Source of the DNA: Streptomyces sp. NBC_00659
GTDB lineage: Bacteria > Actinomycetota > Actinomycetes > Streptomycetales > Streptomycetaceae
Length of the DNA: 64,000 bases
Assembly (NCBI RefSeq): GCF_036226925.1
Contig: NZ_CP109031.1
Span: 1,984,001-2,048,000, forward strand
Reading direction: 5' to 3'
The stretch's first letter is position 1, and the number at the start of each line of letters is the position of its first letter. Under the pieces are notes generated by a model, which saw only the letters and a program-made list of their open reading frames with translations, was not told the DNA's origin and did not search any database. A program made the position numbers and the translations under genes. Positions 1-64,000 of the stretch are shown here, in pieces.

Positions 1-411
1 CTCGTCCCCCTGCTCGACCTGATCGACCGCACCGACGCCTGGGACCGCGTCTGTGTCGGTTCGTTCTCCGAGGCCCGCGTGACCCGTGCCCAGCATCTCG
101 CCGGGCCGCGCCTGGCGACCTCGTTCGGCACCCGGGGAGTACTCAACCTGCGGCTGCGCTCGTGGGGCGTGCCCGCCGCGGTGCGCCGCTCGGCGGTCGC
201 GGCGCAGGTCCCCGAGACACAGTCGGGCGTGCCGGTGGTCGACCGCCGCTTCGTACGGGCGGCCCACGCGCGCGGGCTCCAGGTGCACGTGTGGACCGTG
301 AACGAATCGGAACGCATGCACCGGCTCCTGGACCTGGGAGTCGATGGCATCATGACCGATCACATCGACACACTGCGCAAGGTCCTGGAAGACCGGGGCA
401 CCTGGTTCTGA
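1..411 (+). CDS. Glycerophosphodiester phosphodiesterase, C-terminal part (cut by window edge)
   Basis: The reading frame is open from the first base, so the 5' end lies outside the window. The visible 136 residues carry the C-terminal half of a GDPD-family TIM barrel: GSFSEAR, the strand VHVWTVNE and the closing LLDLGVDGIMTD. In the family these line the substrate pocket and the enzyme hydrolyses glycerophosphodiesters to glycerol-3-phosphate and an alcohol. The metal-binding N-terminal His/Glu motifs are not visible here. The next gene starts 41 bases downstream on the same strand, so the two may be co-transcribed. Family assignment is firm; substrate is unknown. Confidence 0.88.
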   Translation, partial: LVPLLDLIDRTDAWDRVCVGSFSEARVTRAQHLAGPRLATSFGTRGVLNLRLRSWGVPAAVRRSAVAAQVPETQSGVPVVDRRFVRAAHARGLQVHVWTVNESERMHRLLDLGVDGIMTDHIDTLRKVLEDRGTWF

Positions 412-452
412 GCCTCCTCGCGCGGTCCGTTCACGGGGAAGCGAGGGCACGG

Positions 453-1802
453 GTGAGCACGGACACCGTGCGGGCGGGGGCGGCCGAGGAGGCCGCGGAG
501 CGCCGGCGAGAACAACGCGGCTGGTACTTCTACGACTGGGCCTGCTCCGTCTACTCGACGAGCGTGCTCACCGTGTTCCTCGGCCCCTATCTGACGGCGG
601 TGGCCAAGCACGCGGCGGACGCGGACGGGTTCGTCCACCCGCTGGGGGTACCGGTCCGCGCCGGCTCCTTCTTCGCGTACGCGGTCTCCGCCTCGGTGAT
701 CGTGTCGATCGTCGTGATGCCGATGGCCGGTGCCGCCGCCGACCGCACGGGCCGCAAGAAGCCGCTGCTCGCGGCGGCGGCCTACCTGGGCGCCGGAGCC
801 ACCACGGGCATGTTCTTCCTGGACGGCGACCGCTATCTGCTGGGCGGACTGCTGCTGATCGTCGCGAACGCCTCGCTGGCCGTGTCGATGGTGCTGTACA
901 ACTCCTACCTCCCGCAGATCGCCCCGCCCGAGGAGCGCGACGCCGTCTCCTCCCGGGGCTGGGCCTTCGGGTACGCGGCGGGCGCCGTGGTCCTGGTGGC
1001 GAACCTGGTCCTTTTCACGGCCCATGACAGTTTCGGCGTGTCCGAGTCGACGGCCGTACGCATCTGCCTGGCCTCGGCGGGTGTCTGGTGGGGCGCCTTC
1101 ACACTCGTCCCGCTGAAGCGGCTGCGCGACCGCCGTACCCCCTCCGCCGGACAGGCGTCCGCACACGGATGGCGGCAGCTGGCCGCCACGGTGCGCGACA
1201 TGCGCCGCCAGCCCCTCACGCTCTCCTTCCTGCTCGCCTACCTCATCTACAACGACGGCATCCAGACCGTCATCTCGCAGGCCTCGGTCTACGGCTCCGA
1301 GGAGCTGGGCCTCAGCCAGTCGACGCTGATCACCGCCGTACTCCTGGTCCAGGTGCTCGCGGTCGGGGGCGCACTGGGCATGGGCCGGCTGGCCCGCACG
1401 TACGGCGCCAAACGCACCATCCTCGGCTCACTCGTCGCCTGGACGCTCACCCTCGCCGCCGGGTACTTCCTGCCCGCCGGCGCGCCCGTGTGGTTCTTCG
1501 TCCTCGCCTCGGGCATCGGACTGGTCCTGGGCGGCAGCCAGGCGCTGTCGCGCTCCCTGTTCTCGCACCTCGTGCCGAGCGGCAAGGAGGCCGAGTACTT
1601 CTCCGCGTACGAGATGAGCGACCGCGGGATGAGCTGGCTCGGCCCGCTGCTGTTCGGACTGACCTACCAGCTGACGGGAAGTTATCGGGACGCGATCATC
1701 TCGCTCGTGGTCTTCTTCGTCATCGGCTTCGTCCTGCTCGCGCGGGTACCGGTGCGCCGGGCCGTGCGGGACGCGGGCAATCCCGTACCCGAGAGGATTT
1801 AG
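453..1802 (+). CDS. MFS transporter, Atg22/UMF1-like family
   Basis: A 449-residue polytopic membrane protein with about 12 hydrophobic segments. The N-terminal RGWYFYDWACSVYSTSV stretch after a charged, Arg/Glu-rich leader is the hallmark of the Atg22/UMF1 branch of the major facilitator superfamily. The frame is open further upstream, but the GTG at 453 follows the end of the GDPD gene and starts a natural VSTDTV amino terminus, so it is preferred. UMF1 proteins are proposed effluxers of small molecules such as amino acids; the substrate cannot be read from sequence. Lies directly after the phosphodiesterase gene and before the sigma-R-controlled rbpA. Confidence 0.85.
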   Translation: MSTDTVRAGAAEEAAERRREQRGWYFYDWACSVYSTSVLTVFLGPYLTAVAKHAADADGFVHPLGVPVRAGSFFAYAVSASVIVSIVVMPMAGAAADRTGRKKPLLAAAAYLGAGATTGMFFLDGDRYLLGGLLLIVANASLAVSMVLYNSYLPQIAPPEERDAVSSRGWAFGYAAGAVVLVANLVLFTAHDSFGVSESTAVRICLASAGVWWGAFTLVPLKRLRDRRTPSAGQASAHGWRQLAATVRDMRRQPLTLSFLLAYLIYNDGIQTVISQASVYGSEELGLSQSTLITAVLLVQVLAVGGALGMGRLARTYGAKRTILGSLVAWTLTLAAGYFLPAGAPVWFFVLASGIGLVLGGSQALSRSLFSHLVPSGKEAEYFSAYEMSDRGMSWLGPLLFGLTYQLTGSYRDAIISLVVFFVIGFVLLARVPVRRAVRDAGNPVPERI

Positions 1803-1887
1803 CGCCGGGGGCCAAAGAGCGGTAGTGTACGCGTTTGGCCTGCCTGCCGTACCGTTACTGCGCGTCAATGATACTGAAGCGTTGGGT

Positions 1888-1909
1888 GACATCTGATGCC
1901 AGATGTGAC
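1888..1909. repeat. Short inverted repeat in the MFS-rbpA intergenic region
   Basis: ACATCTG and CAGATGT face each other with a four-base gap in the 256-base intergenic region, about 60 bases upstream of the sigma-R promoter of rbpA. It could be a protein-binding site or a weak hairpin; nothing links it to a particular regulator. Confidence 0.35.
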
Positions 1910-1970
1910 AAACCGGGCGACGGTGGGTACAACAAGGGGCGGCTACGACGGCGACGCATGACCCATCAAC

Positions 1971-1997
1971 GGGAATCTTTACCGCCGACCGGACGTT
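1971..1997 (+). promoter_or_regulatory. Sigma-R-type promoter of rbpA
   Basis: GGGAAT at 1971-1976 and GTT at 1995-1997 are separated by exactly 18 bases, the GGAAT-N18-GTT consensus of the disulfide-stress sigma factor SigR (SigH in mycobacteria). The start codon of rbpA follows about 60 bases later. rbpA is a known SigR target in S. coelicolor, so the match is both sequence-based and expected. Confidence 0.85.
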
Positions 1998-2058
1998 GAC
2001 CGGATGACGACGACAGCGACACCTGTCCTGTGGGCGACAAGCCCGGGAGGCACGATTC

Positions 2059-2433
2059 ATGAGTGAGCGAGCTCTTCGCGGCACACGCCTCGTAGTGACC
2101 AGCTATGAGACGGACCGCGGCATCGACCTGGCCCCGCGCCAGGCCGTGGAGTACGCATGCGAGAAGGGGCATCGTTTTGAGATGCCCTTCTCGGTGGAGG
2201 CCGAAATTCCGGCGGAGTGGGAGTGCAAGGTCTGCGGGGCCCAGGCACTTCTCGTCGACGGCGACGGCCCTGAGGAAAAGAAGGCGAAGCCCGCGCGCAC
2301 GCACTGGGACATGCTGATGGAACGGCGCACTCGCGAGGAGCTCGAAGAGGTCCTCGAGGAGCGTCTGGCCGTTCTTCGCTCCGGCGCGATGAACATCGCG
2401 GTGCATCCGCGGGACAGCCGCAAGTCCGCCTGA
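2059..2433 (+). CDS. rbpA: RNA polymerase-binding protein RbpA
   Basis: This 124-residue protein matches actinobacterial RbpA over its whole length. Cys34, His38, Cys56 and Cys59 form the zinc site seen in the S. coelicolor protein (ACEKGH and CKVC). The central basic linker (EEKKAKPART) and the C-terminal sigma-interaction helix region (HWDMLMERRTREELEEVLEERL) are both present. RbpA binds RNA polymerase and group 1/2 sigma factors such as HrdB and stabilises open-complex formation. The gene is monocistronic, between a sigma-R promoter and a strong hairpin. ATG start preceded by GGGAGG. Confidence 0.97.
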   Translation: MSERALRGTRLVVTSYETDRGIDLAPRQAVEYACEKGHRFEMPFSVEAEIPAEWECKVCGAQALLVDGDGPEEKKAKPARTHWDMLMERRTREELEEVLEERLAVLRSGAMNIAVHPRDSRKSA

Positions 2434-2460
2434 CCCCTTCGAGGGTCGAGCGGCATACAC

Positions 2461-2516
2461 CGCACGCCGAGACCGCGAGCACCGTACTTCAGGTACGGGG
2501 CTCGCGGTCTCGTGCG
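2461..2516 (+). terminator. Strong hairpin terminator after rbpA
   Basis: A long hairpin: CGCACG at 2461-2466 pairs with CGTGCG at 2511-2516, then GAGACCGCGAG with CTCGCGGTCTC and CCGTAC with GTACGG around a small TTCA loop. It lies 28 bases after the rbpA stop and may work in both directions. There is no U-tract, as is usual in streptomycetes. Confidence 0.8.
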
Positions 2517-2654
2517 TTCCGCCTTCGGCACGGGAAACGGCGCCCCCGAATCCACCGGAAGCCGGAAGTGGGTTCAGGGGCGTCAGGGACGCCGTTTGCC
2601 GTAACGCCGCCGGGGCACCGGCGGCGGTACGGCAGGGGGCTGCCGGAGGGGCTG

Positions 2655-3245
2655 CTAGCGGTTCAGCGGCGGGTAGGTGCCGCCGGGCTCGCGCGGGGCC
2701 TCGTCCCTGATGACCTCGCCCTGGACCACCTTGCCGTCGGGGCGATGCATACGAGCCTGCTGGAAGGCGTCGCCGACGGAACCGGGGGCGGCCAGCCGCA
2801 TCCTGCGCTCGAAAGCGCGCTGTCCGTAGCGGCTGACGCCCTTCTGGACCGGGGGGACCAGCAGCAGCAGGCCGATCGCGTCGGAGATCAGACCCGGGAT
2901 CATCAGGAGCAGGCCGCCGAGCATCGTCAGGCCGTTGCCCCTGCCGCTGTCGCCGCCCGTCGGCGTGACACCGCCCTGTGCCTGTTGCAGCGTCTGGCTG
3001 AGATTGCGGAAGGCCCGGCGGCCGGCCCGCTTGATGACCACGGAGCCGAGGACGAACCCGGCGGCCAGCAGCAGGAACACCGTGAAGCCGCTCGTGGCGC
3101 GCGCGACGAGCGTCAGCAGCCAGATCTCCAGCACCAGCCACACCGCGACACCGAGCGGCAGGAACGTGCGCAGCCGCGAGCGCCGCGGGCGGGAGGGGGT
3201 GGGGGTCGGAACGCCTGTCGTCATGCTCCCAGTGTGCCTGGGCAT
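2655..3245 (-). CDS. fxsA: FxsA family membrane protein
   Basis: A small integral membrane protein of 196 residues. Two hydrophobic hairpins (FLPLGVAVWLVLEIWLLTLVA and TVFLLLAAGFVLGSVVI) are followed by a third, GLTMLGGLLLMIPGLISDAIGLLLLVPPV, which contains the FxsA-typical MLGGLLLMIPGLISD motif. In E. coli FxsA relieves phage T7 exclusion by F plasmid; the function in actinobacteria is unknown. The gene faces rbpA tail to tail. An alternative ATG at 3224 would shorten the protein by seven residues; neither start has a well-spaced ribosome site. Confidence 0.88.
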   Translation of the reverse strand: MPRHTGSMTTGVPTPTPSRPRRSRLRTFLPLGVAVWLVLEIWLLTLVARATSGFTVFLLLAAGFVLGSVVIKRAGRRAFRNLSQTLQQAQGGVTPTGGDSGRGNGLTMLGGLLLMIPGLISDAIGLLLLVPPVQKGVSRYGQRAFERRMRLAAPGSVGDAFQQARMHRPDGKVVQGEVIRDEAPREPGGTYPPLNR

Positions 3246-3344
3246 GCCTCAGTTCGGGATAAGCGGACGCTCAACCGCGTCGGCGGACGCCTGCGCCCGC
3301 CCCGGTGGCACCGCTCACGCCCCCTGACCGTGGCCGGCCGCCGC

Positions 3345-3368
3345 TCGCCGCGCCCCTCGGCGCGGCTC
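3345..3368 (-). terminator. Hairpin downstream of ppm1
   Basis: GCCGCGCC at 3347-3354 and GGCGCGGC at 3359-3366 form an eight-base-pair stem with a CCTC loop. It lies about 60 bases past the ppm1 stop codon on the leftward strand. Confidence 0.55.
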
Positions 3369-3427
3369 ACGGGCCCGTCGTGTCGCCTGGACGGACCGGT
3401 GAGCCCCCGCGCGGTGCCCGGACTGTG

Positions 3428-4222
3428 TCAGGGCTGCTTGCGGCGGGCGGCGATCCGGCCGACCCGCTCGCTCACACCCCAGGTGGTGACGCGCCACAGC
3501 GCCTCCACGAGGATGTCGCGGCTCATCTTGGAGTCGCCCAGTTCACGCTCGACGAAGGTGATCGGGACCTCGACCACGTGGTAGCCCGCCTTCACCGCGC
3601 GGCGGGCCAGATCGACCTGGAAGCAGTAGCCCTGGGAGGCGACCTCACCGAGGCCGAGGCCTTCGAGGGTCTCGCGGCGGAAGGCCCGGTAGCCTCCGGT
3701 CACGTCCCGGATCGGCACGTCGAGCAGGACACGGGAGTACAGGCTGCCGCCGCGCGAGATGAACTCGCGGGACTTGGGCCAGTTCACCACGCGGCCGCCG
3801 GGCACCCAGCGCGAGCCGAGGACGAGGTCGGCGCCCTTGAGCGCAGTCAGCAGGCGGGGAAGTTCCTCCGGCTGGTGCGATCCGTCGGCGTCCATCTCGA
3901 TGAGTACGCCGTAGCCGTGCTCCAGACCCCAGCGGAATCCCGCGAGGTAGGCGGCACCGAGCCCTTCCTTGCCCTTGCGGTGGAGGACCTGGACGTTCTC
4001 GTCGTCGGCGGCCAGCTCGTCGGCGAGCTTGCCCGTGCCGTCGGGGCTGTTGTCGTCCGCCACCAGAACGTGCGCCTCGGGCACGGCGGATCGCACCCGG
4101 CCGACGATCTTCTTGATGTTCTCCGCCTCGTTATAGGTCGGAATGATCACCAAGGCCGTGCCGAGCGGACCGAACCGCCTCCCCTGGGCTTCCGCCGCGA
4201 GGGTCCCGTCGCCGTCGTTCAC
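3428..4222 (-). CDS. ppm1: Polyprenol-phosphate mannose synthase (GT2 family)
   Basis: A 264-residue GT2 glycosyltransferase. ALVIIPTYNEAENI, VADDNSPDGTG and the metal-binding EMDADGSHQPEELP are the signature motifs of dolichol/polyprenol-phosphate mannosyltransferases; WVPGGRVVNWPKSREFISRGGS and DVTGGYRAF complete the fold. It transfers mannose from GDP-mannose to a polyprenol phosphate carrier for extracytoplasmic protein O-mannosylation; in S. coelicolor this also makes cells sensitive to phage phiC31. There is no fused Lnt domain and no C-terminal membrane domain. The GTG at 4222 is chosen because GAAGGGG lies seven bases upstream. Confidence 0.93.
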   Translation of the reverse strand: MNDGDGTLAAEAQGRRFGPLGTALVIIPTYNEAENIKKIVGRVRSAVPEAHVLVADDNSPDGTGKLADELAADDENVQVLHRKGKEGLGAAYLAGFRWGLEHGYGVLIEMDADGSHQPEELPRLLTALKGADLVLGSRWVPGGRVVNWPKSREFISRGGSLYSRVLLDVPIRDVTGGYRAFRRETLEGLGLGEVASQGYCFQVDLARRAVKAGYHVVEVPITFVERELGDSKMSRDILVEALWRVTTWGVSERVGRIAARRKQP

Positions 4223-4491
4223 TGCTGCCCCTTCGTATCCGTACGCAGGGCTCCACCATAGTGCGCCCAGCCTGCGCCATTGCGTCGCGGCGGCGCTACA
4301 GGGGTGTCGATTCGCCAAGAGGCGGGTAAGAGCGGACGCGCCGGAGCGGAAATCGCTCCTTCGGATCGGGGCCCGGCGCCCTTCGGGCCGACCTGGGACC
4401 CGCTGGCTGCGGGTCGACCGAAAGCCGTTGTCTACTGAACGTCCGGGCCCCACCCGGGTCGCACCTGCCGACGTGTCGGAACGTTCCCTCG

Positions 4492-4576
4492 CCTCGCGGC
4501 GCCGACGCTGGGCCTGGCTTCCCAGTGGCGGTGCGCCGGTGCGGCGCACCACCCCTGACCCAGCGGCGCCGCGAGG
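4492..4576. other. Large cruciform-like hairpin in the ppm1-amidohydrolase gap
   Basis: The 539-base gap 4223-4761 holds no convincing gene. Within it CCTCGCGGCGCC-GAC-GCTGGG (4492-4512) is complementary to CCCAGCGGCGCCGCGAGG (4559-4576), 18 pairs with a three-base bulge. It encloses a second perfect stem, GGTGCGCC (4530-4537) with GGCGCACC (4543-4550). It may be an amidohydrolase terminator or a structured ppm1 leader. The rest of the gap shows nothing I can name. Confidence 0.65.
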
Positions 4577-4761
4577 CCGTGCGGAGTTCCCCGGTCGGCC
4601 GTCCGGTGGTGGACCCGGCCGAACCTACCCGCCTCCCTCGGCAGGCTGTCAACACTGGCTTGATCTGCGCCTTTTCCGACAAACCCCAGGTCAGCGCCGA
4701 GGATGCGCAGGTCGAACGACGGGATGCCGGGCCCTGGAGGAGCACTGCGCACCCGGGGACA

Positions 4762-6378
4762 TCACTCGTTGGGCCGTACGAATACCGTCCGTCCGCCGAC
4801 CACGGTGCGCAGGCAGACGGGCAGGTCGCCGCCGGGGGTCAGATCCGGGAGTCCCGGTGTGCCCGAGCGAGGGTCGGTGGACCAGCGCGCGACCCGGTCG
4901 TCGGGGGCCTGCACCACGAGATGGCCGGTGCGCCACACGGCGTAGTCCGCGGGCGCGCCGGGCACCAGGACCCCCGCGTCGTCGCGTCCGACGGCCCGCC
5001 AGCCGCCCCGCGTGTGGGCCGTGAAAGCGGCCCGCACGGACACCCGATGCTCGGGCGTGCGGTGGAAGGCCGCCGCCCGCACGGTGCCCCACGGGTCGAG
5101 CGGCGTCACGGGGCTGTCGGACCCGAAGGCCAGCGGCACCCCGGCGCGCAGCAGGGCCGCGAACGGGTTGAGGGTGCGGGCCCGCTCGGCGCCCAGGCGC
5201 TGGGCGTACATGCCGTCCTCGCCGCCCCACAGCGCGTCGAAGGCGGGCTGCACGGAGGCGGTGAGGCCGAGTTCGGCGAAGCCCGCGACGGTCTCCGGGG
5301 TGAGCATCTCGGCGTGCTCGACGCGGTGCCGGGCGGCGCGCACACGGGCCAGGCCGACCTTCTCGGCGGCGGCGCGGACGCCCTCGGTCACCGAGGCCAC
5401 CGCGGCGTCCCCGATCGCGTGGAAGCCCGCCTGGAGGCCCGCCTCGGTGCAGGCGACGACATGCGCGGCGACGGCGTCCGCGTCGAGGTGGACGACGCCC
5501 GTGTGGTCCGCGTCGAGGTACGGCTCGTGCAGGCAGGCGGTGTGCGAGCCGAGGGAGCCGTCGACGAACAGGTCGCCGGCCGCTCCGAGTGCGCCGAGAG
5601 CCCGCGCCTTCTCGACATCGCGGTCGGCCCAGTAGCCGACGACCCTCGGTCCCGGTTCCTCGGCGGCGAGCCGCAGCAGTCCGGTGAAGTCGTCCTCGGA
5701 GGAGATCTCGGGGCCCGCGCACTCGTGCACGGAGCCGATGCCGAGCGAGGCGGCGTGGGCGAGCGCGGCGCGCTGGGCCTCGGTGCGCTGCGCGCCGCCG
5801 ATCGCGCCGAGCGCCGCCGCGCGCACGGCGTGGTGGGCGTCACGGGTCAGGGGGCCGTCGGGCACGTACCCGGCGAGCGCCGTGACGCCGGGGACCAGGT
5901 CCAGGAGGGCGGTGGTGGCGACGGCGGAGTGCACGTCGATACGGGAGAGGTACAGCGGACGTCCGCCGGTCGCGGCGTCGAGTTCGGTGCGGGCCGGGGG
6001 ACGTCCGCCGGGCCAGCGGGCCGCGTCCCAGCCGTGGCCGAGCAGCACGCGGTCGGCCGGACGGGCGGCAGCGAAATCACGGACGAGGGCGAGCGCCGCG
6101 TCCAGGGACGGCGCGTCGGACAGGTCGAGGCCGGTGAGGGCCAGTCCGGTGGCGGTGGTGTGCACATGCGCGTCGGTGAACGCCGGGGTCACCAGGGCGC
6201 CTTCGAGGTCGACGACCTCGTCGACACCGTCGGCGAAGGCGTCGGCCGCGCCTTCCGAACCGACCCAGGCGACTTGCCCCCGTTCCACGACCATGGCGGT
6301 GGCGAAGGGGTCGGCGGGGCTGTGGACTTCTCCACCGCGCAGCAGCACGGTGTCCGACGGGGCGGTGCTCTCACTCAT
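4762..6378 (-). CDS. Amidohydrolase, YtcJ-like (amidohydrolase family 3)
   Basis: A 538-residue metal-dependent hydrolase of the YtcJ group. TPAFTDAHVHTT holds the N-terminal HxH metal ligands, GFHAIGDAAV a metal-binding His, and FGSDSPVTPLDPWGTVRAA the catalytic Asp region; FVDGSLGSHTA is another family signature. Such enzymes hydrolyse amide or carbamate bonds of small molecules; the substrate is unknown. No signal peptide is seen, so it is cytoplasmic. The ATG at 6378 begins a natural MSESTAP amino terminus; an in-frame ATG at 6432 would add 18 Arg/Pro-rich residues and is disfavoured. An Lrp-type regulator gene lies 126 bases upstream on the same strand. Confidence 0.88.
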   Translation of the reverse strand: MSESTAPSDTVLLRGGEVHSPADPFATAMVVERGQVAWVGSEGAADAFADGVDEVVDLEGALVTPAFTDAHVHTTATGLALTGLDLSDAPSLDAALALVRDFAAARPADRVLLGHGWDAARWPGGRPPARTELDAATGGRPLYLSRIDVHSAVATTALLDLVPGVTALAGYVPDGPLTRDAHHAVRAAALGAIGGAQRTEAQRAALAHAASLGIGSVHECAGPEISSEDDFTGLLRLAAEEPGPRVVGYWADRDVEKARALGALGAAGDLFVDGSLGSHTACLHEPYLDADHTGVVHLDADAVAAHVVACTEAGLQAGFHAIGDAAVASVTEGVRAAAEKVGLARVRAARHRVEHAEMLTPETVAGFAELGLTASVQPAFDALWGGEDGMYAQRLGAERARTLNPFAALLRAGVPLAFGSDSPVTPLDPWGTVRAAAFHRTPEHRVSVRAAFTAHTRGGWRAVGRDDAGVLVPGAPADYAVWRTGHLVVQAPDDRVARWSTDPRSGTPGLPDLTPGGDLPVCLRTVVGGRTVFVRPNE

Positions 6379-6504
6379 GGGAACAGTCTCGCGCCTGCGG
6401 GCGGCCGGTCGTCGCCCGGGTGGGGTCGGCACGGCGTGGCGGGCGGGTGCGCCCGTCCGTCCGGAGGGATCCGCGTGATCGCGCGCCCGGGTCCCGGCTG
6501 TCCC

Positions 6505-6945
6505 TCAGATGCGGGGTGGGCGGGATTCGTACGGCGTCGACAGGACGACGGTGGTACGCGTCGACACACCGGCGAGTGCCCGCAGCCGCCCGAGGAGTTC
6601 CTCGAGTTCGTGCGGGGTCGAGACACGCACCTTGAGGATGTAGTTCTCGTCGCCCGCGACACTGTGGCAGGCCTCGATCTCCGGGACGCCCGCGAGGCGT
6701 TCGGCGATGTCGTCGGGGGCGCTGGGGTCGAACGGCTTCACCGAGATGAAGGCGGTCAGGGGCAGCCCGACGGCCTCCGGGTCCACGACCGCGGCATAGC
6801 CCCGGATGACGCCGCGCTGTTCGAGACGGCGCACCCGCTGATGCACGGCGGACGTGGACAGGCCCGTGGCCTTGCCCAGGTCGGTGTAACTCATCCGCCC
6901 GTCTGCGACGAGCAGCTGCACGATCTGTCGGTCCAGCTCCTCCAT
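6505..6945 (-). CDS. Lrp/AsnC family transcriptional regulator
   Basis: 146 residues with the two-domain Lrp layout: N-terminal winged helix (LDRQIVQLLVADGRMSYTDLGKATGLSTSAVHQRVRRLEQRGVI) and C-terminal RAM ligand/oligomerisation domain (FISVKPFDPSAPDDIAERLAGVPEI, ACHSVAGDENYILKVRV). The ATG at 6945 starts right at the HTH, as in the family; upstream in-frame residues are not family-like. It precedes the amidohydrolase and may control it and itself in response to an amino acid. Confidence 0.9.
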   Translation of the reverse strand: MEELDRQIVQLLVADGRMSYTDLGKATGLSTSAVHQRVRRLEQRGVIRGYAAVVDPEAVGLPLTAFISVKPFDPSAPDDIAERLAGVPEIEACHSVAGDENYILKVRVSTPHELEELLGRLRALAGVSTRTTVVLSTPYESRPPRI

Positions 6946-7215
6946 GGCGCAAGAACCTACAGGGCCGCCGATCCCCCCGGATACCTCAGCGGCGCAGGTC
7001 ATACCCGCTTTGTGATGTGGACGGGCGTCGCTCGCACGTCATCCGGCCGCCAAGTCCCGCGGGGCGCCGGGCATCTGCGGACGGCATGTGACGAACGACA
7101 CATGAATGCAACCGCGTCGGCGATGTTCACGTGATTACCTCGGAGACCGGACGGGAAGTGCTTGCTGTGGTCGAGGTCGCAGCGCCTTGTCGGCCCACCC
7201 GAGGGGGAGAATCCC

Positions 7216-7650
7216 ATGCAGAGTCTTAAGCGCCCTGGTCGTACCGCACCCAAGCGGCAGCAGGCCGTTCTCGAACCCGAGCCGGAGGGCGTCGAATCCG
7301 ACGACCTGGACGGTGACGAGTTCGACGCGTACGACACGTTCGAGATGTACCGGGTGATCTGCCCGGACTGCGCGCAGCCCATCGCGCTGCTCGCGGACGA
7401 GGAGGTCCTGCCGGAGCACGCCCTGTGCGCCTCCCCGTGGAACCCGTTCGGGCTCACCGTCTGTTCGGGCACGGGCCGTGCGGCCGCCGAGGCGCGGTCC
7501 GCGGACGACTCCGCGGAACCCCAGCAGCAGGACACCGCCCTCCTGTTGACGCTCCCTCAGGGCCTGAACTGGCGTACGCAGCCGTTCTCCCACGTGGGCG
7601 GTCCGGGCTCGGTCCCCAGGCGGGCCTCCGAGATGCGGCGCGCGGCCTGA
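7216..7650 (+). CDS. Conserved hypothetical protein with a CPDC motif
   Basis: 144 residues, not recognised beyond being a typical streptomycete conserved protein. An acidic N-terminal region (EPEPEGVESDDLDGDEFDAYD) precedes a compact core with ICPDCAQPIALLADEEVLPEHALC, where the CxxC plus a later Cys could bind zinc; the C-terminus is Gln/Pro-rich. No membrane segment. The ATG at 7216 has GAGGGGGAG seven bases upstream, an unusually good ribosome site. It is transcribed away from the Lrp gene. Confidence 0.7.
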   Translation: MQSLKRPGRTAPKRQQAVLEPEPEGVESDDLDGDEFDAYDTFEMYRVICPDCAQPIALLADEEVLPEHALCASPWNPFGLTVCSGTGRAAAEARSADDSAEPQQQDTALLLTLPQGLNWRTQPFSHVGGPGSVPRRASEMRRAA

Positions 7651-7788
7651 CCGCTCGGCACGTTCGGCGGGTGTAGCCCGCTTCGTCCCAGAAGCTGCCC
7701 TGCACCATGGCCCGCAGGCTGCCGTGGTGCAGGACCAGTGCGTCCGGGTCCGGGGGACGCTCGCCTCGCCGAAGTGCCCCTGGCGGCA

Positions 7789-7827
7789 GGCGACGTGCGG
7801 CATGCCGATCGCCTGCCGCACGTCGCC
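7789..7827. repeat. Perfect 14-bp inverted repeat in a gene-poor gap
   Basis: GGCGACGTGCGGCA (7789-7802) and TGCCGCACGTCGCC (7814-7827) are perfectly complementary across an 11-base loop. The surrounding stretch 7651-8003 has no supported gene. The hairpin may terminate the preceding rightward gene, though it lies 139 bases after its stop. Confidence 0.55.
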
Positions 7828-8003
7828 CGCAAGGACGCGGCCCCCCGGCAGCGGAATTGACGGTTCGTCAGATGCCTGTGTCGGATGCCTGCCAGGGGCC
7901 GACGCAGCGCACCTCCGCGGGGCCCTCGCAGGGGTCCCGTCGCGAACACACACCCGATTCCACGTGCGGGTGACCTGTCCGCCTGCCCGCACGTTGCCCC
8001 GGC

Positions 8004-8405
8004 ATGAGCCCCACACCTTCCGCCACCGGGCGCCGCCGCCGGATCCTCGTCCCGGCTCCGGCGGAATCGGTTCACTGGGTACCGCCGCCACCGCCACCCC
8101 CGCCCGCTCAGGATCCGCCCATCTACCGCGCCCTGATGCGCGCCTGGGCCGATCGCGGCCGCACACTGCCGGGGCACCACGACCCCGAGTGGGTGCGCCT
8201 GTCGGCGCCGTCGGTGATGTACGCGTACGGGCAGTTCGGCGCGCTCACGGAACCGCGGGGGGAGGAGCGCTTCACCCCGGGCCGGGACCCGCGCGGCGAC
8301 GGCCGGCTCGACGCGTCCCGGGATCCGCGGAACGAGTTCGGCATGAGCGCGGAGCCGCGCGGCGACCTCAGCCCGTCCCGGGACCCACGAGGTGCCGTGC
8401 GATGA
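8004..8405 (+). CDS. Hypothetical protein with RDPRG repeats
   Basis: 133 residues. The first half has a proline stretch (VPPPPPPPPAQDPP) and a conserved-looking helix segment IYRALMRAWADRGRTLPGHHDPEWVRL. The C-terminal third is repetitive, with units resembling SRDPRG/AEPRGD, and is probably disordered. No function can be assigned. Its 3' end overlaps the convergent acyl-CoA dehydrogenase gene by 38 bases. Confidence 0.55.
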   Translation: MSPTPSATGRRRRILVPAPAESVHWVPPPPPPPPAQDPPIYRALMRAWADRGRTLPGHHDPEWVRLSAPSVMYAYGQFGALTEPRGEERFTPGRDPRGDGRLDASRDPRNEFGMSAEPRGDLSPSRDPRGAVR

Positions 8406-9540
8406 CCATGCGCTGGATCTGGTTGGTGCCCTCGACGATCTGAAGCGCCTTCGCCTCGCGCAGGTACCGCTCGGCCGGGAAGTCGGCGGTGTACCCGTAC
8501 CCGCCCAGGACCTGGACGGCGTCCGTGGTGACCTTCATCGCCCCGTCCGTGCACAGCAGTTTCGCCATGGCCGCCTGCCGGGAGAAGGGCCGGCCCGCGT
8601 CGCGCAGCCGGGCGGCGGACAGACAGAGCGCGCGGCCGGCCTCGACCCGGGTGGCCATGTCCGCGAGCAGGAAGCGGAGCCCCTGGAAGTCCGCGATCCG
8701 CCTCCCGAACTGGCGTCGGACGGTGGCGTACGCGACCGCCTCGTCCAGCGCGGCCTGGGCCAGACCTGTCGCGCAGGCCGCGATGCCGAGCCGCCCGGAG
8801 TCGAGTGCCGACAGGGCGATCGCGAAACCCCGGCCCTCGTCGCCGAGGCGGCGGCCGTCGGCGACCCGCACCCCGTCGAAGTGGACCTGGGCGGTCGGCG
8901 AACCCTTCAGGCCCATCTTCCGCTCGGGCGGCGAAGCACTCAGCCCCTCGGCGTCGCCGGGCACCAGGAAGGCCGTGATGCCCCGCGCGCCCTCGCCGCC
9001 GGTTCGCGCGAACACCGTGTAGAAGTCGGCCACCCCGCCGTGGGTGGTCCACGCCTTGGTGCCGGTGACGACCCAGTCGTCCCCCTGCCGCACCGCCTTC
9101 GTCCGCAGCGCGGCGGCGTCGGAACCCGAGGACGGCCCGGAGAGGCAGTACGCGCCGAGCAGACCACCGCCGAGCATCGCGGGCAGGTGCGCGGCCCGCT
9201 GCGCCTCGGTCCCGTGGTTCGCCAGCGCGTGGCAGGCCAGGGTGTGGACGCTGACGCCGAGGCCCACGGTGAGGCGGGCCATGGCGAGTTCCTCGAGAAC
9301 CTGGAGGTAGACCTCGTACGGCTGGCCGCCGCCGCCGTGGGCGACGTCGTAGGGCAGTCCGAGCAGTCCGGACTCCGAGAGCAGCCCGAAGAGCTCGCGC
9401 GGAAAGCGCCCGGCGTCCTCCTCCTCGGCCGCGTCCGGGGCGATCTCGCGGCGCGCCATGTCACGGACGAGCGCGATCAGGTCCCGGGCCTCGTCCGTGG
9501 GCAGCTGACGGTCCACCGGCCGCGGGGCGGGATCGGGCAC
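8368..9540 (-). CDS. Acyl-CoA dehydrogenase
   Basis: 390 residues with all three domains of the family: the helical N-terminus ([27 protein letters not shown]), the middle beta domain ([40 protein letters not shown]) and the C-terminal helices with [16 protein letters not shown] and [19 protein letters not shown]. The catalytic base is the Glu of [11 protein letters not shown], as in short- and medium-chain enzymes. It oxidises acyl-CoA to trans-2-enoyl-CoA with FAD. GTG start at 9540 with GGGAGGAG upstream. A TetR gene with an activator-free context lies upstream on the same strand. Confidence 0.93.
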
Positions 9541-9743
9541 GGCGGCGCTCCTCCCTGGTCGGGCACATCGCCGGCGCTCCTCCAGGAGCGACGGCGCCGG
9601 GTCTCACCCGGCCCCGCCGATGCTCCCGGTCCCGGTCGCGGAACCCGGCGAACGGCGGCCGTGGCGCCGGGAGTACGCCCGAAAGGAGGACCATCCGCTC
9701 ATCCGCTCCGGATGCCGGCCAGTCGCCGAGGAGGCCTGCCGAT

Positions 9744-9784
9744 TGGTCCGAACCATTGACAGGGTGGTCTAGTCCTCATACCGT
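9744..9784 (+). promoter_or_regulatory. Orphan chitinase-type promoter with DasR-like repeats
   Basis: Two 12-base repeats, TGGTCCGAACCA (9744-9755) and TGGTCTAGTCCT (9765-9776), flank a -35 TTGACA (9756-9761), which is followed after 17 bases by -10 TACCGT (9779-9784). This is the arrangement of Streptomyces chitinase promoters; the second repeat resembles the DasR site ACTGGTCTAGACCAGT. No rightward gene follows: the next gene is a leftward TetR gene ending five bases on. I read it as the leftover promoter of a lost chitinase gene. Confidence 0.7.
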
Positions 9785-9788
9785 TCCG

Positions 9789-10448
9789 TCAGTCGTCCCG
9801 CCGGGCGTCGGGCGGGGCCACGTACGTGGGATCGAGTTCTTCGACGGCGCGCATCGCGCCCCCCAGCATCTTCACCAGCAGTTCGCGCATGGTGTCGCGC
9901 GGCAGCACCGGATGGCCGATCCAGTCGAGGGTGGCTCCCTCCACGCTGTGCAGCCAGCCGAGCAGGGCTATGCGCGGCAGCGGTCCGACCCTGCCCCTGC
10001 CGTACGCCCCCTCCGCGATCGTCGCGACGATCGCCTCGCGCACCCCGTCGCGGATCGCCTGCACCTCGGTGTCGAAGCCCACTCCGCCCGCGATGATCGT
10101 GCGGTACGCGGCCTGATTGTGCTCGGCATAGAGGAGATAGCCGTCGATCGTGCGCTGGACCCGCTCCACCGGAGGAAGATCCCGACCGTCGGCGGCCCGG
10201 GAGACCAGATCCGCGACCGAGTCCTCGACGATGGCGAGGTAATAGCCGCGCTTGGACTTGAAGTAGTAGTAGATCAGCCCCTTGGCGACATGAGCCTGCC
10301 GTGCGATGTCGTCCATCGACAGGGCGTCGTACGACGTGTCGGCGAACAACTTCCGCCCGATGGCGATGAGTTCGGCGCGGCGCGCCAGTGAGCGGTCGGT
10401 TCCCCGCGCTCGGGGGCGGCCGATCTCGCGCTGTTGACTATTATTCAA
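9789..10448 (-). CDS. TetR/AcrR family transcriptional regulator
   Basis: About 219 residues. The N-terminal DNA-binding domain reads RRAELIAIGRKLFADTSYDALSMDDIARQAHVAKGLIYYYFKSKRGYYLAIV, a textbook TetR helix-turn-helix. The ligand domain is helical and includes an NQAAYRTIIAGGVGFD segment seen in regulators of fatty-acid-related genes. The start is uncertain: a TTG at 10448 gives the amino terminus LNNSQQREIGRPRARG, preceded by AT-rich DNA; an ATG at 10514 would add 22 unlikely residues. It probably regulates the acyl-CoA dehydrogenase downstream. Confidence 0.87.
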   Translation of the reverse strand: MNNSQQREIGRPRARGTDRSLARRAELIAIGRKLFADTSYDALSMDDIARQAHVAKGLIYYYFKSKRGYYLAIVEDSVADLVSRAADGRDLPPVERVQRTIDGYLLYAEHNQAAYRTIIAGGVGFDTEVQAIRDGVREAIVATIAEGAYGRGRVGPLPRIALLGWLHSVEGATLDWIGHPVLPRDTMRELLVKMLGGAMRAVEELDPTYVAPPDARRDD

Positions 10449-10583
10449 TTCCGGCCCTGGTCTCCAACTGCCGACGGAACATCCGCAGTATGGCAGAACC
10501 GTGCCGACCGTCATCCGGGGGCGATCGCCGCCCTGGCCGTCATGCGGGGCAGCGCGCCGTGGGCCCCTGGCGCCGGCGCCGCC

Positions 10584-10730
10584 TCAGAGCAGACCGAGCC
10601 GTGTCACCAGCATCGCCACCACCACCACGAAGATCCAGCCCAGGACGTGTTCGAGGATCTTCGGGCCGTTGTCCTCGGGGCCTCCGGTACGGGTACGGAG
10701 ACGAGGGGCGGTGGCGGAACTCGCGGTCAT
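10584..10730 (-). CDS. Small single-span membrane protein
   Basis: 48 residues: a polar, positively charged N-terminus (MTASSATAPRLRTRTGG) followed by one clear transmembrane helix, ILEHVLGWIFVVVVAMLVTRLGLL. ATG at 10730 with GAG six bases upstream. No known family recognised. The codon use fits the neighbourhood and the hydrophobic segment would be unlikely by chance in an unrelated frame. Role unknown. Confidence 0.6.
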   Translation of the reverse strand: MTASSATAPRLRTRTGGPEDNGPKILEHVLGWIFVVVVAMLVTRLGLL

Positions 10731-10930
10731 GGCATCTCGCTGACGTAGTGGTGCGGTGACGTCCCCCGCCTCCCGTCGGCTCCCCACCGACCCGACCACC
10801 TTGCCACCGGAGCCGCCGTCACCGGTAGAGACCCAGGTCACCTCCGCCGGCCCGGCGGCTCCCGATCCCGCCGGATTCCACCCGGCGGGCCCGCGTGTGC
10901 GTCTCGTCACACGGCGCCCAGGACGGCCGG

Positions 10931-10975
10931 AAGCCCGCCGTCGGCCAGGCTCCGGCCGGCCCACGGCGGGCTTCG
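10931..10975 (-). terminator. Hairpin downstream of the C39-like peptidase gene
   Basis: GAAGCCCGCCGT (10931-10942) and ACGGCGGGCTTC (10964-10975) form a perfect 12-base-pair stem with a 21-base loop, about 75 bases past the peptidase stop. The remainder of the 318-base gap 10731-11048 holds no gene I can support. Confidence 0.6.
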
Positions 10976-11048
10976 GAACGACTCAGGACCGGCCCATGGA
11001 CGGGTGTCCGGGCGAGCCCGGACCCGCCCGGCGGGGCCGCGCCTCACA

Positions 11049-12401
11049 TCAGCGGATGCCCACCGCCGCGAGCGCCTTGCGCTGACGCGGCGAGGGATGC
11101 GCCGGGAAGTACAGGTAGCAGACCCCGCCGGTACCGGAGACGACCTTCCCGGAGGCGTTGTAGCGCTTGGTCCGCAGCCAGATGTTCTCCCACTCGGAGC
11201 GCTTGTAGATCCTGCGCACCGCGTCGTCGCCGGGCGACGCCGGGTCGTTGGCGATCACGTCGCCGTCCGCGGTGAACCCTATGACCGTCATGAGGTGGCC
11301 CGAGGTGCCGTAACCCGCGCCCGTCAGCTCGGTCTTGAGGAACGACTGGGACGTTATGGCCGGGATGCCGGCGGCGATCAGCGTCTCCAGGTCGGCGAGC
11401 GACCCGAGCCGGGTCACCACGCCCTGGAGGTCCTTGTACGTGGCCGCGTAGGCGGCGTTGAAGGGCCAGTTGCCGCAGCCGGCGTACTGGTAGTCGTAGG
11501 TGGAGCGGGCCGCGAGGCACACCTGTGGGTCGGTGTACGACGGGTCGACCCAGGCGAGCTGCTCCGCGGTCGGCCTGCGCCCCCAGTACTCGATGATCAT
11601 CTGCGAGGAGGTGGGGCTGCACCAGGCCTCGCCGCCGTTGTCGTACTCGGGGTACTGACCGGCGTGGATCTCCTGCGAGTAGCGCGGAACGTTCAGTTCC
11701 CGGGCCAGGCCCGGGGCCGAGGCGGGGACGGTGAAGCGGTCCGGGATGTCGGAGCCCATCGCGCCCAGCCGCCACACGGTGGGCGTGATCCTGGTACCCG
11801 GGGTGCGGTAGAGGGTCAGGCGCAGCCGGTACGAGACGAGGCGCAGGCCGGAGGCGGCGTCGTCGATGGAGAAGGTGTCCGTCCAGATCGTGCTGCGGCC
11901 GTCGGTCTGGTCGTCCACGGAGGTGCGCCTGATGTCCTGGTCACCGGAGGCCCAGCGGCCCATCACGTACCAGGGCGTGTCCGTGCCGTCGGAGTAGGTG
12001 CCGGTCAGCTCGACCTGGAGCCAGGTGCCGGCCGGGGTGTGCGCGTTCCAGGAGGAGATGACCTCCGTCGAGGGGACGGCGAGACGGTGGACCGGCGAGG
12101 TCCAGGTCGCGTACTCCCAGGTGGCGGTCCTGCCGGTGTGCGGGTCGGTGTAGTCCGTCGTGCCGGCCGGGGCTGCGATCACCAGCCCGGGGCGGACGCC
12201 CGGCACGGCCCGCGCGCCGTGCACGCTGCCCGCGCGCCAGTCGCTGTACGAGGTCCAGGCGCGGTTGTCGACAAGACGGCCGGGCGCTCCGGTCCGGCGG
12301 GCCGGAGCGGCGGCGGCCGGCGGGCCCACGGCCCCCACCGTCGCCGCGGCCACCGCGGCGGCCAGGACGATTCTGCGGGACGGCTGTTCGGCTCTGCTCA
12401 T
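11049..12401 (-). CDS. Secreted C39-like cysteine peptidase, Tat signal
   Basis: 450 residues. The N-terminus SRRIVLAAAVAAATVGAVG with AAAAPA is a twin-arginine type signal peptide. Residues about 40-230 form a beta-rich region (PVHRLAVPSTEVISSWNAHTP, LRLVSYRLRLTLYR). The C-terminal papain-like domain has Cys261 in NGGEAWCSPTSSQM, His369 in TSGHLMTVIGF and Asp386 in VIANDPAS, the triad of the peptidase C39-like family. It presumably acts outside the cell on peptides or proteins. It is monocistronic, with terminators on both sides. Confidence 0.88.
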   Translation of the reverse strand: MSRAEQPSRRIVLAAAVAAATVGAVGPPAAAAPARRTGAPGRLVDNRAWTSYSDWRAGSVHGARAVPGVRPGLVIAAPAGTTDYTDPHTGRTATWEYATWTSPVHRLAVPSTEVISSWNAHTPAGTWLQVELTGTYSDGTDTPWYVMGRWASGDQDIRRTSVDDQTDGRSTIWTDTFSIDDAASGLRLVSYRLRLTLYRTPGTRITPTVWRLGAMGSDIPDRFTVPASAPGLARELNVPRYSQEIHAGQYPEYDNGGEAWCSPTSSQMIIEYWGRRPTAEQLAWVDPSYTDPQVCLAARSTYDYQYAGCGNWPFNAAYAATYKDLQGVVTRLGSLADLETLIAAGIPAITSQSFLKTELTGAGYGTSGHLMTVIGFTADGDVIANDPASPGDDAVRRIYKRSEWENIWLRTKRYNASGKVVSGTGGVCYLYFPAHPSPRQRKALAAVGIR

Positions 12402-12562
12402 GGGTGGAGAACCCCCAGGTGTCCGGAACGGGCGGGCCCAATGCTCTGTCGTGCGCCAACTATGGACGCCGGAGGGTGACTTCTGCCAGCACTTCGGCCC
12501 GTGCCACGCCCACCAATATTGGTCGGGACCACTGGCATGACCTGGGGCGCCTCGGTCCACGG

Positions 12563-12594
12563 CCCCTCGGCCCGGCGGGTGCCGGGCCGAGGGG
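12563..12594 (-). terminator. Terminator of the APC permease gene
   Basis: CCCCTCGGCCCGGC (12563-12576) and GCCGGGCCGAGGGG (12581-12594) make a perfect 14-base-pair stem with a GGGT loop, starting eight bases after the permease stop on the leftward strand. Confidence 0.85.
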
Positions 12595-12601
12595 CGGGCG
12601 G

Positions 12602-14143
12602 TCAGACGAGGTCCATGGCTGCGACCTCGTCGGGGCGGCCGTAGCTGACGGGGCCCTGGAAGCGGCGGCGCGCCGTGGCGAACCACCACACCGTCGCGAC
12701 GATCAGCACCACGGCCAGGGCGATCGAGGCGTAGTTGAAGTTGTCCCCGGTGATCGGTGAGACCTGGGGCAGCATGAAGAGCACGCTGCTGGCGAGGATC
12801 CAGGTCACGGCCACCCAGCCGACGGGCTTGCTCCAGCGGCCCAGGTTCCAGGGGCCGGGCTGGAACTCGTCGCCGAGCCGCAGCCGCAGGAAGACCGGAA
12901 CGGCGTAGGCGAGGAAGAGTCCGACGACGTTGACGCTGACGATGGCCGTGAACGCGGTGTGCGACCACCATCCGGGCAGGACGAGGACCAGCGAGCAGGC
13001 GACCGCCAGCCATACGGCCTTGACGGGTGTACGGGTGCGCGGCGAGACGGAGTGCCACCAGCGGGAGCCCGGCATCGCGCCGTCCCGGGAGAAGGCGAAG
13101 ATCTGCCGGGTGTTGCTGGTCAGGTTGGCCAGCCCGCAGAACAGCATGGAGCCGATCACCACGAGCAGGATGACCTTAGCCATGCCCATGCCAAGTCCAT
13201 CGATGAGGATCTGCACGGGCGGCGCCGACGATCCGGCGACCCGGTCATAATCATGAATGCTGTACACAAGGGCAAGCATCAGGATGAGCCCGGTGATCGC
13301 CGAATAGGCGATCGAACGGGTGATCCCCTTTGGCGCGTTGACCGTGGCCCGCACCGTTTCCTCGGACATGTGGAAGCTGCCGTCGAAGCCCGTGAAGGTC
13401 CAGCTGGTGACCAGCAGACCGAGCATCCCTCCGTAAATCCCGTTCGTGAAACCGGTGTTGTTCGCGAAATGCGTGACGAACGAGGCCGACTGGTGGTCGT
13501 CGGGCATCACGATGAGTGTGCTCACGATCACGACGAGTCCGACGAGCAGCCACCACACGGAGATCCGGTTGAGCACGGCGACGAGCTGGACGGTGTAGGT
13601 ATTGGCCAAACCCTGGAGCACGATGATCACCGCGGTGATCAGGACCGTCTGCTGGGCGGTCGGCTCGTACGAGTGCCACTGCAGGGCGACGAACGCCTGG
13701 ATGAAGGTGGCGGCCGCGTATCCGGTGGCGGCCGTGCCTCCCACCTGACCCACGAAATTCAGCCACCCCGTGTACCAGGACCAGGCGCCCTTGTGCCGCT
13801 TGGCGAGCTTGCCGGCGGAGAAATAGAGCGCCCCGCTCGTCGGATAGGCGGAGGCGACTTCCGCCATCGCGGCACCGATGAAGAGCACCATCACGGATAC
13901 GCCGATCCAGCCGAACACGAGAACGCGAGGGCCGCCTGCATTCAATCCGAAACCGAAGGACGAGAAAATACCCGAAATGATGTTGATGATCGTGAAGGAT
14001 ATCGCGAAGTTGTCGAATGCCTGGAATCGACGGGTGAGCTTTCTCGGATATCCCATCGCGTGAAGCGTGGCATCGTCGTCGAAGGCGGCGGAATCATTTC
14101 CGACGTCGGTTCTCCGACTTGGGGCCGATATTCGTTCCGACAC
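12602..14143 (-). CDS. APC-family amino acid permease
   Basis: 513 residues with about 12 transmembrane helices. MGYPRKLTRRFQAFDNFAISFTIINIISGIFSSFGFGLNAGGP is the entry region of the amino acid/choline transporter branch (GABA permease, eukaryotic Bat1), and TNTRQIFAFSRDGAMPGS is the cytoplasmic motif typical of that branch. It likely imports GABA or another amino acid by proton or exchange coupling. GTG start at 14143 with AGAAAGG upstream; it lies 50 bases after the end of the next gene upstream, so the two may form a unit. Confidence 0.9.
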   Translation of the reverse strand: MSERISAPSRRTDVGNDSAAFDDDATLHAMGYPRKLTRRFQAFDNFAISFTIINIISGIFSSFGFGLNAGGPRVLVFGWIGVSVMVLFIGAAMAEVASAYPTSGALYFSAGKLAKRHKGAWSWYTGWLNFVGQVGGTAATGYAAATFIQAFVALQWHSYEPTAQQTVLITAVIIVLQGLANTYTVQLVAVLNRISVWWLLVGLVVIVSTLIVMPDDHQSASFVTHFANNTGFTNGIYGGMLGLLVTSWTFTGFDGSFHMSEETVRATVNAPKGITRSIAYSAITGLILMLALVYSIHDYDRVAGSSAPPVQILIDGLGMGMAKVILLVVIGSMLFCGLANLTSNTRQIFAFSRDGAMPGSRWWHSVSPRTRTPVKAVWLAVACSLVLVLPGWWSHTAFTAIVSVNVVGLFLAYAVPVFLRLRLGDEFQPGPWNLGRWSKPVGWVAVTWILASSVLFMLPQVSPITGDNFNYASIALAVVLIVATVWWFATARRRFQGPVSYGRPDEVAAMDLV

Positions 14144-14193
14144 AACTGACCTTTCTCTCGGGGGTCGATGAGGACGTCGGGGAGGGCCGCCGG

Positions 14194-15150
14194 TCAGCCG
14201 GCCCCCGGCACGGGCAGGCCGCAGGCGCGGCGGGCGCGGGAGAGCTGCTCCTCGGGTTCGCCGAACACGCTCCACGGCATCCGGCAGGCGTACGGCCCCA
14301 TCGCCATGAGCACCGCGCGGGCCTCGAACTCGCGCTGCGCCATGAAGAGCGCGTGCGCCAGGTACGCCAGATCGAGCACCGGCGTGAAGCGGTATCCGGA
14401 CGCCTCAGGCAGCCAGTTCTGGTAGATCGCGAGCGCCGTGGAGCGCCACTGCGGCTGCTCCCAGGTGCGGTCGACCAGGAGCTGCGTGGGGTTGTAGCTC
14501 TCCACCAGGGCCACCAGCGGCAGCAGCCGAAGGGGCGAGGAGGCGGGGGCACGCTGGCTCAGGAAGGCGGCGACGTCCCAGGCGGCGTTCACGGAACCGC
14601 CGTAGCGCGTGAAGAAGAAGGCCAGGAACCGGTGATGGCCTTCACGGTTCCAGGGGTCGAGGCGCAGGACGTGCGAGAACAGGCGCCAGGGGCCGAGAGG
14701 CTGGGTCAGCAGCCCCTGCGGGGCCGGATCGCGCAGGTCGTGCAGCCGGGCCATGGACAGCCGGGCGACCCAGGGCGTGGGATCGGCGCGGTCCATCACC
14801 GCGGCCCGGTCGCAGGCGGTCAGCGCTATGCGTTCCAGCGCCTCGGCCCGGTCGTCCTTGGCGTCGGCCGCGCGTAACGCCCGCAGCACGGCCACGCGGG
14901 CCCACATCAGGGCGGCCTCGGGGGTCTGTTCCTCCGCCAGCCAGCGTTCGGTGAGATCGGAGTCGGCGGCCTCGGAGGCGAGGACCAGGGACCGATGGGC
15001 CCGTAATCCGTAGTCGGAGCGGGTCTCCTTCAGAGCTTCGTGGGCCCTCAGATAGCGGCCGGCTCTGACGTCCGTGCAGACGCTCGCGAGTCTGCGGTCG
15101 TCGGCCGCCGGATGCCACACATACTGCCCCTCGAATAAGCCCGCGGCCAT
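14194..15150 (-). CDS. Conserved hypothetical protein, all-helical
   Basis: 318 residues, soluble, almost entirely alpha-helical by composition with TPR-like spacing (ADDRRLASVCTDVRAGRYLRAHEALKETRSDYGLRAHRSLVLAS). DRADPTPWVARLSMARL, RLDPWNREGHHRFLAFFF and WDVAAFLSQRAPASSPLRLLPLVALVE look conserved but I do not recognise a named family. ATG at 15150 preceded closely by GGGGAAG. Located just upstream of the permease gene on the same strand and divergent from the kinase gene. Confidence 0.72.
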   Translation of the reverse strand: MAAGLFEGQYVWHPAADDRRLASVCTDVRAGRYLRAHEALKETRSDYGLRAHRSLVLASEAADSDLTERWLAEEQTPEAALMWARVAVLRALRAADAKDDRAEALERIALTACDRAAVMDRADPTPWVARLSMARLHDLRDPAPQGLLTQPLGPWRLFSHVLRLDPWNREGHHRFLAFFFTRYGGSVNAAWDVAAFLSQRAPASSPLRLLPLVALVESYNPTQLLVDRTWEQPQWRSTALAIYQNWLPEASGYRFTPVLDLAYLAHALFMAQREFEARAVLMAMGPYACRMPWSVFGEPEEQLSRARRACGLPVPGAG

Positions 15151-15304
15151 CTTCCCCAGTCCATCCCCGTACGACGCTTGCGTTCCCCGACAGGAACCCT
15201 ACTCAGCATCTACGAGTACCGGAACGTCCTATCCGAAATACCTCGTTCCGTGGGGCCGGGAATTTTCGGCGCGGCCCCCGAAGTTCTTGAGGATTGTTCA
15301 ATGA

Positions 15305-16033
15305 ATGGTTCAATACGACACCATCCTGAACCCATGGATCCGCTGTGGACGGCGCCTCGATAGAATGTTCCACAGGACTGTGCCAACCTCGCACCTCACC
15401 CCGGGAAAACCCATTCACGACCTCGCCTCACGGCTGCGCCGGCTGCCGCCCTCCTGCGGGCCCGTCCGCCTCGTCGGCGTGGACGGTCACGCCGGCTCCG
15501 GAAAGACCACGTTCGCCGGGAGACTGGCGACGGCACTGGGCGGGGCGCCCGTCCTGCACCTCGACGACATCGCCACCCACGAGGAGCTCTTCGGCTGGAC
15601 CGAGCGCCTGCTGAGCGGGGTGATCGAGCCGTTCGGGCGCGGCGAGCCAGCACGCTACGCCCCCTACGACTGGACGACCCGGGAGTTCGGACCGGTGTGC
15701 GAGCTGCCGGCCGCGCCCGTGGTGCTCCTGGAGGGCGTCGGCGCGGGACGCCGTGCGCTGCGGCCGTGGCTCGCGCGACTGCTGTGGATGGAGTTGCCCC
15801 ACGAGCAGGCCTGGGCGCGGGGACGGCGACGGGACGGGGAGGCACAGAGCGAGTTCTGGGACGGATGGGTCCGCGCCGAGCGCCGGCACTTCGCCGAGGA
15901 CCCCACGCGACCGTTCGCGGACCATGTGGTGCGGCAGTGTCCAGAGGGATACGAGGTGCTACGGGGGCCTGCTGGGACGGCTGGACCGGACCAGTTCATC
16001 ACGCACCGTGATGGACCATCCGCAGCGTGCTGA
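15305..16033 (+). CDS. P-loop kinase, uridine-kinase-like
   Basis: Up to 242 residues. VRLVGVDGHAGSGKTTFAG is a Walker A loop of the nucleoside kinase type, and VLHLDDIATHEELFGW and VVLLEGVGAGRRALRPW match the substrate and Walker B-like regions of uridine kinase/AAA-18 proteins. It is likely a small-molecule kinase; the substrate is unknown. The start is uncertain: ATG at 15305 or ATG at 15365 (MFHRTVPTSHL), the latter giving 222 residues. The upstream DNA (15200-15320) is AT-rich compared with its surroundings and probably holds promoters for this and the divergent gene. Confidence 0.75.
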   Translation: MVQYDTILNPWIRCGRRLDRMFHRTVPTSHLTPGKPIHDLASRLRRLPPSCGPVRLVGVDGHAGSGKTTFAGRLATALGGAPVLHLDDIATHEELFGWTERLLSGVIEPFGRGEPARYAPYDWTTREFGPVCELPAAPVVLLEGVGAGRRALRPWLARLLWMELPHEQAWARGRRRDGEAQSEFWDGWVRAERRHFAEDPTRPFADHVVRQCPEGYEVLRGPAGTAGPDQFITHRDGPSAAC

Positions 16034-16082
16034 AGTTGTGAAGACCCACTCCGGAGAAGTTGCCTCAGTGCCCCAACTCTGC

Positions 16083-16112
16083 TTGACCAGGGGGCCGTAC
16101 AGGTCTTACGTT
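16083..16112 (+). promoter_or_regulatory. Sigma-70-type promoter before a candidate small RNA
   Basis: TTGACC (16083-16088) and TACGTT (16107-16112) separated by 18 bases fit a housekeeping (HrdB) promoter. Transcription would begin near 16119, immediately before two hairpins and with no start codon in the product. Confidence 0.5.
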
Positions 16113-16118
16113 CTGAAG

Positions 16119-16190
16119 CAGCGGCCCTTCGGGAGCCGCCCGCAGTCGCGAAGCCCCCGGTTGTTCCCCCGTGATCGGGGGCTTCGTTCT
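16119..16190 (+). ncRNA. Candidate small RNA or attenuated leader, about 72 nt
   Basis: The expected transcript has a first hairpin GCGGCCC-TTCG-GG-A-GCCGC (16121-16139) with a stable UUCG tetraloop, followed by a ten-base-pair intrinsic terminator, GAAGCCCCCG (16150-16159) with CGGGGGCTTC (16176-16185), then GTTCT. The unit sits between the kinase stop (16033) and the AAA+ gene (16500) and codes for no protein. It could be a free small RNA or a leader of the downstream gene. A streptomycete small RNA named after the neighbouring SCO1434 has been reported as I recall; identity was not checked. Confidence 0.5.
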
Positions 16191-16499
16191 GCCCACACCC
16201 TCTCTTTCCGGACGCCCCACGGCGTGATTCGCTCACCCTGGGTCACCGTTCGCAGTGCGCCCCATATGCTCCCACCTCGTGGAACGGGCTGTGCGGCACC
16301 CTTCGGCAGGCCCGTCCACCGCAGGTACGATGCCTCTCGGTGCGACTTTCGGACGGTTGCTGTGCCGCACCGCTTCAACTCCCGTCCGCGGCACAGTCGT
16401 TCGACCAGAGCTGCCGACGGGCACCGGCCCGGCGGCAAGGGGATGTCCTGATCCGCGAGGCACTCCCCGACCATCGGGGGCACGGTTTGTGGGGGACGG

Positions 16500-18365
16500 A
16501 TGGACTTCGGCACGCAGGGCCCCGAGGCCCCGGCCGACCTCGCCTGGCTGCGGGGTGTGGACGCCTACACGATGGGCGCCTACCCGCAGGCGGAGGAGGA
16601 GTTCCGCGCCGCGGTCCGGATGGACCCCGGCATGGCGGACGGCTGGCTCGGACTGCACGCGCTACGGGTGGACACGACGACCGCGCTGCTGCGGATGTTC
16701 CGGCACCGGGACCGCTTCGGCGAGCAGCGCTCCCGCCACCGGCGCACCCTCAACTCCTGGTACTGGCTGGGCTGGTGGGTCCAGCCGGTGCTGGAGAGTC
16801 CGCGCGACCTGCTGCTCGCGCACGCCTCGCACTGGCTCGACGGGCGTCATGTCCCCGAACTGGACCGGGCGTTGGCCGGGCTGCCGCCGGTCGACGCGGA
16901 CCACCAGGTGCGGTTCCTGCACGCGTGCCGCGCCTATCTGGTCAAGGACTGGGAACAGCTGGTGCGGCACACCGATCCGCTGATCAACGATGCCATGCTC
17001 GGCATCGAGGCCGGACTGTTCGGCGGCATGGCGCGGGTCCGGCTGGAGATGTACGGACAGGCCGAGCCGCTGCTGTCGTCCGCGCTGATGCGCTGCCGCA
17101 GCGAACAGCCGCAGCGCAAGGAGCTGCGGTACTGGCTGGCCCGCGCCCACGAGGGCACCGGACGGTCCGCCGCCGCGCTCCCCCTGTACCGGGCGGTGCA
17201 CCGGGTCGACCCCTCCTTCATGGACACCTCGGCCCGGCTCGCCGCCATCGCCGAGGGGGACGGGTACGACGATGCCGCCGCCGACCTCGCGGCGATCACG
17301 CTCGCCGGGATCGGGCAGGACGTGCTGGAGGGCCCGGACGGCATGGACGCGCTGTTCGGCACCGAGGGGCGCGACCTGAGGCTCCCGGACGCCGATCCGT
17401 CGCCGCCCGGCGGGCTGCCGGCCCAGACCGACGGCTTCCGGGAGAAGGCCGTGATCCCGGTGCAGCCGATGCCGGCGGGCCCGACCGACCCCGCCCTGCT
17501 CGACGAGGCGCTCGCCGAACTGGAGCGCATGGTGGGCCTAGAACCGGTGAAACGTCAGGTCAAGGCGTTGTCGGCGCAGTTGAACATGGCCAGGCTGCGC
17601 ACCGGGCAGGGTCTGCCGGTGCAGCCGCCGAAACGGCACTTCGTCTTCTCCGGCCCCTCCGGCACCGGCAAGACCACGGTGGCACGCATTCTCGGCCGGG
17701 TGTTCTACGCGCTCGGGCTGCTCGGCGGGGACCATCTGGTCGAGGCCCAGCGAGCCGACCTGGTCGGCGAGTACCTCGGCCAGACCGCCGTGAAGGCCAA
17801 CGAGCTCATCGACTCGGCGATCGGCGGCGTCCTGTTCGTGGACGAGGCGTACTCCCTGTCCAACTCCGGCTACGGCAAGGGCGACGCGTACGGCGACGAG
17901 GCCCTCCAGGTGCTGCTGAAGCGGGCCGAGGACAACCGGGACCACCTGGTCGTCATCCTCGCCGGCTACCCCGAGGGCATGGACCGGCTGCTCGCCGCGA
18001 ACCCCGGCCTGTCCTCGCGCTTCACCAGCCGCGTGGACTTCCCCTCCTACCGCCCGCTCGAACTGACCTCCATCGGCGAGGTGCTGGCCGCCGAGAACGG
18101 TGACATCTGGGACGAGGAGGCGCTGGACGAGCTCCGTTCGATCGCCGGGCACGTCGTCGACCAGGGCTGGATCGACGAGCTCGGCAACGGCCGCTTCCTG
18201 CGCACCCTGTACGAGAAGAGCTGCGCGTACCGCGATCTGCGGCTGTCGGGATACCCCGGCACACCCTCGCGCGACGACCTGTCGACGCTGCGTCTGCCCG
18301 ACCTCATGCAGGCCTACGGGGAAGTCCTCTCGGGCCGGGGCCCGCAGGATCCGTCGGCGATGTGA
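16500..18365 (+). CDS. AAA+ ATPase, EccA/CbbX-like, with N-terminal TPR region
   Basis: 621 residues. Residues about 1-290 are TPR-like helices (GAYPQAEEEFRAAVRMDPGMADGWLGLHALRVD). The C-terminal half is a CbxX/CfqX AAA+ module: Walker A GPSGTGKTTVA near residue 385, Walker B GGVLFVDEAYSL near 444, and DALQVLLKRAEDNR-type sensor helix. The layout is that of EccA, the ATPase of ESX/type VII secretion. No other ESX gene is in the window, so a direct role in secretion is an inference. ATG preceded by GGGGGACGG. It follows the candidate small RNA after 310 bases that otherwise show nothing. Confidence 0.87.
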   Translation: MDFGTQGPEAPADLAWLRGVDAYTMGAYPQAEEEFRAAVRMDPGMADGWLGLHALRVDTTTALLRMFRHRDRFGEQRSRHRRTLNSWYWLGWWVQPVLESPRDLLLAHASHWLDGRHVPELDRALAGLPPVDADHQVRFLHACRAYLVKDWEQLVRHTDPLINDAMLGIEAGLFGGMARVRLEMYGQAEPLLSSALMRCRSEQPQRKELRYWLARAHEGTGRSAAALPLYRAVHRVDPSFMDTSARLAAIAEGDGYDDAAADLAAITLAGIGQDVLEGPDGMDALFGTEGRDLRLPDADPSPPGGLPAQTDGFREKAVIPVQPMPAGPTDPALLDEALAELERMVGLEPVKRQVKALSAQLNMARLRTGQGLPVQPPKRHFVFSGPSGTGKTTVARILGRVFYALGLLGGDHLVEAQRADLVGEYLGQTAVKANELIDSAIGGVLFVDEAYSLSNSGYGKGDAYGDEALQVLLKRAEDNRDHLVVILAGYPEGMDRLLAANPGLSSRFTSRVDFPSYRPLELTSIGEVLAAENGDIWDEEALDELRSIAGHVVDQGWIDELGNGRFLRTLYEKSCAYRDLRLSGYPGTPSRDDLSTLRLPDLMQAYGEVLSGRGPQDPSAM

Positions 18366-18368
18366 GAA

Positions 18369-18389
18369 GGCCCCGGTCCCACTGGGGCC
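18369..18389. terminator. Bidirectional terminator between AAA+ and CNNM genes
   Basis: GGCCCC (18369-18374) and GGGGCC (18384-18389) form a stem just after the AAA+ stop; a second one, CCCCCGG-GAA-CCGGGG, follows near 18415-18430. Both lie in the 77-base gap between convergent genes. Confidence 0.6.
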
Positions 18390-18442
18390 GTTCGACCGTC
18401 ACGGGTCGTACGGCCCCCGGGAACCGGGGCCCACGCTCGCGG

Positions 18443-19528
18443 TCAGCTCGCCAGCGCCTCCTCGGCCTGGCCGACGCGGGGGTCCGTGACCCGTACCGGC
18501 GTGACATCGCGGTGCGCAGGATCCCGTACCTCGCCGACGAGCAGCTCCAGTACGTCCTCAAGGGCCACGAGGCCGAGGACCTTCCCGGAGCCGTCGGCGA
18601 CCTGGGCCAGATGAGTGGCGGCACGACGCATCACGGTGAGGGCGTCGTCCAGGGGGAGTTCGGAGCGCAGGGTGGCCATCGGCCGCCACACCTGCTGCGG
18701 GACCGCACGCTCCGACCCCTCCAGGTCGAGTACGTCCTTCACATGGAGGTAGCAGCCCATGGAGGCGCCGTTCTCCGCGACCACCGGGAACCGGGAGTAC
18801 CCGGTGCGCGCGGTGAGCGCGACCACCTGGCCCGGGGTGACCGAAGGGTCCACAGTGACCAGCGAGGCGCTGTCGAGCAGGACGTCGGTGACCGGACGGG
18901 AACCGAGTTCCAGGGCGTCCTCGAGGCGCTCCTGTTCCTCGGGATCGAGGAGTCCCGCCTGTCCGGAGTCCTCGACGAGCCGGTTGAGCTGCTCGCTCGT
19001 GAAGACCGCTTCGACCTCGTCCTTGGGCTCGACCCGGAACAGCCGGAGGATCAGCTGGGCACAGGCGCCGAGGCCCACCGTGACCGGGCGGCACACCCGT
19101 GCGAAGGCGACCAGTCCGGGGCTGAGCCACAGGGCCGTCTTCTCGGGCGCGGCCATCGCCAGGTTCTTCGGGACCATCTCGCCGATGACGAGGTGGAAGA
19201 ACACGACGAAGGCGAGCGCGATCACATAGCCGAGGGGGTGGATCACCCCGTCCGGCAGGTGGACCGCCTCGAACAGCGGCTCCAGCAGACGGGCGATCGT
19301 GGGCTCGGCGACCGCGCCGAGCGTCAGCGAGCAGACGGTGATGCCGAACTGCGCCGCCGCCATCATCTGCGGAAGGCGCTCCAGGCCGTACAGGACCTGC
19401 CGGGAGCGGGCGGTGCCCAGCGGTTCGATCTGGCTGCGCCGTACGGACACGAGCGCGAACTCGGCACCGACGAAGAAGCCGTTGGCGAGCACCAGCAGAC
19501 CCGCGAACAGCAGTTGGAGCATGGTCAT
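18443..19528 (-). CDS. CNNM/hemolysin-family membrane protein with CBS pair
   Basis: 361 residues. An N-terminal DUF21 (CNNM) membrane domain (LLFAGLLVLANGFFVGAEFALVSVRRSQ, VVFFHLVIGEMVPKNLAMAAPE) is followed by two CBS motifs (VTVDPSVTPGQVVALTARTGYSRFPVV and DDALTVMRRAATHLAQVADGSGKVLGLVALEDVLELLVGEVRD). There is no C-terminal CorC domain, unlike its upstream neighbour. CNNM/CorC proteins transport or sense magnesium. Its ATG overlaps the stop of the upstream paralogue (ATGA), so the two are translationally coupled and may form a heterodimer. Confidence 0.9.
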   Translation of the reverse strand: MTMLQLLFAGLLVLANGFFVGAEFALVSVRRSQIEPLGTARSRQVLYGLERLPQMMAAAQFGITVCSLTLGAVAEPTIARLLEPLFEAVHLPDGVIHPLGYVIALAFVVFFHLVIGEMVPKNLAMAAPEKTALWLSPGLVAFARVCRPVTVGLGACAQLILRLFRVEPKDEVEAVFTSEQLNRLVEDSGQAGLLDPEEQERLEDALELGSRPVTDVLLDSASLVTVDPSVTPGQVVALTARTGYSRFPVVAENGASMGCYLHVKDVLDLEGSERAVPQQVWRPMATLRSELPLDDALTVMRRAATHLAQVADGSGKVLGLVALEDVLELLVGEVRDPAHRDVTPVRVTDPRVGQAEEALAS

Positions 19529-20856
19529 CGGACGGCCTCCGGAGCGAGCGCGGTGCGCACGAGGCGGACGCGTTCGGCACGGTAGTGCCCGACCTGTCGC
19601 ACGACGAGGCGCCAGCCCGGGAGCTCGGCCTTGTCACCGGGGGCCGGGATCCTGCCGAGCAGGTCGGCGACGAGGCCCGCCACGGTCTCGTACGGTCCCT
19701 CGGGCACGTCGAGGCCTATGCGCTGCAGGATGTCGACCCGGCAACTGCCGTCGGCGTCCCAGGCGGGCCTGCCGTCCTCGGGGGGCGCGGCCGCGAGCTC
19801 GGGCGGCTCGCCCTGCTCGTCGTCGTGCTCGTCGCGGACCTCGCCGACGAGTTCCTCGACGATGTCCTCCAGGGTGACCACGCCGGCCGTGCCGCCGTAC
19901 TCGTCGACGACGACGGCGATCGGCTGTTCACTGCGCAGCCGCTCCAGGAGGGGCTGCACGGGCAGGGTCTCCGGGACGAGCAGGGGGACCTGGGCGATCC
20001 GGCCGACGGGTGTGCGGAGCCGGTCGCGCGAGGGGATCGCGAGGGCGTCCTTGAGGTGCACCATGCCGACGATCTCGTCGATCCGCTCCCGGTAGACCGG
20101 GAACCGGGAGAGGCCGGTGGCACGGGTGAGGTTGACCACGTCCTCGGCGGTGGCCGACGACTGGAGGGCGCTGACCTTCACCCGCGGCGTCATGACGTGC
20201 TGCGCGGTGAGGTCGGCCAGGGACATCGTGCGGACGAAGAGGTCCGCGGTGTCCTGCTCCAGGGCTCCCGCGCGGGCGGAGTGGCGGGCGAGGGAGATGA
20301 GTTCGCCCGGGGTGCGGGCGGAGGCCAGCTCCTCGGCGGGTTCCACGCCCAGGGCGCGGACGAGCCGGTTGGCGACCGTGTTCAGCGCGGCGATCACCGG
20401 CCGGAAGAGGCTGGAGAAGACGTGCTGCGGGCCGGCCACGAAACGGGCCACCTGGAGCGGCTTGGACACCGCCCAGTTCTTGGGCACGAGTTCCCCGACC
20501 ACCATCTGCACGGCGGAGGCCAGCAGCATGCCGACCACCACGGCGACGCCGGGCACGGCGCCCTCGGGCAGCCCGATCGCCGTGAACGGGCCGTGCAGGA
20601 GCTCGGCGAGCGCCGGTTCGGCGAGCATGCCGACGACGAGCGAGGTGATGGTGATGCCGAGCTGGGTGCCGGAGAGCTGGAAGGACAGCTCCTTGAGCGA
20701 CTCGACGACCGTGCCGGCACGTCTGTCGCCGTCGGCCGCGGCCTTCTCGGCGTCGGGGCGCTCCACGGTGACGAGGCCGAACTCCGCGGCCACGAAGAAG
20801 CCGTTGGCGAGAATCAGCAGGAACGCCGCGCCAAGGAGCAACAGGGGGATGGTCAT
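19525..20856 (-). CDS. CNNM/CorC-type hemolysin-family protein
   Basis: 443 residues with the full layout: DUF21 membrane domain (LLLGAAFLLILANGFFVAAEFGLVTVERP, MVVGELVPKNWAVSKPLQVARF), paired CBS domains (HVMTPRVKVSALQSSATAEDVVNLTRATGLSRFPVY; PIAVVVDEYGGTAGVVTLEDIVEELVGEV) and a C-terminal CorC/HlyC domain (CRVDILQRIGLDVPEGPYETVAGLVADLLGRIP). Likely a magnesium or cobalt transporter or regulator at the membrane. It is the first gene of a two-gene unit with its shorter paralogue. Confidence 0.92.
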   Translation of the reverse strand: MTIPLLLLGAAFLLILANGFFVAAEFGLVTVERPDAEKAAADGDRRAGTVVESLKELSFQLSGTQLGITITSLVVGMLAEPALAELLHGPFTAIGLPEGAVPGVAVVVGMLLASAVQMVVGELVPKNWAVSKPLQVARFVAGPQHVFSSLFRPVIAALNTVANRLVRALGVEPAEELASARTPGELISLARHSARAGALEQDTADLFVRTMSLADLTAQHVMTPRVKVSALQSSATAEDVVNLTRATGLSRFPVYRERIDEIVGMVHLKDALAIPSRDRLRTPVGRIAQVPLLVPETLPVQPLLERLRSEQPIAVVVDEYGGTAGVVTLEDIVEELVGEVRDEHDDEQGEPPELAAAPPEDGRPAWDADGSCRVDILQRIGLDVPEGPYETVAGLVADLLGRIPAPGDKAELPGWRLVVRQVGHYRAERVRLVRTALAPEAVR

Positions 20857-20974
20857 GCCGCCGCCTCGATATGTCGGAAGGGGGCGGCGCAGGTACTACA
20901 GGACGATCCGTCCATCGCTGGAGGGAATCACTCCTCGGGTAGCAGGGGGCCTCTGAGGGCGGGAGCACATCGGA

Positions 20975-21004
20975 GGCGGAGGCGCGATGAAAAACGCCTC
21001 CGCC
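20975..21004. terminator. Hairpin between the PH-domain gene and the CNNM pair
   Basis: GGCGGAGGCG (20975-20984) and CGCCTCCGCC (20995-21004) pair perfectly around a loop ending in AAAAA. It lies about 50 bases after the PH-domain stop on the leftward strand and probably ends the riboflavin/histidine operon. Confidence 0.65.
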
Positions 21005-21054
21005 GACAGATTAATCAAGACATGGGCTCTCAGGGCAGGGTGGAAGGCCGAGAG

Positions 21055-21522
21055 TCAGCCCTGATGTTCGTCACGGTGCCCGTCGGGCTCCTGGATTCCA
21101 CGGGCCGAAGCCAGGGCGCGCAGGGCACGGGCGTCCTCGATGGCGCGCTGCCGGGCGATGCCCGGCTGGATGCCGAGCACCGGGAGACTGGTGCCGTCAC
21201 TGAGGTCGAGGAACACCCAGGGGTCGCCGGGACGCAGGTTGACCTGGACGATCTCCGCCCAGTCGAGGTGCCGGCGGCTCGCGATGTTGACGACCGTGAC
21301 ACCGCTCTCGTCGGCGACGACCTTGGGCCGCGAGAGCAGCAGGAGCACTCCGAAGAGCAGCGCCGCGGTGAAGATGAAGCTGAGCCGCTCCCCCGGGCCG
21401 AGTTGCTCCAGAAGCATGGCGACCGTGGTGATGACCACAAGGATCGACGCGCCCGCGGTGAGCAGCACCGCCCGGGTACGGGAGGGACGGAAGGTTATGG
21501 GAAGGGTGGGAAGGTCCGACAT
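21055..21522 (-). CDS. PH-domain membrane protein
   Basis: 155 residues: two transmembrane helices (RAVLLTAGASILVVITTVAMLLEQL and LSFIFTAALLFGVLLLLSRP) followed by a bacterial PH-like domain (VVADESGVTVVNIASRRHLDWAEIVQVNLRPGDPWVFLDLSDGTSLPVLGIQ). Many actinobacteria carry such a protein right after hisG. It starts 14 bases after the hisG stop and is the last gene of the leftward operon. Function is unknown. Confidence 0.85.
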   Translation of the reverse strand: MSDLPTLPITFRPSRTRAVLLTAGASILVVITTVAMLLEQLGPGERLSFIFTAALLFGVLLLLSRPKVVADESGVTVVNIASRRHLDWAEIVQVNLRPGDPWVFLDLSDGTSLPVLGIQPGIARQRAIEDARALRALASARGIQEPDGHRDEHQG

Positions 21523-21536
21523 GTGCGTTGATCCCG

Positions 21537-22394
21537 TCAGAGCCGGCAGGCGTGGATGGCCGTGGTCAGGATGGCCCGCGCGCCGAGCTCGTACAGGTCG
21601 TCCATGATCCGCTGGGCCTCCTTGGAGGGGACCATGGCGCGGACGGCGACCCAGCCCTCGTTGTGCAGCGGCGAGATGGTCGGCGACTCCAGGCCGGGAG
21701 TGAGCGCGACGGCCTTCTCCAGGTGCTCGGCGCGGCAGTCGTAGTCCATCATCACGTACGTCCGCGCGACCAGCACGCCCTGGAGGCGGCGCAGGAACTG
21801 CTGGACCTTGGGCTCGGCGTCCTCGGTGGGGCCGGCTCCGACACGGCGGATGACGACGGCCTCGGACTTCATGATCGGCTCGCCGAAGATCTCCAGGCCC
21901 GCGTTGCGCAGCGAGGTGCCCGTCTCGACGACGTCGGCGATGACCTCGGCGACACCGAGTTCGATGGCGGTCTCGACGGCGCCGTCGAGGTGCACGACGG
22001 AGGCGTCGACGCCGTGGTCGGCGAGGTGCCCCGCGACGATGCCCTCGTAGGAGGTGGCGATCGTCATGCCGTTCAGGTCCGCGATGCCCTTGGCGGTGCC
22101 CGGCTTGGAGGCGAAGCGGAAGGTGGAGCGGGCGAAGCCGAGCGGGAGGATCACCTCGGCGTTGGCTCCGGAGTCGACCAGCAGGTCGCGGCCGGTGATG
22201 CCGATGTCGAGACGGCCGGAGGAGACGTAGATCGCGATGTCGCGGGGGCGGAGGTAGAAGAACTCGACCTCGTTGTTCGGGTCGACGATCCGCAGCTCCT
22301 TGGACTCCCGGCGCTGCTGGTAGCCGGCCTCATGCAGCATGTCCGCCGCAGGTCCTGAGAGGGAACCCTTGTTGGGGACGGCGATGCGCAGCAT
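21537..22394 (-). CDS. hisG: ATP phosphoribosyltransferase, long form
   Basis: 285 residues, the hexameric long form with a C-terminal ACT-like regulatory domain, so no HisZ partner is needed. MLRIAVPNKGSLSGPAADMLHEAGY, RPRDIAIYVSSGRLDIGITGRDLLVDSGA and the PRPP-binding EVIADVVETGTSLRNAGLEI are diagnostic. It joins ATP and PRPP in the first step of histidine synthesis and is feedback-inhibited by histidine. Start ATG with AGGAAG upstream; 81 bases separate it from hisE. Confidence 0.97.
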   Translation of the reverse strand: MLRIAVPNKGSLSGPAADMLHEAGYQQRRESKELRIVDPNNEVEFFYLRPRDIAIYVSSGRLDIGITGRDLLVDSGANAEVILPLGFARSTFRFASKPGTAKGIADLNGMTIATSYEGIVAGHLADHGVDASVVHLDGAVETAIELGVAEVIADVVETGTSLRNAGLEIFGEPIMKSEAVVIRRVGAGPTEDAEPKVQQFLRRLQGVLVARTYVMMDYDCRAEHLEKAVALTPGLESPTISPLHNEGWVAVRAMVPSKEAQRIMDDLYELGARAILTTAIHACRL

Positions 22395-22475
22395 GAGGTC
22401 GGCTTCCTTTGCTAGAGATTCTTCGGGTGGTGGGACGGACGGGCGTGCTCGGTGGGGGCGCTGCTGAGTTCGCCC

Positions 22476-22748
22476 CTAGAGATGCGCGTACACGTCGTCG
22501 AGGGAGATCCCGCGCGCGACCATCATCACCTGGACGTGGTAGAGGAGCTGCGAGATCTCCTCGGCGGCGGCGTCCTTGCCCTCGTACTCGGCGGCCATCC
22601 AGACCTCTGCGGCCTCTTCGACGACCTTCTTGCCGATGGCATGAACGCCCTTGCCGACGAGTTCGGCGGTGCGCGAAGTGGCGGGATCGCCCGTGGCGGC
22701 CTTGTGCTGGAGCTCGGTGAAGAGCTCCTCGAAAGTCTTCTTGGACAT
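22476..22748 (-). CDS. hisE: Phosphoribosyl-ATP pyrophosphatase
   Basis: 90 residues of the MazG-like HisE family. [21 protein letters not shown] and [33 protein letters not shown] carry the acidic metal-binding residues. It removes pyrophosphate from phosphoribosyl-ATP, the second step of histidine synthesis, next to hisG which performs the first. The ATG at 22748 gives the usual MSKKTFEEL start; an ATG 12 bases upstream is also in frame. Confidence 0.96.
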
Positions 22749-22782
22749 GGTGGTCCTCACCCTACGCGCTCGGTGCCGTACC

Positions 22783-23268
22783 TCAGTGCCAGGGTTCAGA
22801 TACTGAGCGGAGGGTGGCCGCGGTCGCCACGGCGGCCGTCACCGCCTCGTGGCCCTTGTCCTCGTTGGAGCCCTCGATGCCGGCACGGTCCAGGGCCTGC
22901 TCCTCGGTGTCACAGGTCAGCACACCGAAGCCGATGGGGACGCCGGTGTCGATGGATACCTGGGTGAGGCCCTGGGTGACGCCCTGGCACACATACTCGA
23001 AGTGGGGCGTTCCGCCGCGGATGACGACGCCGAGCGCCACGATCGCGTCGTAGCCGCGGCCCGCGAGGACCTTGGCCGCGACCGGCAGTTCGAAGCTGCC
23101 GGGGACCCGCAACAGGGTCGGCTCGTCGATTCCCAGCTCGCGCAGGGCGCGCAGAGCGCCGTCGACGAGACCGTCCATCACCTTGTCGTGCCACTGCGCC
23201 GCGATGACCGCGACCCGCAGGTCGCCGCAGTTGCGTACGGACAGTTCAGGTGCACCCTTGCCGCTCAC
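22783..23268 (-). CDS. ribH: 6,7-dimethyl-8-ribityllumazine synthase
   Basis: 161 residues. [60 protein letters not shown] and [20 protein letters not shown] are lumazine synthase motifs, including the phosphate-binding and catalytic His regions. It condenses the ribityl-aminouracil with dihydroxybutanone phosphate; the product is the substrate of RibE. GTG start at 23268 with AAGGAGAG upstream. It shares the FMN-riboswitch-led operon. Confidence 0.97.
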
Positions 23269-23289
23269 GTCTCTCCTTCAGTCCCGCTG

Positions 23290-23395
23290 TGCCGTGTTGC
23301 CGATAGTGCTGTGCCGCCGGTGCTGTGCCGCACCGGTTGTGCTGTCGTGCCGATGGTGCCGGTCGTGCCGGTGGTGCCGTGTCCCGCGGTGGCGC
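23290..23395. repeat. Degenerate GTGCCG-type repeat between ribBA and ribH
   Basis: The 140-base gap between the ribBA stop and the ribH start is built of imperfect 6- to 12-base units such as GTGCCG, CGGTGCTGTGCCG and GATGGTGCCGGTCGTGCCG. It has no gene. Within an operon such a spacer may have grown by slippage. Confidence 0.5.
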
Positions 23396-23408
23396 CGGGC
23401 GTACGGGG

Positions 23409-24746
23409 TCACTGGCTCCCGCAGGCCGACACGGTGGTCGCGTCGAGCCAGGGGAGGTCGTGGCCCATCCGGTCCCGCTTGGTCCGCAGGTAGCCGAGAT
23501 TGTGCTCGCCCGCCTGGACGGGCATCGGCTCCCGTCCGCTGACCCGCAGGCCGTACCGGACGAGCGCGTCGGTCTTGTCGGGGTTGTTGGTCATCAGGCG
23601 CAGGCTGCGGACGCCGAGGTCCTCCAGGATCCGCGCGCTCGCGCCGTAGTCCCGGGCGTCGGCGGGCAGGCCGAGTTCCAGGTTGGCGTCGAGGGTGTCC
23701 CGGCCGCGTTCCTGGAGTTCGTACGCGCGGAGCTTGGACAGCAGCCCGATGCCGCGCCCCTCGTGACCGCGGAGGTAGACGACGATGCCGCGGCCCTCGG
23801 TCTGGATGCGCTGCATGGAGGTCTGGAGCTGGGGTCCGCAGTCGCAGCGGTGCGAGTGGAAGACATCGCCGGTGAGGCACTCGGAGTGGACCCGGACCAG
23901 GACGTCCTCGCCCTCGCCGATCTCGCCGTGGACGAGGGCGACATGCTCGACGCCGTCGGCGGTGGAGCGGTAGCCGTACGCGGTGAACTCGCCGAAGGCG
24001 GTGGGGAGACGGACCTCGGCCTCGCGCCGGACGGTGGGTGCGGCGGGGGCCGCCCCGGTCGCGGCAGCCAGGGTGCTCTCGGCCGAGCGGCGGTAGTCGA
24101 TCAGGTCCTCGATGGAGATGATCGTCAGGCCGTGCTTGCGGGCGAAGGGGATCAGTTCGGGCAGCCGGAGCATCCGGCCGTCCTCGCCGGCGATCTCGAC
24201 GATCGCTCCGGCTGGGCGAAGTCCCGCCAGCCGGGCCAGGTCGACGGCGGCCTCGGTGTGGCCGTTGCGGGCCAGCACGCCTCCGGGCCGGGCGCGCAGC
24301 GGGAAGACGTGGCCGGGGCGCACGAAGTCCTCGGCCCCCGAGACGCCGTCCGCGAGGAGCCGCAGGGTGGCCGCGCGGTCGGCCGCCGAGATGCCGGTGG
24401 TCACCCCGTGGGCGGCGGACGCGTCCACCGACACCGTGAACGCGGTCTTCATCGACTCGGTGTTGTCGTCGACCATCTGCGGAAGGCGCAGCCGGTCGAG
24501 TTCGTCGCCCTCCATGGGCGCGCAGATCAGTCCGCGGCACTCGCTCATCATGAAGGCGACGATCTCGGGGGTCGCCATCTCGGCGGCGACGACGAGGTCT
24601 CCCTCGTTCTCCCGGTCCTCGTCGTCGACGACCACGATCGGGCGGCCGGCCGCGATGTCGGCGATGGCCTGCTCGACGGGGTCGAGCGCGAAGTCCGAGG
24701 CATCCTGATCGTGCCCGGTGCTGTACCAAACCGGCGCCGTTGTCAT
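23409..24746 (-). CDS. ribBA: Bifunctional DHBP synthase / GTP cyclohydrolase II
   Basis: 445 residues. The N-terminal RibB domain (about 25-225) has [23 protein letters not shown] and [14 protein letters not shown]; the C-terminal RibA domain (about 235-430) has [22 protein letters not shown] with its three zinc Cys, [12 protein letters not shown] and RLMTNNPDK. It opens GTP and makes 3,4-dihydroxy-2-butanone 4-phosphate, the two entry reactions of riboflavin synthesis. Its ATG overlaps the ribM stop (ATGA). Confidence 0.97.
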
Positions 24747-25378
24747 GCCGGGGCTCCTTCCATGACGGGCTGCCCGGCCTCACGGGAGCGCAGCCACCAG
24801 TCGCGCATGCCCCACAGGACGAGCGCGCCGTACAGGACGTAGACGAAACCGGAGAAGGCGTAGCCGTTGGCGAAGTTGAGCGGGACGCCCACGACGTCGA
24901 CCAGAAGCCAGGCGAACCAGAACTCGACCATGCCGCGGGCCTGCGCGTACATGGCGACGATCGTGCCGACGAAGATGTACGCGTCGGGCCAGGGGTCCCA
25001 GGACAGCGTCGGGTAGGCGTGGAACAGGCCGCTGACGGCGAGGGTGCCCACGAGGGCGGCGCCCGCCATGTACGCGCGTTCGCGCCAGGTGGCGAACCGC
25101 ACGGAGACGCGTCCGTCCTTGCCCTCGCCGCGGTTCCACTGCCACCAGCCCCACAGGGCGACGACGATGACCACGACCTGCTTGCCGGCGCTGCCGGTGA
25201 GGTGACCGAAGAAGGCGGCGAAGAGGACGATTCCGGAGAGGAGCTGGACGGGCCAGCTCCACACGGAGCGCCGCCAGCCGAGCGCGAGGGCGATCAGACC
25301 GATCACGTTGCCGATCATGTCCGACCACATGATGTGCTGGTCGAGGAGGACGAAGGCCTCGGAGTTCAGCCAGTTCAC
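24743..25378 (-). CDS. ribM: PnuC-family vitamin transporter, probably riboflavin (RibM)
   Basis: 211 residues with about seven transmembrane helices. [41 protein letters not shown] and [37 protein letters not shown] match the PnuC/RibM family. In actinobacteria the member located inside an FMN-riboswitch operon is the riboflavin importer RibM, whereas PnuC itself takes nicotinamide riboside. Overlap of its start and stop with ribE and ribBA (ATGA at both ends) ties it to flavin supply. Confidence 0.88.
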
Positions 25379-26010
25379 TGCCCGGCCCCCTGGACGCCGG
25401 GCAGACCGGCGGACTGCCCACCGCGTGCGCCCAGCAGCCGCTCGACGTACTTGGCGATCACGTCGACCTCGAGGTTGACCGGGTCACCGGGCTGCTTGTG
25501 GCCCAGTGTGGTCAGGTCGAGGGTGGTGGGAATGAGGCTCACGGTGAAGAAGTCGGGGCCGGCGTCGACCACCGTCAGGCTGATGCCGTCGACGGTGATG
25601 GAACCCTTCTCGACCACATAGCGCGAAAGGTCGGCGGGCAGCGAGATCTTGACGATCTCCCAGTTCTCGGACGGCTTGCGCTCGATGACCGCGCCGGTGC
25701 CGTCGACGTGTCCCTGCACGATGTGGCCGCCGAGGCGCTCGCCCACGGCCATCGGCCGTTCCAGGTTGACGCGGGAGCCGACGGTGAGGGCCCCGAGGCT
25801 GGAGCGGTTCAGGGTCTCGGCCATGACGTCGGCGGTGAACTCGTCGCCCTCGTGCTCGACGACGGTGAGACAGACTCCGTTGACGGCGATGGAGTCGCCG
25901 TGCTGCGCGCCCTGCGTGACGACGGGGCCACGCAGCCGGAAACGCGAGGCGTCGTCGAGAATCTCGACGGCGGTGACCTCACCCAGCTCTTCGACGATTC
26001 CGGTGAACAC
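25375..26010 (-). CDS. ribE: Riboflavin synthase alpha subunit
   Basis: 211 residues with the signature FTGIVEELGEV start and two lumazine-binding repeats: NGVCLTVVEHEGDEFTADVMAETLNRS with LERPMAVGERLGGHIVQGHVDGTG, and DGISLTVVDAGPDFFTVSLIPTTL with VNLEVDVIAKYVERL. It dismutates two lumazines to riboflavin. GTG start at 26010 with AGGAGG nine bases upstream. It is the first gene after the FMN riboswitch; the symbol follows the B. subtilis convention (ribC in E. coli). Confidence 0.97.
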   Translation of the reverse strand: MFTGIVEELGEVTAVEILDDASRFRLRGPVVTQGAQHGDSIAVNGVCLTVVEHEGDEFTADVMAETLNRSSLGALTVGSRVNLERPMAVGERLGGHIVQGHVDGTGAVIERKPSENWEIVKISLPADLSRYVVEKGSITVDGISLTVVDAGPDFFTVSLIPTTLDLTTLGHKQPGDPVNLEVDVIAKYVERLLGARGGQSAGLPGVQGAGQ

Positions 26011-26017
26011 TTCCCGG

Positions 26018-26108
26018 GTCCTCCTGCCTCATGGGGCACGGACTCCGGGGCTGTCGATGACGACATAATGAGCGGACCGCGGCACACCGGGAGCGACGCC
26101 GGAAGGAC
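26018..26108 (-). promoter_or_regulatory. Expression platform: possible SD-masking pair
   Basis: In the leftward mRNA, GUCCUUC (26102-26108) can pair with the ribE ribosome-binding GGAGGAC (26018-26024), seven pairs including one G-U. A small stem, CGTCCC-GT-GGGACG (26112-26125), lies between it and the aptamer. This suggests translational rather than terminator control; there is no U-tract. Confidence 0.45.
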
Positions 26109-26166
26109 ACCCGTCCCGTGGGACGAGCGGCGACAAACGGCAGCGCGCACGACATACCCGCCCGCC

Positions 26167-26294
26167 GCGCACTGCCTCCCATCCGGACTTTAACCGTCGG
26201 TCCAGGAATTTCACCTGGTCAACCGGCCGCTGGAAGCGACCGGGTCGCGGACTATAACCGCCGGTTCGGAATTACACCGACCCCGGAGTGCGCT
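26167..26294 (-). promoter_or_regulatory. FMN riboswitch (RFN element)
   Basis: On the leftward strand the conserved RFN blocks appear in order: TCCGGGGTCGGTG, AACCGGCGGT, AGTCCGCGACCC, TTGACCAGGTGAAATTCCT, GACCGACGGT, AAAGTCCGGATGGGAG. The closing stem P1 is AGCGCACT/AGTGCGC (26288-26294 with 26167-26173). It senses FMN and controls ribE-ribM-ribBA-ribH and probably hisE-hisG. Confidence 0.95.
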
Positions 26295-26456
26295 GCTTCT
26301 GGTACATGGCCAGTGTGCCACGCCCGATCGTCGGCCAGAGGGCCGTACCTCTGTGGGGTGGCTCACAACCGGTCGGCATGGACTTCCCCGGAACAGCCCC
26401 CCGGCCAACTTCCCTGACTCCGGGCGACCTTGGGGCAGGTCACAGGTTCCCCCAGC

Positions 26457-26498
26457 TGGTCCATACCTATTGACGCTCTGGTCTAGTCCTCTTAGTGT
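26457..26498 (+). promoter_or_regulatory. Second orphan chitinase-type promoter with DasR-like repeats
   Basis: Two 12-base direct repeats, TGGTCCATACCT (26457-26468) and TGGTCTAGTCCT (26479-26490), stand 22 bases apart around -35 TTGACG (26470-26475); -10 TAGTGT (26493-26498) follows after 17 bases. This is the chitinase promoter layout of streptomycetes; the second repeat fits the DasR consensus at about 13 of 16 positions. Only a leftward ROK gene and hairpins follow. The 315-base gap 26295-26609 holds no gene. Confidence 0.75.
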
Positions 26499-26546
26499 CC
26501 TCGATCAAGACTGCGTGATCATTCATTGCCGGTCCCCCCACGATCG

Positions 26547-26587
26547 ACCCGGCGGCGGTGACGAAGGCCCTTGCCCCGCCGCCGGGT
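26547..26587. terminator. 12-bp hairpin beyond the ROK gene
   Basis: ACCCGGCGGCGG (26547-26558) and CCGCCGCCGGGT (26576-26587) pair perfectly around a 17-base loop. It may back up the ROK terminator, or be the retained terminator of the gene once driven by the orphan promoter to its left. Confidence 0.6.
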
Positions 26588-26592
26588 CTCCA

Positions 26593-26609
26593 GCCGGCCC
26601 TGGGCCGGC
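26593..26609 (-). terminator. Terminator at the ROK stop codon
   Basis: GCCGGCCC and GGGCCGGC face each other immediately after the TAG stop of the ROK gene, giving a compact GC hairpin. Confidence 0.5.
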
Positions 26610-27842
26610 CTACCGCGACGACCGCGGGGCGAACAGCTCGTCCTGGGCGCCGTCGCGTGCGGTCAGGAGGGCGCCGCGCAGCACCGCACCCCCGCCCAGC
26701 GGGCTCGCGCGCACCTCGGTCGGGAGCGGCGACATACGGGCGAGCCGCCGCCCGACCCGAGCGGCGAGCGCCGCGCCGCCCGCCTGGCCGACCTCGCCGC
26801 CCAGGACCACGCACCCGGGGTCCAGCACGGCACTGACGGAGGCCGCCCCGATGGCCAGGCGGTCGGCGAGGGCGTCGAGGAAGCCGTCGGCGGCCGGTGA
26901 GCCGGCAGTCGCCAGCGCCTGCCGCACCAGCGCCGCGGCGTGCGGTTCGTAGCCCTCGGGCCGCGCCGAGACACCGTGCTCCGCCGCGAGCTCCGCGATC
27001 GCCGCGGACCCGACCAGCGAGTGGAAGCCGCCCCCGCAGTCGGTCGCCGAGGGGAGACTCGTGGTGCCCGGCACCGGAAGGAACCCGATCTCCCCGGTAC
27101 CTCCGGAGGCGCCGCGGCGCAGGGCGCCGTCGAGGACGACGGCGGCGCCGGTGCCGTGGCCGATCCACAGCAGGACGAACGTGTCGCGGTCGCGGGCGAC
27201 TCCTTCGCGCTGTTCGGCGAGGGCCGCGAGGTTGGTCTCGTTCTCGACGAGGACGCGGGCCTCGGGCAGCCGTTCCTGAAGGGCCGCGACCAGCCGCCGG
27301 TGCCACGCGGGCAGCCCGGTGGAGTTGCGGAGTTCGCCACTGGCGGGGTCGATCAGGCCGGGCGCCCCGATGCCGACGGTGTGCAGCCTGCCCCACCCCG
27401 GGACGAGTTCGCGCGGGGGCGACACCCCGAGGGAGCCGGCCTCCTTCGCCGCCCGCTCGACCAGCGCGACCGCCTGCTCCACCGCCGGCCCGGTCCCGGT
27501 GCCCTCGCCGATGGGGACCGACGCCTCGGCCAGGACCCGGCCGACCAGATCGGAGACGACGACCGAGACTCCCTCCGTACGGACGTCCAGCGCGGCCAGA
27601 TGCGCGCGGTCCGCGACGATCCCGTAGACCCGGGCGTTCGGGCCGCGCCGCTGCTCCCCCGATTCCCCGACGACGGTGACGAGACCGGAGGCGGTGAGGC
27701 GTTCGACGAGGTCGGCGACGGTCGGCCGGGACAGGCCGGTGAGCTGCTTCAGCCGCGCTGCCGTCAAAGGGCCTTCCTGCTGCAACAGCCGCAGGGCGAG
27801 CCGGTCGTTGATGGCCCGTGCGGTGCTCGGGGATGCGGGCAT
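26610..27842 (-). CDS. ROK-family transcriptional regulator
   Basis: 410 residues. An N-terminal winged helix (LLQQEGPLTAARLKQLTGLSRPTVADLVERLTASGLV) is joined to a ROK sugar-kinase-like domain with LAALDVRTEGVSVVVSDLVG, GIGAPGLIDPASGELRNSTGL, VLVENETNLAALAE and the WIGHGTGAAVVLDGALRRGASGGTGEIGF region. The usual zinc motif CxCGxxGC is reduced to SATDCGGGFHSLVG, as in many ROK repressors. GGGAGGA precedes the ATG at 27842. Divergent from an MFS carrier that it probably controls. Confidence 0.92.
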   Translation of the reverse strand: MPASPSTARAINDRLALRLLQQEGPLTAARLKQLTGLSRPTVADLVERLTASGLVTVVGESGEQRRGPNARVYGIVADRAHLAALDVRTEGVSVVVSDLVGRVLAEASVPIGEGTGTGPAVEQAVALVERAAKEAGSLGVSPPRELVPGWGRLHTVGIGAPGLIDPASGELRNSTGLPAWHRRLVAALQERLPEARVLVENETNLAALAEQREGVARDRDTFVLLWIGHGTGAAVVLDGALRRGASGGTGEIGFLPVPGTTSLPSATDCGGGFHSLVGSAAIAELAAEHGVSARPEGYEPHAAALVRQALATAGSPAADGFLDALADRLAIGAASVSAVLDPGCVVLGGEVGQAGGAALAARVGRRLARMSPLPTEVRASPLGGGAVLRGALLTARDGAQDELFAPRSSR

Positions 27843-27912
27843 GGCGGGAATCCTCCCAGATCGGCGAGCCCGCCGGGCCACCGGGCGACCGGGCGGCGAG
27901 CGGTCATCTATT

Positions 27913-27933
27913 TATCAGGCAGGGTTCCTGATA
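27913..27933. promoter_or_regulatory. Inverted-repeat operator between ROK and MFS genes
   Basis: TATCAGG (27913-27919) and CCTGATA (27927-27933) form a 21-base palindrome with a seven-base centre in an AT-rich 138-base divergent intergenic region. The position and size fit a ROK repressor site that would control both genes. Confidence 0.65.
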
Positions 27934-27980
27934 GTTTACGGCGGCACGACGTGGAACCATCACCTGGGGAGGGCCCGAGC

Positions 27981-29192
27981 ATGAGTGGAGTGGTCTACGA
28001 CCAGCGCGAGGTCAGACGCGCCCGGTACGCCGTGGCGGCCGTGTTCGCCGTGCACGGAGCCGTCACCGGGTCCTTCGCGACCCGCGTGCCCTGGATCCAG
28101 GACCACGCGTCGGTCAGCGCGGGGCAGCTCGGTTTCGCGCTCGCCTTCACCGCGCTCGGCGCGTCCTGCTCGATGCCGCTGGCCGGCCGCATCACCCACC
28201 GCTTCGGCAGCCGTACGGCGCTGCGCGGACTCATGGCCCTGTGGACGCTGGCCCTGATCCTGCCGTCCCTGGCGCCGAACCTGCCGACCCTGTGCCTCGC
28301 GATGTTCGTCTACGGCGCCACGGCGGGGATGGCGGACGTCGCCATGAACGCGCTGGGTGTCGAGGTCGAGAACCGCCTCGACAAGTCGATCATGTCCGGG
28401 CTGCACGGCATGTGGAGCGCCGGTGCCCTGGTCGGCGCGGCGGCTGGCACGCTCGCCGCGCATCTGGGCTCGGACGCGCGCCTGCACCACGCCCTGGCCG
28501 CGGCGACCCTCACGCTCCTCGGTCTCGTCGCCTGCCGCTGGGTGCTCGATCTTCAGCCCACCGAGGACGAGGAGCCGCCGCCGCGGTTCGCGCTGCCGCC
28601 CCGGTCGGCGCTGCTCATCGGCGCGGTCGGCTTCTGCGCGGTCTTCGCGGAGGGCGCGAGCCTGGACTGGTCGGCCGTCTACCTGCGCGACCAGCTGGAC
28701 AGCTCGGCGGGTCTCGCCGCGGCGTCGACCACCGGTTTCATGCTGACCATGGCGGTGGCCCGACTGGTGGGCGACACGGTGGTGAACCGGTTCGGCGCCG
28801 TGCGCACCGTGCGGGCGGGCGGTGTGCTGGCCGTGCTCGGCGGACTGCTGATCGTCGTGGCGGAGCATCCGGCGGTGGCGATGGGCGGCTTCGCGCTCCT
28901 CGGCCTCGGCATCGCGGTCGTGGTCCCGCTCTGCTTCGCGGCGGCCGGGCGCAGCGGCCCCAACCCCAGTCAGGCCATCGCGGGCGTCGCGACCATCACG
29001 TACACGTCAGGGCTGATCGCGCCGAGCCTGATCGGGTCGGTGGCGCAGGCGACGAGTCTGGTCGTGTCGTTCGGGCTGGTCACGATCCTGGCGTTCGGGC
29101 TCACCGTGCTCGCGGGTGTGCTGCGGGCCGGAGACCGCGTCACGTCGAAGGTCAGTCCCCCGAGCGCAGCAGTTCCCGGCCCACGGCCCTGA
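27981..29192 (+). CDS. MFS transporter
   Basis: 403 residues with about 12 transmembrane segments. RYAVAAVFAVHGAVTGSFATRVPWIQDHASVSAGQLGFALAF and PLAGRITHRFGSRTALRGLM are typical of a sugar/hydrophobic-compound MFS branch, and the second half repeats the pattern (RLVGDTVVNRFGAVRTVRAGG). ATG at 27981 follows GGGGAGGG. Paired with a divergent ROK regulator, it likely moves a sugar or a related metabolite. Its 3' end overlaps the convergent thioesterase gene by 41 bases. Confidence 0.9.
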   Translation: MSGVVYDQREVRRARYAVAAVFAVHGAVTGSFATRVPWIQDHASVSAGQLGFALAFTALGASCSMPLAGRITHRFGSRTALRGLMALWTLALILPSLAPNLPTLCLAMFVYGATAGMADVAMNALGVEVENRLDKSIMSGLHGMWSAGALVGAAAGTLAAHLGSDARLHHALAAATLTLLGLVACRWVLDLQPTEDEEPPPRFALPPRSALLIGAVGFCAVFAEGASLDWSAVYLRDQLDSSAGLAAASTTGFMLTMAVARLVGDTVVNRFGAVRTVRAGGVLAVLGGLLIVVAEHPAVAMGGFALLGLGIAVVVPLCFAAAGRSGPNPSQAIAGVATITYTSGLIAPSLIGSVAQATSLVVSFGLVTILAFGLTVLAGVLRAGDRVTSKVSPPSAAVPGPRP

Positions 29193-29610
29193 ACCGGTCG
29201 CTCCACGGCGTCGGGCGCAGGGTCCCGGCGTCGAGCCGTACGAGCACCCGGGTTCCGTGCGCGTAGGTGACCGCGCCGTCCAGGGAGCAGAAGCGGAAGC
29301 CGTACGTCAGTCCGGTGTTACCGAGCCTTTCCAGCCAGAGGTGGACGGCGTACGCGCCGGGGCGGCTGACCGGGGCCTCGTAGGTGATCCGCAGTTCCTT
29401 GACCGCGTTGCACGAGTCGCCCGCCGCCTCCCAGTCACCCTCGAAGCCGAAGCCGCGCTCGTTCCACAGCGCGGTCCAGGCGCGTTCGACCATGACCGGG
29501 TAGCGGGCGTTGTGCAGCAGTCCGAGCGCGTCGAGGTCGTCGAAGTGGACGGTGACGGGCAGGAGGCGTCCGTACGGGAGGGCAGGGGCGGCGGGGGCTT
29601 CGGCGGTCAC
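29152..29610 (-). CDS. Acyl-CoA thioesterase, hotdog fold (4HBT)
   Basis: About 152 residues. LPVTVHFDDLDALGLLHNARYPVMVERAWTALWNERG is the 4-hydroxybenzoyl-CoA thioesterase signature with the catalytic Asp and the HNARY loop; ELRITYEAPVSRPGAYAVHLWLERLG follows. It hydrolyses an acyl-CoA to free acid. The GTG at 29610 has AGGAG nine bases upstream and is preferred over the GTG at 29640. It overlaps the MFS gene tail to tail. Confidence 0.88.
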   Translation of the reverse strand: MTAEAPAAPALPYGRLLPVTVHFDDLDALGLLHNARYPVMVERAWTALWNERGFGFEGDWEAAGDSCNAVKELRITYEAPVSRPGAYAVHLWLERLGNTGLTYGFRFCSLDGAVTYAHGTRVLVRLDAGTLRPTPWSDRFRAVGRELLRSGD

Positions 29611-29714
29611 GGGCGGGGCTCCTGGGGCGTACTGCGGCACGCGGACTGGGCGGGCCTGGCTGAAACGACGCTCCCCATCCTAAGCAAACGCTCAGGAGCC
29701 CCGTCCGGGCGGGA

Positions 29715-31091
29715 TCAGCCCGCGATGGAGTCGAGCTGCTCGGCGGCCGGCCGCAGCTCCCACAGATCACCGCCGGGCGGCGCCTCGAGCCCCGCCACGG
29801 CGGCCTGCGCGGCCCGGTCCCCCGCGTCCGCCGCCGCGTGCACCACATCGGTCGCCGCGAAGCGGTGGAACTCCAGCTCAGGGTGGCTCCACGGCTCGGC
29901 TCCGGTCGCCGCGGGCAGCAGGTAGCCGACCGCTTCGAACAGGCTCTGGCCGTCCGGTCCCCGGTACGCCCACAGGTCCACGCCGACCTTCCGGCCGACG
30001 GCGGCGAGCCGGGTGTACGCCACCAGGTCGAAGGTCGAGTAGTGCCAGCTGCGGGTGCGGGCGAGCTCCTGGGGCTGGCTGCCGTCGGCTGCGATCTGCG
30101 GGTCGATACGCAGGCCGCGCGCGGCGAGCACGGTCCGCCGGGCGAGGCCCTTGTCGCCGGTCGCGTACGCGAGGGCGGCGAGCTGCATGTCGTAGAAGGT
30201 GCCGTGGTTGTTCCGCGCAGCGCCCTCCTCCTTGCCGAAGGCGCTGTCCGTCAGCCAGTCGCGGTAGCCGGTGTTCCAGGCGAGCATCGCGGCCCGGTCG
30301 CGCCGGGACCAGCCGGGGGCACCGGTGTCGAGGAGGGCGATCGCGTCGAGGACGCTCGTGTAGGACTGCGAGAAGTCGATGACGCCGATGGCCCGGCCGT
30401 CGTACTTGCAGGGGATGAACTGGCCGTGGTCCAAGTTCGGGTTCATCCGTGTGGCGGGGTCCAGGAACCATGTGCGCAGAACCTGGGAGGCTTTCACGGC
30501 GTACCGCTTCTCACCGGTGTAGTACCAGGCGAGCGCGAGGTCGTACGTCGAGTCGAAGACCTTCTCGACGTCCTGGCGGTCCGTACCGGTGTCCACCTCG
30601 GGATTGCGCTGCCCGTCGCGCTGGACGTACGGACAGCCCCAGGGGTTGTCCGCGGTGGCCGGCTGCGAGGGCCACCAGTAGGGGGCCTGGCTGAGGTAGT
30701 CGTGAACATCGCCGCCCGGGGCGGGTTTCGGCTTGTCGACGACCGTCCAGGGGCCCTGGTCCAGCCAGTTGTCGGCGCGGGCCGTCAACCGGCGCAGAGC
30801 CAGGGCGAGCCGGCGGTCGCCGTGGTCCAGGCGGGCGCGGGTGCGCCTCAGCCGGCCGCCGTCGAGGACCACGGTCCTCGGCAGCCCGGTCGCGGCCCGT
30901 CCGGACACCGCGGGGCCGCCCGTGGACTCCGTACGCGCCGACACCGCGTGGGTGGCCGCGGACGCGGCGCGGCCGGATGCCCGAGGCGCGTCCGCGGACG
31001 CCGTACGAGCGGACGCCGAGGGGGCGACGAGGGTCGCGAACATGACGGTGGCCGCCACGGCCACCAGGCCCAGTCCGGATCGTGCACTCAC
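29715..31091 (-). CDS. Secreted alginate-lyase-family protein
   Basis: 458 residues. A signal peptide (GLGLVAVAATVMFATLVAPSASA) precedes a low-complexity Ala/Ser/Arg linker to about residue 65, then an alginate lyase (PL5-like, (alpha/alpha)-toroid) domain: PYWWPSQPATADNPWGCPYVQRDG, FDSTYDLALAWYYTGEKRYAVKASQVLRTWFLDPATRMNPNLDHGQ, and ARNNHGTFYDMQLAALA with the NNH catalytic motif. It should depolymerise an acidic polysaccharide outside the cell. GTG start at 31091 with GGAG. Confidence 0.9.
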   Translation of the reverse strand: MSARSGLGLVAVAATVMFATLVAPSASARTASADAPRASGRAASAATHAVSARTESTGGPAVSGRAATGLPRTVVLDGGRLRRTRARLDHGDRRLALALRRLTARADNWLDQGPWTVVDKPKPAPGGDVHDYLSQAPYWWPSQPATADNPWGCPYVQRDGQRNPEVDTGTDRQDVEKVFDSTYDLALAWYYTGEKRYAVKASQVLRTWFLDPATRMNPNLDHGQFIPCKYDGRAIGVIDFSQSYTSVLDAIALLDTGAPGWSRRDRAAMLAWNTGYRDWLTDSAFGKEEGAARNNHGTFYDMQLAALAYATGDKGLARRTVLAARGLRIDPQIAADGSQPQELARTRSWHYSTFDLVAYTRLAAVGRKVGVDLWAYRGPDGQSLFEAVGYLLPAATGAEPWSHPELEFHRFAATDVVHAAADAGDRAAQAAVAGLEAPPGGDLWELRPAAEQLDSIAG

Positions 31092-31111
31092 AGAACACTC
31101 CGATCAGAGAT

Positions 31112-31126
31112 ATGAACGATGTTCAT
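31112..31126. promoter_or_regulatory. Palindrome between lyase and permease genes
   Basis: ATGAAC-GAT-GTTCAT is a perfect 15-base palindrome, 20 bases upstream of the alginate-lyase-like start and in the divergent region shared with the NCS2 permease. It is a candidate repressor site (GntR/LacI size). Confidence 0.5.
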
Positions 31127-31212
31127 GAGAAGGACCGTGCGAGCGTAGAGCGGCTGGTTGGACGTGACAATGGGCCGGACAGATTCACGTACAGAGAAAG
31201 CGAACCCTCACC

Positions 31213-32604
31213 ATGGACCTCGGCGTGCGCTGGACACTGCACGGCGACGGGCGGACTCCCGCCCCCGGAGCGGTCGTCCGCCCCGATGAACGCCTCTCCT
31301 GGCCCCGGACCTTCGGTCTCGGCGCCCAGCATGTGGTGGCCATGTTCGGGGCGTCCTTCGTGGCACCCGTCCTGATGGGGCTCGACCCCAACCTCGCGAT
31401 CATGATGTCCGGTGTCGCGACCGTCATCTTCCTGCTCGCCACCCGCGGCCGCGTGCCCAGCTACCTGGGCTGTTCGCTCTCCTTCGTGGGCGTCGCCGCC
31501 GTGATCCGCGCGCAGGGCGGCACCAGCGCCACGGTGACCGGCGCGTGCTTCGTGGTCGGCGTCGCGCTGTTCCTGGCGGGTCTGGCCGTCCAGCGGTTCG
31601 GGGCGAGGATCATCCATGCCGCGATGCCGCCGATCGTGACCGGCGCGGTCGTCATGCTGATCGGCTTCAACCTGGCGCCGGTGACCGCCTCCACCTACTG
31701 GCCGCAGGACCAGTGGACGGCCCTGCTCACCATGCTGGTGACCGGCGCGGCCGTGGTGTGCCTGCGAGGTTTCTGGTCACGCATCGCGATCTTCCTGGGG
31801 CTGCTCTTCGGTTACGCCGTCTCCTGGGCCTTCGACCGGATCTTCGGCCGGATCCACTCGGCGGACGCGAGCGGCAAGGTCACCGACCACTGGCGCCTGG
31901 ACCTCTCCGGGGTCGGGAAGGCCGACTGGATCGGACTGCCGTCGTTCCACGGACCCTCGTTCCAGTGGTCCGCGATCCTCGTCGCCCTGCCGGTGGTCAT
32001 CGCGCTGGTCGCGGAGAACGCGGGGCACGTCAAGGCCGTCGGCGAGATGACCGGAGACCCGCTGGACGACGAACTGGGCACCGCGATCTCCGCGGACGGC
32101 GCCGCCTCCATGCTCTCCACCGCGGTCGGCGGCCCGCCCAACACCACGTACTCCGAGAACATCGGCGTGATGGCCGCGACCCGGGTCTACTCCACCGCCG
32201 CCTACTGGGCCGCCGCCGGCTTCGCCCTGCTCTTCGGACTGTGCCCCAAGTTCGGCGCGGTGGTCGCGGCGATCCCGGGTGGTGTCCTCGGCGGCATCAC
32301 CGTCATCCTCTACGGCATGATCGGCCTGCTCGGTGCCCAGATCTGGCTCAACGCCCGGGTGGACCTGCGCAATCCGCTGAACCTGGTGCCCGCCGCCGCG
32401 GGCATCATCATCGGCATCGGCGGCGTCACCCTGAAGTTCACGGACAACTTCTCGCTGAACGGCATCGCGCTGGGCACCATCGTCGTGATCACCGGCTACC
32501 ACGCGCTGCGGGCGATGGCCCCGGCCCACCTCCGCCAGGAACCGCTGCTCGACTCGGGGACCTCGGCGTACGACGGGCCCGGTGATCAGCCCGCCAGCTC
32601 ATAG
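31213..32604 (+). CDS. NCS2 nucleobase permease (uracil/xanthine type)
   Basis: 463 residues with 12-14 membrane segments. LGAQHVVAMFGASFVAPVLMGLDPNLAIMMSGVATVIFLLATRGRVPSYLG is the NCS2 entry region, and VALVAENAGHVKAVGEMTGDPLDDELGTAISADGAASMLSTAVGGPPNTTYSENIGV holds the conserved substrate-binding Glu and the PNTTYSENIGV motif of uracil permeases. It imports uracil or xanthine with protons. The 3' end overlaps the GH6 gene by 19 bases. Confidence 0.93.
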   Translation: MDLGVRWTLHGDGRTPAPGAVVRPDERLSWPRTFGLGAQHVVAMFGASFVAPVLMGLDPNLAIMMSGVATVIFLLATRGRVPSYLGCSLSFVGVAAVIRAQGGTSATVTGACFVVGVALFLAGLAVQRFGARIIHAAMPPIVTGAVVMLIGFNLAPVTASTYWPQDQWTALLTMLVTGAAVVCLRGFWSRIAIFLGLLFGYAVSWAFDRIFGRIHSADASGKVTDHWRLDLSGVGKADWIGLPSFHGPSFQWSAILVALPVVIALVAENAGHVKAVGEMTGDPLDDELGTAISADGAASMLSTAVGGPPNTTYSENIGVMAATRVYSTAAYWAAAGFALLFGLCPKFGAVVAAIPGGVLGGITVILYGMIGLLGAQIWLNARVDLRNPLNLVPAAAGIIIGIGGVTLKFTDNFSLNGIALGTIVVITGYHALRAMAPAHLRQEPLLDSGTSAYDGPGDQPASS

Positions 32605-33764
32605 GCGTACTCGGCCGAGAAGGTTCCCGGTTCGCCCCGGCAGCCGTCCGACTCCCCCGGTGGCTTCACCCACAGATAGGCGTCGATCCCGGCCTCCCCG
32701 GTGCTCAGCGTCGGCGCCGGACCGATCCTGCGGCCCGGCGGATCGCACCAAGCTCCGCCCGGGGCGGCGCCGTTGCCGTTGCGGCTGGTGTCGATGACGG
32801 CACCGAGGCCCGAGGACCCGCCGAGCGCGGCGAGGACGCGCCGGGCGTACGCGATCTCGTCAGTCGTCCGGTTGAAGTTGGAGACGTTGGTGAAGACACC
32901 GTCGGAGGAGGCGGCGGAGGAAGCGCCCGCCCGCCGCAGCAGCGCGGCCTGCGCGGCCGCCGGGTTCCAGTCGGAGTTGCCCGCGTCGTAGTAGACCCGG
33001 GCCCTGGGGTCCGCCGCCTTCAGGACGCGTCCCGCGCGGGCCAGGGAGGCGAGGCGGCCCGCCCGCTCCGGCCCGGTGAGGCAGTCGGCCTGGGCGATCG
33101 AGTCGGGCTCCAGGACGACGACGGCCTCGCGGGAGCCCAGCCCCGCCGCGAAACCGTCGATCCAGCCGTCGTAGGCGGCGAGGTCGGGCGCCCCGCCCTC
33201 CGAGGCCCCGCCGCAGTCTCGACGCGGGACGGCGTACGGCACGAGGACCGGCACCCCGCCCCGCTCGGCGGCGGCCGAGGTCACGGCCTCGACCCGCGCG
33301 GTGATCGTGGACGGTGCGAAGTCCGCGAACCACACCGCGGCCGGACGGTCGGCGATCCGGGACGCGATGACCGCGCGCCGGGGATCACCGGGGTGGCCGT
33401 CGACCCATGCGCGCACCTGGGAATCGGGGTGGCGGTAGAGGAGGGCGGGCCTCGCCGCGGTCCGTGGCCGGCCCTTACCGGGCGAGGGATCGACGGCCGG
33501 TTCCGGGGAGGGCGGCCGCGAAGGGGACGGCGTGGCCGAACCGCCAGCCGGTGTCCGCGCACCGGACGGCGAGGGGGCGGACGAGCGGGTCACCGGCGCT
33601 CGGGCCTCCGGCGACGGGCTCCCGTCGCCGAGCGCGGACACGGTCCCCGTCACGGTGCCGGCCGCGACCACGACCGAGGCGACGGCGACCATGACACCGC
33701 GTCCCACGGATCTGCCGCGCTCCGCCCCGCGCTCGACGAGCCGTTGGACACGTAAGCCTGACAC
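32586..33764 (-). CDS. Glycoside hydrolase family 6 protein (cellulase type)
   Basis: About 392 residues. A membrane anchor/signal (RGVMVAVASVVVAAGTVTGTVSA) and a Ser/Pro-rich linker lead to a GH6 domain: AVWFADFAPSTITARVEAVTSAA, VLVPYAVPRRDCGGASEGG, VVVLEPDSIAQADCL with the catalytic Asp, VYYDAGNSDWNP, GVFTNVSNFN, IDTSRNGNG and DAYLWVKPPGESDGC. It cleaves beta-1,4-glucan at the cell surface or outside. The GTG at 33764 has GGGGGAA eight bases upstream; a GTG at 33779 would add five residues. No carbohydrate-binding module. Confidence 0.92.
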   Translation of the reverse strand: MSGLRVQRLVERGAERGRSVGRGVMVAVASVVVAAGTVTGTVSALGDGSPSPEARAPVTRSSAPSPSGARTPAGGSATPSPSRPPSPEPAVDPSPGKGRPRTAARPALLYRHPDSQVRAWVDGHPGDPRRAVIASRIADRPAAVWFADFAPSTITARVEAVTSAAAERGGVPVLVPYAVPRRDCGGASEGGAPDLAAYDGWIDGFAAGLGSREAVVVLEPDSIAQADCLTGPERAGRLASLARAGRVLKAADPRARVYYDAGNSDWNPAAAQAALLRRAGASSAASSDGVFTNVSNFNRTTDEIAYARRVLAALGGSSGLGAVIDTSRNGNGAAPGGAWCDPPGRRIGPAPTLSTGEAGIDAYLWVKPPGESDGCRGEPGTFSAEYAYELAG

Positions 33765-33864
33765 GTACGGTTCCCCCACTCCGGCCCCGTCCGCGTTCCC
33801 CCGTTCTGGGGAAGCCGTCGGCCCGGCGGCACGCGGGCCACCCTAGGACTGGGACGCTGCCCCC

Positions 33865-34539
33865 ATGGCGCAGTCGGCACAGTTCACCGTTCCCGTTGAC
33901 ACGGTCGTCGCCCGTATGCGCGCCCTGGACGCGACCCTTCCCGAGCGGGACGGACTCGCGGTCTTCAACCGCGTCTACCTCACGGTCACCGAGGAGTTCG
34001 ACCGCCGTCTGGACGCCGGGGTGTTCCCCGACCGACGGGCCGCGCAGACACTGGACGTACGGTTCGCGGAACGCTATCTGGCGGTGGCCGAGGAGGGCCG
34101 GGCGCCCGCCTGCTGGCAGCCGCTGCTGCGCTTCCGCCGCCATCCGGGAGTACGCCCCCTGCAGTTCGCGCTCGCGGGCATCAACGCGCACATCGGGCAC
34201 GATCTCGCGCTCGCCGTGGTGGACAGCTGTCGTACGCTCGACTGCGAACCGGCCGACCTGGAGGACGAGTTCGACCGTGTGGGCGATCTCCTCGTCTCGC
34301 TGGAGGAACGCGTCCGCGAAGAGCTGATGCCGGGCCCCGACCTGCTCCAGATCGCCGATCCGCTCACCCATCTGCTCGGCTCCTGGAGTCTGGAGCGGGC
34401 CCGCGAGGCGACCTGGGCGGCGGCGCGCGCCCTGTGGGCGCTGCGCGGGATCCCCGACCTGGCCGAGGAGTTCGGCGACCGTCTCGACGCGGCGGTGGGC
34501 CTGGTCGGCCGGATGCTGCTCACTCCCCTGCGGGCCTGA
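33865..34539 (+). CDS. DUF5995 family protein
   Basis: 224 residues, soluble and helical. VVARMRALDATLPERDGLAVFNRVYLTVTEEFDRRL, RFAERYLAVAEEGRAPACWQPLLRFR and QFALAGINAHIGHDLALAVVDSCR match the DUF5995 family, whose function is unknown; the conserved INAHIGHDL could form a metal or acyl site. ATG at 33865. Divergent from the GH6 gene. Confidence 0.8.
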   Translation: MAQSAQFTVPVDTVVARMRALDATLPERDGLAVFNRVYLTVTEEFDRRLDAGVFPDRRAAQTLDVRFAERYLAVAEEGRAPACWQPLLRFRRHPGVRPLQFALAGINAHIGHDLALAVVDSCRTLDCEPADLEDEFDRVGDLLVSLEERVREELMPGPDLLQIADPLTHLLGSWSLERAREATWAAARALWALRGIPDLAEEFGDRLDAAVGLVGRMLLTPLRA

Positions 34540-34631
34540 TCCGGCCACGCGCCACGGTCCTCGCCGGAACAGCCGGACGCTCACTGTACGTTGACACTTC
34601 GGCACACCCCGATGCGAAGGAGTACAGCTGT

Positions 34632-35561
34632 ATGACGACGCGACTCGGCCTCACTCTCCCGCAGATGAAGCAGTACGACCTCGGACGGGACGTGCCCGCC
34701 GTGGCACGCGCCGCTGAGGCGATCGGGTTCGACAGCCTCTGGGTCTTCGAGCGGGCCCTGTTCCCGGACCCCCCGACCCAAGGGCTGTACGGCGTCGCGG
34801 GGCTGGCCTGGCCGGACTCCTACCGGGCTGTCGCCGACCCGCTGGTGACCCTGACCCTCGCGGCCGCGGTGACCGAGCGCGCCGAGCTCGGCACCAGTGT
34901 CCTGGTCGCTCCGCTGCACACGCCCTTCCAGCTCGCCAAGTCCCTCGCCTCCCTCGACGCGGCCAGCGGCGGCCGGGTCGTGGCGGGCCTCGGCACGGGC
35001 TGGTCTCTCGACGAGTACGCGGCGGCCTCCGCGCGGCCCTTCGCGGAGCGCGGCGACGCCCTGGACGAGGTGATCGAGGTGTGCCGCGCGGTGTGGGGCC
35101 CCGACCCGGTGGTCTACGACGGCACCCTCACCAGGATCGCCTCGGCCGTCGTCGGCCCCAAGCCGGCCCGGCCGATCCCGATCCTGCTCGCCGCCAACAC
35201 GGGCAAGGCGCGCCGCAGGCTCGTCGACCACGCGGACGGCTGGATGCCGGTCGGCATGGGCGTCGACCAACTGGCCTCGCAGTGGCGCCAGTTGCAGGAC
35301 CTGGCCGCCGAACGTGGGCGCACCCGGCCGCTGCGGACCGTGCTGCGCACGAACCCGCGCTACACGCCCAAGCCGTACGCGGGCGACGACCGCCAGGCCT
35401 TCCAGGGCGACGTCGGGCAGATCGTGGCGGACCTGGTCGCCCACGCCGAGATCGGCCTCGACGAGATCTTCCTCGATCTCCAGAGCGCGATGCGGGACGC
35501 CGAGGAGCTGAAGGACGTGGCGGCCGAGGTGTACGAGGCGGCGCGGGCGGCCGGGGTGTGA
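34632..35561 (+). CDS. LLM-class (F420-type) flavin-dependent oxidoreductase
   Basis: 309 residues of the luciferase-like monooxygenase fold. RLGLTLPQMKQYDLGRDVPAVARAAEAIGFDSLWVFERA, LGTSVLVAPLHTPFQLAKSLASLDAASGGRVVAGLGTGW and PIPILLAANTGKARRRLVDHADGWMPVG are typical of the F420-dependent TIGR03619-like group in actinobacteria. Substrate unknown. ATG at 34632 with GAAGGAG upstream. It ends 29 bases from the convergent davB. Confidence 0.88.
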   Translation: MTTRLGLTLPQMKQYDLGRDVPAVARAAEAIGFDSLWVFERALFPDPPTQGLYGVAGLAWPDSYRAVADPLVTLTLAAAVTERAELGTSVLVAPLHTPFQLAKSLASLDAASGGRVVAGLGTGWSLDEYAAASARPFAERGDALDEVIEVCRAVWGPDPVVYDGTLTRIASAVVGPKPARPIPILLAANTGKARRRLVDHADGWMPVGMGVDQLASQWRQLQDLAAERGRTRPLRTVLRTNPRYTPKPYAGDDRQAFQGDVGQIVADLVAHAEIGLDEIFLDLQSAMRDAEELKDVAAEVYEAARAAGV

Positions 35562-35590
35562 CCCGACCGCCCGCGCCTCCCGTTCGAGGA

Positions 35591-37285
35591 TCAGTCCTCG
35601 GGCAGTTCCACCGGCGCGATCTCGTCGTACACGTCGCCGGGCCCGGGGTTGGTCGGGTCGGTCGTCCCGCCGAGCTGGTGCATGACGCCCCAGACCGCGT
35701 TCAGCGCGGTCTGGACGGCGCCCTCGGCCCAGCCGGCCGTCCAGGAGATGTCGTCGCCGGCGAGGAAGATGCCCCGCTTGTCCTCGGGCAGCGACTCCTG
35801 CATGAAGTGGGTGAACAGGCGGCGCTGGTAGCGGTAGTGACCCGGCAGGTTGGCCTTGAAGGCGCCCATGAAGTAGGGCTCGTTCTCCCAGGACACGGTC
35901 ACCGGGTTGCCGATGATGTGCTTCCTGATGTCGACCTTCGGATAGATCTCGCCGAGCGACTTCAGCATGACCTCCATGCGCTCGCTCGCGGACAGCGGCA
36001 GCCACTTCAGGCTGTCGTCGCACCACGTGTACGAGAGGCAGATGACGGCGGGCTTGTCCGGGCCGTCGTCGAGGAGGTAGGTGCCGCGCGTCATCCGGTC
36101 GGTGAGCGTCATCGACATGACGTCACGGCCGGTCTCCTCGTCCTTGTCCAGCCAGAACGGCCGGTCGACGGGCACGAAGAGCTTGCTGGACTCCATGTAG
36201 TGCGTGCGCTCGATCGCCGTCCAGTGGTCGATCGGGAAGAGCGAGTCGTCGCAGGCGACCTTGGAGAGCAGCATCCAGGACTGGGCGGTGAAGATCGCCG
36301 CCTTGAAGGTACGGATGTCGCCGTTCGCGTCCGTCACCGTGATGCCGTTGCCCGCGGTGCGGTTCAGCCGGGTCACGGCCGGACGCGGGGTGCCGTCGTG
36401 CAGCGTCGACAGCGAGGTGCCGTACGCCCAGTGCACGATCTTCTCCGGTTCGCGCTCCCACAGCCGCAGCGGGAGCTGCTGGGAGCCGCCGACGATGCCG
36501 CGGTGGTGGTCGTCGGCCTCGGTGTAGACGACCCGCAGGATCTCCAGGATGGAGTTCGGGAAGTCGGTGTCCCAGCCGCCGGTGCCGAAGCCGACCTGAC
36601 CGAAGATCTCACGGTGGCGGAAGGACTTGAAGGACTCCGAGTCGCACAGGAAGCCGTAGAAGGTCTGGTTGTCGAGCTTCTCGACGAGCTTCGACCAGAT
36701 CTCCCGGATGCGCGGAACGTCGCGCTCCCGCATGGCCTGGTTCATGTCGGAGAAGTCGGCGCCGTCCTCCAGGCAGGCGTTCCAGGCGTTCATGACGTCG
36801 CGGTAGACCTGCGGGAGGTCGTCGACGGAGGTCGCGTAGTGCGACTCGCCCTTGAGGTCGACGACCGTCGAAGGCGTGGACTCGGCAAGGGGGTTGGGGA
36901 ACGGGCGGGTCTGAAGGCCGGCCAGGTCGATGTAGTGCTGGAGGGCGGTGGAGGAGGGCGGGAAGCGCATCGCGCCCATCTCGGCGGTCAGCGAGGGGTC
37001 GCAGCCCTCGAAGCCGACCGTGCGCAGCCGGCCGCCGATCTCGTCGGCCTCGTACACGACGGGCTTGAGGCCCATCTTCATCAGCTCGTACGCGGCCACG
37101 ATGCCGGACAGTCCGCCGCCGATCACCGCGATCTCGGTGCCGTGCTCGGTCGCGGGTATCTGCCCGAGGCCCGCGGGGTGCGCGAGGAAGTCGTCGTAGG
37201 CGTAGGGGAAGTCCGGGCCGAACATGGTGATCGGCGGCTGCTGCACGTCGGCGTGCTGGACGGCGTTGGGCACGGTGGACGTCAT
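35591..37285 (-). CDS. davB: L-lysine 2-monooxygenase (flavin monoamine oxidase family)
   Basis: 564 residues. Residues 17-45, ITMFGPDFPYAYDDFLAHPAGLG and onward, and AAYELMKMGLKPVVYEADEIGGRLRT follow Pseudomonas DavB nearly motif for motif. The FAD Rossmann GGGLSGIVAAYEL and the C-terminal FLAGDDISWTAGWAEGAVQTALNAVWG are present, as is FGQVGFGTGGWDTDFPNSILEI. DavB converts lysine with oxygen to 5-aminopentanamide, CO2 and water. The nitrilase-type partner davA lies 75 bases upstream on the same strand, which strongly supports this over a generic amine oxidase. Tryptophan or phenylalanine monooxygenase is a less likely alternative. Confidence 0.88.
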   Translation of the reverse strand: MTSTVPNAVQHADVQQPPITMFGPDFPYAYDDFLAHPAGLGQIPATEHGTEIAVIGGGLSGIVAAYELMKMGLKPVVYEADEIGGRLRTVGFEGCDPSLTAEMGAMRFPPSSTALQHYIDLAGLQTRPFPNPLAESTPSTVVDLKGESHYATSVDDLPQVYRDVMNAWNACLEDGADFSDMNQAMRERDVPRIREIWSKLVEKLDNQTFYGFLCDSESFKSFRHREIFGQVGFGTGGWDTDFPNSILEILRVVYTEADDHHRGIVGGSQQLPLRLWEREPEKIVHWAYGTSLSTLHDGTPRPAVTRLNRTAGNGITVTDANGDIRTFKAAIFTAQSWMLLSKVACDDSLFPIDHWTAIERTHYMESSKLFVPVDRPFWLDKDEETGRDVMSMTLTDRMTRGTYLLDDGPDKPAVICLSYTWCDDSLKWLPLSASERMEVMLKSLGEIYPKVDIRKHIIGNPVTVSWENEPYFMGAFKANLPGHYRYQRRLFTHFMQESLPEDKRGIFLAGDDISWTAGWAEGAVQTALNAVWGVMHQLGGTTDPTNPGPGDVYDEIAPVELPED

Positions 37286-37360
37286 GGGGTACGGACTCCT
37301 TGCGCGGAAACTGGTGAGGGAGGGCTTGCGTGACCGGCCGGGGACAGGCCGGGCGGGAGG

Positions 37361-38188
37361 TCAGACGAGGGACCCGTAGAGTCCGGGGCGGCGGTCCTTC
37401 AGATACGGGTTCGTCTCGCGCGAGGCGGCCAGGAAGACCGGGTCGGCGTCCGCCACGACCAGTTCCTCGCCGCGACCGGCGCGGGCACGGGCGACGCCGT
37501 CGGGACCGGCCAGCGTGGACAGTCCGACGAACTCGAACTCCCCTTCCGGGCCGGTGCGGTTGACGTAGGCGACGTACATCTGGTTCTCGAACGCGCGCAC
37601 CGGGACGACGGACTCGGCGACGAACTGGAACGGGTGCATCTGCGCGGTCGGCACGAGCAGCAGGTCGGTGCCGGCGAGAGCGTGCCCGCGGACGTTCTCC
37701 GGGAACTCGACGTCGTAGCAGATCATGAGGCCGACCCGCAGGCCGTTCAGTTCCGCCTGTACGACGGGCTGGTCGCCGGGTGTGAAGTGGTCGTGCTCGA
37801 AGCAGCCGAAGAGGTGGGTCTTGCGGTAGTTCGCGAGCCGGGTGCCCTCCGCGGAGATCAGCTGCACGGAGTTGAAGATCCTCGCCCCGCCGTCGGTCCC
37901 GGGGGCCTCGCTCTCTGTCCGCGCGGCCTCGCGCTCGGGGTAGCCGTAGGCGACGGCGACGCCGTGCCGGGTGGCGATCTCGGCCACCGCGTCGGCGGAG
38001 TCGCCGTCGGCGGGCTCGGCGAGGCGCGCGATGTCGTCGCCGATGGCGTAGCCGGTCAGGAACATCTCCGACGTCACGATCAGCCCGGCGCCCGCTGCGG
38101 CGGCACGGCCCGCGGCCTCGTCGAGGACCTTGAGGTTCTCGGCGACCGAGCCGGGGCGGCCGGAGCTCTGGAGCAGGGCTGTGCGCAT
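37361..38188 (-). CDS. davA: 5-aminopentanamidase (nitrilase superfamily)
   Basis: 275 residues. The nitrilase Glu-Lys-Cys triad is visible: Glu in IVTSEMFLTGY, Lys in NYRKTHLFGCFEHDHF and Cys in MICYDVEFPE. Such enzymes hydrolyse amides; DavA turns 5-aminopentanamide into 5-aminovalerate. It is the first gene of a pair with davB. The ATG at 38188 (MRTALLQSSGRPG) follows GGAG by eight bases; upstream in-frame residues are Arg-rich and unlikely. The later DavT/DavD steps are not encoded nearby. Confidence 0.88.
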   Translation of the reverse strand: MRTALLQSSGRPGSVAENLKVLDEAAGRAAAAGAGLIVTSEMFLTGYAIGDDIARLAEPADGDSADAVAEIATRHGVAVAYGYPEREAARTESEAPGTDGGARIFNSVQLISAEGTRLANYRKTHLFGCFEHDHFTPGDQPVVQAELNGLRVGLMICYDVEFPENVRGHALAGTDLLLVPTAQMHPFQFVAESVVPVRAFENQMYVAYVNRTGPEGEFEFVGLSTLAGPDGVARARAGRGEELVVADADPVFLAASRETNPYLKDRRPGLYGSLV

Positions 38189-38269
38189 ACGGGTTCTCCG
38201 CCGGTACGAGGGGGTTCGGGGGGCCACCTAGACGGTACGGTCGGCCGGCTCGGGGGAACAAGAAGGACC

Positions 38270-38333
38270 CGTTGCGCGCCACTGAACGATTCGTTGCGTG
38301 CCTTCGGCCCCCGGCGGCGATTCGTTGCGCGCC
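38270..38333. promoter_or_regulatory. Phased repeats CGTTGCGYGCC upstream of davA
   Basis: CGTTGCGCGCC at 38270, GATTCGTTGCGTGCC at 38288 and GATTCGTTGCGCGCC at 38319 are three direct repeats with cores starting at 38270, 38292 and 38323, that is 22 and 31 bases apart, near two and three helical turns. The middle copy is part of the palindrome AACGATTCGTT (38286-38296). They lie 80-145 bases upstream of davA. The 354-base gap 38189-38542 has no gene. Confidence 0.55.
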
Positions 38334-38462
38334 CCGCCGCGCCCCCTGCGGTCAAGTACCGAACGTCCTGAACCCCGGGAGACGCAGGTCACAGGCGGGG
38401 GCGGTCCCTGTGACGGGACGGAGGCGGCCCGACGCCGGGACGAGGCCGCCACGGCGGGGTGC

Positions 38463-38504
38463 GCCGGCCCCGGGATGCCGGCTCGGGCTCCCCGGGCCGG
38501 GGTC
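38463..38504 (-). terminator. GC-rich hairpin after the conservon genes
   Basis: CCGGCCCCGGG near 38467 and CCCCGGGCCGGGG near 38490 form a strong imperfect stem about 40-80 bases past the cvnC stop. Confidence 0.45.
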
Positions 38505-38542
38505 CCCGCCCCCGTCCCCGGGATGCCCCCTCCCGGCCGGGG

Positions 38543-38923
38543 TCACAGCTCGCGCAGCCGCTCCACGATCTCGCGGAGCAGCTCCGGGTCGGCCGCGGGA
38601 GCGCCGTCCGGCGGACGGTACGGCTCGTCGATGGTCAGCAGACCGGCCTCGGCCAGGTCGCCGAGCAGGACACGTACGACGGTCAGCGGCAGGTCGGCGT
38701 CCGCGGCGAGCTCGACGACCGGCCGGGGGCCGCGGCGGGCCAGGTCGAGCAGCGCGGCCGCCGCGTGGTCGAGACCGGGCCGACCGGTGTCCGTCTCCAG
38801 GACCGTGACCCGCGACATCAGGTCGATGACGTGCCGCCGCGAGGGCCGGGTGCGGCCCCCGGTGACGGTGTAGGGCCGCACCATCGGCCCGGTCTCGTCC
38901 TCGTACCAGTGCTCGTCGGTCAC
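38543..38923 (-). CDS. DUF742 protein, conservon component CvnC
   Basis: 126 residues. The N-terminal VRPYTVTGGRTRPSRRHVIDLMSRV and the winged-helix part VVELAADADLPLTVVRVLLGDLAEAGLLTIDEP are hallmarks of DUF742 (CvnC). In conservons it works with CvnA, CvnB and the GTPase CvnD as a membrane-associated complex resembling a eukaryotic G-protein-coupled system. GTG start at 38923, eight bases after the cvnB stop. No cvnD follows. Confidence 0.93.
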   Translation of the reverse strand: MTDEHWYEDETGPMVRPYTVTGGRTRPSRRHVIDLMSRVTVLETDTGRPGLDHAAAALLDLARRGPRPVVELAADADLPLTVVRVLLGDLAEAGLLTIDEPYRPPDGAPAADPELLREIVERLREL

Positions 38924-38930
38924 AGCCGGA

Positions 38931-39434
38931 TCAGTGGCCCGCGGGGTCTGCCGCCGAGCGTACGGCGGCGGCCATGTGGCGGCCGACGCGGCGGACGAGC
39001 AGTTCCATCTCGTGCGCGAGCTGGCCGACGTCCGTCTGCACCTCGCTCAGCACGGCGAGCCGGCTCCCGTCACCCGCCGGGGTGATGAAGAGGTAGGCGT
39101 CGTCGAGCATCACCATGGTCTGGCGCACCCCGCCCGCGGCGAAGCGCTCGCCCACCGAGCGGGCGAGGCTGTGGAAGCCCGAGCAGACCGCGGCGAGATG
39201 TTCGATGTCCCGTCTGCGCATGCCGTCCGAGCAGCTCAGCGGGAGGCCGTCGGCGGTGAGGAGCACGGCCTGACGGACGTGGTCGGTCCTGGCCACGAGA
39301 TCGTCGAGCAGCCACCCGAGATCGGTGCCGGGCCGTTCGGCGTCGTCCCCGGACCCGAGGCCGCCGCCCGCCGGATCCGGGTGCCGGGCCTCCAGGGTCC
39401 GGGCGGGGTGCTCTGGGAGCTGGTCAGGGCGCAT
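38931..39434 (-). CDS. Roadblock/LC7 protein, conservon component CvnB
   Basis: 167 residues. WLLDDLVARTDHVRQAVLLTADGLPLSCSDGMRRRDIEHLAAVCSGFHSLARSVGERF and LFITPAGDGSRLAVLSEVQTDVGQLAHEMELLVRRVG are the Roadblock/LC7 fold, which in other systems stimulates small GTPases. The ATG at 39434 overlaps the cvnA stop, so translation is coupled. An N-terminal Pro/Gly-rich stretch of about 35 residues precedes the domain. Confidence 0.93.
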   Translation of the reverse strand: MRPDQLPEHPARTLEARHPDPAGGGLGSGDDAERPGTDLGWLLDDLVARTDHVRQAVLLTADGLPLSCSDGMRRRDIEHLAAVCSGFHSLARSVGERFAAGGVRQTMVMLDDAYLFITPAGDGSRLAVLSEVQTDVGQLAHEMELLVRRVGRHMAAAVRSAADPAGH

Positions 39435-41727
39435 CGTGGGCGTCCGTCCCTTCCTCTGTGTCGGTTCGCTGCGCGGGGCCGGACGGCGCGGAACCGGACC
39501 CGCCGGTGTCCGGCTCCGCGGGCAGTCCCTTGCGGCCTCGGTCGAGACCACGCTGGAAGGCTCCGAAGACCGCGCGCATCTCCTCCGGCGTGATCTCACG
39601 TTCCGGCGTCCCGTCGGCCACCGGTGCCGCGGTGCGCAGCTCCGGGGCCAGGGCCCGCTGACGGACCCGGGTGGGCAGCACGGGCTGTTCCGGTGCCTCC
39701 GGCGGCACGGAGTCGGCCTTCTGTTCCCCGGACGCCTTGCGCTGCGCCGGCAGGAGCGCGGTGCCGGTCCGCGTGGGAAGCGCCACCGGAGCCGTGTCCG
39801 CCGCCGGCTGCGTGGTTTCCACCGGTGCGAGGACGGCCTCGGGGAGCAGCACCACTGCCGTCGTACCGCCGTACGGGGAGCGGCACAGCGTGACCTTGAT
39901 GCCGTGCCGTGCGGCGAGCCGGCCCACGACGTACAGACCGAGCCGGTCGTGCCGGGTCGGGTCGAAGTCCTCCGGCGTGGTGAGGGTGCGGTGGGCCTCG
40001 TCGATCTGGTCGGGTTCGAGGCCGAGACCCCGGTCGTCGATCTCCAGGACGAACCCGCTCCCGGCCCGCCCGGTGCGCAGGGTGACCTGGGTGCGGGGCG
40101 GCGAGAACACGGTGGCGTTCTCGACGAGTTCGGCGATCAGGTGCACGACATCGGCGACGGCGTCCGCGGCGATGCCCACCTCGGGCATCGGGGGGACCAC
40201 GACGCGTGTGTACTGCTCGATCTCGCTCACCGCGGAGGACACCACCTCGGCGACGGGTACCGGCCGTCGCCAACGGCGGCCCGGGGCGGAGCCGGAGAGG
40301 ATGATGAGGCTCTCCGCGTGGCGCCGCATGCGGGTGGTGAGGTGATCGATCCGGAACAGGTCGTCCAGCACGTCGGGGTCGTCGGTACGGCGCTCCAGCG
40401 TGTCGACCAGCTTGAGCTGGCGGTGGACGAGCGCCTGGTTGCGGCGGGCGATGTTCAGGAGCACCGCGAACAGCCCGCGGCGCAGGGTGGCTTGCTTGAC
40501 GGCGGCCTCGACGGCGGCGAGACGGGCGGTGTTGAAGGACCGGCCGACCTGGCCGATCTCGTCGGCCACCGCCTCCACGTCCGCCAGCGGCGGCGCCTCG
40601 GCGGCCGCGTCGACCTCCTCACCGGCGCCCAACCGCTCCATGACCTGAGGCAGTTGGCGATTGGTCAGCAGGTCGGCGGCGTCGCGCAGCGCCTCCAGGC
40701 GGCGCGAGATGCGACGGGCGCCGCGCACCGCGAACCAGAGGGACAGTCCGACGGCTGCCAGTCCGAGCACACCGACGATCGCCGCCTTGGTCAGCTCCCG
40801 GTAGGCGAACGTCCGCCCGCGCGCGGCGGAGTTGATCGCGGACTGGGTGCACAGCCGCATGTACCGCTTGACGGCGCGGTCGCTGGTGGTGCGCCAGGTG
40901 CCGGCCGCGACGGCCTTGCCCGCCTGCCGCGCGCCCGCCCGCAGCAGTGCGTCCTCGTCCCGGGTCAGTTCCCGGTGCAGGTCGTCGCGCTGGAAGGTCT
41001 CGAAGAGGGCGCGCGAGTCGGCCGGCAGGTCGGGCACATAGGTCTGCTCGAAGACCCGGCGGTCCTCGATGGTCGCGGTGAGGGTGTCGTACTGGCGGTC
41101 GGTGAGCGTGCCGGCGGCCCGTGCCCCGGCGACGAGCGCGTCCTCGCGCGACACGAACTCCCGTACCCGCACCAGCTCGACGACGACCTGGGCCTCGCGG
41201 GCCAGTTGTCCCGCCTGGAGCGCCGTGAGCGCGGACTGGACGTCGAAGGACGGTTCCACCAGGGTGCTGTATTCGGCCACGGCCCGGTCCCAGGTGACGG
41301 TGTGTGCCAGTACCCGGCCGCGCAGCCCCTCCAGCCCGTCGACGGAGTGGAGCAGGGCGTCGAGCGCCTGGCGCTGCTGTCCGGAGAGGCTGCTGCGGTC
41401 CCCGTCCCTGACCGCCGCGCGCAGGGCGGTCACGGCGCGGTCGGTGCGGCGTTGCTGGGTCAGCAGGTCGACGCCCGCCGTCGTCCCGCGCTTCGCGCCC
41501 AGATACGCGGCGGCGAGGCGGCGTTCGATCTGGATCTGGCCGATCGCCGTGTCGGCCGGAGTGCCGAAGGTGTTGTAGACATCCTGCAGACGGACGAGTG
41601 CGCGCAGATCGCCGGTGACGGACACCATGGCGAAACTCCACAGCGTCATGAGGGCGATCACCGGAGCGATCGAGAGGGCCACGATCCGCGAACGGACCGT
41701 GGGCGTACGGCCGAAGGGCCAGCGCAT
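39424..41727 (-). CDS. Sensor histidine kinase-like protein, conservon component CvnA
   Basis: 767 residues. TM1 (IVALSIAPVIALMTLWSFAM), an extracellular helical nitrate-sensor-like region to about 320, TM2 (AAIVGVLGLAAVGLSLWFAVRG), a HAMP-like linker, a kinase-like helical segment (AVLLNIARRNQALVHRQLKLVDTLERR) and HATPase motifs (HLIAELVENATVFSPP; EIDDRGLGL; LGLYVVGRLAARHGIKV). The C-terminal 150 residues are Pro/Ala-rich. The phosphoacceptor His is not in a standard H-box. It is the first gene of a cvnA-cvnB-cvnC unit. Confidence 0.93.
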   Translation of the reverse strand: MRWPFGRTPTVRSRIVALSIAPVIALMTLWSFAMVSVTGDLRALVRLQDVYNTFGTPADTAIGQIQIERRLAAAYLGAKRGTTAGVDLLTQQRRTDRAVTALRAAVRDGDRSSLSGQQRQALDALLHSVDGLEGLRGRVLAHTVTWDRAVAEYSTLVEPSFDVQSALTALQAGQLAREAQVVVELVRVREFVSREDALVAGARAAGTLTDRQYDTLTATIEDRRVFEQTYVPDLPADSRALFETFQRDDLHRELTRDEDALLRAGARQAGKAVAAGTWRTTSDRAVKRYMRLCTQSAINSAARGRTFAYRELTKAAIVGVLGLAAVGLSLWFAVRGARRISRRLEALRDAADLLTNRQLPQVMERLGAGEEVDAAAEAPPLADVEAVADEIGQVGRSFNTARLAAVEAAVKQATLRRGLFAVLLNIARRNQALVHRQLKLVDTLERRTDDPDVLDDLFRIDHLTTRMRRHAESLIILSGSAPGRRWRRPVPVAEVVSSAVSEIEQYTRVVVPPMPEVGIAADAVADVVHLIAELVENATVFSPPRTQVTLRTGRAGSGFVLEIDDRGLGLEPDQIDEAHRTLTTPEDFDPTRHDRLGLYVVGRLAARHGIKVTLCRSPYGGTTAVVLLPEAVLAPVETTQPAADTAPVALPTRTGTALLPAQRKASGEQKADSVPPEAPEQPVLPTRVRQRALAPELRTAAPVADGTPEREITPEEMRAVFGAFQRGLDRGRKGLPAEPDTGGSGSAPSGPAQRTDTEEGTDAHDAP

Positions 41728-41832
41728 GGTCTCCCCAGGGCGACGGGACGGTCGGGTGGCCGGGTGACGTGTGGTGACCCGTGTGTTACTCGCGGGTAGC
41801 GGGCGCGCGGCTCAAACTAGTCGATGCCGCGC

Positions 41833-41851
41833 CCGGACCGCAATGGTCCGG
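41833..41851 (-). terminator. Hairpin after the HAD-EEP gene
   Basis: CCGGACC-GCAAT-GGTCCGG, about 50 bases beyond the stop of the HAD-EEP gene on the leftward strand, in the 174-base gap that must also hold the cvnA promoter. Confidence 0.5.
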
Positions 41852-41901
41852 ACTGACTGAGCGTTCAACGCGCGCTGCGCGCCGTCACCGGATCCGTCCC
41901 G

Positions 41902-43386
41902 TCAGTCGCCCCTGGCCACGGCGAAGACGGTGACGACCGCCGCGTGATCGGAGGGCCAGTCGTTGCCCGCGACATCCGGCAAGGGCCGCGGGTCACCGCT
42001 GACCAGGGTGCGGGAGTCGAGGACGGTCAGGCCCCGGTGCAGGACGAAGTCGATCCGGTCCTGCGGCTCCGGGCGCCCGCTGCCGTCCTCGTGCTCGGCG
42101 TGGACGGGCGACCAGGTGTGTCCCGGATCCCGAACCGGGTCGGGGTGGGCCTCCCGGTAGGAGTCGCGCAGGCCCGCCTCCTCGGCGGCGCGCGTCACCG
42201 GCCAGGCGACATCGGGCCAGTCCAGGTGCGAGGGCACGTTGAAGTCACCGGTCAGGACGACCGGCACGGACTCGTCGCGGGTGTCGGCGACCCTCCGCAG
42301 GATCTCCCGCATCCGGGCGAGCCGGCCGCTCTCGTGCGCGATCAGTCCGGCCGCCGGGAGCCCGTCGAAGCGGGCCTCGTAGGGACCGTACGGCGCACAG
42401 TCGAGGTGGACGCTCCAGACGTCCACCCGCTGCCCGCCGTCCAGTTCGATCCGGACCCCGGTTCCCCCGTAGAAGCCGACGTCCGGGTCGCCGAGCACGG
42501 AGGTGATCGGGTGGCGGCTGATGACGCCGAGGTTGTCGCCCGCCCGGTGGTGGTACCAGCCGAGGGCGTCGGCGAGTTCGCGGGCCGCGTCCCCGTACGT
42601 CTCCTGGAGACCGACCACGTCCGCGCCGGTCTCCGTGATGACCTTGAGCTGCTTCTCGCGGTACCCGTCGACCTGGGTGCCGCCGAACCAGAGGTTCCAG
42701 CTCATCACCCGCAGCTCACCCGGGGCGACCATGGCCCGCAGCCGGGCCGGGGAGACGCCCTCCAGGCTGCCGAGCACGGTCCGGCCGGCCGCGGGCTCGA
42801 TCGGCGCGAGCGAGGGCACCGCGAGGACGGCGCAGCCGGCCGACTCGGCCGAGGTGACACCGGTCTGGGTGTCCTCGACGGCGACGCAGGCCGCGGGGTC
42901 GACACCGAGGGCGCGGCAGGCGGCGAGGTAGGGGTCGGGGGCGGGCTTGGTGCGCCCGGTGTCGTCGGCGGTGACGGAAACGGCGAAGTGTCCGGTGCCG
43001 AGCGCCTCCAGCACGGTGTCGGCGACCGCGCGCGGGGAGGCGGTCACGAGGGCGGTGGGCACGCGTTCGCGGGCGAGCGCCCGGAGCAGTTCCCTCGCCC
43101 CGGGGCGAGGGACGACGCCCGTACGGACCCGGTCCGCGAACTGTCGGTGCAGCTCGGCGGCGGTCTCCTCCCCCGGCGCGCCGGTGACGCCGGCCAGCCA
43201 TGCGGCGGTGTGCTCGACGGGCCGTCCGAGGACATGCGGCTGATCGGCCGCCGTCAGTACGTGCCCGAGCCCGCCGGCCACCTCCTCCACCGCCTCCCAC
43301 CACAGCCGCTCGGTGTCCACGAGCGTGCCGTCCATGTCGAACAGAACGGCCTGGAGGGGAGGTCGGGCGGTGGTGCGACGGGTCAC
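41902..43386 (-). CDS. Fusion protein: HAD phosphatase plus endonuclease/exonuclease/phosphatase domain
   Basis: 494 residues in one uninterrupted frame. Residues about 10-215 are a beta-phosphoglucomutase-like HAD domain: VLFDMDGTLVDTERLWW, VTASPRA, GRTKPAPDPYLAACRALG and VAVEDTQTGVTSAESAG. Residues about 235-494 are an EEP domain: VMSWNLWFGG, VVGLQETYGD, VHLDCAPYG, VVLTGDFNVPSHLDW and GNDWPSDHAAVV with the metal and His residues. It has both phosphatase types in one chain, cytoplasmic (no signal peptide). It lies downstream of an ABC importer operon; joint uptake and breakdown of an organophosphate is an inference. GTG at 43386. Confidence 0.85.
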   Translation of the reverse strand: MTRRTTARPPLQAVLFDMDGTLVDTERLWWEAVEEVAGGLGHVLTAADQPHVLGRPVEHTAAWLAGVTGAPGEETAAELHRQFADRVRTGVVPRPGARELLRALARERVPTALVTASPRAVADTVLEALGTGHFAVSVTADDTGRTKPAPDPYLAACRALGVDPAACVAVEDTQTGVTSAESAGCAVLAVPSLAPIEPAAGRTVLGSLEGVSPARLRAMVAPGELRVMSWNLWFGGTQVDGYREKQLKVITETGADVVGLQETYGDAARELADALGWYHHRAGDNLGVISRHPITSVLGDPDVGFYGGTGVRIELDGGQRVDVWSVHLDCAPYGPYEARFDGLPAAGLIAHESGRLARMREILRRVADTRDESVPVVLTGDFNVPSHLDWPDVAWPVTRAAEEAGLRDSYREAHPDPVRDPGHTWSPVHAEHEDGSGRPEPQDRIDFVLHRGLTVLDSRTLVSGDPRPLPDVAGNDWPSDHAAVVTVFAVARGD

Positions 43387-43514
43387 GGTGATCTCTTTCT
43401 TCGGTGGGGGGATCGAGCGTGGTGCGGCGGCCCCGCCCCCGGGGGCCGGGGGACCACCTGCCGCCCCGGGGCCGGGGCGACATCCCGACCGCAGGCACCG
43501 GGGCGGCACGTGTG

Positions 43515-43930
43515 GCCGGGGGCGGGGTCAGGGGCCGAGGTCGGGGGCCGAGGTCGGAGTCAGGGGTCAGGGTCAGAGGTCGAGGGCGGGGTCAGGGGGC
43601 CGGGGGCAGGGCCAAGGCCCGGGCGCCGAGGCCGGGTGCCAGGCGCCGGGTGCCAGGAGCCGGGGCCGCAAGCCGGAGGCCGGAGGCCGAGGGCCGGGGC
43701 CCGGGAGCGGGGGCCAAGGGCCGGGGCTGGAAGCCGGAGGCCCTGAGCCGAGGGCCGAGGGCCAAGAGCCGAAGTCCGACACCGGAAGCCAAGAGCCGGA
43801 GGCCAAGGCCAAAGACCGGGAGCCGGAAGCCGAAGGCCGAAGCCAGAGGCCGGGAGCCCGTGACCGGAAGCCGGGGCCGGTGACCGGTCATCGATGGCCC
43901 GCTGACCGCTGGCCGCTGGCCGCTGGCCGG
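43515..43930. repeat. Degenerate GA/GC-rich short tandem repeat, about 400 bp
   Basis: The 582-base gap 43387-43968 has no supported gene. Most of it is an imperfect array of six- to eight-base units of the form GGCCGAG, GCCGGA, GGCCAAG or GGCCGAA, with a GGGGTCAGG-type variant at its left and GCCGCTG triplets at its right (near 43905-43925). The upper strand is purine-rich. Because the unit lacks stop triplets, several frames stay open, which is not evidence of coding. Confidence 0.85.
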
Positions 43931-43968
43931 GGAGGGTACCCCTCGTCCGGGGCGGCACCGGGTGTGCC

Positions 43969-45036
43969 TCAGCTCGTGCGCTCGGCGACCAGGACCGGAC
44001 GGTCCGGCAGGGTGACGGTCACAGCGGCGCCCGACGCGAGCGTCGCGGCCTCGTGCGTGGGCAGGTCGGCCTTGGCCTCGGTACCGTCGGCGAGCCGCAC
44101 GGTCACCCGGGTGGCCGCGCCGAGGAACGCGGTGGCCATGACCCGGGCCGCACCCGACGCGTCGGCGCTCACCCGGACCGCCTCGGGCCGTACCAGCACA
44201 TCCACCTCCCCCGGTGCGGGCGCGTCCCCGTCCACCGGCAGCCGTCGGCCGAGTACCTCGACCCGGTCGCCGTCGAGGGTCCCCGGGATCCGGCTCATCG
44301 TGCCCACGAACTCGGCGACGAAGGCGGTGGCGGGACGCCCGTACAGGTCGGCGGGCGACGCGCACTGTTCCAACCGGCCGGCCCGCATCACCGCGACCCG
44401 GTCCGCCATGGACAACGCCTCTTCCTGGTCGTGGGTCACGAACAGGGTGGTGATGCCGAGTTCGAGCTGGAGCCGGCGGATCTCCTCGCGCAACGAGAGC
44501 CGCACCTTGGCGTCCAGCGCCGACAGCGGCTCGTCGAGCAGCAGGACACGGGGCCGCAGGGCGAGCGCGCGGGCCAGCGCGACCCGCTGCTGCTGGCCGC
44601 CGGAGAGCTGGTGCGGGAACCGGCCGCCCTTGTCCCCGAGGCCCACCAGATCGAGCAACTCGGCGGCACGGGAGCGCCGTTCGGCCGTACGCACCTTACG
44701 CATCCGCAGTCCGAAGGCCACGTTGTCCCGTGCGTTCAGATGCGGGAAGAGGCTGTACGACTGGAAGACCATCCCCGCGTCGCGCCGGTGCGCCGGAACC
44801 CGGGTGATGTCCTCGCCGTCGACCAGCACCTCGCCGGAGTCGGGGTGTTCGAAGCCGGCGAGCATGCGCAGCGCGGTGGTCTTGCCGCAGCCGGAGGGAC
44901 CGAGCAGGGCGAGCAGTTCACCGGGCCGGACGGTGAGGTCGAGGCCGTCGAGAGCGACGGTCGGGCCGAACTCCCGCCGGAGTCCCCGGAATTCGACGGT
45001 GGCGGCCTTGTCGAGCGTGGCGACGGTCATGTTCAT
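43969..45036 (-). CDS. ABC transporter ATP-binding protein (PotA/FbpC-like)
   Basis: 355 residues. Walker A GPSGCGKTT, Q-loop QSYSLFPHL, signature LSGGQQQRVALARAL, Walker B RVLLLDEPLSALD and H-loop FVTHDQEEAL are intact, followed by a TOBE domain (VDVLVRPEAVRVSADASGAARV). It drives import by the two permeases encoded upstream. The ATG at 45036 overlaps the permease stop (ATGA); an ATG at 45030 is also possible. Confidence 0.94.
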   Translation of the reverse strand: MNMTVATLDKAATVEFRGLRREFGPTVALDGLDLTVRPGELLALLGPSGCGKTTALRMLAGFEHPDSGEVLVDGEDITRVPAHRRDAGMVFQSYSLFPHLNARDNVAFGLRMRKVRTAERRSRAAELLDLVGLGDKGGRFPHQLSGGQQQRVALARALALRPRVLLLDEPLSALDAKVRLSLREEIRRLQLELGITTLFVTHDQEEALSMADRVAVMRAGRLEQCASPADLYGRPATAFVAEFVGTMSRIPGTLDGDRVEVLGRRLPVDGDAPAPGEVDVLVRPEAVRVSADASGAARVMATAFLGAATRVTVRLADGTEAKADLPTHEAATLASGAAVTVTLPDRPVLVAERTS

Positions 45037-45851
45037 CCCTGGGAGGCGGAAGCGGTACGGGAGCGGCCGCCGAGGACGGCGAGCGCGAGGAGGAGTGCCC
45101 AGGTGAGGAACAGGCTGAGCACGGAGACGGCGACGGACATCTGGGCCTGCGAGCCGCCGACGCTGTAGATCCACACGGCGAAGGGCTGATAGCCGAGCAG
45201 GGCGGCGACCGTGAACTCGCCCAGCACCAGGGCCAGGGTGAGGAAGGAGGCGTTGAGCAGCGCGCCGCGCAGATTGGGCAGCACAGCGCGCACGAGTGCC
45301 TGCGGCATGCTCGCGCCGCAGCTCCGGGCCGCCTCGACGAGCGTGCGCACGTCGACGGCGCGCAGTCCCGCGTCCAGGGCCCGGTACACGAACGGCAGCG
45401 CCATCACGACGTACGCGAGGACGAGGACGACCGGGAAGCCGGGATCCTGGATCGCCACGAACGTCTGGAACAGCGGGGTGCGCGAGAGGTGTTCGGGCCC
45501 CCATTTGAGGACGGTGGAGATGCCGGCGACGAACGCGATCGGCGGCACGACGAGCGGCAGTGAACAGACCACCTCGACGACCGGCCGCAGCCGGGGTGAG
45601 CCGAGCCGCAGCGCGACCGTGGCGGGCACCATCAGGAGCAGCACCACGGCGATGGTCACGGCGGCGAGTTCCAGCGAGAGCAGCAGGCTGGAGACGAATC
45701 CGTCGGCGGACACGATCGAGCGGTAGGCGTCGAAGGTGACGCCCTGCCCCGGCACGTCGACCGTGAAGATCACCGACGCGGCCATGGGCACCAGGAAGTA
45801 CAGCGCGGCGAGGGCGAGGACGGCCCAGCGCCACAGGTTCAGGCGAGCCAT
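45033..45851 (-). CDS. ABC transporter permease
   Basis: 272 residues, six membrane helices (RWAVLALAALYFLVPMAASVIF at the start). EAARSCGASMPQALVRAVLPNLRGALLNASFLTLALVLGEF contains the EAA loop that contacts the ATPase. ATG at 45851 overlaps the end of the other permease gene by 13 bases. PhnV/FbpB/PotC-type inner membrane subunit. Confidence 0.92.
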   Translation of the reverse strand: MARLNLWRWAVLALAALYFLVPMAASVIFTVDVPGQGVTFDAYRSIVSADGFVSSLLLSLELAAVTIAVVLLLMVPATVALRLGSPRLRPVVEVVCSLPLVVPPIAFVAGISTVLKWGPEHLSRTPLFQTFVAIQDPGFPVVLVLAYVVMALPFVYRALDAGLRAVDVRTLVEAARSCGASMPQALVRAVLPNLRGALLNASFLTLALVLGEFTVAALLGYQPFAVWIYSVGGSQAQMSVAVSVLSLFLTWALLLALAVLGGRSRTASASQG

Positions 45852-46747
45852 CGCGCGCTCCGTCGTTGCAGGGGCAGGTACACGGCCATGACCAGGCCCG
45901 CGATGAGGACCATGTCGAGGCTGAGGGCGAGCGCCACGTTCTCCTGGCCGACCAGCACGTTGCCGGAGATGGCGTCGGCGATCTGGAGGGTGACCAGCGG
46001 CACCGCACTGCCCACCATGGCGGCGGCGGTGGCGTACGCGGCGAAGGCGCTGCCGAAGAGGAGCACGAGTCCGCCGAGGAGCGAGGGCGCGAGGACGGGC
46101 AGAGCCACGTGCCGCCAGTACTGGACGGTGGTGGCGCCGTTGTTCCGCGCCGCCTCGCGCCACTGGGGGCGCAGGCCGTCGAGGGCGGGCGTGATGGTGA
46201 GGACCATGAGCGGGATCAGGAAGTACAGGTAGACGACGACCAGGCCCCAGAAGCTGTAGAGGTTCCAGCCTCGGTCGGTGAGGCTCAATTCCCGTGTCAG
46301 GACACCGGAGTTGCCGAGTGTGGCGACGAAGGCGAAGGCGAGCGGGACACCGCCGAAGTTGGCGAGCACCCCGGACGCGGTGAGCACGGCCTCACGCAGC
46401 GCGCGGAACCGGGAGGTCACCACGGCCTGGGCGAGCGGGAGTCCAAGGACGGTCGCGAGGCCCGCGGAGACGGCGGACAGCTTGACGCTGCCGATCAGCG
46501 CGGTCAGGTAGGCGCCCTGGAACGAACCGGTCAGGTTGGCCGTGGTGTACGAACTGGCGCCGGTGGCCTGGTCCTTGACGGTGAACGCGCCGTTGAGCAT
46601 GGCCAGCGCGGGGACACCGAAGGAGATGGCCACGAAGACGAGCAGCGGGAGGACGGCGAGCGGGCCGGTGGCGCGGCGGCGCCGCCGCTGCCGGTGGGCA
46701 GCGGCGGGCGCCACGTCGGCCGGGGCCTCGGTGAGAGCGGTGGTCAT
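45839..46747 (-). CDS. ABC transporter permease
   Basis: 302 residues with an N-terminal poly-Arg patch (RQRRRRRATG) and six membrane helices. The EAA loop is REAARNNGATTVQYWRHVALPVLAPSLLGGLVLLFGSAFAAYATAAAM. Similar to PhnU/PotB-type subunits of iron, polyamine and 2-aminoethylphosphonate importers. Its ATG overlaps the binding-protein stop (ATGA). Confidence 0.92.
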   Translation of the reverse strand: MTTALTEAPADVAPAAAHRQRRRRRATGPLAVLPLLVFVAISFGVPALAMLNGAFTVKDQATGASSYTTANLTGSFQGAYLTALIGSVKLSAVSAGLATVLGLPLAQAVVTSRFRALREAVLTASGVLANFGGVPLAFAFVATLGNSGVLTRELSLTDRGWNLYSFWGLVVVYLYFLIPLMVLTITPALDGLRPQWREAARNNGATTVQYWRHVALPVLAPSLLGGLVLLFGSAFAAYATAAAMVGSAVPLVTLQIADAISGNVLVGQENVALALSLDMVLIAGLVMAVYLPLQRRSARWLA

Positions 46748-47901
46748 CCGGAGACGGCCTTGCCCCAGCCCTGGGCCAGCACGGTCTTGGCCTTGCTCTG
46801 CTGGGCCTCGGTCGGGAAGCTCGGGGTGCCCGAGACGGCGGGGAGCTTCGCGGCGGCGGCCTTGTCGAGCGTGCCGGCCTTCTCCATCGCGGTCATCAGG
46901 GCCGGGCGGGCGTATCCCTTGAGCCACAGGTTCTGGCCCTCGGCGCTGTAGAGGTACTCCTGCCACAGACGGGCCGCTGCCGGGTGCGGGGCGTCCTTGT
47001 TGACGGCCTGGGAGTAGTACTGGGAGAACTGGCCGTCGGAGGGCACCGAGACCTTCCAGTCGACACCCTTGGACTTGAACTCGTCGGCGTATCCGGCGTT
47101 CAGGTAGTCCCAGTCGATGCTGATGGGCGTCTCGCCCTTCTCGACGGTGGCCGGGGTCGACTCGACAGGCGTGTAGTTGCCGTTCTTCTTCAACTCGGCG
47201 AAGAAGTCGAGGCCGGGCTGGATGTCGTCGAAGGAGCCGCCGTTGGCCAGGGCGGCGGCATACACGCCGCCGAAGGCGGAACCGGACTTGGTGGGGTTGC
47301 CGTTGAGCGCGACCTGGCCCTTGTACTGCGGCTTGAGCAGGTCCTTGAAGGTCGTGGGGCACTCCTTGACCTTCTTGGCGTCGCAGCCGATGGAGATGTA
47401 GCCGCCGTAGTCGTTGAACCAGCGGCCCGCGGTGTCCTTCTGCCCCTCGGGGAGGTCGCCGAAGGCGGTCACCTTGTACGGGGCGAGCAGCCCCTGCTGG
47501 GCCGCGCTCAGCGCGAAGGAGCTGCCGAGGTCGAGGACGTCGGGGGCGCGGTCCTGGCCCTTGCGCGAGGTGACGGCGTTGATCTCGTCCTGGCTGGAGC
47601 CGTCGGGGCTCTCGACCTGGATCTTGATGCCGTACTTCTTGGTGAAGCCGTCGATGAGAGCGCCGTAGTTGGCCCAGTCGCGGGGAAGGGCGATCGCGTG
47701 CAGCGTGCCCTCCTTCTTCGCGGCCTTGACCAGGGCGTCGAGACCGCCGAAGTCCGCGGCGGAGGTCGCGGTGGCCGCGCTCTTGCCGTCGGCGGTGGTC
47801 GCCTTGTCGTCGGGAGCGGCGCCGCAGGCGCTCAGGGTGAGCGCTGCGGCGACGGCGAGGCCGCCGGTGAGGAGGGCGGTCCTCGGCAGGAACACGGTCA
47901 C
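46744..47901 (-). CDS. ABC transporter substrate-binding lipoprotein
   Basis: 385 residues. Lipobox LSAC after a signal helix (TALLTGGLAVAAALTLSACG). LDALVKAAKKEGTLHAIALPRDWANYGALIDGFTKKYGIKIQVESPDGSSQDEINAV and the APDVLDLGSSFALSAAQQGLLAPY region match family 1 binding proteins of the spermidine/Fe3+/2-aminoethylphosphonate group. The ligand is not certain. It is the first gene of a four-gene importer operon. GTG at 47901 with GGAG upstream. Confidence 0.92.
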   Translation of the reverse strand: MTVFLPRTALLTGGLAVAAALTLSACGAAPDDKATTADGKSAATATSAADFGGLDALVKAAKKEGTLHAIALPRDWANYGALIDGFTKKYGIKIQVESPDGSSQDEINAVTSRKGQDRAPDVLDLGSSFALSAAQQGLLAPYKVTAFGDLPEGQKDTAGRWFNDYGGYISIGCDAKKVKECPTTFKDLLKPQYKGQVALNGNPTKSGSAFGGVYAAALANGGSFDDIQPGLDFFAELKKNGNYTPVESTPATVEKGETPISIDWDYLNAGYADEFKSKGVDWKVSVPSDGQFSQYYSQAVNKDAPHPAAARLWQEYLYSAEGQNLWLKGYARPALMTAMEKAGTLDKAAAAKLPAVSGTPSFPTEAQQSKAKTVLAQGWGKAVSG

Positions 47902-47942
47902 GGTCTCTCCAGGGTGACGCACGAGGGTGGGGCGGGACGGAG

Positions 47943-47960
47943 AACTTGTCTGAACAAGTT
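47943..47960. promoter_or_regulatory. GntR/UTRA-type operator in the divergent region
   Basis: AACTTGT-CTGA-ACAAGTT is a perfect 18-base palindrome matching the TTGTCTnnACAA form of HutC-type (UTRA) GntR sites. It lies 42 bases from the binding-protein start and 152 bases upstream of the GntR gene. Confidence 0.7.
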
Positions 47961-48080
47961 GGCCCCAGTAGGCACGCCGATGGTGTCCTGTTCGTAAACT
48001 TTGGTGAAACCGTTACCCCCTATTCCCTGCACAATCCCGGCCGACGCGGATCACCGCCCGATGTCGATTAGGCTGATCAA

Positions 48081-48092
48081 GCTGTGCACAGC
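48081..48092. promoter_or_regulatory. Palindrome just upstream of the GntR gene
   Basis: GCTGTGCACAGC, a perfect 12-base palindrome, lies 20 bases before the GntR start codon, overlapping the probable 5' leader. It might serve autoregulation. Confidence 0.4.
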
Positions 48093-48112
48093 AGTCGAAT
48101 CAGAGGGGAAGA

Positions 48113-48853
48113 ATGGCGGCGCGACACGAGGAGATCGCCGAGGAGCTGCGGCGGGCGATCGACCGCGAGGAGTACACCGTGGGCAGTCTGCTGCCGGCGG
48201 AGACGGACCTCGCGGCCCACTACGGCGTCGCGCGCGGCACGGTCCGCCAGGCCGTCGCGGCCCTGACCGCCGAGGGCCTCATCGGGTCACGCCAGGGCGC
48301 CCGGCGCGTGGTCCTGGCCGGCCGTCGCAGCCAGAGCTTCGCCGAACTGCGCAGCTTCGCCCAGTGGGCGCGGGCGATGGGGCGCGAGGCGACGGGGCAC
48401 GTGGTGGCCCAGGAGTACCGTCCGGCGACGGCTGAGGACGTCGTCCGCCTCCAGCTCCAGGAGGGGACGCCGGTGTTGCACGTGCTGCGGGTCCGGGGAC
48501 TGGACGGCGAACCGGTGCTGCTGGAGCGCACGGTGTACGCGGACTGGATCTCCCCCGCCGTCGCGGCGATCGAGCCCGACTGCCCGTCCGTCACCCAGCG
48601 GCTCCTCGAGGACACCGGCCTGGTCTTCGCGTACGGCGAGCACGTCATCGACGCCGTCGCGGCGGGCGCCCAGGACGCCGACCTCCTCGGAGTCCGCCGC
48701 ACCAGTCCCCTGCTGCGCGTCCGCCGGGTCACCACCACGCGCGAGGGCCGCCCGGTGGAGTGGTCCGACGACCGCTACCGCTCGGACGCCGTGAGCTTCA
48801 GCGTCCACAACTCGATCGGCAACAACGCCCTGGCCAGGAAGACGGCGGAGTAA
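48113..48853 (+). CDS. GntR-family regulator with UTRA ligand domain
   Basis: 246 residues. The winged helix (EEIAEELRRAIDREEYTVGSLLPAETDLAAHYGVARGTVRQAVAALTAEGLI) is followed by a UTRA domain (VVRLQLQEGTPVLHVLRVRGLDGEPVLLERTVYADWISPAV ... VVEWSDDRYRSDAVSF-like end). HutC-subfamily regulators respond to a small metabolite. Divergent from the ABC importer operon, with a matching palindrome between them, so it very likely controls it. ATG with GAGGGGAAG upstream. Confidence 0.92.
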   Translation: MAARHEEIAEELRRAIDREEYTVGSLLPAETDLAAHYGVARGTVRQAVAALTAEGLIGSRQGARRVVLAGRRSQSFAELRSFAQWARAMGREATGHVVAQEYRPATAEDVVRLQLQEGTPVLHVLRVRGLDGEPVLLERTVYADWISPAVAAIEPDCPSVTQRLLEDTGLVFAYGEHVIDAVAAGAQDADLLGVRRTSPLLRVRRVTTTREGRPVEWSDDRYRSDAVSFSVHNSIGNNALARKTAE

Positions 48854-48869
48854 GCGCCTGACGGGCTGC

Positions 48870-48965
48870 GGAGCGCCCCGTCAGGGGCGCGGGGAACTGC
48901 ACGGCCAGCCACTACGGGCCCGCGGCCGCGCGGAGTCACAACCCCCACCCCCTGCGGCGCACCCG
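48870..48965. repeat. Dispersed Streptomyces intergenic repeat with terminator hairpin
   Basis: GCGCCCC-GTCA-GGGGCGC (48873-48890) is followed by GGGGAACTGCACGGCCAGCCAC and a GC-rich tail. The CAGGGGCGCGGGGAACTGC block recurs in very many Streptomyces intergenic regions. It acts here as terminator between two convergent genes. Confidence 0.7.
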
Positions 48966-48983
48966 CGGTTATGGGGGCGCCGA

Positions 48984-49436
48984 CTATGTGGGCGACCCCG
49001 AGGAAAACCTCCGCAGCAGTGGCGACAGCACCAGAACGGACTTCGTCCGCTCCACGAACGGCTCCCCCGCGATCCGTTCGAGCACCCGCTCGAAGTGCCG
49101 CATGTCCGAGGCGAACACCTGCACCACCGCGTCCGCCTCCCCGGTGACGGTGGAGGCGGCCACGACTTCCTGGTACCGCTCCAGACCGCGCTGGATGGTC
49201 TCCGGCGAGGTGTTCCGGCGGCAGTAGATCTCGACGAAGCCCTCCGTCTCCCAGCCGAGCGCCGCCGGGTCCACCCGTACGGTGAACCCGGTGATGGCCC
49301 CGGTGGCCCGCAGCCGGTCGACCCTCCGCTTCACGGCGGGCGCGGACAGGCCGACCAGTTGCCCGATGTCCGCGTAGGAGCGACGGGCGTCCTCGGCGAG
49401 GGCGTGCACGATGCGTTCGTCGAGATCGTTCAGCAC
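48984..49436 (-). CDS. Lrp/AsnC family transcriptional regulator
   Basis: 150 residues. HTH LDERIVHALAEDARRSYADIGQLVGLSAPAVKRRVDRLRATGAI and RAM domain (GFTVRVDPAALGWETEGFVEIYCRRN; VVAASTVTGEADAVVQVFASDMRHFERVLERI). GTG at 49436. Normally such a gene would control an amino-acid gene next to it; here only a permease remnant is left 42 bases upstream. Confidence 0.9.
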   Translation of the reverse strand: MLNDLDERIVHALAEDARRSYADIGQLVGLSAPAVKRRVDRLRATGAITGFTVRVDPAALGWETEGFVEIYCRRNTSPETIQRGLERYQEVVAASTVTGEADAVVQVFASDMRHFERVLERIAGEPFVERTKSVLVLSPLLRRFSSGSPT

Positions 49437-49478
49437 TGCGGGTGGTTCACTTTTCTGCGAGGGGGTCCTGCGACGGTT

Positions 49479-49708
49479 CTACAGCTGCTCGGCGAAGGCT
49501 TCCGCGGTCGCCGTCCGGGACCGGCGGTAGCCGTGACTGAAGTAGAACACGAGCCCGACGGCCGTCCGGACCCCGAAGACCACCCAGGTGACGGCGGAGA
49601 GACCGGCCAGCATCCACACGCACGGCAGGAAGCCGATCCCGGGCGGCACCGGCGCGAGCGGAACCCGGAACGTACGGCGCACGGCCGGGCGCGTCCGCCG
49701 CGGCAGTC
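49479..49708 (-). pseudogene. Remnant of an APC/CAT amino acid permease, C-terminal end only
   Basis: Read leftward, LRRTRPAVRRTFRVPLAPVPPGIGF followed by LPCVWMLAGLSAVTWVVFGVRTAVGLVFYFSHGYRRSRTA matches the last membrane helix pair and end of cationic amino acid transporters (typical LRRTRPxLPRPFRVPLVP ... GLVVYFxYGRRxS). Upstream of about 49708 the family similarity stops, so about 400 residues are missing. It ends 43 bases from the Lrp gene. Confidence 0.65.
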
Positions 49709-49790
49709 CCCGGCCCGTCGTAGAAGCTCTCCCACGCGTGCGGCCCCCGCTCCCGGCAGGGGAACAGGGGCCGTACGGGAACTGGGCGGA

Positions 49791-51275
<1,485 letters not shown>

Positions 51276-51340
51276 TCAGCCAGGGGGAAGAGCACGTACC
51301 TCATTGTCCCATGACGGCCGGTATGCGGTCCCCGGGCGGA

Positions 51341-51718
51341 TCATCCAGGCTGGTCAGGGGGCAGCTGGTCGGATCCTCCAAGGGAGAGGACGACCGCGAG
51401 CGCCGCGTCGGAGGCCTCGTAGTGACCGGAGGCCGCCGCCAGCACCCCCTGCACGGTCTCCCACTCGTCGGGCCGTGCTCGCGCGTAGGGGCGCCAGCCG
51501 GTCACCACGATCAGTCTGCCCGGACTGGCCGGGCCCCAGTCGGGGTCGCCCAGGACGTCGCCGAGCGCGTCCCAGTTCCGCCCGAACCACTCCGGCAGGC
51601 CGAGGTCGCGGACGCAGCGCGCCATGAAGGCGCCCTTGTCGAGGACCCCGGTGAGGTCGAGTTCGGTGACCTGCCACCCGGCCGAACGGCATACCGCCGC
51701 GAGCGGACCGTGCGTCAT
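51341..51718 (-). CDS. Barstar-family ribonuclease inhibitor
   Basis: 125 residues. VTELDLTGVLDKGAFMARCVRDLGLPEWFGRNWDALGDVLGDPDW is the barstar signature with the acidic helix that plugs RNase active sites. It neutralises the RNase encoded directly upstream; the ATG overlaps that gene's stop (ATGA), which gives coupled synthesis. Confidence 0.9.
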   Translation of the reverse strand: MTHGPLAAVCRSAGWQVTELDLTGVLDKGAFMARCVRDLGLPEWFGRNWDALGDVLGDPDWGPASPGRLIVVTGWRPYARARPDEWETVQGVLAAASGHYEASDAALAVVLSLGGSDQLPPDQPG

Positions 51719-52161
51719 CTCAGCACCGCCTTGAAGGAGTTGTAGTGATCGTCGGTGTAGAAGATCTCCCCGCCCCGCCCCGTGACCATGCGCCGGGCCC
51801 CGCGGTCGCGCTCACCAGGGGTCCGCACCGTGTACTCGCGGTAGTAGCCCCTGGCATGCCCCGGCAGCTCCCGCTCGAAGTTGCCGAAGACGGCGCCGTC
51901 CTTGGCGTACGGGAAGGGGCCGCCCCGGTCGATGAGGGCGAGGGTCGCCCGCGCCTCGGCGGGGAGCGCGGCCACGGAAACGGCCGGCAGACCGCCGGCC
52001 CAGGACGGGACCGCCGTGGCACGGCTCGCGGCGGTGGCCGCCGGGTCTCGCGGACCGGCCGCGCCCGTCGGCGCGCAGCCCGCCAGCAGGACCGTCAGAC
52101 AGACCAGCAGGCCGGCGAACAGACGGCCCGTGAACGCGCGAGGGGACGGCCGCAGCGGCAT
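51715..52161 (-). CDS. Lipid-anchored guanyl-specific ribonuclease (RNase Sa-like)
   Basis: 148 residues. A lipobox (VLLAGC) after a signal helix, then an RNase Sa domain: LIDRGGPFPYAKDGAVFGNFERELPGHARGYYREYTVRTPGERDRGARRMV and EIFYTDDHYNSFKAVLR. The catalytic Glu (FGNFERELP), Arg (RGARR) and His (DDHYNSF) of the family are all present. It should cut RNA after guanosine outside the membrane. The barstar partner gene follows with an overlap. Confidence 0.9.
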   Translation of the reverse strand: MPLRPSPRAFTGRLFAGLLVCLTVLLAGCAPTGAAGPRDPAATAASRATAVPSWAGGLPAVSVAALPAEARATLALIDRGGPFPYAKDGAVFGNFERELPGHARGYYREYTVRTPGERDRGARRMVTGRGGEIFYTDDHYNSFKAVLR

Positions 52162-52213
52162 GTCGTCGATGCTGCCACGGCCGTCCCCTCGCGGCGCGCG
52201 CTGTGTGCTGTCC

Positions 52214-53233
52214 TCAGGCCCCGTCCGGGTCCGCCCGGTTCAGCGCCGGACGCGGCGGTGGGCCCGCCGTCATCAGGGCGTCCGCGGCCGACGTGTCCGT
52301 GACCAGGCTGGTGACGAGCCCGGACCGCAGTACCGCGTCGATGGCGGCCGCCTTGCGGTGCCCACCCGCTATGGCGACGACCTCGGGGATACGGCGCAGC
52401 CGGTCGGCCTCGACCGTGATGCAGCGCTCGCCCAGGTCACGCCCGACCCGACGGCCCTCGGCGTCGAAGAGGTGCGCGGACATCTCGGCGGCGACACCGA
52501 GCGACGCGTAGTGCGCGCGTTCCTCGTCGCTGAGCATGTCGTGCACCGTGGAGATGCCGGGCTCCCAGGAGCCGATGGAGACGCAGGCCACCGTCACCTT
52601 GTCGAAGTACTCGAAGGCGCGGGCGATCCCCGTCTGGTTGCGCAGCGCCGCCGCGGTGGCCGCGTCGGGCAGGAGCATCGGCGCGTAGATGGGGTGGGCG
52701 TCGCCGCCGGACACCTGCGCGGCGCGGCGGACGGCCTCGACGGAGCCGCGTTCGGCCGTCCCGGCGTCGTACACCCCCGTCAGCTGCACCACGGTGCAGG
52801 GCGGGAGCCGGTCCAGGGCCGCCGCCATGTGGATGGTGGAGCGGCCCCAGGCGAGGCCGAGCACGTCGCCCTCGTTGACGAGCTCGCCGAGCAGGTCGGC
52901 GGCCACCTCACCGAGGTTCTCCGGGTCGGGCGACTCCTCGGCCTCCGCCGGGGACTCGACGACCACGGCGTGCCGCAGGCCGTAGCGAGCGCGCAGCGCG
53001 TCCGAGCGCTCCGCGTCCAGCTCGGCGGGGACGCGGATCTCGATCCTCACGAGATCCCGTTCGAGAGCGGTCTCCAGGACCCGGGCCACCTTGAAGCGGC
53101 TGACGCCGAACTCCTCGGCGATCTGGATCTTGGATTTGCCCTCGAGGTAGAAGCGGCGGGCCATGGCCGCCGCCTGGACCAGCTCAGCGGGTCCCATCCG
53201 CATGGCTGACCGGCCCGCCGACATACCCGACAC
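52214..53233 (-). CDS. SorC/DeoR-type sugar-binding transcriptional regulator
   Basis: About 339 residues. The HTH is ARRFYLEGKSKIQIAEEFGVSRFKVARVLETALERDLVRIEI; the C-terminal sugar-binding domain has VLGLAWGRSTIHMAAALDRL, TVVQLTGVYDAGT and VSIGSWEPGISTVHDML. It would sense a sugar phosphate. The GTG at 53233 is preferred because GAGGAG lies six bases upstream; an ATG at 53224 and GTG at 53257 are alternatives. Just downstream of rpe on the same strand. Confidence 0.9.
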   Translation of the reverse strand: MSGMSAGRSAMRMGPAELVQAAAMARRFYLEGKSKIQIAEEFGVSRFKVARVLETALERDLVRIEIRVPAELDAERSDALRARYGLRHAVVVESPAEAEESPDPENLGEVAADLLGELVNEGDVLGLAWGRSTIHMAAALDRLPPCTVVQLTGVYDAGTAERGSVEAVRRAAQVSGGDAHPIYAPMLLPDAATAAALRNQTGIARAFEYFDKVTVACVSIGSWEPGISTVHDMLSDEERAHYASLGVAAEMSAHLFDAEGRRVGRDLGERCITVEADRLRRIPEVVAIAGGHRKAAAIDAVLRSGLVTSLVTDTSAADALMTAGPPPRPALNRADPDGA

Positions 53234-53301
53234 GGCGTTCTCCTCACTTCTGTTCACACTCTGGATTCGCCGTTCATCCTTGCAGATCCGGCGCACTTGA
53301 T

Positions 53302-53317
53302 CCGCCCTGATGGGCGG
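53302..53317 (-). terminator. Terminator of rpe
   Basis: CCGCCC-TGAT-GGGCGG begins about 19 bases after the rpe stop on the leftward strand. Confidence 0.7.
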
Positions 53318-53335
53318 CGTTCACGTTCCCTTGGC

Positions 53336-54022
53336 TCAGTGGCCGCACGCCCATGACGCACGGGCCGTCGCCTCCTCGGCCTGGGTGCGCAGTGCACGTA
53401 CCGCCTGAGCGGGGTCCGCGGCCCCGTACACCGCCGAACCGGCGACGAACACGTCGGCTCCCGCCTCCGCGCACCGCTCGATGGTCGAGGCCGACACTCC
53501 ACCGTCGACCTGGAGCCACAGTTCCAGGCCGTGCTTGCTGATCAACTCGCGCGTGCGGCGGATCTTGGGGAGCATGATGTCAAGAAAAGCCTGGCCCCCG
53601 AATCCGGGCTCGACCGTCATGATGAGCAGCATGTCGAGCTCGGGGAGCAGATCCTCGTACGGCTCGATGGGGGTCGCGGGCTTGAGCGCCATGGAGGCAC
53701 GGGCGCCCATGGCCCGGATCTCGCGGGCGAGCCGGACGGGCGCGGCGGCGGCCTCCACATGGAAGGTGACGGAGCCGGCACCGGCTTCCACGTACTGGGG
53801 CGCCCACCGATCGGCGTCCTCGATCATCAGATGGCAGTCCAGCGGAGTGTCCGTCGCACGGGCCAAAGACTCTACGACCGGCACCCCGAGGGTGAGGTTC
53901 GGTACGAAATGGTTGTCCATGACGTCGACATGGAGCCAGTCCGCGCCTTCCACCGACTTTGCCTCCTCGGCAAGACGGGCGAAGTCGGCGGACAGGATGC
54001 TGGGGTTGATCTGCGCGGCCAT
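53336..54022 (-). CDS. rpe: Ribulose-phosphate 3-epimerase
   Basis: 228 residues. [58 protein letters not shown] and [12 protein letters not shown] are the family motifs, including the catalytic Asp and metal-binding His. It interconverts ribulose 5-phosphate and xylulose 5-phosphate in the pentose phosphate pathway. ATG at 54022. Confidence 0.97.
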
Positions 54023-54156
54023 GCCCCAAGACTGCCATGCCCCGGGCCCGTTGCCCGCCCCGGTCCGGACCTGGATCGTCCCGCGGCTGCCGTACGAGGG
54101 TCCGCCGTGCCATGCTGGGCGGCCCAGCGGCGCTGTGTCCGGTCCCGGGGGTGGGC

Positions 54157-56391
54157 ATGAAGCGGCTCGACGTCTGGAAGCGCGGCACCATCGGAGTCGT
54201 GTGCGGCCGGCGGTCCAAGTGGCTGGTCCTGGCCCTGTGGCTGCTGATCCTGCTCTTCGTGGCACCGCTCGGAGCGAAGCTGAGCGACGCCCAGGACAAC
54301 GACGCGCAGTCCTGGCTGCCGGGCTCCGCCGAATCCACCCAGGTCCTCGACATCTCGAACGGGTTCAGGCCCGAGCAGATCCCCGCGGTCGTCGTCTACG
54401 CGCGCCCCGACGGCCTGACGGCACAGGACCGACGACAGATCTCCGAGGACGTCCGGCAGCTCAAGACGCTGCGGGACCACGGCATCCGCGGCGCCGAGAC
54501 CCGCGGGCCGGTCCTCGACCGGCAGCCGGACCCGCGCGCGGCGCAGATCTACGTCCCCATCACCATGGACGCGGCGGGCTGGCAGCGGATCGCCCCCGCC
54601 GTCGACTCCATCCGTGACCAGGTCGGCAAGGGCGGCGACGGGCTCTCGGTGCACATCACCGGGCCCGGGGGTACGGCCGCCGACTCCTCCAAGGCCTTCG
54701 AGGGCATCGACTCGACGCTGCTGTTCTCCGCGATGGCCGTCGTCATCGTGATGCTGCTGATCACCTTCCGCAGCCCGATCCTGCTGTTCGTCCCCCTGCT
54801 CGGTGTGGTCGTCGCCCTGTTCACGGCGCAGGCGCTGATCTATCTGCTGGCGAAACACGCCGGTCTGACCGTCAACGGCCAGAGCGCGGGCATTCTCACC
54901 GTGCTCGTGTTCGGCGCGGGGACCGACTACGCGCTGCTGCTGGTCGCCCGCTACCGCGAGGAACTGCGCCGTCACGAGGACCGGCACGAGGCGATGACCC
55001 TCGCCATGAACCGGGCGGGGCCCGCCATCCTCGCGTCGGGCGCCACGGTCGTGCTGAGCATGCTGGTGCTCCTGGTCGCCGAGATGAACTCGACGCGGGG
55101 GCTCGGCCCGGTCGCGGCGATCGGCGTGGCCGTCGGCCTGCTCGCCATGCTCACGCTCTTCCCCGCCCTGCTGCTGGTCTTCGGCCGCTGGATCTTCTGG
55201 CCCGCCGTCCCGCACCTCGGCTCGGCCGATCCGACCAGGAGCGGCGTCTGGGCGCACATGGGCCGGCGGATCGCCCGCCGCCCGCGGACCTTCTGGGTGG
55301 CCACGGCGCTGGCGCTCGGGCTGCTGTCCCTCGGCCTGATCCAGCTCCGCGCCGCGGGCATCCCCAACGCCGACCAGTTCACCGGGAAACCGGACTCGAT
55401 CGTCGGCCAGGAGGTGTCGGCGCGCTACTTCCCCGCGGGCGACGGGGATCCGCTGGTCATCGTGTCCGACACGGCGCAGGGCAGACAGGTCGGCGAGGCC
55501 GTGGCGGCGGATCCGGGCGTGGTGCCGGCGAGCATCGGTGTGCCCCCGGGCACCGCGCCGGTGCACGACGGCAAGGTGCTGTTCGAGGCGACCACCCGCG
55601 CCCCCGCCGACAGCGCGGCGGCCAAGGACACGGTGGAGCGGGTGCGCGACGCGGTGCACGCCGTGCCCGGGGCCGACGCGAAGGTGGGCGGCGGCTCGGC
55701 GGCCCTGCTGGACATGGAGAACGCCCAGACGCACGACAACTACCTGGTCATCCCGCTCGTCCTGGTGGTGGTCCTGCTGGTCCTGAGCGTCCTGCTGCGC
55801 GCGCTGATCGCTCCGCTCCTGCTGATCGGGACCGTGGTGCTGTCGCTGGCCACCGCCCTCGGTGTGAGCGCGCTGGCGTTCCGGCACGTCTTCGACTACG
55901 CGGGCGAGGACGTGGCGTTCCCGCTGTTCGTCTTCGTGTTCCTGGTGGCGCTCGGCATCGACTACAACATCTTCCTGACCACCCGTATCCGCGAGGAGGC
56001 CGGCCGCCACGGCACCCGGCAGGGTGTGGTGACGGGCCTCGCCACCACCGGGGCGGTGATCACCTCGGCCGGCCTGGTTCTCGCGGGCACGTTCGCGGCA
56101 CTGGGCACCCTGCCGATCGTGGGGTTCGCGGAGATCGGCTTCGCGGTCGCCCTCGGCGTGCTCCTGGACACCTTCGTGGTGCGCTCGGTGCTGGTCACCT
56201 CGCTCTTCCTCGATGTCGGCCCGAAGGTGTGGTGGCCGAACCGGCTCGCCCACGAGGACGGCGGCTCCCGGCACCCGGACACACCGGACCCGGAGCAGTC
56301 CGGGGAGCTCGCGGCGTCCCCGGGGCCCGCGGGACCCCAGGACACCGGGGACCCGGACGACTCCACGAGACCCGCCCGGCCGCCCGACTGA
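54157..56391 (+). CDS. MMPL-family (RND-type) transporter
   Basis: 744 residues with two repeats of one helix, an extracytoplasmic loop and five helices. [32 protein letters not shown] and [33 protein letters not shown] are the GxDY motifs of MMPL helices 4 and 10, where Asp carries protons. Such proteins export lipids or hydrophobic drugs. The Ser/Pro-rich C-terminal tail of about 45 residues is not conserved. ATG at 54157 with GGGGGTGGG upstream. Divergent from rpe. Confidence 0.93.
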
Positions 56392-56509
56392 CTAGTGCCG
56401 CGACAGGCAACGTTCGCCCCGTCGCGACTCCCGGCACGCACCGGAGCCCGGGCCGGTCGCCGGAGCGATGACCCGGACCGAGCCGGACGACGGACCTGGG
56501 AACGTCGGG

Positions 56510-57943
56510 TCAGGCGGTTCGGCGGATCAGGGCCAGGTACATCGCGTCCGTCCCGTGCAGGTGCGGCCACAGCTGGACGTCGGGGCCGTCGCCGAGCGCG
56601 GGCACGCCGGGCAGCAGCGGGCGGGCGTCGAGCAGTTCGGCGGAGCCGTCCTCGAAGTGCTTGAGGACGTCGTCGACCACCGCGCGGGTCTCGGCGAGGT
56701 GCGGCGAGCAGGTCGCGTACCCGACGACACCGCCGACCCGCACCGATGCGAGCGCCGTGCGCAGCAGCCCGCGCTGGAGCGACGCGAAGCCGTCGAGGTC
56801 CTCGGGGCGACGACGCCAGCGGGCCTCGGGACGGCGGCGCAGCGCGCCCAGGCCCGTGCAGGGCACGTCCATGAGCACCCGGTCGAAGGTGCCGGGCCGC
56901 CACGGCGGGCGGGTGCCGTCGGCGGCGATGACCTGGTAGGGGCCGGGGTTCCCGGCGAGTGCCTTGGCGACGAGCCCCGCGCGGTGCAGCTGCTTCTCGG
57001 AGGCGAGCAGCGTCGCGCCCCGCTGGGAGGCGAGGCCGGCCAGCATCGCGGCCTTGCCGCCGGGTCCGGCGCAGCCGTCCAGCCAGACCCGGTCGGGGCC
57101 GTCGAGCGGCGCGTTCGCCAGGGCGATCGCCACCAGCTGGCTGCCCTCGTCCTGGACACCCGCACGGCCCTCCCGTACGGCGTCGATGGCGCCCGGCTCA
57201 CCGCCCTCGGTGAGCCGCACGGCGTACGGGGACCAGCGCCCAGGAAGCGCCGAGTCCTCGTCGAGGGCGTCGAGGAGTTCCCCGGCGGTGGAGCGTCCGG
57301 GCCGGGCGACCAGGGTCACCTCGGGCCGCTCGTTGTCGGCCTCCAGCAGGTCCTCGATGCCGGCCCGGCCGCCGCCGAGGGAGTCCCAGAGCGCGGAGAC
57401 GACCCAGCGCGGGTGCGAGTGCACGACGGCGAGGTGTTCCTCGGCGTCCTCGGCGTAGGGCGGGGCGACCTGTTCCAGCCAGGCGTCGAGGTCCTGCCGC
57501 GCGACCTTGCGCAGCACGGCGTTCACGAACTTGGCCCGCCCGTCGCCGAGCACCACCCGGGCCAGCTCGACCGAGGCGGAGACGGCCGCGTGCGTCGGGA
57601 TGCGCGTGCCCAGCAGCTGGTGGACCCCGAGGCTGAGCACATCGAGGACCGGCGGGTCGACCTCCCGCAGCGGCCGGTCGACGCAGGCCGAGATGACGGC
57701 GTCGTACGTCCCCTGGCGGCGCAGCGTGCCGTACACCAGCTCGGTGGCGAGCGCGGCGTCCCGTGCATCGAAGTCGTCCTTCTGCCTCGCCTTGCGCAGC
57801 AGCGGAGGCAGGACGAGGTTCGCGTAGGCGTCCCGCTCGTCCACGGCCCGCAGCGCCTCGAAGGCGAGCATGCGGACCGGGTCCTTCTGGGGGCGGCGGT
57901 AGGGCTTGCCGGGCTTCTGCGGCCGACGGGGCTGCTCACTCAC
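56510..57943 (-). CDS. rsmB: 16S rRNA (cytosine-967-C5)-methyltransferase
   Basis: 477 residues. An N-terminal NusB-like RNA-binding domain (about 25-150) precedes a Rossmann methyltransferase: WLDGCAGPGGKAAMLAGLA binds SAM, DVPCTGLGALRRRPEARW and GYATCSPHLAETRAVV carry the two catalytic Cys of the RsmB/Sun (Fmu) family. It methylates C967 of 16S rRNA. It lies 63 bases downstream of fmt, the usual actinobacterial order fmt-rsmB. Confidence 0.96.
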   Translation of the reverse strand: MSEQPRRPQKPGKPYRRPQKDPVRMLAFEALRAVDERDAYANLVLPPLLRKARQKDDFDARDAALATELVYGTLRRQGTYDAVISACVDRPLREVDPPVLDVLSLGVHQLLGTRIPTHAAVSASVELARVVLGDGRAKFVNAVLRKVARQDLDAWLEQVAPPYAEDAEEHLAVVHSHPRWVVSALWDSLGGGRAGIEDLLEADNERPEVTLVARPGRSTAGELLDALDEDSALPGRWSPYAVRLTEGGEPGAIDAVREGRAGVQDEGSQLVAIALANAPLDGPDRVWLDGCAGPGGKAAMLAGLASQRGATLLASEKQLHRAGLVAKALAGNPGPYQVIAADGTRPPWRPGTFDRVLMDVPCTGLGALRRRPEARWRRRPEDLDGFASLQRGLLRTALASVRVGGVVGYATCSPHLAETRAVVDDVLKHFEDGSAELLDARPLLPGVPALGDGPDVQLWPHLHGTDAMYLALIRRTA

Positions 57944-58006
57944 GAAAAAGGTGCTCCGGATCCAGGAAAAAAGATGCGCTTATCAGCGTACGCCGCAGGT
58001 CCGGCG

Positions 58007-58939
58007 TCAGACTCCGAGCCGCTCCCCGGACGGAATCCGCACCCCGCGGGCCCAGTCGGCCGCGCGCATGGGCTTCTTGCCCTGGGCCTGCACCCAGAGC
58101 AGCTCCACGGCGAAGGAACCGGTGCCCACGTACACATTGTTCTTGGCGACCGACAGCTCGCCCGGGGCGAGATCCGTGCGGTCGGGCACCATCGCGACCT
58201 GGATGAGCTTGAGGCGCTCGTCGCGGAAGACGGTCCAGGAGCCGGGTGCGGGCGTGCACCCGCGCACCACGCGGTCGACGCGCAGCGCCGGGGCGGCCCA
58301 GTCGACGTGAGCGCTCTCCACGGTGATCTTCGGCGCGGAGCTGATGCCGTCGGCGGGCTGCGGCACGGCCTTGAGCGTGCCGTCCTCGATCCCGTCCATC
58401 GTCGCGGCGAGCAGTCCCGACCCGGCGAAGGCGAGCCGTGTGAGCAGGTCCCCGCTGGTGTCGGTGGGCCGGATCTCCTCGGTGACGGTCCCGTACACCG
58501 GCCCCGAGTCGAGGCCCTCCTCGATCAGGAAGGTGGAGGCGCCGGTGATCTCGTCCCCGGCCATGATCGCGTGCTGCACGGGAGCCGCGCCGCGCCAGGC
58601 GGGCAGCAGCGAGAAGTGCAGGTTGACCCAGCCCTGGGCGGGGATGTCGAGGGCGACCCGGGGCAGCAGCGCCCCGTACGCGACGACGGGACAGCAGTCC
58701 GGGCCGATCTCCCGCAGCCGGGCCAGGAATTCCTCGTCCCGGGGCTTCGCGGGCTTGAGCACCTCGATCCCGGCATGCTCCGCCCGCTCGGCGACCGGAC
58801 TCGCGACGAGCCGTCGCCCCCGTCCGGCCGGCGCGTCCGGCCGGGTCACGACGGCGGCCACCTCGTGCCGCCCAGAGGCGATCAGGGCGTCCAGGGCGGG
58901 AACGGCGACCTCGGGGGTGCCTGCGAAGACGAGCTTCAT
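58007..58939 (-). CDS. fmt: Methionyl-tRNA formyltransferase
   Basis: 310 residues. [20 protein letters not shown] opens the formyl-THF domain; [28 protein letters not shown] with catalytic Asn and His, and [13 protein letters not shown] with the catalytic Asp, are diagnostic. A C-terminal OB-like tRNA-binding domain follows. It formylates initiator Met-tRNA. No peptide deformylase gene sits next to it. ATG at 58939. Confidence 0.97.
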
Positions 58940-59120
58940 GGGTGGTGGTTGGCCTCTCGGGCGGGAGCACTTCCATCCCCCGCGCGCGTACCGGTTCGGG
59001 CCATGCACGGGGCAGCGCACCAGTCTATGCCGCGCGGGACCCGAGAGCCCGGGCGTTCTCCGCAGGGCCATGTCCCCGGGCCCGCACGGGCGGTACGGCC
59101 GCGCGGACGGGGCACGGGAA

Positions 59121-59184
59121 CGGGCTGTGGGCGGCGTTCGGTGACGGGCTGTGGGCGGCGCACGGTGACGGGCTGTGGGCGGCG
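59121..59184. repeat. 24-bp tandem repeat upstream of fmt
   Basis: CGGGCTGTGGGCGGCG recurs at 59121, 59145 and 59169, so the period is exactly 24 bases with about 2.7 copies. It lies in the 573-base gap 58940-59512, which has no credible gene (frames through the repeat give only compositional peptides). Confidence 0.8.
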
Positions 59185-59413
59185 TACGTGGGAGGAACTT
59201 GGCCGGGCGGATGCGCGTCGGCCCGCCGAAGCCGGGCTCCGGCGGTACGCGCTGTCCGCGCCGTCCGCGCACAGGCCCGGGTGGTGCGGACCGGCCGTCG
59301 GCACAGGCGGAGGGGGCCGCCCGTAGGCGCACGGGGCGCGTCGATCGCACGACAGGGGGCGTACAGCGCGGGACGCGCCCCGTTCATATGCTCTTGCGCC
59401 CTTGCACCCGTGA

Positions 59414-60055
<642 letters not shown>

Positions 60056-60277
60056 CCCGACTCCCCGAGACGACAACTGCCTCCCGGCGCCAGACCCCGG
60101 GGGGCAGTCCCCTGCGCACGCCCGTGCCCGAGTCCGCCTTCCCGCTCCATCCCCCGGCCCGGCCTGCACCCCCTGCCGATGCGCGGAGGCATGCCCCCTG
60201 GCATCGGGCCACCCGGCCACCCCCCGGTCCACGGCGGGCACCCGTGCGGCACACGGTCCGCGACCCGTGCTCGGCGC

Positions 60278-60330
60278 GACCCCACCGGATCTCACCCGGT
60301 CTCATCCGATCCCACCCGGCTGCCTCACCC
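60278..60330. repeat. Ten-base tandem repeat at the priA stop
   Basis: Units CCACCGGATCT, CACCCGGTCT, CATCCGATCC, CACCCGGCTG and CTCACCCGATG follow each other with a period of about ten bases; the last one overlaps the priA stop codon. The rest of 60056-60277 shows nothing I can support. Confidence 0.55.
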
Positions 60331-62481
60331 GATGTCGGGCGGATCGATCCGGATGCGTACGGGGTCAACGCCCCCGCGGGCCATGCGCGCCGCCTGCGCG
60401 CTCTTCAGCGCCGCCGCCAGAGCGGCGCCACTGCCCGGGGGCACCCGGATGAGCACCCGTTCCCCGGGCTCCCCGGGAGGCGGTCCACCGGGCCGCCTGG
60501 GCCGCCCCGCCTCACCGGCCGACAGCGGCACGGGCCCCAACACCTCGGCGTCGCCCGGCAGTTCGGCAGCCGCGAGAAACCCGGCGAGCGCCTCCGGCGC
60601 CCCGGACACCGCCGCCATCCGGGAGACGGGCGGAAATCCCAGCTCGGCCCGCTCGGCGAGTTCACGCACCGCGTGCCCGACCGGATCCCATCGCACGAGC
60701 GCCTGCACGGGCCGCAGGGTCGGTTCGGCCACGACCGCGACCGTGCCGCCCTCTCCCTGCGGACGGACCAGCGCGGCGGCCGCCGTCCACCGGCGCAACG
60801 CGTCCTCGCCGGCCCGCAGATCGGGCCGTCCGAGCATGGCCCAGCCGTCGAGCAGCAGGGCCGCCGCGTACCCGCCCTCGGCGACCGGTTCGGCCCCCGG
60901 CGTGCTGACCACCAGGGCGGGTGCCGCGGACACCGTGTCCAGCACCTGCTCCCGCCCGGACGTGCGCACCGGCACGGCCGGGAACGCCCGCCCCAGCTCC
61001 TCGGCGGTCCGCCGGGCACCGACGACCTGCGCCCGCAGCCGGAACCCGCCGCACTCCTGGCAGTGCCAGGCGGTCTCGTCCCGCCCGCACCACCCGCAGC
61101 GCAGCGCCTGGGCGTCCTGCGCCTCCAACGGCCCCGCGCAGTGCCGGCACCGCGCGGGCTCCCGGCACCGCGCACAGGCCATCCGGGGCACATATCCCCG
61201 CCGGGGCACCTGGACCAGCACGGGCCCGTGCTTCAGCCCTTCCCTGACGGTCTGCCAGGCGAGCGTCGGCAGCCGGGCGGCCCGTGCGGCCTCGTCGCGG
61301 GCGAGATCGCCGTCCGAGACGGTCCGCACCAGCGGCGCGGCGGCACGTACCTGGTCCCGGTCGGCGGCCAGCGGCAGCGCCCAGCCACTCTCGACCAGTT
61401 GTGCCGCCTCCACCGTGCACGTCCAGCTCCCCAACAGGAAGCCGCACTTGTCACGTGAGGCGCGCAGCTCCAGGACTTCCCTGACATGCGGGAAGGGAGC
61501 GTTGTCGTCGCTGTGTCCGTCGTCGCCGTCGTCCCAGACGACGACCAGGCCCAGATCCCGCACCGGCGCGAACATGGCGGCCCGGGTACCGACCACGGCC
61601 CGGACGGACCCGCGCCGTACGGCGAGCCAGTCGCGGTAGCGCCGCTCCGGTCCCGCGTCGGCGGTCAGCACGGCGTGATGCCCCTCGCCCAGCAGGGACT
61701 TGAGGGCCGTGTCGACGCGGGCGGCGGGCCGGCCCGCCGGGACGACGACGAGCGCGCCGCGCCCGGAGGCGAGCGTCGCCTGCACCGCGCGGGCGATCTC
61801 CTCGGCCCACTCGGGACCGGGCAGCGCGGTCCACACCGCGCGCGGGGCGCCGCCTGAGGCCAGCGAGGCGAGGAAGTCGGCACCTCGCCCGTAGCGCCGC
61901 CAGGTCCCGGGGTCGGGTGCGGCGGGCGGCGGCGGGGGCTCCGGCGACTCCCGCGCCTCGGCACGGGCGTGCCGGGGCGGCACGGCCAGCTGCAGAACGT
62001 CGGCCAGCGAACCCGCGTACCGGTCGGCGACGGCGCGGGCCAGCCCCAGCAGTTCGGGTCCGAGGACGGGTTCGGGCGAGACGACCTGGGCGAGGGCGGC
62101 CAGCGGCCCGGAGTAGTCGGACTCGGCGACCCGCTCGACGAGATACCCGTCGATGAGACCGCCGCCCTCGCGCCGTCCCTCGCGCACCGTGCGCCCGCCC
62201 GCGCCGAAGCGGACCCGCACCCGCACGCCCGGCTGCGCGGCGGCGTCGAGGTCCTCGGGCACGGCGTAGTCGAAGTACCGGTCGAGGTGCAGTACGCCCT
62301 TGTCGACGAGCACCCGCGCGACGGGCAGTTCCTTCGCCAGCGGGGCACCCCGCCAGGTCCGCGGCTTCGCCTTCGGTGCCTTGACCTGCCGCACGGCCTC
62401 CCGGATCAGCGCAAGCTGCTCGGGCGGTGCGCCGTCCGCGCCGCCCGCGCTGTCCTCGGATCGCCCGTTCGCGCTGCTCAC
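60325..62481 (-). CDS. priA: Probable replication-restart protein PriA, helicase motifs degenerate
   Basis: 718 residues. The N-terminal DNA-binding domain (RVLVDKGVLHLDRYFDYAVPEDLDAAAQPGVRVRVRFG) and the eight zinc-binding Cys (CARCREPARCRHC ... CGWCGRDETAWHCQEC) are intact. Walker A is missing: where GVTGSGKTE is expected only ALPGPEWAEEIARAV/LASGRGALVVVPAGRP is found, and the DEEH box reads VVWDDGDDG. This is the actinobacterial form, probably without ATPase activity. GTG at 62481 has AGGA nine bases upstream; a GTG at 62505 is less likely. Lies downstream of metK. Confidence 0.93.
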   Translation of the reverse strand: MSSANGRSEDSAGGADGAPPEQLALIREAVRQVKAPKAKPRTWRGAPLAKELPVARVLVDKGVLHLDRYFDYAVPEDLDAAAQPGVRVRVRFGAGGRTVREGRREGGGLIDGYLVERVAESDYSGPLAALAQVVSPEPVLGPELLGLARAVADRYAGSLADVLQLAVPPRHARAEARESPEPPPPPAAPDPGTWRRYGRGADFLASLASGGAPRAVWTALPGPEWAEEIARAVQATLASGRGALVVVPAGRPAARVDTALKSLLGEGHHAVLTADAGPERRYRDWLAVRRGSVRAVVGTRAAMFAPVRDLGLVVVWDDGDDGHSDDNAPFPHVREVLELRASRDKCGFLLGSWTCTVEAAQLVESGWALPLAADRDQVRAAAPLVRTVSDGDLARDEAARAARLPTLAWQTVREGLKHGPVLVQVPRRGYVPRMACARCREPARCRHCAGPLEAQDAQALRCGWCGRDETAWHCQECGGFRLRAQVVGARRTAEELGRAFPAVPVRTSGREQVLDTVSAAPALVVSTPGAEPVAEGGYAAALLLDGWAMLGRPDLRAGEDALRRWTAAAALVRPQGEGGTVAVVAEPTLRPVQALVRWDPVGHAVRELAERAELGFPPVSRMAAVSGAPEALAGFLAAAELPGDAEVLGPVPLSAGEAGRPRRPGGPPPGEPGERVLIRVPPGSGAALAAALKSAQAARMARGGVDPVRIRIDPPDIG

Positions 62482-62690
62482 AGCAGTATTCCTACCAGAC
62501 CGCACTGACAGCGCCGCCCGCCCGAGATCGGGCCAGCGACGCCGGTTCTCCCGAGATCAGGGCGGCAGCGGAACGTGATCCAGATTCACCGCACGCCGTG
62601 GGCGTACTCCACCGAAGTAACCGCGGCCATCGCACCGGGAGATCATCAGCGTACGAACCCAGGCCCGGACCGGCCACCGTTTTTCCGCGC

Positions 62691-62734
62691 AGCCGTGAGG
62701 CCCGGCACCCCTCGGGGTACCGGGCCTCACGGCT
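62691..62734 (-). terminator. Terminator of metK
   Basis: AGCCGTGAGGCCCGG (62691-62705) and CCGGGCCTCACGGCT (62720-62734) form a perfect 15-base-pair stem, about 20 bases after the metK stop; the loop can pair internally (ACCCC with GGGGT). There is no U-tract. Confidence 0.85.
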
Positions 62735-62753
62735 GTGGCGAAGCGTTCGCGGA

Positions 62754-63962
62754 CTACAGGCCCGCGGCCTTGCGCAGCGCGTCCACCCGGTCCGTCCGCT
62801 CCCACGTGAAGTCGGGCAGCTCACGGCCGAAGTGGCCGTAGGCGGCGGTCTGGGAGTAGATCGGGCGGAGCAGGTCGAGGTCGCGGATGATGGCCGCCGG
62901 ACGGAGGTCGAAGACGTCCGTGATGGCGGTCTCGATCTTCTCCGCGTCGACCTTGGCGGTGCCGAAGGTCTCGACGAACAGACCGACCGGCTCGGCCTTG
63001 CCGATCGCGTAGGCGACCTGGACCTCGCAGCGCGAGGCGAGGCCCGCGGCCACGACGTTCTTCGCGACCCAGCGCATCGCGTAGGCGGCCGAGCGGTCGA
63101 CCTTGGACGGGTCCTTGCCGGAGAAGGCGCCGCCGCCGTGGCGGGCCATGCCGCCGTACGTGTCGATGATGATCTTGCGGCCGGTGAGGCCGGCGTCGCC
63201 CATCGGGCCGCCGATCTCGAAGCGGCCGGTCGGGTTCACCAGCAGGCGGTAGCCCTCGGTCTCCAGCTTGATGCCGTCGTCGAGGAGGGCCTTCAGCTCC
63301 GGCTCCACCACGAACTCGCGGATGTCGGGAGCGAGCAGGGAGTCCAGGTCGATGTCCGAGGCGTGCTGCGAGGACACGACGACGGTGTCCAGGCGGACCG
63401 CCTTGTCGCCGTCGTACTCGATGGTGACCTGGGTCTTGCCGTCGGGACGCAGGTACGGGATGGTCCCGTTCTTGCGGACGTCGGACAGCCGGCGCGCGAG
63501 CCGGTGCGCGAGGTGGATCGGGAGCGGCATCAGGTTCGGGGTCTCGTCCGTCGCGTACCCGAACATCAGGCCCTGGTCGCCGGCGCCCTGCCTGTCCAGC
63601 TCGTCCTCGTCGCCCTCGACACGGGACTCGTACGCCGTGTCGACACCCTGCGCGATGTCCGGGGACTGGGACCCGATCGACACCGACACGCCACAGGACG
63701 CTCCGTCGAAGCCCTTCTTCGAGGAGTCGTAACCGATCTCCAGGATCTTGTCGCGGACGAGCTGGGCGATCGGCGCGTACGCCTTGGTCGTGACCTCTCC
63801 GGCCACGTGCACCAGGCCGGTGGTGATGAGCGTCTCCACGGCGACCCGGGATGTCGGGTCCTCGCGCAGAAGGGCATCGAGAATGGTGTCGCTGATCTGG
63901 TCAGCGATCTTGTCGGGGTGACCCTCGGTCACGGACTCCGAGGTGAACAGGCGACGGGACAC
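62754..63962 (-). CDS. metK: S-adenosylmethionine synthetase
   Basis: 402 residues, full length. [51 protein letters not shown] and the phosphate loop [23 protein letters not shown] are the three signature motifs. It makes SAM from ATP and methionine, feeding among others RsmB. GTG at 63962 with GGGAG upstream. Only 38 upstream bases are in the window, so its promoter or any riboswitch is not visible. Confidence 0.98.
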
Positions 63963-64000
63963 AACGCTCCCTGTGGTTGCAGCGGCTGCTGGCTGATCAT

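Follow-up and report, generated by a model that had tools for sequence, protein, structure and literature searches.

Why does a promoter of the chitinase type stand between the riboflavin operon and a ROK-family gene, with no chitinase behind it? We addressed this question in a 64,000-nucleotide stretch of Streptomyces sp. NBC_00659 DNA (the window, meaning the whole stretch analysed, in whose numbering positions are given) and in the corresponding loci of related species.

A DasR-type promoter without a chitinase

The element occupies positions 26457–26498 of the + strand. An upstream DasR-type repeat (dre1, TGGTCCATACCT, 26457–26468) is followed by the −35 hexamer TTGACG (26470–26475), a second repeat that overlaps the promoter (dre2, TGGTCTAGTCCT, 26479–26490) and, with a spacer of 17 bases from the −35, the −10 hexamer TAGTGT (26493–26498). 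The two repeats are 22 bases apart, start to start, and all these parts were found on the + strand where the sequence-only reading had placed them. This is the layout of DasR-type chitinase promoters, with two TGGTCN4CC repeats around the −35, the second of them between −35 and −10. Table 1 of PMC4398421 lists, for S. coelicolor, the DasR sites attggtccatacctat (−75) and actggtctagtcctct (−53) at chiI (SCO1444) and actggtctagtcctcc and aatggtccgaaccatt at chiD (SCO1429). The window repeats dre1 and dre2 are near-matches to the former two, respectively, and agree with these experimentally bound sites except in the first one or two outer letters. TANNNT and TGAC are given as S. lividans promoter sequences in PMC6742748. 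Judged by its letters, the window element is an orphaned chiI-type promoter of the DasR type, at which DasR binding is predicted, and the promoter spacing would put the transcript start at ∼26504–26506.

The element points away from the divergent riboflavin operon on the − strand, with its FMN riboswitch (26165–26295; Rfam RF00050, 100.8 bits) and the riboflavin synthase gene ribE (25375–26010; Pfam Lum_binding), our comparison anchor, for which the orthologue search succeeded in 196 of 199 genomes. It runs toward a convergent ROK-family regulator gene on the − strand (26610–27881; Pfam ROK and winged-helix domains), and the identities of riboswitch, ribE and ROK gene agree with the arrangement proposed earlier.

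The composite motif TGGTCN4CC/TTGAC/TGGTCN4CC occurs far beyond chance. Three copies were found in the 9.66-Mb genome and none in the reversed control, and the motif is present in 167 of 199 genomes of the genus, with no control hit among the matches listed. Besides the copy at 26457, one is at window position 9744 and one is on the minus strand at C1:6425978, ∼0.8 kb upstream of a GH18 chitinase match (6424121–6425173). No GH18 or GH19 match was found in the window; the five GH18 matches and one GH19 match of the genome (E up to 0.001) all lie outside it, consistent with the earlier description of a promoter lacking its chitinase. Relocation of chiI within this genome was also considered and is not supported: four of the seven GH18/GH19 loci compared match chiI, at only 24–28%.

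chiI and its 3′ hairpin at the ribE locus

We compared 81 ribE loci, namely the window and 80 relatives, a non-random set composed mostly of the nearest in ribE plus nine chosen for an element ∼1.5 kb from ribE. Among them, 21 carry chiI, one has a fragment and 59 have none; the chitinase gene that the sequence-only reading placed next to ribE in S. coelicolor (SCO1444) thus has its counterpart here in the 21 loci. We also observed a TGTG...CACA near-palindrome, TGTGGGGTGGCTCACA (26352–26367), between the FMN riboswitch and the DasR promoter of the window. Its pattern matched in 61 of the 81 loci, 319–490 nt from ribE, and it is possibly an operator of the riboflavin operon.

Downstream of the promoter, the window has a hairpin at 26546–26588 of the + strand, with a 13-bp stem (26546–26558 with 26576–26588) and the loop TGACGAAGGCCCTTGCC (26559–26575), as defined from a 63-locus alignment and its covariation. 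A hairpin had been noticed here before; it was described as 12 bp long and 50 bases further on, but the stem has 13 bp, and 47 nt separate it from the −10 hexamer. In the eight loci having both chiI and a window-type hairpin (one of which, L058, reads TGGAC at the −35), chiI is located exactly between the repeats and the hairpin, with 13–16 nt from its stop codon to the stem. The chiI product of L026 has 787 aa and is of GH18 type. The other 13 chiI loci are without a window-type hairpin; some of these are cut short, and several, from a distant clade, have a related hairpin. The hairpin model matched L084 and L089 at E 4e-6 and 8e-5, only moderately better than the score for the reverse strand of a true hairpin (3.5e-4). 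From this comparison, we identify the window hairpin as the 3′ hairpin of chiI.

Remnants of the 3′ end of chiI persist beside the hairpin in three of the 33 spacers tested (L021, 56 nt at 89%; L035, 58 nt at 86%; L064, 96 nt at 93%), and L075 and L040 match weakly. In a quick, midpoint-rooted tree of three proteins, from which 10 of the 81 loci were excluded for too little ROK or MFS sequence, chiI occurs in 8 of the 12 species of the distant clade and also at several places of the inner clade, and 11 changes among three chiI states are required. Because of the remnants and this distribution, loss of chiI is the supported direction, in the form of a deletion of its coding sequence, and a gene order that never contained a chitinase does not agree with the data. 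In L162, chiI has an apparent internal deletion, with part of the C-terminal region gone and the last codons and the hairpin kept; this is possibly an intermediate of deletion. In the distant group (L033, L039, L076 and L081–L089), ribE and the chiI promoter are separated by an additional ∼1.1 kb.

The remnants in L021, L035 and L064 would also suit a passive relic, that is, a promoter and a terminator left after a recent chiI deletion, both decaying and without function. Site 1, an orphan chiD-type promoter at 9744–9776 (TGGTCCGAACCA TTGACA ... TGGTCTAGTCCT) that runs into the end of a minus-strand gene, behaves in this way. We compared it with 20 similar places from the genus motif list. Chitinase-like sequence lies downstream in 18 of the 20 (24–28% to chiI, consistent with chiD), and only the window, L093 and L107 of the 21 loci are orphaned, having no chitinase-like sequence after the element. 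The sequences that follow the element in these three are mutually similar and share no hairpin of the ribE-side kind. Site 1 is probably a true relic, and as such a natural contrast to the ribE-side site.

At the ribE side, the hairpin stands behind a DasR-type repeat in 54 of the 59 chiI-less loci. Four others (L034, L047, L059 and L073) have neither, and L086 has the promoter without a window-type hairpin, a looser pattern being matched somewhere in its locus. The window belongs to a chiI-less clade (support 93, below the program's star, in the quick three-protein tree); 29 of its 30 species keep both repeat and hairpin, and the remaining one, L047, has lost the two together. Across the 54 loci, the hairpin has a predicted promoter of its own, as a small RNA gene would: TTGAC and TANNNT are each present in 49, and dre2 is the best-kept promoter part, with TGGTCTAGTCC exact in 53 and TGGTCCAGACC in the 54th (L030). 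Between dre2 and the stem lie 15–152 nt and never fewer, as would be seen if deletions halted at the promoter and the stem. In 13 loci this spacing is 15–17 nt, and the expected transcription start would fall at about the first stem base. The −35 TTGAC is unrecognisable in five of the 29 clade members (L024, L027, L037, L044 and L071), with the inner repeat and hairpin kept; use of another sigma factor and early decay are candidate readings.

The near-invariance of dre2 could also be expected if the operators serve to titrate DasR, as a decoy or roadblock, and the hairpin is an insulator that merely stops transcription into the neighbours. The hairpin and the DasR repeat go together, even in inverted units (see below), and in the window 21 nt lie between the hairpin and the end of the convergent ROK gene, which would also suit this proposal. 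However, the upstream repeat is recognisable in only 30 of the 54 chiI-less loci and unrecognisable in 24, unlike what is expected of a decoy; the full composite is less frequent in chiI-less loci (30/54) than in those with chiI (19/21; Fisher p = 0.006, uncorrected for species relatedness). The DasR decoy taken on its own, one of two suggestions of the sequence-only reading, leaves the hairpin unexplained.

A scan of named genomes for the hairpin gave at least 118 stretches, 80 of them listed as loci; it overlaps the 81-locus set and is not a separate sample. Among the 80 listed, 60 have TGGTCTAGTCC within 260 bases upstream, five have promoter variants (judged by eye), 14 have a chiI end and one is cut, so that a promoter or a chiI end lies upstream in 79 of the 79 classifiable loci among the matches listed. 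The hairpin pattern matched in 81 of 199 genomes of the genus, and 12 of the matches, lying away from the listed ribE positions, are probably due to chance; three others stand next to ribE in reverse orientation (L290, L291 and L292, see below). The exact loop pattern was found in none of 112 genomes of other genera in the family, and among 101 genomes the hairpin model R1 had a single weak match beyond the genus (E 0.005). In the window genome, this model gave a single strong match (E 6e-10, the next being 0.23), and the hairpin is single copy.

Purifying selection on the hairpin

Majority identity in the 63 aligned hairpins is 95% and 94% in the two arms and 97% in the loop, and 47% and 51% in the flanks. 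Pairing is retained in 99.4% of the 819 stem cells, and only 34–60% pair when the partner is slid by 1–3 columns. Both sides are changed in 22 stem cells, a count that 0 of 500 shuffles reached, and four stem pairs have two-sided change, a number reached in 7 of 500 shuffles; the shuffle leaves relatedness in. Wobble pairs on the + strand, counted as cells and not as events, are 37 G.U against 2 A.C, the latter being the wobble form on the − strand. This excess points to RNA folding of the strand that would be made by the window promoter, and the hairpin is a conserved RNA structure with compensatory changes on that strand.

Fourteen loop positions (three variable columns removed) are identical in 406 of 406 pairs of the 29 clade species; the pattern used for finding the loci fixes most of the loop and partly builds in this identity, and the 30-species clade count serves as the check, with none of the 30 loci having a hairpin changed at these positions. 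In the same 29 species, fourfold-site identity is 73% in ribE and 60% in ROK, and the hairpin flanks have 38% and 33%. Loop changes were observed in L042 (chiI-bearing) and L072 (chiI-less), both outside the clade. These patterns indicate that the RNA fold of the + strand is under purifying selection, which we regard as established at the level of sequence comparison.

These conservation data already contradict the relic reading for the ribE-side site: 29 of 30 chiI-less clade species retain the unit, and loop identity is far above that of fourfold sites and flanks. Dozens of chiI-less species keep repeat and hairpin together, and within the clade the loop does not vary; we consider a passive relic highly improbable. 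The earlier view of the hairpin as a chitinase terminator left behind holds in part: it does follow chiI in relatives, but repeat and hairpin are maintained, with an invariant loop, in the clade of the window. The loop data also bear on the combination of decoy and insulator, which we consider unlikely. A terminator needs no 14 invariant loop positions, and the related hairpins of chiI-bearing outgroups have a variable loop start and keep GGCCCTTGCC or less. Conservation of the hairpin extends to loci that still have chiI, and its role may be no more than that of a good 3′ end.

The hairpin has a GC stem but lacks the U-tract of an intrinsic terminator, and termination at it is uncertain for this reason. 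A terminator/promoter consensus scan of 26000–27000, whose loop limit of 8 and rules are unfit for this site, found nothing, neither terminator-like sites nor a promoter. A search of 26300–26700 against Rfam at a permissive threshold gave two matches (E 3.1 and 7.3), both far below gathering. At the far end of the window, a Streptomyces-metK RNA (RF03063) lies at 63967–64000, cut by the window end.

The constancy of the loop could alternatively reflect a small peptide starting at its GTG, which, being a piece of the hairpin, never varies across the 63 aligned loci. In the 54 loci, the shortest frame from this GTG has 16 codons and the longest meets no stop in 600 nt, and loop length varies by one base between groups. 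With no reading frame kept in these loci, the peptide was rejected, and we assign it a negligible probability.

A possible role in cis, in which the unit would serve the following gene as leader or antisense element, or ROK as a bidirectional terminator, was weighed from the neighbours. The next gene in the 29 clade loci is a convergent ROK in 12, an ECF sigma factor in eight, an SDR in seven, and other or unknown in two. Same-strand ECF or SDR matches lie within ∼25–400 nt in 15 of these loci, and in the window ROK converges on the hairpin, as a cis element would have it. However, the neighbours vary (ROK on −, ECF on +, SDR on +) and the hairpin is constant, and the wobble pairs favour the strand of the promoter over that of ROK. 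The unit also survives inversion: in L290, L291 and L292, chiI-less and outside the 81, the stretch from ribE to ROK holds the DasR repeat, −10 and hairpin as one intact block in reverse orientation, in surrounding sequence that differs. These intact inverted units give more weight to a small RNA and less to the cis and relic readings, and a cis element seems to us very improbable.

A candidate small RNA gene and its relation to known systems

The site is probably a DasR-controlled small RNA gene, formed by deletion of the chitinase coding sequence and acting in trans. The sequence-only reading had suggested that orphan promoters of this type could make short RNAs, and the joint retention with an invariant loop does look like a maintained small RNA gene. 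Upon release of DasR by N-acetylglucosamine or chitin, the chiI promoter, with its DasR operator between −35 and −10, would initiate transcription at ∼26505. The transcript would be ∼85 nt long and would reach the old chiI 3′ hairpin as its 3′ end. The preserved part would be the + strand hairpin, with its GC stem and a loop having the fixed letters UGACG..GGCCCUUGCC, and this loop would most likely act in trans, either base-pairing to an mRNA or binding a protein. We prefer action in trans because the neighbours vary, the unit survives inversion, no reading frame is kept and the loop is fixed. A scan for loop complements (one mismatch, seven genomes) gave 19 non-self matches against 39 in the reversed control; in view of this lack of excess, we do not propose a target. 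On balance, we lean towards the wider interpretation of a regulatory RNA born by excision, signalled by chitin, maintained by selection in much of the genus following repeated loss of the enzyme, and retained even through inversion of the unit.

The rise of new small RNA genes in bacteria can seldom be followed. At this one locus, living species show side by side the parent gene, its partial remnants and what appears to be a finished small RNA gene, which makes the steps testable. If true, the proposal would give the DasR/N-acetylglucosamine network, which governs chitin use and antibiotic production, a further RNA arm in addition to scr5239. It also serves as a caution: an orphan promoter next to a deleted gene may have a function.

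The titles and abstract openings of the literature searched contain no report of the promoter–hairpin RNA, which supplementary small RNA tables might list, and scr1444 was not found mentioned in that literature. SCO1444 is mentioned there together with chitinase, and the mention found of SCO1443 concerns its riboswitch.

The closest known relatives of the element are the DasR-regulated chitinase promoters of chiI (SCO1444) and chiD (SCO1429). It has the two repeats and the 22-base offset of S. coelicolor chiI (PMC4398421, Table 1), and occupies the same position beside ribE as in chiI-bearing relatives. Those promoters drive a chitinase, whereas the window promoter runs into a hairpin. For Streptomyces, transcript ends have been reported that carry a U-rich tail and others that lack one (PMC6742748, PMC8780764, as far as their accessible text goes). 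The window site resembles the latter in having a GC stem without a U-tract at the expected transcript end, but differs in that an invariant loop is kept without the gene that it once ended. The S. coelicolor small RNA scr5239, which is DasR-controlled, 159 nt long, composed of five stem-loops and located near dasR, is likewise a Streptomyces small RNA gene with a DasR operator, as proposed for the window site; its place and structure are different, and the accessible part of PMC7025569 mentions no chitinase origin. Finally, s-SodF of Streptomyces and other small RNAs derived from mRNA 3′ ends consist of the end of an mRNA, as would the RNA proposed here, but they are processed from a living mRNA according to the accessible part of PMC9438474. 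In the window, the coding sequence has been deleted, and promoter and 3′ hairpin would together form a free-standing gene.
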